From Lentisphaerota bacterium (GTDB taxonomy: Bacteria > Verrucomicrobiota > Kiritimatiellia > PWTM01): a stretch of DNA of 39,017 nt. Each line of letters begins with the position of its first letter. Positions within the stretch are counted from its first letter, which is position 1. The stretch covers positions 1 to 39,017 of the forward strand of contig VGWF01000028.1 of NCBI GenBank assembly GCA_016873715.1, given 5' to 3'. Of this stretch, positions 1 to 39,017 are shown piece by piece. A program made the translations under genes and the position numbers. The notes beneath the pieces are model-generated. The model was not told where the DNA came from. It worked only from the letters and a program-made list of their open reading frames with translations, and made no database searches.

Positions 1-1
1 C

Positions 2-895
2 CCCCACCACGGCCTGATCGGCTCCGGGCCGCACCTCGCGCAGGTGCCGTCGCCGCGGAAGACCCACGAGTGCCTGCGCATGGCGATGGACAAGGGCGCC
101 GGGACCTACGCGATCTGCAACGTCGGCAACATCCGCGAGTTCGTGCTCGGGATCGACGCGACCGCGAAGATGACGTGGCGCATGGACGGGTTCGATCCCG
201 ATGCCTGGCTCGACGGATGGGTGCGGACGCGATTCCCGTCGCGCGCGGCGGAGGTTGCCGCCGCCTACCGAGCCTACTTCGACGCGTGGGCGATCCATCC
301 CGAGCAGAACGTGCCGTTCCTGATGGACGGCCAGATGTTCGGCGCCGGCAACTCCGCGCTCGGGAAGATCGCGAAGCGGCTCAAGGAGAAGACGCCGGAG
401 CCGTCCGTGGCGAAGAGCGCGCCGGCCCCGAAGGCCGGCGGCGACGCGTTCTGGGCGGGCCTGAGCGACATGCATCCGCGCGCTCTCGGGCGCGCAGCGA
501 CGCTCCATCATCTCGCGGCGCAGCGGGACGGGCTGTCCAAGGCGATCAAGACGGCCGAGGCGGCGGCGGCAGCACTGCCGGCCGGCAAGGCCGCCTTCCT
601 TCGCGACAACCTGGTCCACCAGGCCATGATCATGGTGCGGACCGGCCTGTGGCTGGAGCACGTCGAGGCCGCCGGCGACAACCTTGACCGTGGCGACCGG
701 GCCGCCTGTGCCGAGGCGCTGGCATCGGCCGAGGCCTCGTTTGCTGCGATCCCGCGGCTTTCCGAGTCCTACTGCCGCGGCCCATGGGAGAACTGGTACC
801 GCGGCTGCAAGAAGCTCAACATCGAGGCGACCCTGAAGCGCACGCGCGACGTCCTCGCGCAGGCGCGCAGCACGGAGCCGCGACCGCGTCCGTAG
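2..895 (+). CDS. GH115-like glycosidase (alpha-glucuronidase family), C-terminal part
   Basis: The frame is open from base 2, so this is the 3' part of a longer gene that starts outside the window; the GTG at 44 is internal. The visible 297 residues resemble the end of the catalytic region of GH115 enzymes, which remove 4-O-methyl-glucuronate from xylan side chains. Residues PHHGLIGSGPHL at the window edge match the HH..GGP-type segment of that family. They are followed by a TYAICNVGNIREFVLGID segment, like the conserved 'wivNVGdlkp.E' strand, then a helical region and a C-terminal helical tail (LEHVEAAGDNLDRG). It lies 79 nt upstream of a Tat-exported GH42-like protein on the same strand, which fits a carbohydrate-degradation cluster. 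Catalytic residues and any signal peptide lie upstream and cannot be judged. The family call is from remembered motifs. Confidence 0.6.
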   Translation, partial: PHHGLIGSGPHLAQVPSPRKTHECLRMAMDKGAGTYAICNVGNIREFVLGIDATAKMTWRMDGFDPDAWLDGWVRTRFPSRAAEVAAAYRAYFDAWAIHPEQNVPFLMDGQMFGAGNSALGKIAKRLKEKTPEPSVAKSAPAPKAGGDAFWAGLSDMHPRALGRAATLHHLAAQRDGLSKAIKTAEAAAAALPAGKAAFLRDNLVHQAMIMVRTGLWLEHVEAAGDNLDRGDRAACAEALASAEASFAAIPRLSESYCRGPWENWYRGCKKLNIEATLKRTRDVLAQARSTEPRPRP

Positions 896-974
896 CGCGT
901 GCAGGCCGAGGTCGCTTGTCATGCGACGGCGCAGATGAACTATCGATGCCCGGAATATGATAAGGAATGCTGCG

Positions 975-3122
975 ATGAGCCTCACCAGACGAGACTTCTT
1001 GCTCTCCGCCGCAGGCGGGGCACTGGCGGCGGGCGTGGGCGGTTGTGCGCACGTCGGGCAGCGTAAAGCCGGGAAACCAGGCTTGGTCGCGAAGGTGGTG
1101 CGGGTGGGCGGGGTGTTGAGGATCGCCATCAACGGCGAGGTCTTCGATCCGCTGGCCTACCGGTCGTACCGGCCGACGCCGGAACTGGTGCGGGGTTTCC
1201 ACGCCACCGGGCTGCGGCTGGCCAACGTCACTCACACCGGCATGCTCTGCACGCTGGACGTGCCGTACTCCCTGTTCGGCGAGGTCTGGACGGGGCCCCG
1301 CCGGTTCAACTGGGATCACTTCGACGCCCAGATGGAGATGTTCGAGGCGAACGCGCCGGGCGCCTACTACAATATCGCGCTCCAGCTCGACACCCGCGAC
1401 TGGGCGCTGAAGTCGCATCCGGACTGGTCGAACTGCTACTGGAACCTCGTCGAGATGGCCGGCCATGAGCCGTGGCGGGCCGAGACCGCGGAGTCGCTGC
1501 AGGAGTTCCTGCGGCAGATCGAGGCGCGCTACGGCGACCGCGTCTTCGCCTACAGCCTGCTCTGCGGCAGCTCGACCGAGTGGTACACCAACTCGCAGGG
1601 CCGCGGCCGGCCCGAGGCGGCGATCCGGGAGCACCCGCTGAAGACGGCGGCGTTCCGCAGGTTCACCGGCGATCCGGCGGCGACGATGCCGACGCTGGAG
1701 GAACTGCATCGGACCTCGCACGGCGCGTTGCGCGACCCGGTGGCCGACGCGGCGGCGCTGCGCTACTGGCGGTTCCACCACGAGATCATCGGCGACGCCA
1801 TCGTCCATTTCGCCGGGAAGGCGCAGGAGGTGCTGCAGCACCGCAAGCTGCTCGGCCTCTTCTACGGCTACCTGACGCAGCTCAGCAGTGCGCGGCTGCT
1901 GCAGGAGGGCCATCTCGGGTACGAACGGGTCTGGCGGTCGCCCGATCTGGACATGATCTACGCGCCGGCGAAGTACGGCGCTCCGCGCAGCCTCGAGGGC
2001 GCCAGCGGCTACCTGCTGACGGTCGATTCGCTCGACCTTCGCGACAAGCTGGTCTTCCAGGAGATCGACCACACGACCCACATCGCGCGGAGCACCGTGG
2101 AGAACGGCCGCGAGATTCCGGGTTCCGGCACGAAGCTCCGGAACGCCTTCGAAACCCGGCAGGTGCTGAGGCGGGAGTTCGCGCTGACGCGGGTCAAGCG
2201 CACCGCGCTGTGGTGGTTCGACTTCCTCGGCGGCAACTACGCGAGCCCGGAGATGATGGCGATGGTCGACGAACTCGCGCGGGTGCAGGACCGGCTGCGC
2301 GACGTGCCGATGCGGTCCGTCGCCCAGATCGCGGTCTTCGGCGACGTGCCGTCGATGTACCACGTGAACGCGGGCTCCAGCCTGGCCGACGACCTGCTGG
2401 TGCAGCCGCCCGACGCGCTCGCCCGCATCGGCGCGCCGTACGACATCTACAACTTCTCGGACATCGACCACCCGCAACTCCCGTTCGCGCAGTACAAGCT
2501 GCTCATCTTCCTCAACGCCCTCCGCATACCCCCCGCCAGGCGCGAGTTCATCCGCGCCGAACTGCAAACGGGCAACCGGACCCTCCTCTGGATCCATGCG
2601 CCGGACTACATCCAGCCGGACGGCTTCTCCGCCGACGCCATTTCCGCGATCACCGGCATCACCGTGACCGCGCGCGCCGGGGATGACAGCGTCGTGCAGG
2701 CCGTCGGGGCCCGCTTCGGTTTCGGACGGAAGGTGGCTCCGCTGTTCGAGGTTCACGACAAGGACGCGGACGTGATCGGCACCTACGTCTCCAACGACGC
2801 CCCCGCGCTCGTCCGCAAGACGTTCGCCGGGCACCACGCGGTGTACAGCGCCGTCGGGAATCTGCCCTCCGCGGTCTACCGCGAGATCGCCCGCACCGCG
2901 GGCGTCCACATCTACTACGAGGGAAGCGATCCGACCTATATCAACAGCCGCCTCCTCGGCATCCATATGCAGAAGGACACCAACCCGCAGATCACCTTCC
3001 CGGTCACCACGCCCTGCCGGCTCGAAGAGCTCTTTGACGGCGGTGAAATCCGCGTCGAGAACGGCGTCTGCCGCCTGCCTCACCAACCCGGAGTCGCAAA
3101 ACTGTACCTGGTGCAATCATGA
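975..3122 (+). CDS. Tat-exported GH42-like (beta-galactosidase-like) glycosidase
   Basis: This is a 715-residue exported protein. An in-frame ATG exists at 957, but the ATG at 975 has AAGGA at 962-966 with an 8-nt spacer and opens directly onto a Tat signal (SLTRRDFLLSAAGG) that ends near a Gly-Gly-Cys possibly usable as a lipobox. The N-terminal half reads as a TIM barrel of the GH42/GH-A type (GLRLANVTHTGM; FNWDHFDAQMEMFE, as in 'f.W..lD..l.....'; YSLLCGSSTEWY with a Glu in the usual acid/base region). The second half (about residues 450-620) looks like the flavodoxin-like beta-galactosidase trimerisation domain: RIGAPYDIYNFSDIDHP, then LLIFLNALRIPPARREFI. The exact substrate cannot be read from the sequence. 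The stop overlaps the next start in ATGA, so translation is probably coupled to the Gfo/Idh oxidoreductase. Confidence 0.65.
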   Translation: MSLTRRDFLLSAAGGALAAGVGGCAHVGQRKAGKPGLVAKVVRVGGVLRIAINGEVFDPLAYRSYRPTPELVRGFHATGLRLANVTHTGMLCTLDVPYSLFGEVWTGPRRFNWDHFDAQMEMFEANAPGAYYNIALQLDTRDWALKSHPDWSNCYWNLVEMAGHEPWRAETAESLQEFLRQIEARYGDRVFAYSLLCGSSTEWYTNSQGRGRPEAAIREHPLKTAAFRRFTGDPAATMPTLEELHRTSHGALRDPVADAAALRYWRFHHEIIGDAIVHFAGKAQEVLQHRKLLGLFYGYLTQLSSARLLQEGHLGYERVWRSPDLDMIYAPAKYGAPRSLEGASGYLLTVDSLDLRDKLVFQEIDHTTHIARSTVENGREIPGSGTKLRNAFETRQVLRREFALTRVKRTALWWFDFLGGNYASPEMMAMVDELARVQDRLRDVPMRSVAQIAVFGDVPSMYHVNAGSSLADDLLVQPPDALARIGAPYDIYNFSDIDHPQLPFAQYKLLIFLNALRIPPARREFIRAELQTGNRTLLWIHAPDYIQPDGFSADAISAITGITVTARAGDDSVVQAVGARFGFGRKVAPLFEVHDKDADVIGTYVSNDAPALVRKTFAGHHAVYSAVGNLPSAVYREIARTAGVHIYYEGSDPTYINSRLLGIHMQKDTNPQITFPVTTPCRLEELFDGGEIRVENGVCRLPHQPGVAKLYLVQS

Positions 3123-4465
3123 GAACTGCACGGCGCGAATTCCTGCGACACGCGGTGCTCGGCGGAGCCGCGGCGTCGTTTCCCAACCTCATCCCCGCCC
3201 GCGTGCTCGGCGCCGATGGCGCAGTCACGCCGAACAACCGCATCAACGTCGCGTTGATCGGCACGGGACGGCAGGTGTTCTATGCCAACCTGCCGTGGTT
3301 TCTCTGGTCCGAGGACGTGCAGGTCGTCGCGGTGTGCGACGTGGACTCGTGGCGCATGGAGCAGGCGAAGAAGCTGGTCGAGGAGAGCTACGCGAAGAAG
3401 GCCGGGCTCGGCCGCTACAAGGGCTGCGCGACGCATCGCGACTTCCGCGAGGTGCTGGCGCGCAAAGACGTGGACGCCGTCATGATCTCCACGCCGGACC
3501 ATTGGCACGCCTGCATGGCCATTGCCGCCGCCAAGGCCGGCAAGGACATCGCGCTGGAGAAACCGATTTCGCTCTCGGTCGAGCAAGGCCGCGCCATCGC
3601 GGACGCGGTCACGAGGCACAAGGTGGTCTGCCGCACCGACACCGAGGTGCGTTCGCAGCAATGGTTCCAGCAGCTTTGCCAGGTCGTCCGCAACCGCCGC
3701 ATCGGCGAGGTCAAGCGCGTGATGGTCGGCGTGCCCAAGGACCCCGCGCCGCTCGCGGAGACTCCCGGGCCGATGCCGGTGCCGCCGGAGTTGGACTACG
3801 ACCTGTGGCAAGGCCCCGCGCCCGCGCGCCCCTACACGCTCACGCGCGTTCACTCTCCGCGCAGCGGCCTCGACTACACCGCCGGCACCGGGCCGGGGTG
3901 GATGCACATCAGCGACTACTCCCTCGGAACTCTGCTGAACTGGGGCACGCACACCGTCGACATCGCGCAGTGGGCGTTGGACACCGAGCGCACCGGCCCC
4001 GTCGAGGTCGAGGGACGTGCCGAGTTCCGGGACAATCTCTGGGATGTGCCGCGCAACTTCGAGATGCGCTATCGCTACGCCAGCGGCATCGAGATGCTCT
4101 ATGTCGCCGACCGTCCCTTCGTCCGCGTCGAGGGCACCGAAGGCTGGATCGAGAACACATGGTTCCAGTCCGGCGGTTTCAAGGCGAGCGCTCCGGAGCT
4201 ACTGAAGTGGAAGCCCGGCCCGAACGACATCCACCTGCCTTGCGTCAGCGAGAAGGAGGACTTCATCAACTGCGTCCGCAGCCGCAAGGATCCGATCATC
4301 ACCGCGGAGATCGGCCATCGCACCGCGACGATCTGCCAGATCGGCTTCATCGCCGCCAGGCTCGGCCAGAAACTGAAGTGGGATCCCGCCGCCGAGAAGT
4401 TCACCGCCAACGACGAAGCCAACCAACTGCTCTCCCGTCCGCTGCGCGCGCCGTGGACGCTTTGA
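3119..4465 (+). CDS. Tat-exported Gfo/Idh/MocA family oxidoreductase
   Basis: This 448-residue protein begins in the ATGA overlap with the preceding glycosidase. A twin-arginine signal (TARREFLRHAVLGG) precedes the mature domain, which begins near residue 40. The Rossmann strand INVALIGTG (42-50) and the family EKP motif (147-149, in IALEKPISLS), with its catalytic/cofactor-proximal lysine, are present. So is STPDHWH, typical of the exported branch of this family. The C-terminal alpha/beta domain includes WMHISDYSLGTLLNWGTHTVDIAQWAL, with histidines at the usual substrate end (the HTVDIAQW segment). Family members oxidise or reduce sugars and polyols with NAD(P); exported members such as glucose-fructose oxidoreductase keep the cofactor bound. 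With a glycosidase upstream and an FAD oxidoreductase downstream, a role in oxidative processing of a released sugar is likely. The substrate is unknown. Confidence 0.85.
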   Translation: MRTARREFLRHAVLGGAAASFPNLIPARVLGADGAVTPNNRINVALIGTGRQVFYANLPWFLWSEDVQVVAVCDVDSWRMEQAKKLVEESYAKKAGLGRYKGCATHRDFREVLARKDVDAVMISTPDHWHACMAIAAAKAGKDIALEKPISLSVEQGRAIADAVTRHKVVCRTDTEVRSQQWFQQLCQVVRNRRIGEVKRVMVGVPKDPAPLAETPGPMPVPPELDYDLWQGPAPARPYTLTRVHSPRSGLDYTAGTGPGWMHISDYSLGTLLNWGTHTVDIAQWALDTERTGPVEVEGRAEFRDNLWDVPRNFEMRYRYASGIEMLYVADRPFVRVEGTEGWIENTWFQSGGFKASAPELLKWKPGPNDIHLPCVSEKEDFINCVRSRKDPIITAEIGHRTATICQIGFIAARLGQKLKWDPAAEKFTANDEANQLLSRPLRAPWTL

Positions 4466-4492
4466 CCAGCCCGCACGAAAGGCTGAGGCATC

Positions 4493-5932
4493 ATGGGAAT
4501 CTCCCGACGCAATTTCATCCTCACGGCCGCCGGCGGTAGCATCGGCGGGCTCACCGCGACCACGCGGGCTGCGAAACCGCCCGACAAGCAGGGCGGTGTC
4601 GTCGTCATTCCGGAACGCCAGGTCCCGGTGCTCGCCGAGGCCGACGTGGTGGTGTGCGGCGGGGGCACCGCGGGGCTGGCGGCGGCGTTTTGCGCGGCGC
4701 GGCATGGCGCGAAGGTGATCCTGCTGGAGCGCTGGCCAAGCCTCGGCGGAATGGCGACCAACGCGCTCGTCAACATCTGGCACACCAGCGATCGGAAGAA
4801 ACAGGTCATCACTGGGTTCGTCCAGGAAGCGGTTGACCGCGGCGGGCGATTTGTGCGGCGCATGGCCCATTACCCCACCAAGCCGGAAACGCACGAGTTC
4901 GACTCGACGGGCATGCGCGTCGTCTTCGACCGGATGCTCAAGGATGCGGGCGTACGGGTGTTCTGCAACCTCGCCGCGGTCGAGTCGATCGTCTCGGAAG
5001 GGCGCATGCGCGCGGTGCTGGTGGACACGAAGACCGGGCGCAAGGCGGTCCGCGGACGGGTCTTCATCGACGCAACGGGTGACGGGGACGTCGCGGCCAA
5101 CGCGGGGCTGCCGTTCGATTTCGGGCGCGCCGGCGACGGGGCCGTGCAGGGCATGACGATGATGTTCCGTCTGCGCGGCCTGGATGCCGCGGCGATCCGG
5201 GCGCATCCCGGGGATGCCGGGCGGGTATTCGACCTCATGCGGAAGCTCCGCGACGAGGGACGATTCCCGCAGTTCCTGGAGATGGCCGCCCGGTCGTACC
5301 TCACGAGCCCGCGCGAGCCGGTCGTTTCGTACAACATGTGTCCCGTCGCCGGGAATCCGCTCGGCGAGGAGGAATTGACGCGGCTTTCCGCGCAGGCCCG
5401 CGAGCAGGTGTATGCCTACGTGGATCTCTGGCGGGAGCAGATGCCCGGATTCAGCGCGGCGGAGGTCGAGCAGATGGGGTTCGCCCTGGGCGTCCGCGAA
5501 TCCCGACGCATCCGCGGCCTCCGGACGCTCGATGCCCGGATGGTCGTCAAGGCGGTCAAGCAGCCCGACGCCATCGGGCACGGCTTCTGGATGATCGATA
5601 TCCACGACCCGAAGGGGACCGGCCACACGACGTGGGTGGACCAGAAGGCGGAGACGATGCCGCCGGCCGGCGACAGCTACCACATTCCGCTCGGCATGTG
5701 CCTGAACGACCGCATCCCCAACGTCGCCGTCGTTGGCCGTTGCGCGTCGTCCACGCATGAGGGGCTCGCGTCGGTGCGTCTCCAATCCCACTGCATGGTG
5801 ATGGGGCAGGGCGTCGGCACCTGCGCCGCGCTCGCGCTCGGCGCCGGCGTGGATATGGCCGCGTTCGACATCCGCAAACTGCAATCGCAACTGCGCAAGG
5901 ACGGCGTCTACCTGGAGAACGTTCCCGCATGA
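4493..5932 (+). CDS. Tat-exported FAD-dependent oxidoreductase (FAD_oxidored family)
   Basis: This is a 479-residue protein with a Tat signal (GISRRNFILTAAGGS). The start ATG follows GAGG (4485-4488) after 4 nt. The FAD-binding Rossmann motif GGGTAG lies at residues 56-61 in ADVVVCGGGTAGLAAA. It is followed by the acidic end of strand 2 (ILLER, E80) and SLGGMATN, the pattern of the FAD-dependent oxidoreductase family common in carbohydrate clusters of this superphylum. The internal segment GRVFIDATGDGDVAANAG is the second conserved FAD-contact block of the family, and the C-terminal block VAVVGRCASSTHEG...VMGQGVGTCAA completes it. It sits 27 nt after the Gfo/Idh gene and is the third Tat substrate in a row. 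The reaction and electron acceptor are unknown. Its stop overlaps the ATG of a 34-codon ORF. Confidence 0.85.
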   Translation: MGISRRNFILTAAGGSIGGLTATTRAAKPPDKQGGVVVIPERQVPVLAEADVVVCGGGTAGLAAAFCAARHGAKVILLERWPSLGGMATNALVNIWHTSDRKKQVITGFVQEAVDRGGRFVRRMAHYPTKPETHEFDSTGMRVVFDRMLKDAGVRVFCNLAAVESIVSEGRMRAVLVDTKTGRKAVRGRVFIDATGDGDVAANAGLPFDFGRAGDGAVQGMTMMFRLRGLDAAAIRAHPGDAGRVFDLMRKLRDEGRFPQFLEMAARSYLTSPREPVVSYNMCPVAGNPLGEEELTRLSAQAREQVYAYVDLWREQMPGFSAAEVEQMGFALGVRESRRIRGLRTLDARMVVKAVKQPDAIGHGFWMIDIHDPKGTGHTTWVDQKAETMPPAGDSYHIPLGMCLNDRIPNVAVVGRCASSTHEGLASVRLQSHCMVMGQGVGTCAALALGAGVDMAAFDIRKLQSQLRKDGVYLENVPA

Positions 5933-6033
5933 ACCCAACCATCAATGCGCCCCCTGCGTTGCCCCACGGGAGCATGAAGGCAGGGCTGCAGCAGGTGCCG
6001 GAGAAGGTCAACGGACGGGAGAACAAGCCATGA
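5929..6033 (+). CDS. Possible 34-codon ORF coupled to both neighbours
   Basis: An ATG at 5929 lies in an ATGA overlap with the FAD oxidoreductase stop. The frame stays open for 34 codons (begins MNPTINAPPA, ends GRENKP) and stops at 6031-6033, again in an ATGA overlap with the start of the LamG-like gene at 6030. I do not recognise the peptide: it is polar and proline-rich, with no signal peptide or membrane segment. It may be a genuine small protein, a relay that carries ribosomes from one gene to the next, or the remnant of a deleted gene. The exact fit at both ends is the only evidence for translation. Confidence 0.3.
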   Translation: MNPTINAPPALPHGSMKAGLQQVPEKVNGRENKP

Positions 6034-7304
6034 CGCCGAGTTTCAGCCGGATTATCGCGACGTTGCTGCCGCTGGTCGGTTCGAGCGTCCACGCGGCCGA
6101 CGCCACCGCAGGTCGCGTCGACACCATCACCCGCATGCCGGGGCTCGTGGCGTTCTGGGATTTCGTGAACCGCGAGCCGGACGGGGCGCGGCGGTTCACG
6201 GCGCATGTGCCGGCGGGGGCGGCGAACGACTACGCACTCGACGCCGCGAACTACGTGAAGGACTACTGGGGCGCGGGGCGGGAGGCGACGTACGCCGACT
6301 TTCCGCTGATGGGCCGCGGGCTGTTCGGACAGGCGATTCGAATCCGGAAGGAGACCGACCCGGACTTCCGTCCGTTCCTGTTCGTGCCGCGTGCGCGGCT
6401 GCACGACACGCCGCTCGACATCAAGGGCGCGGGGAAGTCGGTGACCGTCGTCGTGTGGGCGATCCGCGAGAGCGGCAACCACGCGCTGGCGGGGATCTGG
6501 CACGAGGGGACCGACCTCAAGCAGAAGGAGACGGCCGGCATCGCGCGCGCGGTGCGCGGGCAGCGGCAGTACGCGCTCTTCGCCGGGCTGAACAAGGGGG
6601 GCAGCGCCTGCGGCCACGTGTCCGAGAACGGCGCCAGTTCGTTCCTGAACAAGTACGCGCTGCACAAGTGCAACTCCGCGGGCATCTCGCGCGAGGTCCC
6701 GGCCGACTCGCCGGCGGAGGTGCTCGACGCCGCGTGGCAGTGCTTCGCGATGACCTTCGACGATGCGACGGACGAACTGACCGGATGGCTCGACGGCGTC
6801 GCCGGCGACCGGTGGCTGGAGAATCCGCAGAAGGACGGCCTGATCTCGTTCGCGGCGAACGCGTGGCTGCAGGGCCGCCTGCACCGCGAGCCTGGCCTGC
6901 AGCCGGGCGAGGATCCGGACTTTCCGAAGGACCAGTTCTACAACCCGCCGGAGGCGAAGCCCGTCGCGGTGCAGGTCGTCCGCGAGACGGCGGACGAGCG
7001 CGTCGAGGTGCGCGAGTACGGCTATACGAGAGTCCGTGTGACGACGCGCGCGGGGAAGGAAGTCGGGCGCGAACTCGTCGCGCTACGCCTGAACCCGTGG
7101 TGGTATCCGCACGGCATTTACCGGCCGGCTGACGACGGGACGGGCGGCCCGTTCACGATCGGCCGCGTCATCCACAGCTCCCGCGGCGTCGGCTTCACCG
7201 GCTGGATCGGCGGTGTTGCCGTCTTCGACCGGGCGCTGTCGGCCGGCGAACTGAAGCGGTTGTCGGACCTCGCCCTCGGCCCGGAGGCTATTCCCAAGGA
7301 ATGA
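6030..7304 (+). CDS. Secreted LamG/concanavalin-A-like domain protein
   Basis: This is a 424-residue protein with an N-terminal Sec signal (hydrophobic segment to about residue 20, cleavage after VHA). The mature part looks like a single concanavalin-A-like (LamG) jelly roll: LVAFWDFVNREPDG at the start, SVTVVVWAI in the centre, and FTGWIGGVAVFDRALSAGEL near the C-terminus, the typical last strand and helix of LamG_3-type domains. A long insert with several Cys/Asn-rich stretches lies at 190-230. Such domains bind or cleave glycans, but no catalytic residues can be named. It closes the carbohydrate cluster and is the last + strand gene before a convergent 169-nt gap (7305-7473). That gap has no gene and only a GC hairpin (7458-7473) beside the stop of the opposite gene. 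Confidence 0.6.
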   Translation: MTPSFSRIIATLLPLVGSSVHAADATAGRVDTITRMPGLVAFWDFVNREPDGARRFTAHVPAGAANDYALDAANYVKDYWGAGREATYADFPLMGRGLFGQAIRIRKETDPDFRPFLFVPRARLHDTPLDIKGAGKSVTVVVWAIRESGNHALAGIWHEGTDLKQKETAGIARAVRGQRQYALFAGLNKGGSACGHVSENGASSFLNKYALHKCNSAGISREVPADSPAEVLDAAWQCFAMTFDDATDELTGWLDGVAGDRWLENPQKDGLISFAANAWLQGRLHREPGLQPGEDPDFPKDQFYNPPEAKPVAVQVVRETADERVEVREYGYTRVRVTTRAGKEVGRELVALRLNPWWYPHGIYRPADDGTGGPFTIGRVIHSSRGVGFTGWIGGVAVFDRALSAGELKRLSDLALGPEAIPKE

Positions 7305-7473
7305 GATACGGGCTCCATGCCCATGCCGGAGCGTCCTGCAGGTGTGAATGCGACGTCCCTCTGGAATCGGTTTCCGATCCGCGCGGACTGCCCATGGCAC
7401 GGTCGAGTCGCTCCACCAAGCGTGGAAGATCGCGTTCGCCGGGACCGGCCCCCATCGCCGCCCGTCCGGGCGG

Positions 7474-9354
7474 TCAGGCGAACTCGATGTGGAAGTGGAT
7501 GATGTCTTCCTGCGGCTCGCTGGTGACCTTGTACTGGCTGTGGGTGAAGACGCGCTGCATCGGCCGGTTTGCGCGAAGCACCTCGGCCGTGAACCCGCGG
7601 ATGCCGTACCGCTTGGCGATCGTCGCGAGATGATTGAGAAGGAACGTGCCGATGCCGCGGTTCTGCCACTTGTCGTGGACGATGAACGCGACCTCGGCGA
7701 GGTTGGTCTTCTCGTTGAGGTAATACCTGCCGATCGCGACGATGTCCTCGCCGTACGGGGCGGGGACCGTGGCCACGATCGCGATGTCGCTGCGGTGGTT
7801 GATGAAGACGAAATCCTGGATCTGCTGCTGCGGGATCGTCTTGATGTGCTTCATGAACCGGTAGTACTTCGTCTCCTCCGACAGCGCGTAGAACATGTCC
7901 CGCACGTTGGGCTCGTCGGTCGGATGGATGGGCCGGAACATCACCTGCGTGCCGTCGCGCAGGAGCCGGGAGGTCCTGAACTCCTGCGGGCCGACGACGA
8001 TCTTCCCCTCGACGCCCGCCATTTCGGGCCGGAGGTATCTCGTTTCGATCGCCTCGCGGACGAGTTGGGGGCGGAACTTCGGGTCGGCGATGGCGATCAG
8101 GGCCAGGGCCCGCGCCTGCACGCTCTTGCCGTGAAGGTACGCGACGCCGTGTTCGGTCACGACGTAGTGAACGTCGCCGCGGGTGGTCACGACCCCCGCG
8201 CCGGGGCTCAACCGGGTGACGATGCGGGAGATCGATCCGCCCTTGGCCGTCGACGGCAGGGCGATGATGGCCCGCCCGCCGGCGGAGCGCCCCGCGCCGC
8301 GGTTGAAGTCGACCTGTCCGCCGATGCCGGAGTAGAACCGGTTGCCGATCGAGTCCGCGCAGACCTGGCCGGTGAGATCGATCTCCATCGCAACGTTGAT
8401 CGCCACCTGCCTGTGCTGGCGGCTGATCAGGAACGGGTCGTTGACGTACTCGGTGGGATGGAAGGCGAAGACCGGGTTGTTGTCGATGTAGTCGTAGAGT
8501 TTCTTGGTTCCCATGCAGAAACTGGCGACGACGCGACCGCGGTCGACGGTCTTCCTCGCGCCGGTGACGGCGCCGGATTCGACGAGGTCGATCATCGAGT
8601 CGGTGAACATCTCGGTGTGGATGCCGAGATCCTTGCGGTCCTTGAGGAACGGAACGACCGCCTGGGGGATCGAGCCGATCCCGAACTCCACCGTGGTGCC
8701 GTGGTCGACGAGCGCGGCGACGTACCGGCCGATGCGACGGGTGATCTCGTCGGGCTCCTTCGGCACCACCTCGATCACGGGCTCGTCCACCGGCACGAGG
8801 TAGTCGATGTCGTTAACGTCGATGAACGAATCGCCCAGCGTCCGCGGCATCTGCGGATTGACTTCGGCGATGACGATCCGCGCGTTGGCGGCGGCGCTCT
8901 TGACGATGTCGACGGAAACGCCGAGGCTGCAGCGCCCGCGCTCGTCCGGCGGCGTCACTTCGATCAGGGCCGCGTCGAGCGGGATCTGGCCGGAGTTGAA
9001 CAGGGTGGGGATGTCGGACAGGAACACCGGGGTGTAATCACCGAGCCCCTCCTGGATGATCCCGCGCACGTTCTCCGCGATGAAGAAGCTGTTGACGCGG
9101 AAGAAACTCGAGAACTGGTGGTCTGCGTACGGCGCGTCGCCGGAGGTCAGCAGGTGGACGACCTCGGTGTCGGGCAGATCCTTGCCCCGGGCGGTTAGCG
9201 CGCGGACCAGTTCTTCCGGCTGGCCGCATCCCGTGCCGATGAAGATCCGCTGGCCGGGCCGGATGGCGCCGATCGCCTCATCGGCGGTCACGACCTGATG
9301 CTTGTACTTCGTCTGCCAGTCGGGATCCCACGTCTGTTTCTTCTTCTGTGCCAT
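7474..9354 (-). CDS. Acetyl-CoA hydrolase/CoA-transferase fused to a GNAT acetyltransferase
   Basis: This is a 626-residue two-domain protein. Residues 1 to about 455 form a class of CoA-transferase/acetyl-CoA hydrolase related to 4-hydroxybutyrate CoA-transferase: FIGTGCGQPEELVRAL, VEFGIGSIPQAV (223-234), GIHTEMF, whose E248 is the likely catalytic glutamate by family analogy, then EIDLTGQV (324-331) and YSGIGGQVDF (341-350). Residues about 465-626 form a GNAT domain with the acetyl-CoA pyrophosphate loop QNRGIG (564-569). ATG 9354 is chosen because GAGG precedes it by 6 nt; ATG 9366, in an ATGA overlap with the upstream gene, is an alternative that adds four residues. It is the second gene of an operon after the ADP-forming synthetase. 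The transferase would interconvert acyl-CoA and acetate, and the GNAT domain may acetylate lysines, possibly on Acs (inference). The 3' side carries a short GC hairpin (7458-7473) without a T-run. Confidence 0.85.
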   Translation of the reverse strand: MAQKKKQTWDPDWQTKYKHQVVTADEAIGAIRPGQRIFIGTGCGQPEELVRALTARGKDLPDTEVVHLLTSGDAPYADHQFSSFFRVNSFFIAENVRGIIQEGLGDYTPVFLSDIPTLFNSGQIPLDAALIEVTPPDERGRCSLGVSVDIVKSAAANARIVIAEVNPQMPRTLGDSFIDVNDIDYLVPVDEPVIEVVPKEPDEITRRIGRYVAALVDHGTTVEFGIGSIPQAVVPFLKDRKDLGIHTEMFTDSMIDLVESGAVTGARKTVDRGRVVASFCMGTKKLYDYIDNNPVFAFHPTEYVNDPFLISRQHRQVAINVAMEIDLTGQVCADSIGNRFYSGIGGQVDFNRGAGRSAGGRAIIALPSTAKGGSISRIVTRLSPGAGVVTTRGDVHYVVTEHGVAYLHGKSVQARALALIAIADPKFRPQLVREAIETRYLRPEMAGVEGKIVVGPQEFRTSRLLRDGTQVMFRPIHPTDEPNVRDMFYALSEETKYYRFMKHIKTIPQQQIQDFVFINHRSDIAIVATVPAPYGEDIVAIGRYYLNEKTNLAEVAFIVHDKWQNRGIGTFLLNHLATIAKRYGIRGFTAEVLRANRPMQRVFTHSQYKVTSEPQEDIIHFHIEFA

Positions 9355-9362
9355 GGCGGGCC

Positions 9363-11459
9363 TCATTCCTTGGCGAGGGTGATGCGCGCGTCGGCGGCCA
9401 CGGATTCGCGGCCGACTTCGGCGACCATGAAGGGGTTGATGTCCATCTCGGTGATCTGGGGAAAGTCGGTCGCCAGCTGGCTGATTCGCTGCAGCGCCTC
9501 GGCGATCGCCTGGACATCGACGCTCCGCTGGCCGCGGACGCCGCGCAGCAGGCCGAACGACTTGGTGCTCTCGAGCATCTGCATGGCCTCCTCCTGCGTG
9601 ATGGGGGCCAGGTGGAAGGCGACGTCCTTCATGACTTCGACGAAGATGCCGCCGAGGCCGAACATGAGCATCGGGCCGAACTGCGGGTCGCGCGTCATGC
9701 CCAGGATGACCTCGCGGCCCCGGCCGCACATCTTCTCCACGTAGACGTCCTGCAGACGGGCGGCCGGCACCCGCTGGGGGATGCGGAGCATCATGAGGTC
9801 GTAGGCGTCGCGCACGGCGTCCGCGCTGTTCAAGTGGAGCTTGACGCCGCCCAGGTCGGACTTGTGGATGATATCCGGCGAGGCGATCTTCATGGCGACC
9901 GGATAGCCGATGCGTTCGGCGATTTCGACCGCGGCCTGCGCCGAGTCCGCCAGCGCGCCCGGGGGGATGTGGAAGTCGTACGCCTGGATGATCTCCTTGG
10001 CCGCGGCCTCGCCGACCTGGAGTTCGCCGGTTCGGATGTGGCGTTGAACGATGCGTTCGACGCGCCGCCGGTTCACCGGGAAGCGGGTCACCACGCGGGG
10101 CGGGCGCCGCAGCCAGGCGGAGTACTCGCACATGGCGACGAGCGCGGCCACGGCCCGCTCGGGCGAGGGGTAGTCCGGCAGGCGGGCGTCGATCAGCGCG
10201 GCCCGCCCGGCGCGGACATCGTCGCCGCCCATGAAGGAGACCAGGACGGGCTTGGTGGACCCGGCCGCCGCGGCGTGGATCGCGCGCGCCGTCTCGACGG
10301 CATCGGTCATCGCCTGGGGGGTCAGAATCACGACGACGGCGTCGACGCCATCGTCCTTGAGGACGCCCTCGAGGGCGATGCCGTACCGGCCGGCGTCGGC
10401 GTCGCCGAGCACGTCGACCGGGTTGTTCACGCTGGCGGCCGCCGGCAGGACCTTCCGCAGAGGATCGGCGATGGCCGGGGAGATCCCGGCCATCTTGAGG
10501 CCCGACAACTCGATGGCGTCCGCCGCCATGATGCCCGGCCCGCCGGCGTTGGTCAGCACCGCGACGCGGTTGCCGCGGGGGAGGGGCTGCATGTCGAAGG
10601 CGGTGGCGATGTCGAAGAGCGTCTCGAATCGTTCCGCCCGGACGACGCCCGCCCGGCGGAAGGCCGCCGCGTACCCGACATCCGCGCCGGCCAGACTGCC
10701 GGTGTGCGACGACGCGGCCCGGCCGCCCGCCGCCGTCACGCCCGCCTTGAACAGCACGACGGGCTTCTTCGATGCGGCCTCCTCGGCGGACTTGATGAAC
10801 GCGTCGCCCGCGGCGACGCTTTCGAGATAGCCGACGATGACCTTCGTGTCGGGATCGTCCGCCAGCGCCTCGAGAAAATCGGTTTCCGAGAGATCCGCCT
10901 TGTTGCCCATGCTGACGAGCTTCGACAGGCCCAGCCGGCGCTCCGCCGACCAGTCGAGAATGGCGGTCAGCAGCGCGCCCGACTGCGAGATCACCGAGAT
11001 GCCGCCCTTTCGCGGCATGTGCTTGGCGAACGACGCGTTCATGTTGTGGTGCGCGTTGATGAGGCCGAGACAGTTCGGCCCGAGCAGCCGGACGTTCCGG
11101 CTGCGGCACCGCGCGGCCAGCGCGCGCTCGCGTCCGGCGCCTTCGGCGCCGACTTCCTTGAAGCCGGCCGTGATGACGACGATGGCTCCCGCGCCCGCCT
11201 CGATCGCGTCATCGACCGCCGCGGGAACGGCGGCCGTGGGAACGGAAATCACCGCCAGGTCGATCGACGTGCCGATCGCCTTGCACGAGGGCTTGCAGGG
11301 CAGGCCCAGGATCTCCGCCGCCGTGGGGTTGACCGGCGTCAGCCCCCCCCCGAATCCGTTGGCTTGCAGGTTGGACAGGATCTCGTACCCAACCTTGCCG
11401 GGCGTGCGGGACGCTCCGACGACCGCGATGTTCCCGGGCTTCAGCAATGCTTCCAGCAT
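9363..11459 (-). CDS. ADP-forming acetate/acyl-CoA synthetase (fused alpha-beta)
   Basis: This is a 698-residue protein with the full alpha-then-beta layout of ADP-forming acyl-CoA synthetases. It has a CoA-binding Rossmann domain (IAVVGASRTPGKVGY at the N-terminus) and succinyl-CoA-synthetase-like domains with LLGPNCLGL and ISVISQSGAL. The phosphohistidine region SSHTGSLAG holds His252. A C-terminal ATP-grasp domain starts near 460 (IPPGALADS, YPVAMKIASPDIIHKSD, EVILGMTRDPQFGPML, TEMDINPFMV). The reaction is acyl-CoA + ADP + Pi to acid + ATP + CoA, usually run toward acetate to save energy during fermentation. It is the promoter-proximal gene of the - strand pair and is divergent from acs. 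A perfect TATAAT lies about 110 nt upstream (11571-11576 on this strand). Acyl-chain preference cannot be told from the sequence. Confidence 0.9.
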   Translation of the reverse strand: MLEALLKPGNIAVVGASRTPGKVGYEILSNLQANGFGGGLTPVNPTAAEILGLPCKPSCKAIGTSIDLAVISVPTAAVPAAVDDAIEAGAGAIVVITAGFKEVGAEGAGRERALAARCRSRNVRLLGPNCLGLINAHHNMNASFAKHMPRKGGISVISQSGALLTAILDWSAERRLGLSKLVSMGNKADLSETDFLEALADDPDTKVIVGYLESVAAGDAFIKSAEEAASKKPVVLFKAGVTAAGGRAASSHTGSLAGADVGYAAAFRRAGVVRAERFETLFDIATAFDMQPLPRGNRVAVLTNAGGPGIMAADAIELSGLKMAGISPAIADPLRKVLPAAASVNNPVDVLGDADAGRYGIALEGVLKDDGVDAVVVILTPQAMTDAVETARAIHAAAAGSTKPVLVSFMGGDDVRAGRAALIDARLPDYPSPERAVAALVAMCEYSAWLRRPPRVVTRFPVNRRRVERIVQRHIRTGELQVGEAAAKEIIQAYDFHIPPGALADSAQAAVEIAERIGYPVAMKIASPDIIHKSDLGGVKLHLNSADAVRDAYDLMMLRIPQRVPAARLQDVYVEKMCGRGREVILGMTRDPQFGPMLMFGLGGIFVEVMKDVAFHLAPITQEEAMQMLESTKSFGLLRGVRGQRSVDVQAIAEALQRISQLATDFPQITEMDINPFMVAEVGRESVAADARITLAKE

Positions 11460-11570
11460 GGATCATCCTCTCTCCGCGTTCTCATCCAGGGACGGGACCA
11501 CCCGGCCGGCGGCCGGCTGAAAACGCCATCCACATTGTCCCTTGCGAACCGATCCGCGTTCCGCTAGACT

Positions 11571-11576
11571 ATTATA
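11571..11576 (-). promoter_or_regulatory. Possible -10 box for the ADP-forming synthetase operon
   Basis: Read on the - strand these bases are TATAAT, an exact -10 hexamer in otherwise very GC-rich DNA. They lie in the 250-nt gap between the divergent acyl-CoA synthetase and acs genes. I see no convincing -35 at 16-18 nt, so activator dependence or chance are both possible. The complementary strand offers TATTAT at 11570-11575, which could serve acs, also without a good -35. Confidence 0.3.
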
Positions 11577-11628
11577 CAGCACGTCGCGGTTGGGTTCGTA
11601 CCGCCTCTCTTCAGTATGAACGAGAAAA

Positions 11629-11648
11629 CGCCTACGTTAGCGTAGGCG
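11629..11648. promoter_or_regulatory. 20-bp perfect inverted repeat upstream of acs
   Basis: CGCCTACG and CGTAGGCG form perfect 8-bp arms around TTAG, ending 61 nt before the acs start. No T-run follows on either strand, so a terminator is unlikely. It could be an operator for a dimeric regulator of the divergent acetate genes, or a hairpin in the acs leader. Function is inferred from position and symmetry only. Confidence 0.45.
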
Positions 11649-11709
11649 GGGTGGACGAATCAAGCCGCAGTTCAGGCGGTGCGATCGAAACCAACGAAAG
11701 GTGAGTGCC

Positions 11710-13689
11710 ATGTCGGAACAGAAGACGGGATCCGCTGAGGGTGTCTCCATTCCTCCTTCGCCCGAGTTTGCGTCCAAGGCCCATGTGAAGTCGTTCGCCG
11801 ATTACAAGGCCATGTACGATCGTTCGATCCGCGACCCGGAGGGGTTCTGGGGGGACATCGCCGGCCAGTTCGAATGGAAGCAGAAGTGGACCAAGGTCCG
11901 CGACTTCACGTTCGAGCGCCCGGTTGAGATCAAGTGGTTCATCGGCGGCAAGACGAACCTCTCGGTCAACTGCCTCGACCGGCACCTGGCGAAGCGGGGC
12001 AACCAGACGGCGATCCTCTGGGAGGGCAACGTGCCCGGCGAGGATTCGAAGCTGACCTACCGCGAGTTGTACGAGGCCGTCTGCAAGTTCGCCAACGCGC
12101 TGCGATCGCTGGGCGTGAAGAAGGGCGACCGGGTGTGCATCTACCTGCAGATGATCCCGCAGGCCGCCATCGCGTGCCTCGCGTGCGCGCGCATCGGCGC
12201 GGTGCACTCGGTGGTGTTCGGCGCCTTCAGCGCGGATGCGCTGCGCGACCGCATCAACGATTCGGCCTGCTCGGTGCTGATCACCCAGGACACCGCGCTG
12301 CGCGGGGCCAAGAGCGATATCCCGATGAAGACGAACGCCGACAGGGCCGTCGCGCAGTGCCCCAGCATCCGCTCCGTGGTCGTCGTCAAGCGCACCGGTC
12401 ACGAGGTTCCCATGCAGGCGGGCCGGGATGTCTGGTATCACGAACTGGTGAAGAACCAGGCCGCCACGTGCGAGCCGGAGTGGATGGATTCCGAGGATCC
12501 CCTGTTCATCCTCTATACGTCGGGGTCGACCGGAAAGCCCAAGGGCGTGCTGCACACGACCGGCGGCTACATGGTCTACGCCGCGACGACCTTCAAGTAC
12601 ATCTTCGACTATCACGAGGGTGACATCTGGTGGTGCACGGCGGACATCGGATGGGTCACGGGCCACACGTACATCGTCTACGGTCCGCTGTGCAACGGCG
12701 CGATCACGATCATGTTCGAGGGCGTGCCGACCTATCCCGACAGCGGCCGGTTCTGGGACGTGGTCGACAAGTACAAGGTCACCCAGTTCTACACCGCGCC
12801 GACCGCGATCCGGGCGCTGATGCGCGACGGCGAGGGTCCGATCCGGGCGCGCAACCTGAACAGCCTCAAGCTTCTGGGCAGCGTGGGCGAGCCGATCAAT
12901 CCGGAAGTCTGGCTGTGGTACCGCAACAACGTCGGCCACGGCAAGACCCCGGTGGTGGACACCTGGTGGCAGACGGAGACCGGCGGCATCCTGATCACGC
13001 CGCTGCCGGGCGCCCACGCGCTCAAGCCGGGCAGCGCGAGCCGTCCCTTCTTCGGCGTCGAGCCGGTGATTCTGGACGACAACGGCAAGGAAGTGCCCGA
13101 CGGCACCTCCGGCAAGCTGTGCATCAAGGCCGCCTGGCCGGGCATCATGCGCACGACCTACGGCGACCATGAGCGTTTCGTGCAGACGTACTTCTCGACC
13201 TACAAGGGGTACTACTTCACGGGCGACGGTTGCCGCCGGGACAAGGACGGCGACTACTGGCTGCTGGGCCGCGTGGACGACGTCATCAACGTCTCCGGTC
13301 ACCGCATGGGCACCGCGGAAGTCGAAAGCGCCCTGGTCTCGCATCCGGCCGTGGCGGAATCCGCGGTCGTGGGTTGCCCGCACGAGATCAAGGGACAGGG
13401 GATCTACGCGTACGTGACCCTCAAGACGGGGAACGAGTACACCGACGCGCTCAAGAAGGTCCTCATGAAGCACGTCCGCGAGCAGATCGGACCGATCGCC
13501 GTCCCGGACGTCATCCAGTGGGCCCCGGGACTGCCGAAGACGCGATCGGGCAAGATCATGCGGCGCATCCTCCGCAAGATCGCCGAAGGCGCGATCGACC
13601 AGGTGGGCGATACCAGCACCCTGGCCGACCCGTCCGTCGTCACTCACTTGGTGGAGGAATCCAAGAGTCTGGTGGGCGGAAAGCGCTGA
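11710..13689 (+). CDS. acsA: Acetyl-CoA synthetase, AMP-forming
   Basis: This is a 659-residue, full-length acetate-CoA ligase of the adenylate-forming family: acetate + ATP + CoA to acetyl-CoA + AMP + PPi. The ATG at 11710 is preceded by AAAGGTGA (11697-11704); a GTG at 11701 is in frame but overlaps that site. Visible motifs are the acs N-terminal cap ([20 protein letters not shown]), the P-loop [11 protein letters not shown], the aromatic/acyl pocket segment [11 protein letters not shown], the hinge region [18 protein letters not shown], and the C-terminal catalytic lysine motif [11 protein letters not shown] with Lys615. This lysine is the site acetylated by Pat/AcuA-type enzymes in known acs proteins. 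A strong terminator follows 37 nt later. Divergence from the ADP-forming synthetase and the nearby GNAT and AcuC-like genes suggest scavenging of acetate under acetylation control. Confidence 0.95.
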
Positions 13690-13725
13690 CGATACGTTGA
13701 GAAGGACGCGCGATTGGAACGGAAC

Positions 13726-13765
13726 AGCCCCGGCCGCCGGGTGAGGCGGCCGGGGCTGGCTTTTT
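13726..13765 (+). terminator. Rho-independent terminator after acsA
   Basis: Perfect 13-bp arms AGCCCCGGCCGCC (13726-13738) and GGCGGCCGGGGCT (13745-13757) enclose a 6-nt loop. They are followed by GGC and five T residues (13761-13765). It lies 37 nt after the acsA stop and 35 nt before the transporter start, so the transporter either has its own promoter or depends on read-through. Confidence 0.85.
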
Positions 13766-13799
13766 GACGGGGAAGGGAAATTCAAACGGAGGGGTCGTC

Positions 13800-15095
13800 A
13801 TGACGGATTCAAGAAGCATGAATCGATGGTGGGTGGTGGCCGGTGGCATCCTGATTCAACTCTGCCTCGGCGCCATATACGCATGGTCGGCGTTCACGGG
13901 AAAACTGACGGCCGAGCCGTTTCAGTTCACGAAGACCCAGACACAGGTCATCTTCTCCGTCGGCCTGCTGGCGTTCGCCGTTGTCATGGCGCTGGTCGCC
14001 GGGCCGTGGCAGAAGACGGCCGGGCCGAAGAAGGTCGCCATGGCGGGCGGTCTCGTGCTGGGCGGGGGATACCTTCTGGCCGGCGCGATGGGCTCCAGCT
14101 TCTGGGGCATCCTGCTGGGCGTTGGCGTCCTCGGAGGCGCGGGCATCGGCCTGGGCTATGTCTGCCCCATTGCCGCCCTGGTCAAGTGGTTTCCCGACAA
14201 GAAAGGCCTGATCACCGGGCTCGCGGTGGCCGGATTCGGCTTCGGCGCGCTCATCTGGATCAAACTGACCAGCGGGTTCAAATTCGGCCCCGTGGATCTG
14301 ACGCCCGGATGGGCGGGTCTGTACGGGATGGGGTGGTCGGTCAGCCAGGTGTTCAAGCTGTACGGCATCCTGTTCGCCGCCCTCGTGGTGCTCGGGGCGC
14401 AGGTGATGGTCAATCCGCCGAAGGGATGGAGTCCCGCCGGATGGACCGCGCCGTCGTCGGCCTCGGCCGCGACGACCGGCGGCGTGAACTTCGGCGCCGC
14501 GCAGATGGCGCGCACGCCGCAGTTCTGGACGGTGTTCCTGACGTTCCTCGTCGGCGCGACCTCCGGCTTGATGGTGATCGGCGTCATCCAGTTGTTCGGC
14601 AAGGACGCCCTGGCCACCAAGGGAATCGACCCGGCACAGGCCAACATCATCACCGGAACGGCCATGGGCTTGTTCTACGCCCTCATGAACGGCTTCGGCC
14701 GGATCGCGTGGGGTTCGATGTCCGACCGGATGGGGCGCAAGAACGCCATTACGCTCATGTGCCTTCTCCAGGGCATCATGATGGTCCTGTTCTACTTCAT
14801 CGGCGGCCGGGAGTGGGGCCTCTACCTGGGCGCGGCGGTGATCGGGTTCAACTTCGGCGGCAATTTCGCGCTGTTCCCCGCGATCACGGCGGACTACTTC
14901 GGCAACGCCAATGTCGGCACGAATTACCCGTGGGTCTTCATGTCCTACGGCCTCGGCGGCGTGGTCGGACCGGTTCTCGGCGGGATGATGGGCGACGCGC
15001 GGGCCTGGATGTGGGCGTTCATCCCCGCGGGCATCGCCTGTCTCGTCATGGCGGCCGTCATCCGATCGCTCACCCCGCCGAAGGCGGCCGCCTGA
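13800..15095 (+). CDS. OFA-family MFS transporter (oxalate/formate antiporter-like)
   Basis: This is a 431-residue integral membrane protein with about 12 hydrophobic segments. ATG 13800 has GGAGGGG (13788-13794) with a 5-nt spacer; earlier in-frame starts would run into the terminator. OFA-type signatures are LGAIYAWSAFTGKL in helix 1 and VKWFPDKKGLITGLAVAGFG after helix 4, with a periplasmic-loop insertion of the kind seen in OFA members (KFGPVDLTPGWAGLYGMG). The motif GRIAWGSMSDRMGRKNA lies between helices 8 and 9. Known members exchange oxalate for formate or carry other small carboxylates. Because it lies between acs and an acuC-like gene, acetate or a related monocarboxylate is the likely substrate (inference). 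The AcuC-like gene follows after 12 nt, suggesting cotranscription. Confidence 0.85.
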   Translation: MTDSRSMNRWWVVAGGILIQLCLGAIYAWSAFTGKLTAEPFQFTKTQTQVIFSVGLLAFAVVMALVAGPWQKTAGPKKVAMAGGLVLGGGYLLAGAMGSSFWGILLGVGVLGGAGIGLGYVCPIAALVKWFPDKKGLITGLAVAGFGFGALIWIKLTSGFKFGPVDLTPGWAGLYGMGWSVSQVFKLYGILFAALVVLGAQVMVNPPKGWSPAGWTAPSSASAATTGGVNFGAAQMARTPQFWTVFLTFLVGATSGLMVIGVIQLFGKDALATKGIDPAQANIITGTAMGLFYALMNGFGRIAWGSMSDRMGRKNAITLMCLLQGIMMVLFYFIGGREWGLYLGAAVIGFNFGGNFALFPAITADYFGNANVGTNYPWVFMSYGLGGVVGPVLGGMMGDARAWMWAFIPAGIACLVMAAVIRSLTPPKAAA

Positions 15096-15107
15096 CGCCG
15101 AGCCGCC

Positions 15108-16244
15108 ATGCAGCGGAAGATCTTCGTCCACTCGGCGGCGCTGGATGAGGGCGGGTATCCGCACTCCTGCCCCTTCAGCAGCCGTCGGGCCGGGCAAACG
15201 CTCGCCAAGGCGGCCTCGTTCGGCCTGACGGAGGGCGCGGACCGGCAGGTCGTCGCCCCGGAGCCCGTTCCTCCGGAGCTTCTGCGACGGTTCCATACCG
15301 ACGCCTACCTGGGCGCCCTTCGCGACGCCGGCCGCGGGACGATCGAGCCCGCCCGCGCGCTGGCCGCCGGGCTGGGGACGCCGGATTGCCCGATCTTCCA
15401 GGGCATGTTCGATTTCCTCTCCCTCGCGGCGGGAGGGTCGATCGTCGGCGCGCGATGGATCGCCGAGGGCAGGGCGGACATCGCGTTCAACCCGTCCGGC
15501 GGGTTCCACCATGCGCATCCGGACCACGCGTCCGGCTTCTGCTTCATCAACGACGTCGTGCTGGCGGCCGAAACGCTGGTCGACTCGGGCCGCCGCGTGG
15601 CGTTCATCGACGTGGACGCGCATCACTGCGACGGCGTGCAGCGCGCGTTCTACTCCCGGTCGGATGTCATGACGCTGTCGATGCACGAGAGCGGGCGGAC
15701 GCTGTTTCCCGGCACGGGCTTCGAGAACGAGATCGGCGAGGGTCCGGGCCGCGGCTACTGCGTGAACCTGCCGCTCCCGGTCGGGACGTACGACACGATC
15801 TACATGAGCGCGTTCCGCGGCGTCATCCTGCCGCTCGTGAAGGCGTTCAACCCGGACGTCGTGATGATCGAGCTGGGCATGGACGCCCTGGCCGGCGACC
15901 CCCTGGCGCATCTCCATCTGACCAACAACACGCAGACGGATATCGTCGAGTTGCTGATGGAACTGAACAAGCCGATGCTGGTCACCGGCGGGGGCGGGTA
16001 CAACATCGAGAATACCGTCCGGGCCTGGTCCCTGTGCTGGAGCGTCATGTGCGGAGATCATTCCCATCACGACGATCTGGGGATGATGATGGGCGGCGTG
16101 ATGATGGAGAACACCGACTGGTTCGGCGGCCTTCGCGACCGGGTCCTGCTCTCCGACGCCGGCTTGCGTGCGGAGGTCGACGAGGACGTCGCAAAGGTCG
16201 TCGACCGCATCCGGGCGACCGTGTTTCCCCTCCACGGCATCTGA
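15108..16244 (+). CDS. AcuC/class I HDAC-like lysine deacetylase
   Basis: This is a 378-residue arginase/deacetylase-fold protein. The zinc and catalytic residues are present: the His134-His135 dyad in GGFHHAHPDHASGFC, zinc ligands Asp170 and His172 in DVDAHHCDG (a Cys replaces the usual Gly), Asp259 in ELGMDALAGDPL, and the catalytic Tyr298 in TGGGGYN. Bacterial AcuC removes acetyl groups from Acs lysine and switches the enzyme back on; histone-deacetylase-like relatives can instead act on polyamines. Position 12 nt after the transporter and in the acs locus favours the AcuC role. The start ATG lacks a strong ribosome site and may rely on coupling. The histidine- and methionine-rich loop at about 315-335 (HSHHDDLGMMMGG) is unusual. 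The 154-nt convergent gap after it (16245-16398) holds nothing I can identify. Confidence 0.85.
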   Translation: MQRKIFVHSAALDEGGYPHSCPFSSRRAGQTLAKAASFGLTEGADRQVVAPEPVPPELLRRFHTDAYLGALRDAGRGTIEPARALAAGLGTPDCPIFQGMFDFLSLAAGGSIVGARWIAEGRADIAFNPSGGFHHAHPDHASGFCFINDVVLAAETLVDSGRRVAFIDVDAHHCDGVQRAFYSRSDVMTLSMHESGRTLFPGTGFENEIGEGPGRGYCVNLPLPVGTYDTIYMSAFRGVILPLVKAFNPDVVMIELGMDALAGDPLAHLHLTNNTQTDIVELLMELNKPMLVTGGGGYNIENTVRAWSLCWSVMCGDHSHHDDLGMMMGGVMMENTDWFGGLRDRVLLSDAGLRAEVDEDVAKVVDRIRATVFPLHGI

Positions 16245-16398
16245 TTGGACCTGCGCTGCCCGCCCGCGGACGTTCGGACCGGTTGCGCGGGACCTTCCCC
16301 ATCACCGTCCGCGCCCATGGACAGGCCGCGACGGCCGGGGTGCCGGTACGGCCGAAGACCGGAGGCAATCCCGCATGGGCTGACCGGAGGCGGTGCGC

Positions 16399-16935
16399 CT
16401 ATGCGGGCGGCGCGGCGGACAGGGCCTCGGCGGGGCGCAGGCCCGACGCTTCGAGGGCGGCGGGGAGCGCGGTCCAGGGCTCGGTGACGCCCTCGGCCAG
16501 GAGGAAGGCGAGGTAGATCGCGCTGTTGCGGTCACCCCACTGTTCCCGGATGGCGGCGATGCCCTTCGCGAGGGAGCCGGCGTCGGGCGCGGCGGGCTCG
16601 CCCTCCAGCATGCAGCCGGTATGCGGAATGCCCTGCACGTCCAGAAACCGCTCGATCATCGCCGCGTGGTCCTGCACCAGCCAGGCGCGCAGGAATCCGT
16701 CGTGGTGGGCGCGGAAGGCGGGGCCCGCGGCCCGCGCGGCCAGCCAGTCCGCCTGCTTCGCCGCCGGCTGTGTCTTGAGGAACTTCTCGCGGAAGCGCAT
16801 CGCGGTCGCCAGTGCCAGCAGCACGGCCGGGCGCACCTGCCGCGACATCTCGTCGTTCGCGCCCAGGAAGGCCGCGCACGCCTGCGTGCGCTCCGCCGCC
16901 GTCAGGCCCCGCCAGATTTCCAGATACGTAAGCAT
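16399..16935 (-). CDS. Conserved-looking hypothetical protein, unrecognised family
   Basis: This is a 178-residue protein I do not recognise. The start ATG at 16935 has GGGAG with a 7-nt spacer, and codon use is like that of the neighbours, so the gene looks real. The product is mostly helical and soluble: MLTYLEIWRGLTAAERTQA, then alanine-rich helices with HHDGFLRAWLVQDHAAMIERFLD and a final segment WGDRNSAIYLAFLLAEG. There is no signal peptide or membrane span. It stands alone on the - strand, convergent with the AcuC-like gene and divergent from the aldo/keto reductase operon. A possible link to either is unknown. Confidence 0.6.
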   Translation of the reverse strand: MLTYLEIWRGLTAAERTQACAAFLGANDEMSRQVRPAVLLALATAMRFREKFLKTQPAAKQADWLAARAAGPAFRAHHDGFLRAWLVQDHAAMIERFLDVQGIPHTGCMLEGEPAAPDAGSLAKGIAAIREQWGDRNSAIYLAFLLAEGVTEPWTALPAALEASGLRPAEALSAAPPA

Positions 16936-17091
16936 GCCGGTTCTCCCGCGCGCGGCCCGCCGGGTTGCCCGGAAGGCCCGCCGCGCGCTCGGCCGCCAGT
17001 CTACACCATCTTCGCCTGTCTGGCCCGGATTCCGATGCAGCCTGCCCGGGCCGGCGGTTCCGGGCCTTCCGGGCGGGGCGTGGGGAACCGG

Positions 17092-17120
17092 TTGACCGCG
17101 GGGCGGGCACCGGGTTCAAT
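17092..17120 (+). promoter_or_regulatory. Candidate sigma70-type promoter of the six-gene operon
   Basis: TTGACC (17092-17097) and TTCAAT (17115-17120) are separated by exactly 17 nt. Transcription would begin near 17127, about 22 nt before the GTG start of the aldo/keto reductase. The palindrome AACCGGTT (17086-17093) overlaps the -35 and could be an operator. The -10 matches consensus at four of six positions. Confidence 0.45.
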
Positions 17121-17148
17121 CGGTTCGTCGCGGAAGGCGGTGACGATC

Positions 17149-18054
17149 GTGAAGCGGATCAGGCTCAACAGCGGCGGGATCGAGGTCTCGCGGATGGCGT
17201 ACGGGACGTGGCGGATGCTGTCGACGAAGCCGTCGGCTCAGGAGATCAACCGCCGGCTCCACCTCTGCCTCGAACTCGGCATCACGACGATCGACACCGC
17301 GGAGATCTACGGGCTCTACGAGGTCGAGAAGGCCCTCGGCGCGGCGCTGGCGCTCTCGCCGGGGCTGCGCGACCGGCTGGAGATCGTCACCAAGGCCGGC
17401 ATCTACGTGCCCTGCGCCCATCACCCCGAGCGCCGAACGGCGCATTACAACGCCACGGGCGACCGGCTGGTGAAGAGCCTCGAAAAATCGCTGCGATGGC
17501 TCGGCACGGACCGGATCGACCTCTTCCTCGTCCACCGCCCCGACTGGCTGACGCGCGCGGACGACACGGCGGACGGCCTCAACCGGCTGCTCGCCGCCGG
17601 CAAGATCCGGACCGCCGGGGTCTCGAACTACAGCGCAGCGCAGTTCGAGACACTGAACGCCTGCATGCGGCAGCCGCTGGCAACGAACCAGGTCGAGTTC
17701 CATCTGCTGCGCATGGACCCGATCACCGACGGCACGTTCGCCCAGTGCGAGCGGCTCGGCATCCCGCCGATGGCGTGGAGCCCGCTGGCGGGCGGACGTC
17801 TCTTCGATCCCGCGAACCCGGCGGCGCAGCGGCTCGCCGCGGCGGCGGAGTCCATGGCCGCGCGCACCGGCGGCGCGACGCTGGAACAGCTCGCTTACGC
17901 GTGGATCCTTGCGCATCCGAGCCGGCCGGTTGCGGTCATCGGCACGAACCGCGGGGAGCGCATCCGAAGCGCGGTGGCCGCGGAGGCGGTCGCGCTGGAG
18001 CGCGAGGACTGGTACGCCCTCTGGGAGGCGGCGCAGGGGAGGAAGATCCCATGA
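17149..18054 (+). CDS. Aldo/keto reductase
   Basis: This is a 301-residue NAD(P)H-dependent aldo/keto reductase with a TIM barrel. The catalytic tetrad is visible: Asp49 and Tyr54 (TIDTAEIYG), Lys82 (IVTKAG) and His129 (LFLVHRPD). The cofactor-side segments GVSNYSAAQFETL, NQVEFHLL and PVAVIGTNRGERI match the YdhF-like subgroup. The GTG at 17149 begins the conserved first strand (KRIRLNSGG). GGAAGG lies 11 nt upstream, and GTG 17140 is an alternative that would leave only 2 nt. The frame stays open far upstream, but that part has no family similarity and crosses the divergent gap. It is the first gene of an operon whose other products are exported, so a cytosolic sugar-aldehyde reductase is a fair guess. 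Its stop overlaps the next ATG in ATGA. Confidence 0.88.
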   Translation: MKRIRLNSGGIEVSRMAYGTWRMLSTKPSAQEINRRLHLCLELGITTIDTAEIYGLYEVEKALGAALALSPGLRDRLEIVTKAGIYVPCAHHPERRTAHYNATGDRLVKSLEKSLRWLGTDRIDLFLVHRPDWLTRADDTADGLNRLLAAGKIRTAGVSNYSAAQFETLNACMRQPLATNQVEFHLLRMDPITDGTFAQCERLGIPPMAWSPLAGGRLFDPANPAAQRLAAAAESMAARTGGATLEQLAYAWILAHPSRPVAVIGTNRGERIRSAVAAEAVALEREDWYALWEAAQGRKIP

Positions 18055-19529
18055 GTGCGATCCGCCCCGTCACCGTCGCCATGTTCGTCGCGGCCGGGGC
18101 GGCGAGCGGCGCCGTCGTCGACCTGCGCCCGGACTGGGACGCGTCGCAGCCGCTGGCGAATCCGGACAAGGGCTGGTACCACCACCACTTCGACAACACG
18201 GTCGAGAAGTACCTCGTCGAGCGTGACGAGGAGCTGACGGCGTTCCCCGGGATGGACCACCTCTACCTGCGCCTCGCGTGGGCCTACCTGGAGCCGGCGG
18301 AGGGCCGCTTCGACTGGAAGGTGATCGACGAGCCGATCGCGAAGTGGACCGCGAAAGGCATGGGGATCGCCTTCCGCATCAGCTGCAAGGAGACCGGCAC
18401 GAGTCGCATCGAGCAGCAGTTCGCGACGCCGCGGTGGGTGCGCGATGCGGGTGCGAAGGGCGGACATTTCGTCAAAGGGAAGCCCGCCGGCCCGGAGGCG
18501 CCGTGGGAGCCGGTCTACGACGACCCCGTCTTCCTCGCGAAGCTCGACGCCTTTCTCGCCGCGTTCGCCGCGCGCTACGACGGCAAGCCGTGGCTTCGCT
18601 ATGTCGACATCGGCAGCTTCGGCGACTGGGGCGAGGGGCACACCTCGTCCGGCAGCGGGCTCAAGTACCCGTTCGAGGCGTTCGAGCGGCACATCGATAT
18701 CCACCTGCGGCACTTCACGAAGTCGCCCCTGGTGATCTCCGACGACTACGTCACCAGCCTCGTCAGCACCAACGACCGCCGGCGGCTGCACGCGAAGATC
18801 GCGGCGGCGGGCATCGGCTACCGCGACGACAGCATCCTGGTCGACTGGTACGTGAAGACCTACACCCCGACGTTCACCGTGCGCAGCCCGGGGCTGTTCG
18901 AGGATACCTGGCGGCGGACGCCCACGGTCTTCGAGCTCGAACACTACGGGAAGGTGAAGGAGAACGGGAACTGGGTTCCGCGGCCGGGATCGTCGCTCGC
19001 GGTGCACGGCGGCGGCCGGACCGGGGCCGACTACTTCCGCGGCGCGCTGGAGCGGCTGCACGCCACCTGGATCGGCTTCCACGGTTACGCGCGCCACTGG
19101 CTCGCCGACAACCCGCAGCTCACCGTCGAGATGCTGAACCGCTGCGGTTACTGGTTCTTCCCGCACACCGTCGAAAGGCCGGACGTCCTGAAGGCCGGCG
19201 CGTCGAACGCGGTGTCCATCGCCTGGGAGAACCGCGGCGTGGCGCCGGCCTACCGGCCCTACACGCTGGTCCTCAGGCTGGAAGGCCCGGAGACGTTCGA
19301 GTGCGCCCAGCCCTCGGGCAACATGCGCTGGATGCCGGAGCCTCCCGGCAAGACCTGGAGCGAGACGTATGCGCTGGCGCTTCCGGCCTCGATGAAGCCC
19401 GGCGACTACGCGCTCTCGTTCAAGCTTCGATCCGACGCTGCCGCGCGCGACGTGAAACTGCCTCTCAAGGCCGCCAGGCAGCGGGCGGATGGCTTCACGG
19501 CCATCGGTCGCGTGCGGGTGGGTCCATGA
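18051..19529 (+). CDS. Secreted DUF4832-type glycoside-hydrolase-like protein
   Basis: This is a 492-residue protein starting in ATGA with the upstream gene and bearing a short Sec signal (VTVAMFVAAGAASGAV). The N-terminal two-thirds looks like a GH-A TIM barrel: NPDKGWYHHHFDNT, LYLRLAWAYLEPAEGRFDWK (the 'W..lEp.eG.fdw..iD' pattern), MGIAFRISCKE, then RYVDIGSFGDWGEGH with a glutamate at the usual strand-4 acid position. A beta-rich DUF4832 domain follows (GGGRTGADYFRGAL, HGYARHWLADNPQ, then NAVSIAWENRGVAPAYRPY). It probably acts on an extracellular glycan. No substrate can be assigned, and whether both catalytic carboxylates remain needs a structural comparison. The tail resembles an immunoglobulin-like domain. 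Confidence 0.75.
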   Translation: MSAIRPVTVAMFVAAGAASGAVVDLRPDWDASQPLANPDKGWYHHHFDNTVEKYLVERDEELTAFPGMDHLYLRLAWAYLEPAEGRFDWKVIDEPIAKWTAKGMGIAFRISCKETGTSRIEQQFATPRWVRDAGAKGGHFVKGKPAGPEAPWEPVYDDPVFLAKLDAFLAAFAARYDGKPWLRYVDIGSFGDWGEGHTSSGSGLKYPFEAFERHIDIHLRHFTKSPLVISDDYVTSLVSTNDRRRLHAKIAAAGIGYRDDSILVDWYVKTYTPTFTVRSPGLFEDTWRRTPTVFELEHYGKVKENGNWVPRPGSSLAVHGGGRTGADYFRGALERLHATWIGFHGYARHWLADNPQLTVEMLNRCGYWFFPHTVERPDVLKAGASNAVSIAWENRGVAPAYRPYTLVLRLEGPETFECAQPSGNMRWMPEPPGKTWSETYALALPASMKPGDYALSFKLRSDAAARDVKLPLKAARQRADGFTAIGRVRVGP

Positions 19530-20341
19530 AACGGAACGCGGCGGTGCGCGGTCTGGGCGGGGCGTCGGGGGCGATCCGGCGCGCCGTCGGCGCCGCGTTT
19601 CTGGGCGGCCTTGTCGGGTGGGCGGCGTTCTCCCCCGCGGGGGAACCGCCGGCCGCCGGATTCAGGAGCGGAACGGCGCCGGTCGCCCTCATCGAACTCT
19701 ACACGTCGGAGGGTTGCAGCAGTTGCCCGCGCGCCGACGCCTGGCTGTCGAGGCTCAAGGGGTCGCCGCGGCTCTGGAGCGCGTTCGTCCCCGTCGCGTT
19801 CCACGTCGACTACTGGAACTCGCCGGCCTGGCGGGATCCGTGGTCGCAGGCGGCTTTCGCCGAGCGGCAGAAGCGGATCTCGGCGGCGTGGACCCCGAGC
19901 CGGGTCTACACGCCGGCCATGGCGGCCCACGGCCGCGAATGGGGGAACTGGGCCTCGCTCCAGGAGCCCCCACCGCTCGGCGGCGACGTCGGCGTGCTGG
20001 CGGTGCGCCCGCTCGGGGCCCGGCGCTGGTCGGCCGCCTTCGTGCCGCGCGGCGCGGCGACCGACGCGCTCCGGCTGCACGCCGCCTGCCTGGGATTCGA
20101 TCTGAGCTCGAGCGTGACCGGCGGCGAGAACGCCGGCCGGACGTTGTCCCATGACTTCGTCGTCCTTGGATACGAAGGACTCCCCCTGTCCGCCGCCGGG
20201 GGACGCTGGTCCGCCGAGTTCGCCGAACCGGCGGCGGCGACGGGGACCACGGCGCGGGCCCTGGCGGTATGGGTGGAGCGCGAGGGACGTCCGATCCAGG
20301 CGACGGGTGGATGGCTGGAGGATCGAAAAGGAGGCCCATGA
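19526..20341 (+). CDS. DUF1223 thioredoxin-like exported protein
   Basis: This is a 271-residue protein with an N-terminal positive stretch and hydrophobic segment (about residues 20-36), probably a signal anchor or Sec signal. The mature part begins with VALIELYTSEGCSSCPRAD, the diagnostic DUF1223 start with a redox-type Cys64-x-x-Cys67 in a thioredoxin-like fold. It continues with VPVAFHVDYWNSPAWRDPW and RVYTPAMAAHG, both conserved in the family. The biochemical function of DUF1223 is not established. Its place between a glycosidase-like gene and a beta-propeller gene, with 4-nt overlaps at both ends, is unusual. A role in folding or metal or redox care of exported partners is only a guess. 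Confidence 0.8.
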   Translation: MKRNAAVRGLGGASGAIRRAVGAAFLGGLVGWAAFSPAGEPPAAGFRSGTAPVALIELYTSEGCSSCPRADAWLSRLKGSPRLWSAFVPVAFHVDYWNSPAWRDPWSQAAFAERQKRISAAWTPSRVYTPAMAAHGREWGNWASLQEPPPLGGDVGVLAVRPLGARRWSAAFVPRGAATDALRLHAACLGFDLSSSVTGGENAGRTLSHDFVVLGYEGLPLSAAGGRWSAEFAEPAAATGTTARALAVWVEREGRPIQATGGWLEDRKGGP

Positions 20342-21360
20342 AATCACGGACCGGGCGGTGGGTGGCAGCGCTTCTCGCAGGGGCTTGTGCGGCGTCCGCG
20401 GATACCAACGGAGTGGAGGCGCTTCGCGCCGAGGTGAAGGGCAGGGGGTGGATCGCCTTCGCGGCGCGGACGGAGGCGGGCGACCTCGACCTCTTCGTCT
20501 GCCGGCCGGACGGATCGGCGAAGCGCAACCTCACGCGAACGCCGGAATGGAACGAAGGGCTGCCGCGGTTCTCGCCGGACGGCGGGCGGCTGCTGTTCCG
20601 CCGGATCCCGCGCAAGGAGACGTTCGACAACAACCACCACGGGGCGCAGGGCGTGCTACTGCTTGCGCGGAGCGACGGATCGGACGCGAAGCCGCTGGGC
20701 GCCGCCGGGGAGTTCCCGTGGGGCACGTGGAGTCCGGATGGACGCCAGATCCTGTGCCTCGCGCCGAAAGGCTTCAGCATCGTGCAACTCGACACCCTGG
20801 CCACGGTCCGGTCGTTCCCGCGGAAGGGCTTCTTCCAGCAGCCGGCCTGGTCGCCCGACGGCGGCGTGATCGTCGGCGTGGCGAACTCGTTCGGCGAGAG
20901 CTGGAGCGTGGCCCGGATGGACCTCGCGAGCGGGGAGTCCGCCGCGATCAGCACGACGGACAGCTGCACGCCGGACTGGTTCCCCGGCGGGACGGACGCG
21001 ATCTACTCGTGGCGGCGGCCCGGCCAGAAGGGCTATGGATGGACGCAGCTCTGGCGCACCGCGGGCGCGGGAACCCCGCCGCAGCTTGTCTACGCCGAGG
21101 AGGGCCGTCATGTCTACGGCGGCCACGTGTCGCCCGACGCGAAGTACGTGCTCTTCACCGGCAACGGCGTCGAGGACGGCGACCCGGCGAACGGCGGCTC
21201 GCCGATGGGCCTGATGCGGCTCGCCGACGCGCCGGTCATCGGCGGCGAGAGCCCGGCGTTTCGCTCGCTGCATCCCAAAGCCGGACGCGGTCCCGTGCTG
21301 GCGCTGCCGTCCGGCTGGGAGCCCTGCTGGACCTTCAGCGAGGCGCCCGGGAAACCGTGA
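20338..21360 (+). CDS. Exported TolB-like beta-propeller protein (copy A)
   Basis: This is a 340-residue protein with a Sec signal (WVAALLAGACAASA). ATG 20338 overlaps the previous stop in ATGA and has AGGAGG (20329-20334) just upstream with a 3-nt spacer. It has WD40/PD40-type TolB repeats: DLDLFVCRPDGSAKRNLT, RFSPDGGRLLFRR, GTWSPDGRQILCL, PAWSPDGGVIVGV, DWFPGGTDAIYSW and HVSPDAKYVLFTG. These suggest a six-bladed propeller. Such proteins often bind peptides or glycans and rarely have enzymatic activity; some relatives are oligogalacturonate lyases, but I do not see the metal-binding His/Gln set with confidence. Residues align nearly end to end with the gene at 24044-25012, so the two are paralogues flanking a glycosidase-like gene. 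Confidence 0.75.
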   Translation: MKSRTGRWVAALLAGACAASADTNGVEALRAEVKGRGWIAFAARTEAGDLDLFVCRPDGSAKRNLTRTPEWNEGLPRFSPDGGRLLFRRIPRKETFDNNHHGAQGVLLLARSDGSDAKPLGAAGEFPWGTWSPDGRQILCLAPKGFSIVQLDTLATVRSFPRKGFFQQPAWSPDGGVIVGVANSFGESWSVARMDLASGESAAISTTDSCTPDWFPGGTDAIYSWRRPGQKGYGWTQLWRTAGAGTPPQLVYAEEGRHVYGGHVSPDAKYVLFTGNGVEDGDPANGGSPMGLMRLADAPVIGGESPAFRSLHPKAGRGPVLALPSGWEPCWTFSEAPGKP

Positions 21361-24047
21361 AGCCTCTGCCGCTACTGTTCGCGCTGTGTGTTGCGGCTCC
21401 GGCCGCGGAAACGGAGAGTCTGCGCGTCAGGTTGGTGCTCGGACCACACGCTTCGCCTTCCGTGCGACTGTTGTCCGGGTCGGCGGGACTGGTGGTCGCG
21501 GGGGTCCGACGCGAGGCGAATGCGCTGGAATGCGATGTGACCTGGCCCAAGCCGTGCGCGCAAAGGCGCGAGCCGCATTCGATCTGGCGGCACGTGCTCG
21601 AACACGGCGACCCCGGCCAGGCGAGTCGCCTGCGGGAGGATCCCGGCCTGACACCGGATGCGCCGGTTCTGACCGTGCAAGCGACGGATGATGGCACGCG
21701 CGGGTTTTCGATCGGCCTCGCGCAACTGATCCGCCACAAGGCGATGTGGCTCCCGGATCACGACATGTTCGTCACCCGTGCGGACGTTCCGGTGGAGTTC
21801 GCGGTGCATCGGGCGTCGCTGAACGGCCAGCGGGTGCTGGCTCGCACGAAGCACGAACCGGAGGCAACGCTCGCGGAATGGACCGGCCGATGGGCGGACT
21901 TCGGGAACCCGACCCGGACCCATCACGGCCAGGAAACATCCTGGCTCGGCACCCAAGGGCATCTCGTCGGCACCGCCGCGCGGCACGGTTCGCTCTACAA
22001 GTTCGGCGTCGACCGCCGGGCCGGTGTGCGGCCCGACCACGCCTCGCCGCACAGGTTCCGCTTCGATCCGCTCTGGCCCGGTTGCACGTGGACAGGTCAG
22101 CGCATCGTGAACGGGCTTCCGGTGATCGTCACGGATCTGACACGCGGGGGCCAGCGTTGCTCGATCGAACAGTTTGCCGCTCCGCTGCGCGAGGATGCGC
22201 CGACCAAGCGCGGCGGGGTCGAGAGCGTCTTCTTCACGCGGGTCGAAATCACCGGCGCCGGGCCGGTGCGCCTGGGCTTCCGCCTGGCGACGGAGAACCA
22301 GGCGCGCCATCCGGAGTTGCGGGACGTTGCCGGTCGCCCGTGCATCGTGGACCGGGAAACCGGGGCGGTGTGGCTGATGATCGAGCCCGACGCGGGGCTG
22401 GCCGTGACGGCGTGCGCTCCCATCGTGGACGACAAGGAGCCGCGCGTGGAATTCGATTGCGGGGGTCAGCTCGTCGCCGGCGAGTCGCGCGCGGTCGTGT
22501 TCAAGCTCGCCTCGCCCGTCGTCGCTGCGGACGCCGCGCCGCGGCTTGCCGCGCTGGATATCGCCCGGGCGCGCGCGACCACCGTTCAGTACTGGGAGAA
22601 CTGGCTGGCGCAGGGGGCCCGGTTCGACGTGCCGGAGCAGGCGGTGAACGATCTCTTCCGCGCGAACCTCTGGCACGCGCTGATCCTGCCGCGCTTTCGC
22701 GACGGGGGCCGGATCGACCTGCCGTATTACCCCTTCGCCTATGGACAGCTGAATGCGGACTGGCCGATCAATCAGGCCGTGTACGTCGACTACATGATCT
22801 ACGGACTGCGCGGTCATTTCGACGTGGCAGCGGAGGAGTTCGCCGCCCTGTATCGCAGCCAGCAGAAGGCTGACGGACGCGTCGGCGGTTACGCGGAGTG
22901 GGGGGTGTACTCGCCGGGGATGCTCTACGCCATCGGTCGGAACTTCCTGCTTTCGGGCGATGACGCGGCGTTTGCCCGGCTGCTGCCCCAGTCCCTCAAG
23001 GCGCTTGACTGGTGCCTCGCCCAAGTGGCGCGCGGCCGGCAGTCGGAGGTCGCCCCCGGTCTCGTCGTGGCCCCGCTCAACGACCTGACCCACGACGCCC
23101 GGGCGTGGGGGTTTCCCAATGCCTACTTCGTCGCAGGGCTGGAGATCTTCGGCCGGGCGCTGGCCGTCCACGGGCATCCGCGCGCCGCCGAGGTGCTGGC
23201 TGCGGCGAAGGGGATGCGGGCTGACGTCGAACGCGAGTTCGCCCGCTCCAGCGTCAAGTCCCCGGTGGTGCAACTCGCCGACGGCACATGGAACAACTAC
23301 GTGCCGTGTGATGCGCTGACGCCGCGCCGCCTGCTCGATCAATGGTATCCGACGGACGTGGACTGCGGGCCCCTGCACCTCGCGCGACTCGGCGCCATCG
23401 ATCCGGGGGGCTGGCTCGCCACCGCGATGCTTCACGATCACGAGGACAACCTGTTCCTCAACCAGTGGGGCATGGCCAACGAGCCCGTGTACAACCAGCA
23501 GGCCACCGTCCACCTCCTGCGCGACGAGCCGGAGGCCGCCATCCGCGCCTTCTACAGCATGATGGCCTGCGCCTTCTCCCATCACCAGCTCTGCCCGCTC
23601 GAACACCGCTGGGCCTGGGGTCAGTACTACGGCCCGCCCAGCACTGACGGCGCGTGGTTCGAGCTCTATCGCAACATGCTGGTGAGTGAACGGGACAACG
23701 GCACGTTGCTCATCGCCCCCGCCACGCCGCGCGCCTGGCTGGCCGACGGCCGGCGGATCGCCGTGCAGCGCGCGCCGACGCAGTTCGGCCCGGTCTCCTT
23801 CACCATCGACAGCCGGGCCGCGGCCGGCACGATCACCGCCACGCTCGATGCGCCCGCCCGCCGGCCCGTCGCCTCGCTGGTGGTGCGTTTTCGGCATCCG
23901 CAGAGCAAGCCCATCCGCTCCGTCCTCGTGAACGGAAAGCCGTGGACCGGCTTCGACCCCGCGCGGGAATCGGTCCTCGTCCCCAACCCCGAGGCCTCGG
24001 CCCTCACCATCACGGCGCGGTACGATGAACAGGAGGCGACCCGATGA
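21357..24047 (+). CDS. Exported six-hairpin (alpha/alpha)6 glycosidase-like protein
   Basis: This is an 896-residue protein starting at a GTG that overlaps the previous stop (GTGA), with a Sec signal (KPLPLLFALCVAAPAAE). Residues to about 400 are beta-rich. From about 430 the protein reads as an (alpha/alpha)6 barrel: NDLFRANLWHALILPRF, INQAVYVDYMIYGLRG, GYAEWGVYSPGMLYAIGRNF, WGFPNAYFVAGLEIFGRAL, DHEDNLFLNQWGMANEPVYN and EHRWAWGQYYGPPSTDGAWF. A small beta domain closes the chain. This fold is shared by several GH families (for example GH78, GH95 and GH63 types), and I cannot place it in one. The acidic residues in the barrel segments, including D and E in DHEDN, are candidate catalytic groups. 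An apparent open frame extends upstream to 20151 but lacks sense there. Confidence 0.7.
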   Translation: MKPLPLLFALCVAAPAAETESLRVRLVLGPHASPSVRLLSGSAGLVVAGVRREANALECDVTWPKPCAQRREPHSIWRHVLEHGDPGQASRLREDPGLTPDAPVLTVQATDDGTRGFSIGLAQLIRHKAMWLPDHDMFVTRADVPVEFAVHRASLNGQRVLARTKHEPEATLAEWTGRWADFGNPTRTHHGQETSWLGTQGHLVGTAARHGSLYKFGVDRRAGVRPDHASPHRFRFDPLWPGCTWTGQRIVNGLPVIVTDLTRGGQRCSIEQFAAPLREDAPTKRGGVESVFFTRVEITGAGPVRLGFRLATENQARHPELRDVAGRPCIVDRETGAVWLMIEPDAGLAVTACAPIVDDKEPRVEFDCGGQLVAGESRAVVFKLASPVVAADAAPRLAALDIARARATTVQYWENWLAQGARFDVPEQAVNDLFRANLWHALILPRFRDGGRIDLPYYPFAYGQLNADWPINQAVYVDYMIYGLRGHFDVAAEEFAALYRSQQKADGRVGGYAEWGVYSPGMLYAIGRNFLLSGDDAAFARLLPQSLKALDWCLAQVARGRQSEVAPGLVVAPLNDLTHDARAWGFPNAYFVAGLEIFGRALAVHGHPRAAEVLAAAKGMRADVEREFARSSVKSPVVQLADGTWNNYVPCDALTPRRLLDQWYPTDVDCGPLHLARLGAIDPGGWLATAMLHDHEDNLFLNQWGMANEPVYNQQATVHLLRDEPEAAIRAFYSMMACAFSHHQLCPLEHRWAWGQYYGPPSTDGAWFELYRNMLVSERDNGTLLIAPATPRAWLADGRRIAVQRAPTQFGPVSFTIDSRAAAGTITATLDAPARRPVASLVVRFRHPQSKPIRSVLVNGKPWTGFDPARESVLVPNPEASALTITARYDEQEATR

Positions 24048-25012
24048 GATGTCGCCTCGGCCATCGGATCCCGCTGGTTCTGCTCACCGGCATGGCCGCG
24101 CACGGTGCCGACACGGGCGCGATCCTGCTGGCCCGCGAAGTCCACGATCTCGGCTGGATTGCCTTCAGCGCGGCCACGCCGGCGGGGGACTGGGATCTGT
24201 TCCTCATGCGCCCCGACGGCGCGGAGCGACGCAAGCTTACGGATACGCCCGGGTTCAACGAAACCGGCGTCCGATTCTCGCCGGACGGGGAGCATCTCCT
24301 GTACTACCGGCAGCCGGCGAAGGATCCGGTCGATAACAACACCTACGGAACCCACGAGCTGGTCATCGCGGACGCCGCCGGCGAGCAGCCGGAGAGCTTC
24401 GGCAACGGGTTCCCGTGGGCCGCGTGGGGACCGGACGGGAAGGCGCTGGCGGTGCTCAAGCCGGACGGGATTCACATCGTCGAGGTCGCCACGCGCAAGA
24501 CCGTGCGGACGATCCCGCGCAAGGGCCTCGTCGAGCAGTTCGCCTGGTCGCCGGACGGCGGGCGGTTCTGCGGCACGGCCAACGGGCTCGGGCCATCTTG
24601 GACCATCGGCTGCCTCGATGCGGCGTCGGGCGAGATCCGGGCTGCCAGCGAAACGGAGCGCTACAACTGCACGTCCGACTGGACGCCGGATTCGCGACAC
24701 ATCGTCTACGCGCGCGGCATCATTCCGAACGACGGCGGCCGGGCGGAACTGTGGCGCGCAACACCGGACGGCACGGAGAAGCGGCTGCTCTACGCCGAGG
24801 CCGGACGGCACATCTACGGGGCGTGCGCGTCGCCGGACGGTCGCCACCTTCTATTCACTCGCAGCGAGGAAGACCTCGGCCGCGTGGACCAGAAGAAGAC
24901 CACGATGGCGATCATTCGCATGAGGGATACGCCGTTGACCGGTTCACCGGCGATGACCAACCGGCTCGATCTCGGTCCTGGCTGGGAACCGCACTGGAGA
25001 CCGTCAAAATGA
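24044..25012 (+). CDS. Exported TolB-like beta-propeller protein (copy B)
   Basis: This is a 322-residue protein starting in ATGA with the glycosidase-like gene, with a Sec signal (IPLVLLTGMAAHGA). It is a paralogue of the protein at 20338-21360: GWIAFSAATPAGDWDLF against GWIAFAARTEAGDLDLF, then RFSPDGEHLLYYRQPAKDPV, DNNTYG, AWGPDGKALAVL, VRTIPRKGLVEQFAWSPDGG and ETERYNCTSDWTPDSRHIVY. The shared DNN.x.G and PRKG segments are not generic TolB features and point to a specific shared function. It ends the operon; the next gene begins 71 nt later behind two inverted-repeat sites. A ligand or sensor function is unknown. Confidence 0.75.
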   Translation: MRCRLGHRIPLVLLTGMAAHGADTGAILLAREVHDLGWIAFSAATPAGDWDLFLMRPDGAERRKLTDTPGFNETGVRFSPDGEHLLYYRQPAKDPVDNNTYGTHELVIADAAGEQPESFGNGFPWAAWGPDGKALAVLKPDGIHIVEVATRKTVRTIPRKGLVEQFAWSPDGGRFCGTANGLGPSWTIGCLDAASGEIRAASETERYNCTSDWTPDSRHIVYARGIIPNDGGRAELWRATPDGTEKRLLYAEAGRHIYGACASPDGRHLLFTRSEEDLGRVDQKKTTMAIIRMRDTPLTGSPAMTNRLDLGPGWEPHWRPSK

Positions 25013-25017
25013 GGATC

Positions 25018-25064
25018 TTCCAATCCTTGGAAGCTGCGTCGTCAGGCTCTTCCAATCCTCGGAA
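25018..25064. promoter_or_regulatory. Two inverted-repeat sites, TTCCAATCCTYGGAA, 32 bp apart
   Basis: Copy 1 (25018-25032) is TTCCAATCCTTGGAA, with arms TTCCAA/TTGGAA around TCC. Copy 2 (25050-25064) is TTCCAATCCTCGGAA, with one mismatch. Both are preceded by TC. The 32-bp period equals three helical turns. They lie between the stop of the propeller operon and the start of the O-acetylation operon, followed by TGTATAAG (25069-25076), a possible -10. Likely operators; the regulator is unknown. Confidence 0.5.
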
Positions 25065-25083
25065 CACCTGTATAAGGGGGGGC

Positions 25084-25545
25084 ATGAACGATCGTATTGC
25101 ACTGATCGGCCTTTCGCTGCTGCTCGCTGCTTGCGGGGCACGAGATCGGAACGACGGCGCGGATGCGCAGGTCCGCTCGCTCGGCACGGTCGAGGTCACG
25201 GCGCGGCTCGTCGAGGTGCCGGAGGGCGCGGTCTTCCACCGCGACCTGTACGACTACGCGACGATCCTCAAGTACGAGGTCGTGGCCGTCCACCGCGGCG
25301 CGGTCGCGGCGGGCGCGACGATCTTCGTCGGCCACTACGATCCGTGGAAGCCGCGTGCGGAGGCGGCGGACAAGCGGGTCCAGGGGATCGGAGGCACCGT
25401 GCGGCGGTTCCGCGCCGGGGACCTGCACCGCATGGCGCTGGAGACGCCGATGGACGACGTCTTCATGGGCGGCATCGTCGACAAGTACTTCGGGAAGCGC
25501 GAGGGGCCGGCGTACTGGGCCGTGTGGACGAACGAGGCGAACTGA
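25084..25545 (+). CDS. Small predicted lipoprotein of the O-acetylation operon
   Basis: This is a 153-residue protein. ATG 25084 is preceded by AAGGGGGGG. The N-terminus is a lipoprotein signal with the lipobox LLLAAC-G, so Cys17 would be lipidated. The mature domain is a single compact beta-rich unit (VEVTARLVEVPEGAVFHRDL, YATILKYEVVAVHRG, TIFVGHYDPWKPR) resembling periplasmic proteins that sit next to alginate-type acetyltransferases. I know no assigned function. It precedes the MBOAT gene by 6 nt, so it is probably part of the acetyl-transfer complex in the envelope. A longer in-frame extension upstream crosses the previous gene and the repeat sites and is not supported. Confidence 0.7.
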   Translation: MNDRIALIGLSLLLAACGARDRNDGADAQVRSLGTVEVTARLVEVPEGAVFHRDLYDYATILKYEVVAVHRGAVAAGATIFVGHYDPWKPRAEAADKRVQGIGGTVRRFRAGDLHRMALETPMDDVFMGGIVDKYFGKREGPAYWAVWTNEAN

Positions 25546-25551
25546 CGCCGC

Positions 25552-26964
25552 ATGGTCTTCACGTCGCACATCTTCGTCTTCTACTTCCTGCCGCTGACGC
25601 TGGCGGTCTACTACCTGCTTCCGGACCGGACCGGTCCGCGCAACGCGTGGCTGCTCGTCGCGAGCTATGTCTTCTACGGCTGGTGGAACCCGTGGTTCAC
25701 GGCGCTCATGCTGGCCGTCACCGCGATCAACCACGCCGGCGGCACCGTGATCGCGCGCCCCGGCGCCGCGGAGCGCTCCCGGAAGGCTGCCCTGGTCCTC
25801 GCGGTCGCCTCCAGCCTCGGCCTGCTCGTCTTCTTCAAGTACGCCGGCTTCCTCCAGGTGAACCTGAACCACCTGCTCGGGGCGTTCGGCGCGGACGGCG
25901 TGCGCGTGTGGTCGATCGTCCTCCCGGTCGGCATCTCGTTCTACGTCTTCCAGGCGCTGAGCTACACGGTCGACGTCTACCGCCGCGAGGCGCCGCCGGC
26001 GCGGACGTTCGCCGACTTCGCCTGCTACATCGCGCTCTTCCCGCAGATGATCGCGGGGCCGATCGTCCGCTACGGATCCGTCGCCCTCGCGCTTCGCGAG
26101 CGCCACTGCGGGGTCTCGCTCTTCGCGTCGGGGACGGTGCTGTTCATGCTGGGATTCGCGAAGAAGGTCCTGCTTGCGAACCCGATCGGCGGCGCGGCGG
26201 ACGCGGCCTTCGGGGCGGCGGCGCCCGGGGCCGGGGTCGCCTGGGCCGGCGTCGTCGCGTACGCGCTGCAGATCTACTTCGATTTCTCCGGCTACTCCGA
26301 CATGGCCGTCGGTCTCGGGCGCATGTTCGGCTTCGAGTTCATCAAGAACTTCGACGCGCCCTACCGCGCCGACAGCATCGCCGACTTCTGGCGCCGCTGG
26401 CACATCTCGCTGAGCACGTTCCTGCGCGACTACCTCTACATCCCGCTCGGCGGGAACCGCCGCGGTCCGGTCCGCACCTACGCGAACCTCGCGATCGTGA
26501 TGCTCCTCGGCGGGCTCTGGCACGGCGCGAACTGGACCTTCGTCGCCTGGGGCGCGTACCACGGGATCCTGCTGATCGCGGAGCGCGCGGCCGGCCGGGC
26601 GCCGGCGTGGCGGGCCCTGCCGCGGCCGCTTCGCGTCGCCGCGACGTTCGTTCTCGTGCTCGGCTCGTGGGTCTGGTTCCGCGCGGAAACGCTGGCGGAT
26701 GCGGCGGCCTACTTCACCGCCATGGCCGGATGCGGCGTGCCGGCGGATGCGCGGTCGGCGGTGCTTGCCGCCCAGGTGTTCGAGCCCGGCCGGCTCGTGC
26801 CGATGGCGGTGGCCGGACTCCTGCTGATCTCGCGCCGGCAGGCGCACGAGTGGAGCGCCGCCGTGACGTGGCCGAAGGCGCTGGTCGCGTTCGCGGTGTT
26901 TCTGGTCGCGCTCGCCGCGATGGCGGCGCAGGCCTTCAACCCGTTCCTCTACTTCCAATTCTGA
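25552..26964 (+). CDS. AlgI-like MBOAT O-acyltransferase
   Basis: This is a 470-residue polytopic membrane protein with 10 or more hydrophobic segments, the AlgI branch of membrane-bound O-acyltransferases. Typical segments are MVFTSHIFVFYFLPLTLAVY at the N-terminus, VASYVFYGWWNPWF, VLPVGISFYVFQALSYTVDVY, YIALFPQMIAGPIVRY, QIYFDFSGYSDMAVGLGRMF, DFWRRWHISLSTFLRDYLYI, and LLGGLWHGANWTFVAWG, which contains the catalytic-site histidine. AlgI-type proteins move acetyl groups across the inner membrane for O-acetylation of an exported polysaccharide. The gene is followed, with a 1-nt TGATG overlap, by the AlgJ/AlgX-like gene, its usual partner. The acceptor glycan is unknown; it could be an exopolysaccharide or a cell-wall polymer. 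Confidence 0.93.
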   Translation: MVFTSHIFVFYFLPLTLAVYYLLPDRTGPRNAWLLVASYVFYGWWNPWFTALMLAVTAINHAGGTVIARPGAAERSRKAALVLAVASSLGLLVFFKYAGFLQVNLNHLLGAFGADGVRVWSIVLPVGISFYVFQALSYTVDVYRREAPPARTFADFACYIALFPQMIAGPIVRYGSVALALRERHCGVSLFASGTVLFMLGFAKKVLLANPIGGAADAAFGAAAPGAGVAWAGVVAYALQIYFDFSGYSDMAVGLGRMFGFEFIKNFDAPYRADSIADFWRRWHISLSTFLRDYLYIPLGGNRRGPVRTYANLAIVMLLGGLWHGANWTFVAWGAYHGILLIAERAAGRAPAWRALPRPLRVAATFVLVLGSWVWFRAETLADAAAYFTAMAGCGVPADARSAVLAAQVFEPGRLVPMAVAGLLLISRRQAHEWSAAVTWPKALVAFAVFLVALAAMAAQAFNPFLYFQF

Positions 26965-28097
26965 TGAGCACGCACCCCGCCAGCCGTTTCGCGGTCGCCG
27001 CCTTCGCGGCGGTCATCGCAGGCGTGCCGGTCGTCGACGGCACGGTCGATCTCGCGCGCCGGGTGCGGCCGCCGGTGGCGGACCTCTTCACGCAGCCGCC
27101 GACGCAGGCGAACCTCCGCGCGACCGAGCATGCGATGGAGGAGGGCAGCGCGGTCGCGCGGGCCGTGCGGCCGTGGATGCTGGCGGCGCGGTTCCTCGGG
27201 CTGCGCGACGGCGGGGACAAGGTGCTGCGCGGCCGGGGCGGCTGGCTCTTCTACCGGCCGGGCGCGGAGTACCTGACGGCGCGGCCGCCGGCGGGCGGCT
27301 CGATGGTGAACGACGCGCTGGCGGCGGTGCGTGGATTCCGCGACGAACTGGACGCGCGCGGGATCCGGCTGATGGTGGTTCCGGTGCCGAACAAGGAGAG
27401 CGTCTATCCGGACCGGACCTTCCGCGGTGGTCGTCCGCCGGCCGGCGCCCTGGCTCCGGAAACCGCCGCCTTCCTCTCGGGCTGCCGGCGGGCCGGGATC
27501 CCCGTGGTCGACCTCTTCGCGGAGTTCCGCATCGCCCGGGCGGCGGGTGCGCCGGACCTGTACCTTGCGACCGACAGCCACTGGACGCCGGCGGGCCTCC
27601 GGATCGCCGTCGGGGAGGTGGCAAGGCACCTGCGCGCCCCGGCCGGGCCGTCCGCCTATGCCGTGCTGCCCGCGCCGGTCCGGCGTACGGGCGATCTCGT
27701 GCGCATGCTGCAGTCGCCGGCGATCGAGGCGGCGGTCGGAGCGGAGGTGGTCGCCTGCGAGCGGGTCGTGCGCGCGGAGTCCGGCGCGCCGTACGCCGAC
27801 GATCCGGCCTCGGACGTGCTGGTGATCGGCGACAGCTTCCTGCGGATCTACGAGACCGACGAGCCGGGCGGCGCCGGCTTCATCGCGCACCTGGCCCGCG
27901 CGCTGGGGCGGCCGGTGGCGTCGCTGGTCAACGACGGCGGCGGCGCGACGCTGGTGCGGCAGGACCTGGTCCGGCGCCCGCGCCTGCTGGAGGGGAAGAG
28001 GGTGGTCGTGTGGGCGTTCGTCGAGCGCGACCTGCGGCTGGCCGCCGAGGGATGGCCGGTCCTCGCCCTGCCCGACTTGCCGCGGCGGATCGAGTAG
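26964..28097 (+). CDS. AlgJ/AlgX-like SGNH O-acetyltransferase
   Basis: This is a 377-residue exported or membrane-anchored protein with one N-terminal hydrophobic segment (about 9-25). It has the SGNH-fold features of AlgJ/AlgX/DHHW proteins: GRGGWLFYRPGAEYL, RGIRLMVVPVPNKESVYPD, TDSHWTPAG with Asp204 and His206, and VIGDSFLRIY with the nucleophile Ser291. Such proteins transfer acetyl from the MBOAT partner to the polysaccharide in the periplasm. The start is in TGATG with the MBOAT gene, so translation is coupled. The function is well supported by the pair; the substrate is not identifiable. Confidence 0.88.
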   Translation: MSTHPASRFAVAAFAAVIAGVPVVDGTVDLARRVRPPVADLFTQPPTQANLRATEHAMEEGSAVARAVRPWMLAARFLGLRDGGDKVLRGRGGWLFYRPGAEYLTARPPAGGSMVNDALAAVRGFRDELDARGIRLMVVPVPNKESVYPDRTFRGGRPPAGALAPETAAFLSGCRRAGIPVVDLFAEFRIARAAGAPDLYLATDSHWTPAGLRIAVGEVARHLRAPAGPSAYAVLPAPVRRTGDLVRMLQSPAIEAAVGAEVVACERVVRAESGAPYADDPASDVLVIGDSFLRIYETDEPGGAGFIAHLARALGRPVASLVNDGGGATLVRQDLVRRPRLLEGKRVVVWAFVERDLRLAAEGWPVLALPDLPRRIE

Positions 28098-28108
28098 GAT
28101 CCCGCCCC

Positions 28109-28837
28109 ATGCACGAGATCCTTCAGCGCGGGCTGTCGGCGGCCCGCAGGAACTTCTGGCCGGGCCTGGCGCTGCAGGGCATCGCCCTCGCGCTGGTCCT
28201 GTTCTACTACCTTCACGCGCCGACGAGGGAGGTTCTGTCGCGGATCCCGGGGCTCAAGGAACGGATGGGCCTCCTGTTTCCCCTGCTGGCCACCGCCGTC
28301 ACGGGCGGACTGGTCCCCTTCCTGCTCCTCGCCGCGCGGCGGGAGATCCCCGCGGGCCGGCACGCGAGCCACCTCGTCTTCATGCTGGGCTTCTGGGCCG
28401 TGAACGGGCTCATCATCGACGTCCTCTACCGCGCGCAGGCGGCGGTGTTCGGCGACCAGGCGGACGTGTGGACCGTGGTCAAGAAGACGCTGGCCGACCA
28501 ATTCCTCTTCTGCCCGCTCTGGTCGGCGCCGTTCGCGGCGGTCGCGATGCGATGGAAGGACGGCGGTTTCTCCTTCCGCGCCCTGCGCGCCGGCCTCACG
28601 CGCCGGGTCTTCCTTCTGGACACCCTGGCGGTCCTGCTGGGCATCTGGGCCGTGTGGATCCCCGCGGTGGCGATCGTCTACAGCCTCCCGCTGGCGCTCC
28701 AGTTCCCGGTCTTCAGCGTCGTGCTGTGCCTCTGGTCGCTCCTGCTGGCGGCGCTGGGCGGCCGGGCCGCGGCGCCGTTGGAGGAACTTCACGGAACGGC
28801 GGCGGACGGGGAAAGCGATCCCGGGCCGCCCCGGTGA
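28109..28837 (+). CDS. Multi-span inner-membrane protein of unknown family
   Basis: This is a 242-residue protein with about five to six hydrophobic segments (near 20-36, 53-76, 88-112, 128-150, 168-190 and 192-215) and a short, charged C-terminal tail (ELHGTAADGESDPGPPR). I cannot name a family with confidence. The layout (FYYLHAPTREVLSRIPGLKERMG, then LVFMLGFWAVNGLIIDVLYRAQA and FLFCPLWSAPFAAVAMRWKDG) is loosely like Mpv17/PXMP2-type or other small-membrane families, which is weak. It follows the AlgJ-like gene by 11 nt and ends the + strand run, facing the arginine decarboxylase gene. In the 60-nt convergent gap only a short GC hairpin at 28866-28884 (CTCTCC/GGAGAG) is seen. Confidence 0.65.
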   Translation: MHEILQRGLSAARRNFWPGLALQGIALALVLFYYLHAPTREVLSRIPGLKERMGLLFPLLATAVTGGLVPFLLLAARREIPAGRHASHLVFMLGFWAVNGLIIDVLYRAQAAVFGDQADVWTVVKKTLADQFLFCPLWSAPFAAVAMRWKDGGFSFRALRAGLTRRVFLLDTLAVLLGIWAVWIPAVAIVYSLPLALQFPVFSVVLCLWSLLLAALGGRAAAPLEELHGTAADGESDPGPPR

Positions 28838-28897
28838 TGCCTCGCGATCGCCACGGACGCGATCCCTCTCCGGCGGGGGGAGAGCGCCCTGCGATGA

Positions 28898-30814
28898 CTA
28901 CTGCTCGAAATACGTGTACCCGCGGAGGCCCGTCTCGTAGGCGTCCATGATCTCGCGGCGTTCCTGCGGGGTCAGCAGTCCGAGGCGGACGGCCTTCTCG
29001 GCCTGGGCGCGGACGCGCTCGATCATCTCGGCGGGTGTGTACTCGACGTAGCTGAGGACGTCGGCGACGGTGTCGCCGTCGAACTCGCGAACGTATTCGA
29101 TCTCGCCCTTCTCGCTGATGCGGATGTTCACGACGTTCGTGTCGCCGAAGAGGTTGTGCAGGTCGCCGAGCGTCTCCTGGTAGGCGCCGGCCAGGAAGAC
29201 GCCGAGGATGTACTCCCCGCCGTTGAGCTCGTGCAGCCGGAGGGTCGGGCTGACGTCCTGCAGGTCGACGAACCGGGTGATCTTGCCGTCGCAGTCGCAG
29301 GTGATGTCCGAGATGGTTCCCAGGCGGGTCGGGCACTCGGAAAGCCGGTGGACGGGCATCACCGGGAAGATCTGGTCGATGGCCCAGATATCCGGCAGCG
29401 ACTGGAACACGCTGAGATTGGCGTGGTAGACGTCCGCCAGCGCCGACTGGATGCCCTGCAACTCCTCCGGGACGTACTTGTGGTCGCCCATGCTCTCGCT
29501 TGCGCGGACGACGATGGACCAGAAGATCCGCTCGGCCAGCGCGCGCGTGCGCAGGTCCGCGAGGCCGTGTTCGAACATCGAGCGCACCTCGTCGCGGTAG
29601 AAGACCGCGTCGTGGTAGTTCTCCTGCAGGTTCTTCACGCTCATGGTGCGGCTGACCTCGAGGAGGTTCCGCAGCGCCTCGGGGGCGTTCTCCGGAAGCG
29701 CCTCGGGCGGGGCGGCGTCCTCGAACCGGGTCACGGCCAGCACGTTGAACAGCAGCACGGAGTGGTGGGCGACGACCGCGCGTCCGGACTCGCTGACGAT
29801 CGTCGGGTGGGCCACGCCCGCCTCGTCCATCGTCTTCATCACGACCTCGACGACGTCGGCGGCGTACTCCTGCGGCGTGTAGTTGCTGCTGCTCGCGAAG
29901 TTGGTGTGCGAGCCGTCGTAATCGACGGCGAGGCCGCCGCCGACGTTGAGGTAGCCCATCGCCGCGCCTTCCTTCGCGAGCCCCGCGTAGATCCGCGCGG
30001 CCTCGCGGCAGGCGCCCTGGATGTTCCGGATGTTCGGGATCTGCGAGCCCACGTGGAAGTGGAGCATCCGGAGGCAGTCGAGCATGTCGAGCGAGCGGAG
30101 CCGGTCGACGACATCGATGATCTGCGCTGCGGTCAGGCCGAACATGCCGCGGTCGCCGCCCGAGTCGGCCCAGTGGCCTCCTCCGCGGGCGGAGAGCTTC
30201 GACCGCACGCCGAGGAGCGGACGCACCTTGAGCCGCTCGGCGCGCTCGAGGATCATCGGCAGTTCCTCGGGCATGTCGAGGACGATGACCGTCTGCAGGC
30301 CCATCTTGCGCGCGTGAAGCGCGAGGTCGGCGAACTCCTCGTCCTTGTAGCCGTTGCAGACGATGAGCGCCTCGGGATCGTCCATGTAGGCCAGCGCGGC
30401 GATCAGTTCGCCCTTGCTGCCGGCCTCGAGGCCGAAGTGGTGGGCGCGGCCGTAGTGGGCGATCTTCTCGACGACCTGCTGCTGCTGGTTGACCTTGACC
30501 GGGTAGACGCCGCGGTATTCGCCGCGGTAGCCGGCGTCACGGATCGCCCGCGTGAAGCACCCGTTGATCAGGGCGAGACGCGAGCGGAGGATGTCCTCGA
30601 AGCGCACGAGGACGGGCAGCGTGAGGCCGCGGTCCTTGAGGCCCGAGATGATGTCCATCAGGCTGACCGAAACACCCTCGGGGAGGAGGTCGGAGCGGAC
30701 GACGACCTCGCCCTTGGGCGAGATGTCGAAGTAGTTCCGGCCCCAGTTGCGGATTCCGTAGAGCTCGGCCGAGTTCTCGGTCGTCCACCGCGTCAGCATC
30801 TCGGGTTTGATCAT
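28898..30814 (-). CDS. speA: Biosynthetic arginine decarboxylase
   Basis: This is a 638-residue PLP enzyme of the SpeA family, making agmatine and CO2 from arginine for polyamine synthesis. The length matches the family. Visible landmarks are the N-terminal NYFDISPKGEV, the PLP lysine Lys107 in YPVKVNQQQ, GLEAGSKGELIAAL, the segment HFHVGSQI, the glycine-rich phosphate loop LNVGGGLAVDYDG, and SECPTRLGTISDITCDCDGK with the active-site cysteine (most relatives read CDSDG). ATG 30814 (IKPEMLTRWT) is chosen because upstream in-frame residues are low-sense and reach into the gap. The AcuC-like gene could in principle act on polyamines, but it is 12 kb away. A weak TTGCAT-16-TAGGAT pair on this strand (30864-30891) could be its promoter. 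Confidence 0.93.
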   Translation of the reverse strand: MIKPEMLTRWTTENSAELYGIRNWGRNYFDISPKGEVVVRSDLLPEGVSVSLMDIISGLKDRGLTLPVLVRFEDILRSRLALINGCFTRAIRDAGYRGEYRGVYPVKVNQQQQVVEKIAHYGRAHHFGLEAGSKGELIAALAYMDDPEALIVCNGYKDEEFADLALHARKMGLQTVIVLDMPEELPMILERAERLKVRPLLGVRSKLSARGGGHWADSGGDRGMFGLTAAQIIDVVDRLRSLDMLDCLRMLHFHVGSQIPNIRNIQGACREAARIYAGLAKEGAAMGYLNVGGGLAVDYDGSHTNFASSSNYTPQEYAADVVEVVMKTMDEAGVAHPTIVSESGRAVVAHHSVLLFNVLAVTRFEDAAPPEALPENAPEALRNLLEVSRTMSVKNLQENYHDAVFYRDEVRSMFEHGLADLRTRALAERIFWSIVVRASESMGDHKYVPEELQGIQSALADVYHANLSVFQSLPDIWAIDQIFPVMPVHRLSECPTRLGTISDITCDCDGKITRFVDLQDVSPTLRLHELNGGEYILGVFLAGAYQETLGDLHNLFGDTNVVNIRISEKGEIEYVREFDGDTVADVLSYVEYTPAEMIERVRAQAEKAVRLGLLTPQERREIMDAYETGLRGYTYFEQ

Positions 30815-30863
30815 CGTCTCTTGGACCTGCCGCGGCGGGGGCTGTGAATCCGTCGCGGCGCGC

Positions 30864-30891
30864 ATCCTACGGAATCGCCCCCGCAATGCAA
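30864..30891 (-). promoter_or_regulatory. Weak promoter candidate for speA
   Basis: On the - strand TTGCAT (30886-30891) and TAGGAT (30864-30869) are 16 nt apart, with transcription expected near 30857 and a 43-nt leader. Match to consensus is modest. The gap to the upstream glycosyltransferase is only 108 nt, so read-through is also possible. Confidence 0.25.
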
Positions 30892-30922
30892 TCACGCAGT
30901 GGGCGCGAGGGGGAGCCCGCCG

Positions 30923-32068
30923 TCACCCGGCGGCGGCGCGGTAGGCGTCGAGCGTGAGGCGGGCGGTGCGCTCCCACGAGAACTGCGCGGCGCGGTGGAG
31001 GCCGCGCTCGCGGAGGGCGGCGGCGTGGGCGGGGTCGGTCAGCACGCGCACGACCGCCGCGGCGATCTCGCCCTCGTCGTCCGGCGGCACGAGCGCCGCC
31101 GCGTCGCCGGCGACCTCGGGCAGCGAGCTGCCGTTGCCGCACACGACCGGCGTTCCGCAGGCCATCGCCTCGATCACCGGGAGGCCGAAGCCCTCGTAGC
31201 GCGACGGCAGGGCGAAGACGGCGGCCTCGCGATAGGCCCGCACCAGGCCGGGGCCGTCGACGTAGCCGCGCCATTCGACCGCATCGCCGAGCCGCACCTC
31301 GCGCGCCGCCGCCTCGGCCTCCGGGTAGCGGGCGTCGGGCGGGCCGACGACCACCAGCCGCGCCGCGGGCACCTCGCGCAGCACGCGCGCGAAGGCGCGG
31401 ACGAGCGCGGGGAGGTTCTTGTACGGGTCGCGCCGGCCGACGAACAGCACGACCGGGCCCGCGGGACGGACGTCCGGGTCCGGCCGGAACACCGGGTTCG
31501 CCGCCTCGGGCGTCACGACGACGTCGCCGCGGCGGTCCGCAGGGATGCGCAGTTCGCGAACGACATCCTCCGCCGTGCTGCGGCTCGGCACGAGGATCCG
31601 CGTCGCGCGCCGCGCCGCCTCGCGGATCACGAGCCGGAAGACCGGCAGGAAGCGCGTCTTCATCGCCCGCGGCGTGTACTGCGGGAACAGAAGCGGGATC
31701 AGGTCGTGGATCGTCACCACCGCCCGCACCGGCCCGCGGCCCCCGGGCGCGAAGGCGAGGTAGGGCATCATGTAGTTCGGCGAGTGGTAGACCCGGGTCT
31801 CCAGCCGGCGAAGAAGTCCCGGCAGCCGCGCCTGCGACACGGGCGAGAAGAGGCCCCAGGGCACCAGCCGCGCGCCCACGTTCGACGCCGCGCCGGCGCC
31901 CGTCCCCTCCCTCTCGCGCTCCATCACCTCCGGCCGGTCGAACAGCACCGTGTACCGGACCGAGCCGTCCAGCCCGGGCAGGTGGCGGAGCAGCTCGCGC
32001 GTGTAGAGCCCGATGCCGGAGATCTGAGGGAAGATCCAGCGGGCGTCGATGACGGTGTGAAGGCTCAC
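30923..32068 (-). CDS. GT4-type glycosyltransferase (first of two)
   Basis: This is a 381-residue GT-B glycosyltransferase. It begins near SLHTVIDARWIFPQISGIG, the typical first strand with the GIGLYTREL donor-side loop of mannosyltransferase-like GT4 enzymes. The C-terminal domain has VLFVGRRDPYKNLPALVRAF and the E-x7-E motif FALPSRYEGFGLPVIEAMACGTPVV. I place the start at GTG 32068. No Shine-Dalgarno is visible there, and an alternative GTG lies at 32083. Longer frames reach into the heptamer-repeat DNA and give nonsense residues. It probably uses a nucleotide-sugar donor to build an envelope or exported polysaccharide. It is preceded, across a 216-nt gap of repeats, by a related glycosyltransferase on the same strand. 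Confidence 0.85.
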   Translation of the reverse strand: MSLHTVIDARWIFPQISGIGLYTRELLRHLPGLDGSVRYTVLFDRPEVMEREREGTGAGAASNVGARLVPWGLFSPVSQARLPGLLRRLETRVYHSPNYMMPYLAFAPGGRGPVRAVVTIHDLIPLLFPQYTPRAMKTRFLPVFRLVIREAARRATRILVPSRSTAEDVVRELRIPADRRGDVVVTPEAANPVFRPDPDVRPAGPVVLFVGRRDPYKNLPALVRAFARVLREVPAARLVVVGPPDARYPEAEAAAREVRLGDAVEWRGYVDGPGLVRAYREAAVFALPSRYEGFGLPVIEAMACGTPVVCGNGSSLPEVAGDAAALVPPDDEGEIAAAVVRVLTDPAHAAALRERGLHRAAQFSWERTARLTLDAYRAAAG

Positions 32069-32102
32069 GCGGGGGGGGCTCACAGGTTCGGAGGTTTCGG
32101 GC

Positions 32103-32273
32103 TCAACATCCAACATCCAACAACCAACAGCCAACAACCAACTGCCAATGGGGAGAGGGATGAGGGAGGAAACCTGAAACCTGAAAGAGCGCGCCCGCCT
32201 CCGGTCTTCATTCGGTTGTCCCCCTTCGGTTGTCAGCCTCCGGGCCGGCACCCGGCACCCGACACTTGCCACC
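32103..32273. repeat. Cluster of four period-7 heptamer arrays
   Basis: Four short arrays with a 7-nt period but different sequences lie in the 216-nt gap between two glycosyltransferase genes. Seven units of the type CCAACAN (32103-32151) come first, then GAAACCT twice plus a decayed copy (32169-32189). TTCGGTTGTC follows twice at a 14-nt distance (32211-32234), and CGGCACC occurs twice plus two decayed copies (32246-32273). They are probably transcribed with the operon. They encode nothing convincing, although all frames stay open and spell Trp/Cys/Leu-rich peptides. Confidence 0.75.
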
Positions 32274-32284
32274 TCCGCGCCCCC

Positions 32285-33406
32285 TCACGCCGCGCCTCCG
32301 ACGTTCCTGTAGATGGCCCACGTCTTCCGCGCGGTCTCGTCCCACGTGAATCGCGCCGCGTTCGCGGCGCCGCGGACGGTGAGTGCGTCGCGGCGGGCGG
32401 AGTCGCCGAGCACGGCCGCCACGCGCGCGGCCCACTCGTCGGCCTCGAAGCCGCCCACGATCTCGGCGCCGTCGCCGCAGACCTCGGGCAGCGAGCCGCC
32501 CGTCGAGACGATCGCGGGGGCGCCGCAGGCCATCGCCTCGAGCGGCGTGAAGCCGAAGCCCTCGTAGAGCGACGGGGACACGAACGCCGCCGCGCCTGCG
32601 TAGAGAGCGGGCAGGTCGCCGTCGGCCGGGTAGTCGAGGTGCCGGATCCGCGCCGCCCGGGGCGAGCGGGCGATGCGCTCCAGGATCGGCCCGTAGTTCC
32701 AGCCCTTCATGCCGGCGAGGACGAGGTCGCCGTCGAACCCGCGCAGCCGCTCGAAGACGTCGACAAGGAACGGGAGGTTCTTGCGCGGCTCGAGCGTGCC
32801 GACGGAAAGCAGGTAGGGGCGGTCGAGGCCGTGGCGGGCGAGGACGGCGCGGACGGCGTCCTCCGGCGGACGGCCGAAGCCGTCGGGCAGGCCGAGCGGC
32901 ACGCCGTGCACGCGGGCGGCGGCGGCGGGCCAGCGCTCGCGGATCTCGTCCGCGATCGTCCCGGAGTCGGCCAGGATCGCGTCGGCGCGCGCGACGGTGT
33001 CGTCGATGCGCGCGGTGAGGTAGCGCAGGTTCGCGGCCTCGGCGGCGTGCGGGAAGCGGAGGAACGAAAGGTCGTGGATCGTCACGACGCTGCGTCCGCG
33101 AGCGAGCGGCGGGCGGATGAAGTTCGGGAAGTGGAAGACGTCCGCCGCGCCCGAGAAGGCGTCGAAGGGCGGGAACGCCATGCGTTTCCACGCCTGCTGG
33201 ACGATCCGCCCCGGGATCCAGCGCACGGCCTTCACCGCGGCCCCGGCGGCCTCGAACGGCACGCCGCGGCGCTGGAAATCGAAGCAGAACAGGCGCAGTT
33301 CGTCGGCCCCGCGGTGCGCGCCGAGGTGCTCGACGAGCGACTTCACGTAGCGGCCCACGCCCGCCCGCTGCGCCACCGCCGCCTGGATGTCGATGCAGAC
33401 CCGCAC
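32285..33406 (-). CDS. GT4-type glycosyltransferase (second of two)
   Basis: This is a 373-residue GT-B glycosyltransferase. GTG 33406 is chosen because GGGAG precedes it with a 5-nt spacer and residues RVCIDIQAAVAQRAGVGRYV match the family N-terminus. Upstream residues in the same frame come from the repeat region. Conserved parts are ADVFHFPNFIRPP, VVTIHDLSFLRFP, ADAILADSGTIADEI, PYLLSVGTLEPRKNLPFLVD, and the E-x7-E motif FVSPSLYEGFGFTPLEAMACG. Overall layout and motifs resemble the neighbour at 30923-32068, so the two may be old paralogues adding successive sugars to one glycan. The donor sugar cannot be deduced. The 211-nt gap upstream holds the second heptamer array. Confidence 0.87.
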   Translation of the reverse strand: MRVCIDIQAAVAQRAGVGRYVKSLVEHLGAHRGADELRLFCFDFQRRGVPFEAAGAAVKAVRWIPGRIVQQAWKRMAFPPFDAFSGAADVFHFPNFIRPPLARGRSVVTIHDLSFLRFPHAAEAANLRYLTARIDDTVARADAILADSGTIADEIRERWPAAAARVHGVPLGLPDGFGRPPEDAVRAVLARHGLDRPYLLSVGTLEPRKNLPFLVDVFERLRGFDGDLVLAGMKGWNYGPILERIARSPRAARIRHLDYPADGDLPALYAGAAAFVSPSLYEGFGFTPLEAMACGAPAIVSTGGSLPEVCGDGAEIVGGFEADEWAARVAAVLGDSARRDALTVRGAANAARFTWDETARKTWAIYRNVGGAA

Positions 33407-33458
33407 GCACGCTCCCTTCGGCGCGGATGCTAGCGGGGAAGACCGGGGACCGCAATGG

Positions 33459-33563
33459 GAACACCGAGCATCGAACACCGAACACCGAACACCGAACATC
33501 GAACGCCGAAGAAGGACTCAACAGCCAACAGCCAACATCCAACGTCCAACAGCCAACGTCCAA
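33459..33563. repeat. Period-7 heptamer array, 15 units in register
   Basis: Fifteen consecutive heptamers fill 105 bp without a phase break. The first seven follow GAACACC (33459-33507, with GAGCATC, GAACATC and GAACGCC variants). Two transition units follow (33508-33521), and the last six follow CAGCCAA/CATCCAA/CGTCCAA (33522-33563). The array lies between murJ and a glycosyltransferase gene. Open frames through it translate to Cys/Trp/Val-rich repeats and are unlikely to be genes. A small hairpin GCCGG-GTTT-CCGGC lies at 33596-33609 next to the murJ stop. Confidence 0.8.
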
Positions 33564-33617
33564 CGATGCGGGACTCCCTGGTGTCGGACGTCTCTGCCGG
33601 GTTTCCGGCGCGAGTGT

Positions 33618-35228
33618 TCAGCTGTTCGCGCGGCGGCGGCGGGTGCGGAAGGCGGCGGCGAAGTCGGTCAATTCGGGGGACTTGAGCAGGCGGGCGGACG
33701 CGAAGTAGGTGGCGATGCCGGCGGTCAGGCCGGCGAGGACCCCGGCGATCTGGGCAAGCTTGGGCGCGAGGCCGGCCCCGAGGGCGAGTTCCCGGGCGCC
33801 GGCGTCGGCGAAATAGGCGGCGACGGCGAGCGCGGCGCAGCCGGCGAGGTCGCGGGCGAGGCTGCGGCCGATGGCGGACCAGTCGGGCGGGCCCAGGCGC
33901 TTCTCGAGGAGGCGGGTGAGGATGAGGCAGTTGAGGGCCTCGGCGGCGACGACGGAGAAGGCAAGGCCGGCGTGCTTGTAGTGGAGCGGCCAGGTCCACC
34001 GGAAGACGAGGCTCATCGCGAGGTTCGCGAGGACGGTGAGGATGCCGACGCGAACCGGCGTCCGCGTGTCCTGCATGCCGTAGAAGGCGGGGACGACGAC
34101 CTTGCCGAGGCCGAAGAAGATGAGTCCGGCGCAGTAGACGCGCAGCGACCGGGCGGTGAGCATCGTGGATTCCGCGCCGAATTCGCGCCATTCGAAGCTC
34201 ATCCGCAGGATCGGCTCGGCCAGCACGAAGAGGCCGACCGCCGCGGGCAGCATGACGAACAGGATGACGCGCGTCGCGTGGTTGACGGACTCGCGGAGGC
34301 CCTTGAGGTCGTGCTGGGCGCCGTGCCCCGAGAAGAGCGGCAGCAGCACGGTGCTCAGGGCGGTGGCGAAGATGCCCTGCGGCAGGTAGATCAGCCGCTC
34401 GCTGAAGTAGAGCGCGGCGGCGGCCCACTCGCCGATCGAGGCGGCGAGCATCGTCGCGAAGAAGACGTTGAACTGCGACACGGCGCGGCCGAGTGCGGCG
34501 GGGCCCGTCAGCGTCAGCACGCGGCCGAGCCGGCGGTCGCGGAGGTCGATGCCCGGGCGAAGGTCGGCGCCCTTGCGCAGCAGCACGGGAACCTGCGCGG
34601 CCCATTGCAGGACGCCGGCGAGCACGATGCCCCACGCGACGCCGTAGATCTGCTCCTCCGGCGTCCGGCCGACGTGCGGGCAGACGAACACGATCACCCC
34701 GATCTGCACGAGGTTCAGGATCCACGGCGTCGCCGCGGGGACCGCGAAGTGGTGGAAGGCGTTCAGCGCGCCCATCGCGACGGCGGCCATGCAGATGAAG
34801 AGGAGGTACGGGAGCATGATCCGGAGCAGGGACCACGTCAGGCGGATGGTCGGCGTCATCCCGTTGCGGGCGAGGATCACGGTCGCCGTGACGATGCCGA
34901 GCGCCACGACCGCGGCCAGCACGACGCCGATGAGGGTGAAGACCGACCGTGCCAGCCGCCACGCCGCCGCGTCGCCCTCGTTCTGGCGGCTCTCGACGAA
35001 GACCGGGATGAAGGCCGCCGACAGGGCGCCCTCGCCGAAGAGCGCGCGGAAGAGGTTCGGGATGCGGTAGGCGACGACGAAGGCGGACATCGCCGCCGAG
35101 GTGCCGAAGGCGCCCGCGAGGAGGATGTCGCGGAAGTAGCCGAGGAACCGGCTGATGGTGGTCAGGCCGCTGACGACACCCGCGGAACGGAGAACGCCGG
35201 AGCGGTCGTCTGGACCGGCGGGGGTCAC
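33618..35228 (-). CDS. murJ: MurJ-type lipid II flippase
   Basis: This is a 536-residue polytopic membrane protein of the MOP/MviN family with about 14 hydrophobic segments. The start is a GTG that overlaps the upstream stop (GTGA); the first helix reads AGVVSGLTTISRFLGYFRDI with the conserved Arg residues. MurJ-type landmarks are NLFRALFGEGALSAAFIPVF near the N-terminus, ASIGEWAAAALYFSERLIYLPQ, ALSTVLLPLFS, and FYGMQDTRTPVRVGI near helix 10. It should flip lipid II (or a related undecaprenyl-linked glycan) across the inner membrane for wall synthesis. It is coupled to a DUF4380-like gene at the end of an envelope operon, next to glycosyltransferases; a role in another polysaccharide is less likely given the GEGALSAAF motif. 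Confidence 0.93.
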   Translation of the reverse strand: MTPAGPDDRSGVLRSAGVVSGLTTISRFLGYFRDILLAGAFGTSAAMSAFVVAYRIPNLFRALFGEGALSAAFIPVFVESRQNEGDAAAWRLARSVFTLIGVVLAAVVALGIVTATVILARNGMTPTIRLTWSLLRIMLPYLLFICMAAVAMGALNAFHHFAVPAATPWILNLVQIGVIVFVCPHVGRTPEEQIYGVAWGIVLAGVLQWAAQVPVLLRKGADLRPGIDLRDRRLGRVLTLTGPAALGRAVSQFNVFFATMLAASIGEWAAAALYFSERLIYLPQGIFATALSTVLLPLFSGHGAQHDLKGLRESVNHATRVILFVMLPAAVGLFVLAEPILRMSFEWREFGAESTMLTARSLRVYCAGLIFFGLGKVVVPAFYGMQDTRTPVRVGILTVLANLAMSLVFRWTWPLHYKHAGLAFSVVAAEALNCLILTRLLEKRLGPPDWSAIGRSLARDLAGCAALAVAAYFADAGARELALGAGLAPKLAQIAGVLAGLTAGIATYFASARLLKSPELTDFAAAFRTRRRRANS

Positions 35229-36277
35229 GGCACGGACGCCGCCTCCCGCTCGCCGGCCAGCAGGCGGGTCCGGACCGCCAGTTCCCGGTCGTTGAGGTCG
35301 GCCGGCTCGGGGAAGCAGTCGAGGAAGACCGCGGTCTCCGCGGTCTCGCCCGGCCGGAGCCGGCGCCCGGGGGCGGCGAGTTCCAATTCGGCGTGGGCGG
35401 CGCCGCGGTGAACGTAGGCTGCGGCCTCTTGGGCCGCATGGGCGCCGGTCTCGCCGGCGCGCAGCAAGAGCAGGTGCCGCGGAAGCTCGGCGGCGACCCA
35501 CGCGCGCGACGCGGTGGCCGCGAGCCGGTGTTCGCCGCCGAGGTCGACGTGGTAGACCGCGGAGTCCGGCGCGCGGGTGACGGCGAAGACGGGCGGCGCC
35601 TCGAAGGCGACCGGGTGCAGGGGCGGGTCCGTCGCGTCGTCCGCCGGGAACACCAGGCGCTGGGGCGCCTGGATGCGGACGAGCACGGAGGGGCCGGAGG
35701 GGATGATCGACGGCCCGGTCTGCTCGAGGCGCTGCCGGATCTCCAGCGAGGCGGAGAGGCGGCTGAGCCGGAGGGTCCGCGTCACGCGCACGTTCAGCGG
35801 CGGGCCGAAGTCCTGAAGCAGGGTGCAAACCGCCGCGCCGTCGGCGGTCCTCCATGCGCGCCCGGTCCACGGACGGCCCTCGAACAGGTCGTCGGGGCTG
35901 CCGCCCTCGGCGCGGATCCGCGGCCACACGGACTCGGGCGAGGGCCAGCTCCAGACGCCGCCGTAGTCCTTCCAGGAGCCGGCTCCGCTCCGCCGGCCGG
36001 AGGCCTGCGGGGCGAGCGCCGCCGCGACGTGAAGAAGGTTGGAGCCGTCCGCCGGCGCGAACGAGCAGACGCGGCCGATGTCCGGGACGACCACCGCCTC
36101 CGCCGTCGGGGTCTTCAGCACCAGCGCGTTGGTCCAGGGGCCGTGAGCCGCCGGCGGGATCGGGGCCACCGGCACGTCGCCGCCGGCCGCGGTCTCCGCC
36201 GCGGCGCGCGCCACCCCGGCGGCGGCCGCCAGGGCGACCGCCGCGATCCCCGCCGTGCTGGAGCGTGAAAGGGCCAT
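35225..36277 (-). CDS. Exported DUF4380-like protein
   Basis: This is a 350-residue exported protein with a Sec signal (SSTAGIAAVALAAAAGVARA). ATG 36277 puts the signal at the usual distance, but it has no clear Shine-Dalgarno; a GTG at 36319 would add 14 residues with KRRR before the signal. The mature part starts NALVLKTPTAEAVVVPDIGR, like the first strands of DUF4380 proteins, which resemble galactose-mutarotase-type beta-sandwiches. It has further WSWPSPESVWPRI, LNVRVTRTLRLSRLSASLEI and a final beta-rich part (RRLRPGETAETAVFLDCFP). The family's biochemical role is not settled; sugar binding is likely from the fold. It sits between the protease gene and murJ, overlapping murJ by 4 nt. Confidence 0.6.
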   Translation of the reverse strand: MALSRSSTAGIAAVALAAAAGVARAAAETAAGGDVPVAPIPPAAHGPWTNALVLKTPTAEAVVVPDIGRVCSFAPADGSNLLHVAAALAPQASGRRSGAGSWKDYGGVWSWPSPESVWPRIRAEGGSPDDLFEGRPWTGRAWRTADGAAVCTLLQDFGPPLNVRVTRTLRLSRLSASLEIRQRLEQTGPSIIPSGPSVLVRIQAPQRLVFPADDATDPPLHPVAFEAPPVFAVTRAPDSAVYHVDLGGEHRLAATASRAWVAAELPRHLLLLRAGETGAHAAQEAAAYVHRGAAHAELELAAPGRRLRPGETAETAVFLDCFPEPADLNDRELAVRTRLLAGEREAASVP

Positions 36278-36322
36278 CCGGCGCCGTTTGTACACGGTTT
36301 GCGCGCGCGGTTCACGCACGGA

Positions 36323-37204
36323 TCACGGCGCCTCGAACAGGGCGAGGATCGAGCGGGCGGGGACGCAGCTCTTCACCACCATCTGCAGGTTCCGCTGCTC
36401 GCCGTCCTTCTCGTCGTAGTAGATCGACCGCGTCGAGGCCACCATGCCGACCACGGCGCCGTCCCGGGTGAGGACCGGCGCGCCGCTGGATCCCTTGGCG
36501 AAGTCCGCGGTGATGGCCATTCGGGGCACGCGCGGGCCCTTGCGGACGCCCTCGACGAAGTGGCGCGCCACCACGCCGCGCGTGACGGTGAAGAACAGGC
36601 CGGCCGGGTGGCTGATCACGGTGACCTCCGTGCCCGCGGGCGGGGCCGGGGCGAGGGCGAGCGGCGCCAGCGGACCGCCGTCGATCCGCACGGCGGCGAC
36701 GTCGTTCGCCGCCGAGGCCGCGAGGACCTCGCGCACGGCGAAGACGCTTCCGTCGGCGCGGGCGATGGCGAGCCCGGCGGTCGAGCCGGTGGTGCGGTTC
36801 GTGGCGAGGGCGTGGTGGTTGAAGACGACGATGTCCGGGGCGACCGCGAAGCAGCTCGAACAGGAGACATGCCACTCGGAGCACTTCCCGCACTTGTAGA
36901 GCTCGCACATCACGAGGGCCGACTCGCGCGCCGGGATCCCGTCCGCGGCGGCGGGGCGGGCCGTTCCCGCGGACGCGGGCGACGGCAGGCGGACGCGCGC
37001 CCGCGTCCGGTCCAGCTGCGCGCGCAGCGTGGCGATGGGCGTCAGCCGGCCGCCGTCGTTCAGGGCGGCCACCTCGCGGGCCAGCTCGCGCTGGAAGGCG
37101 GCGTCGTCGACCGGCGCCGGATCGGGCGCGAGCCCCGCGGCGCGCCCCGGGGCGGCGGCGACCAGGGTGAGGAGGACGGCGAGGAGCGGGCCCGTGATGC
37201 GCAT
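36323..37204 (-). CDS. Exported trypsin-like serine protease with cysteine cluster
   Basis: This is a 293-residue protein with a Sec signal (LLAVLLTLVAAAPGRA). ATG 37204 has a GGGGAG about 10 nt upstream. A chymotrypsin-type catalytic triad is visible: His130 or His131 (VFNHHALA), Asp168 (ANDVAAVRI) and Ser240 in KGSSGAPV. The segment SHPAGLFFTVTRGVVARHF is typical of the S1C/DegP-like subclass. There is no PDZ domain. Just before the first catalytic strand lies an unusual cluster: Cys100, Cys105, Cys108, Cys115 and Cys118 (C-x2-C-x6-C-x2-C), like a small zinc site or disulfide knot. The substrate is unknown; it may process or control quality of outer-membrane partners in this operon. The OMP gene is 4 nt upstream. 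Confidence 0.78.
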   Translation of the reverse strand: MRITGPLLAVLLTLVAAAPGRAAGLAPDPAPVDDAAFQRELAREVAALNDGGRLTPIATLRAQLDRTRARVRLPSPASAGTARPAAADGIPARESALVMCELYKCGKCSEWHVSCSSCFAVAPDIVVFNHHALATNRTTGSTAGLAIARADGSVFAVREVLAASAANDVAAVRIDGGPLAPLALAPAPPAGTEVTVISHPAGLFFTVTRGVVARHFVEGVRKGPRVPRMAITADFAKGSSGAPVLTRDGAVVGMVASTRSIYYDEKDGEQRNLQMVVKSCVPARSILALFEAP

Positions 37205-37208
37205 CGGG

Positions 37209-38084
37209 TCAGAACTCCCCGATGATGCCGAACGAGAAGAAGTAGCCGTCGTCGATGTCGCCCTCGGGCAGCGGCCCGTGCGTGTAGTCGATCGTCCGGT
37301 GGAGCAGCGAGCCGAACCGCGCGGTGAAGGTCATGAGCCCGCCCACCGTGACGTTGGCGCCCGCGTAGAGCCGGTGGTCATGCATCATGAGGTCGCCGCC
37401 GGGATCGTCGTCGTCGAGCGAAAACCGCCACATGCGGTTGATCTGGTAGCCGGCCAGCAGCGCGACGGCCGGATGCAGGCGCCAGAAGGCGCGGGTCTCG
37501 GGGTAGGCCGCGTCGATCACGACGTCGCGGAGCGGAGCCCATCGCACGCCGACGATCGGGTCGAAGGCGTAGCCCGGGTGCACGCGGAAGCCGCCCTGGA
37601 CCGCGACCTCCCGGCCGAACGACTGGATGCCCGACATCGCGAACGGCACGTTGAAGTTGTCCCACTCCATCTCGGAGGACCCGCCGTAATAGCCCGGGAA
37701 CACCTCGGCGCGGAGCGTGAGCCCCTGGGTCGTGCGCAGGTCCCAGCGCGCCCGGAGGTAGCCCTCGCCGAACGAACTCGGCAGGCCGAAGCCGGTGCCG
37801 TCGGTCGGCGTCCACATGCGGCCGCCGAGCGAGAGGTCGATGTCGCCGCTCGACGTCCGGTAGTAGCCGAGGGAGACGCGAGCCTGCCATTCGACGAAGC
37901 CGAAGTCCTCGGCCACGCCCTCGATCGCCTCGTCGGGCGCGATCCCGATCGAGAACGCCGCGAATTCCTCGCGGCCGCCGTCGACGATCGGACAATACCG
38001 GAACGGCGAGCCTTCGTCCGCGGCCCGCGTTGTGATGGCCATCGCCAGGGCCGCCGGGACCGCGGCCGCAATCCACCGCCTCAT
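37209..38084 (-). CDS. Outer-membrane beta-barrel protein
   Basis: This is a 291-residue protein with a Sec signal (WIAAAVPAALAMAITTRA). ATG 38084 has GGGAGGACGC immediately upstream. The mature part alternates aromatic and polar residues in amphipathic strands (EWQARVSLGYYRTSSGDIDL, LTLRAEVFPGYYGG, RLYAGANVTVGGLMTFTARF). It ends in a terminal Phe (FSFGIIGEF), the typical signal for barrel insertion by Bam. It resembles DUF6268-like or transporter-type barrels of the superphylum, but I am unsure of the family. It is likely to be a small porin or envelope structural barrel. It is cotranscribed with the secretin-like gene 19 nt upstream and the protease gene 4 nt downstream. Confidence 0.7.
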   Translation of the reverse strand: MRRWIAAAVPAALAMAITTRAADEGSPFRYCPIVDGGREEFAAFSIGIAPDEAIEGVAEDFGFVEWQARVSLGYYRTSSGDIDLSLGGRMWTPTDGTGFGLPSSFGEGYLRARWDLRTTQGLTLRAEVFPGYYGGSSEMEWDNFNVPFAMSGIQSFGREVAVQGGFRVHPGYAFDPIVGVRWAPLRDVVIDAAYPETRAFWRLHPAVALLAGYQINRMWRFSLDDDDPGGDLMMHDHRLYAGANVTVGGLMTFTARFGSLLHRTIDYTHGPLPEGDIDDGYFFSFGIIGEF

Positions 38085-38103
38085 GCGTCCTCCCTGCCGA
38101 CGG

Positions 38104-38967
38104 TCACCGCGGCGCGGTCCCCGCGGGGCGCGCCACCTCGACGATCGTCGGCGTCAGTTCGATGTTCACGGCATGATGGGCGCCCCCGCGGGAGATTCCA
38201 ATCAGAAAGCGGGAGTAGAACTCGCGGTCCTGCGCGGCGCCGCCGACCTGGACCGTCTGGCCCGGGGCGACGATCACCTCGGTCGCGGCGCGCTGGTAGC
38301 GGATCCGGTAGGGGTTGCCGTCGACCATCCCGCTCAACTCGGGCGTCAGGCGCACCCGCACGAGCGCCTGTGCGCCCTCGCCGATCACCGTCGGCTCGAC
38401 CGCCAGGAAGGCGCCGACCTTCTGCCACTGCACGACCTGCTGCACGAGGCCCCAGTCCAGCGCCCGCGTCACCAACCATGCCGCGTAGGGGACATCCTCG
38501 CCGACGTGCAGCGTCGCGGAACGGCCGCTGGTGACCGTCAGGATCTGCGCGGTGTTGTCGCGGACCTCCGTCGTCGTGTGCGTCAGCGAGGGATTCAGCC
38601 GGATCGCGCCCCCGGCGCCGCCCGGGCCGACCGTCATGCCGCCCTTCAAGCCCAGCGACCCGCCGCGCTCGGTCTGCCGGGCGGCTCCGCTGTGACGCAC
38701 CTCGATGCGGACCATCCTCGGCGGGGCGGAGAGCTCCGAGGCCATGGCCGCCAGCTTCGCGTGCTCCTCCTCGGTGGCGAAGGCCAGCAGCCGGTTGTTC
38801 TTCTCGTCGAGCACGACGTTGCCGCCGGCCGACACGATGCCGCGCGCGATCGGCTCGGCCGCCGCCGCGTCGGTGAAGCCCAGCGCGTGGGTCTTGAAAA
38901 CCCGGTTGGTTCCATCGGCCGCCGCCGCGCCGGCCGCGAGCAGGATCACCGGAATCATCGCTCTCAT
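38104..38967 (-). CDS. Small secretin-like protein
   Basis: This is a 287-residue protein with a short Sec signal (MIPVILLAAGAAAADG). The first mature domain (RVFKTHALGFTDAAAAEPI, GGNVVLDEKNNRLLAFATEEEHAKLAAM) matches the secretin_N/N1-type fold of GspD/PilQ proteins, including the 'd...N.ll..' signature. The C-terminal part (LNPSLTHTTTEVRDNTAQIL, VASVRV-like strands, TVQVGG, and HHAVNIELTPTIVEV) looks like a reduced secretin domain ending in the common 'l.v.ltP.iv' strand. True secretins are about twice this length and carry several N domains, so this is a shortened relative that may form a ring or assist one. It is the first gene of the - strand envelope operon; a weak GGAGG lies 10 nt before the start. 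The window ends 50 nt further. Confidence 0.6.
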   Translation of the reverse strand: MRAMIPVILLAAGAAAADGTNRVFKTHALGFTDAAAAEPIARGIVSAGGNVVLDEKNNRLLAFATEEEHAKLAAMASELSAPPRMVRIEVRHSGAARQTERGGSLGLKGGMTVGPGGAGGAIRLNPSLTHTTTEVRDNTAQILTVTSGRSATLHVGEDVPYAAWLVTRALDWGLVQQVVQWQKVGAFLAVEPTVIGEGAQALVRVRLTPELSGMVDGNPYRIRYQRAATEVIVAPGQTVQVGGAAQDREFYSRFLIGISRGGAHHAVNIELTPTIVEVARPAGTAPR

Positions 38968-39017
38968 CGTCCGCTGCCCTCCGCCCGAACCATCGGCCGG
39001 GAACCCCGCCCGCGCAA

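Follow-up and report, generated by a model that had tools for sequence, protein, structure and literature searches.

The heptamer array at positions 33459-33563 of the stretch of DNA analysed here (the window: 39,017 nt, contig 28 of a 5.13-Mb assembly in 289 contigs that is 97.6% complete) is, on balance, probably one copy of a dispersed, copied and selfish-like family of heptamer elements. In its fullest form such an element would be a non-coding block made of a run of GAACAYC units ([GAACAYC]n, the G-run), a fixed junction, GAAGKNCGGACT, and a run of CAACANC units ([CAACANC]n, the C-run). We infer that blocks of this kind have been copied to many unrelated places, mostly spacers and in either direction relative to transcription, occasionally in frame within genes; after insertion the number of units would drift by unequal recombination or slippage, with one unit position varying. 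The elements would thereby behave as selfish or neutral dispersed repeats, seldom harmful and presumably without a host function.

Tiling of 33459-33563 yields 15 heptamers, as described in the initial annotation, with a first half of GAACACC type and a second half of CAGCCAA type: read in sevens, seven GAACAYC-like units lead through two odd ones (GAAGAAG, GACTCAA) to six of CAGCCAA-like form. This 7-nt periodicity greatly exceeds what chance would give: the best lag-7 score is 36 of 42 positions, none of 200 Markov shuffles scores above 29, and no lag that is not a multiple of seven exceeds 29 matches within the window. The accompanying statement that the register is unbroken is not borne out: identity at lag 7 is 38/45 for the first half and 34/40 for the second, and drops to 4/15 over 33504-33518. 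Direct reading of the forward strand gives two arrays with a shared core, [GC]AACANC, namely a G-run of seven GAACAYC-like heptamers (33459-33507) and a C-run (33519-33564; CAACAGC, CAACAGC, CAACATC, CAACGTC, CAACAGC, CAACGTC, CAAC), on either side of an 11-nt junction, GAAGAAGGACT (33508-33518, forward strand), that is the local version of the recurring GAAGKNCGGACT. Because this junction separates the runs, the two halves lie 4 nt out of phase when aligned on their AACA core. The apparent single phase arises because any two 7-periodic stretches tile in one frame by unit rotation, and the earlier tiling hid the shift because the second half had been taken in a rotated frame, as CAGCCAA for CAACAGC.

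A CCAACAN array that had been noted 1.3 kb away is confirmed at 32104-32148, and the two gaps do share unit families, as was also proposed. This second copy (32098-32148, forward strand) begins with a lead-in, CGGGCT, followed by a C-run of CAACANC units, and a lead-in of the form GG[AG]CTCAACA is common to both C-runs. The same spacer holds heptamers of the GAGGGAT and GAAACCT families (32150-32187, forward strand) and of the CCGGCAC / CCGACAC type (32245-32272, forward strand). Between the two arrays, on the reverse strand, is a GT4-like glycosyltransferase gene (32285-33406; Pfam PF00534, PF13692), flanked by the gene for the lipid II flippase MurJ (33618-35228, reverse strand; Pfam PF03023, E=1e-103) and, beyond the 32104 array, by a second glycosyltransferase gene (30923-32083, reverse strand; Pfam PF00534); the array-bearing spacers measure 211 and 201 bp. 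At 32209-32234 there is also CATTCGGTTGTCCCCCTTCGGTTGTC, the local form of GACAACCGAATGGGGACAACCGAATGG, a form found adjoining heptamer arrays at C15:48186, C15:48512 and C22:14480 as well.

Many other arrays were found elsewhere in the genome, where CCAACANCCAACA has 431 matches (24 for a reversed control) and GAACANCGAACANC has 278 (control, 0). All lags were scanned over an unselected set of 30 contigs (1.54 Mb), using gene calls from a codon model trained on Pfam-confirmed genes. Lag 7 accounts for 111 arrays in the spacers of this set and lags that are not multiples of seven for 1-9, the excess being limited to lag 7 and its multiples, and 110 of the 135 arrays lie outside called genes, in 10% of the DNA. 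This combination of a 7-nt excess and a mainly extragenic location places the arrays in the class of intergenic heptanucleotide repeats (STRR-like, or long SSR). Unit families include [GC]AACANC, ACYTGRA, CACYYGM, CCYTCGN, GAGCNNA and GACGGAA, and they tend to occur together, with two or more families in 30 spacers against 16.6 expected (maximum 25 in 300 trials).

The junction is shared across the genome. With at most one mismatch, CGGACTCAACANCCAACA occurs at 38 places (control, 0), both window arrays among them, and it usually follows a GAACAYC run; these near-matches, together with the lists of junctions, identify the local 11-nt form. Where separate G- and C-runs lie on one strand the G-run comes first, in 14 of 14 composites, a claim that rests on the unselected 1.54-Mb set, the 1.84-Mb statistic including contigs picked for carrying the junction. 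Gaps from G-run to C-run in the enlarged set cluster at 12-13, 19-20 and 5 nt, and because 26 of 32 are 5 or 6 modulo 7, the phase shift seen in the window is a regular feature of the junction. Within units, position 6 is free and the others are nearly fixed (five of the seven nearly so, under a run definition that allowed one mismatch elsewhere). The G/C composite, read directly, contains no inverted repeat or palindrome and is a direct-repeat block.

In two congeneric genomes an identical order of units recurs at unrelated loci. One ordered 35-mer occurs, with at most one mismatch, at 8 places in genome G013 and 20 in genome G165, several of them with unrelated flanks, and its units permuted into another order have no match in either genome. 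A third genome, G044, has a repeated unit order of its own, and in the genome studied here the order is only partly conserved (5 matches, against 3 for two permuted orders). A filled and an empty form of one orthologous site are found in genus g11, where the site spans about 380 bp and contains two opposed arrays in G165, and measures 15-18 bp in the congeners G013 and G040.

Arrays have also entered genes in frame. In a GH95 protein, array-translated residues 719-752 stand against 5 residues in 7kmq, an excess of ~29 between LQS and HLLPALP, and in a sulfatase residues 418-495 stand against about 11 in 7oze, an excess of ~67 formed by a composite of the window's kind; the first array of the sulfatase falls in a region of variable length and is excluded from the proven inserts. 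Peptides from in-frame arrays in predicted proteins (PNTEHRT, SNIQHPT) can thus derive from such blocks, and annotators should be warned of this. Two GH95 genes (G000 C29:7614-7701 and C13:28647) carry a CCCTCGN-type insert in frame at the same site before HLLPALP, that of C13 being judged similar by eye, and the arms of the C29 insert are inverted and could form a hairpin. A 28-unit array (G000 C31:30871-31095) is translated in frame inside a fusion gene of nucleotidyltransferase and kinase-like parts. An assembly artefact was rejected, the arrays being in frame within genes and present in independent genomes.

For decades heptamer repeats have been recorded in bacteria and put down to slippage by default; the ordered copies, the constant junction, the orthologous sites that lack arrays and the inserts in reading frame described here point instead to the copying of defined blocks, and block copying would make the origin of heptamer repeats testable. 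Growth of each array in place, from a chance heptamer duplication acted on by replication machinery that favours 7-nt slips, seems to us unlikely. It would account for a period of 7 that is unique across all unit families, heptanucleotides are reported to be the commonest long repeats in many bacteria and polymerase slippage has been proposed for them (PMC4679880, PMC4692102), and block repeats inside arrays, such as the 35-bp step at C1:780, indicate some slippage or unequal exchange. Local growth is at odds, however, with the reappearance of a few unit families, and of one junction that they share, at scores of loci, and with identical ordered 35-mers at unrelated loci. At lag 1, moreover, adjacent units resemble each other less than shuffled units do (z -4.8 and -3.2), the opposite of what single-unit expansion would give, although contraction of identical neighbours could also explain it; at lag 2 units are more alike than shuffled (z +4.0 and +2.3). 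Slippage probably does alter the number of units after insertion.

Several observations count against copying, the partial conservation of unit order in this genome among them. No target-site duplication was established, and three continuous arrays run from C-type to G-type units in register, which looks like conversion in place. No transposase or other enzyme could be tied to the elements, and in this genome matches to the RAYT-type domain Y1_Tnp (PF01797) are few and weak (three, best E 9.5e-6).

It is also conceivable, at a low level of probability, that heptamer blocks from a shared set of unit families are both made and planted by a machinery that spreads horizontally and works in 7-nt steps, and that this machinery has become active here and there in genomes of several families whose close relatives are free of arrays. 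If true, this would be a mobile system that generates repeats and is of a kind not recognised before. The distribution of arrays is patchy: no lag-7 array is present in 359 kb of G002, a genome of the same family, and G165, from another family, has 13 in 300 kb and has GAACATC, CAACATC and CTTGAAA-type units in common with the genome studied here. Runs of three consecutive SAACANC units are present in 54 of 388 genomes from the phylum; six further genomes of the same family were searched, and none has such a run. Contigs from the viral collection with SAACANC-type arrays often hold many other heptamer families, and 55 of 120 have at least two arrays. Four metagenomic sequences filed as viral (L280, L321, L235 and L268) hold up to 18 heptamer arrays in less than 15 kb, with units of the types CATTCGT, TAATGCA, TTAGCAA and others.

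We regard as doubtful a function as binding arrays, in which a protein with a regulatory or chromosome-organising role would read the DNA at a 7-bp pitch, for example as one ribbon-helix-helix dimer per heptad, as omega does on parS of pSM19035, or as a cold-shock-like protein on single strands. The nearly fixed unit positions with a free position 6 would suit such a reader, and so would run length: omega occupies 7-10 heptads in succession and requires at least four without a gap (PMC9499535), and 3-8 units is a common length for the runs of this genome. The parS site resembles the present arrays in its consecutive 7-bp direct repeats, but it is a plasmid centromere with its own RHH protein (PMC9499535). 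Binding sites would, however, sit poorly with the array-free same-family genome, random orientation, the coexistence of several unrelated unit families and the presence of arrays inside enzyme genes.

Still less credible is a signal at the RNA level, by which a transcribed, AC-rich and unstructured repeat would serve as a Rho-utilisation or translation-control site. The AC-rich strand is indeed C-rich and G-poor, and arrays in spacers between tandem genes start a median of 53 nt from the upstream stop. Orientation to transcription is nevertheless random (14:12 in the unselected set and 23:21 in tandem spacers), and a strand-specific RNA role is unlikely because the transcript carries the AC-rich strand in no more than 14 of 26 and 23 of 44 cases, respectively; in the window it is the GT-rich strand that the transcript carries. 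There was no Rfam match, and on this ground and that of random orientation a promoter or RNA-element reading was rejected.

The locus itself can be compared with relatives. A search for 16S found none, and the relatives indicated by MurJ are uncultured bacteria. Orthologues in L032 keep the order MurJ, glycosyltransferase, glycosyltransferase (66%, 58% and 52% identity), the genes being separated by about 74 and 69 bp free of arrays, and no array was found near MurJ in L031 or L033. Because L032 has this gene order without arrays, the glycosyltransferase between the two arrays, an ancestral neighbour of MurJ, predates the arrays, which entered two adjoining spacers later. The proposal of the initial annotation that the arrays are gene-swap sites, marking gene insertion or gain by flanking and mobilising exchangeable genes, draws on their position on both sides of a single glycosyltransferase gene but is contradicted at this locus: gene-swap sites should flank genes that vary between relatives, and L032 has the same gene in the same place with no arrays beside it. 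Array-bearing spacers also adjoin genes of all kinds, and we give the proposal almost no credence. A shared structural role, raised in the same annotation, is conceivable.

The elements are best read as related in kind to the STRR of cyanobacteria, the GGGAATC repeats of Xanthomonas and the TAACTGA repeats of Beggiatoa; the GGGAATC and TAACTGA repeats, like the GGGGAYT repeat of Nostoc, lack an agreed function (PMC4679880, PMC4692102). TAACTGA direct repeats, known from marine Beggiatoaceae, Cyanobacteria and Bacteroidetes (PMC4679880), are likewise heptamers, mostly in spacers, with more than 100 sets per genome and a patchy distribution that suggests transfer; they consist, however, of a single unvarying unit placed shortly before start codons (PMC4679880), whereas the elements described here have several families, a free unit position, and a two-part composite with fixed junction and order, and lie at random orientation a median of 88 nt from the downstream start. 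Xanthomonas GGGAATC and Nostoc GGGGAYT repeats, including cyanobacterial STRR, are similarly degenerate heptamer arrays in spacers near random genes, but their units contain G-tracts and are quadruplex-capable (PMC4692102); the present units lack G-tracts and are accompanied by a junction. A literature search on unit and peptide strings returned only chance matches resembling primer sequences.

REP/REPIN and palindromic insertion elements (PMC3116915, PMC3733652) offer a further parallel, being likewise short, extragenic and dispersed by copying inside a genome. Unlike them, the G/C composite has no palindromic core and no clear cognate RAYT. A separate hairpin-type family does occur among the arrays: there are 89 near-matches (control, 2) of GGAGGGCCGAGCTAYGCGAGGC, which often faces CGGGCTCGCGGTAGCTCGCCCCTCC and forms tandem blocks of ~101-254 bp; in the stretches examined first it mostly adjoins heptamer arrays. 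Its sites include G000 C22:13753, C26:14381, C29:8057-8863 and C32:23779-24461, with others on C74, C84 and elsewhere.
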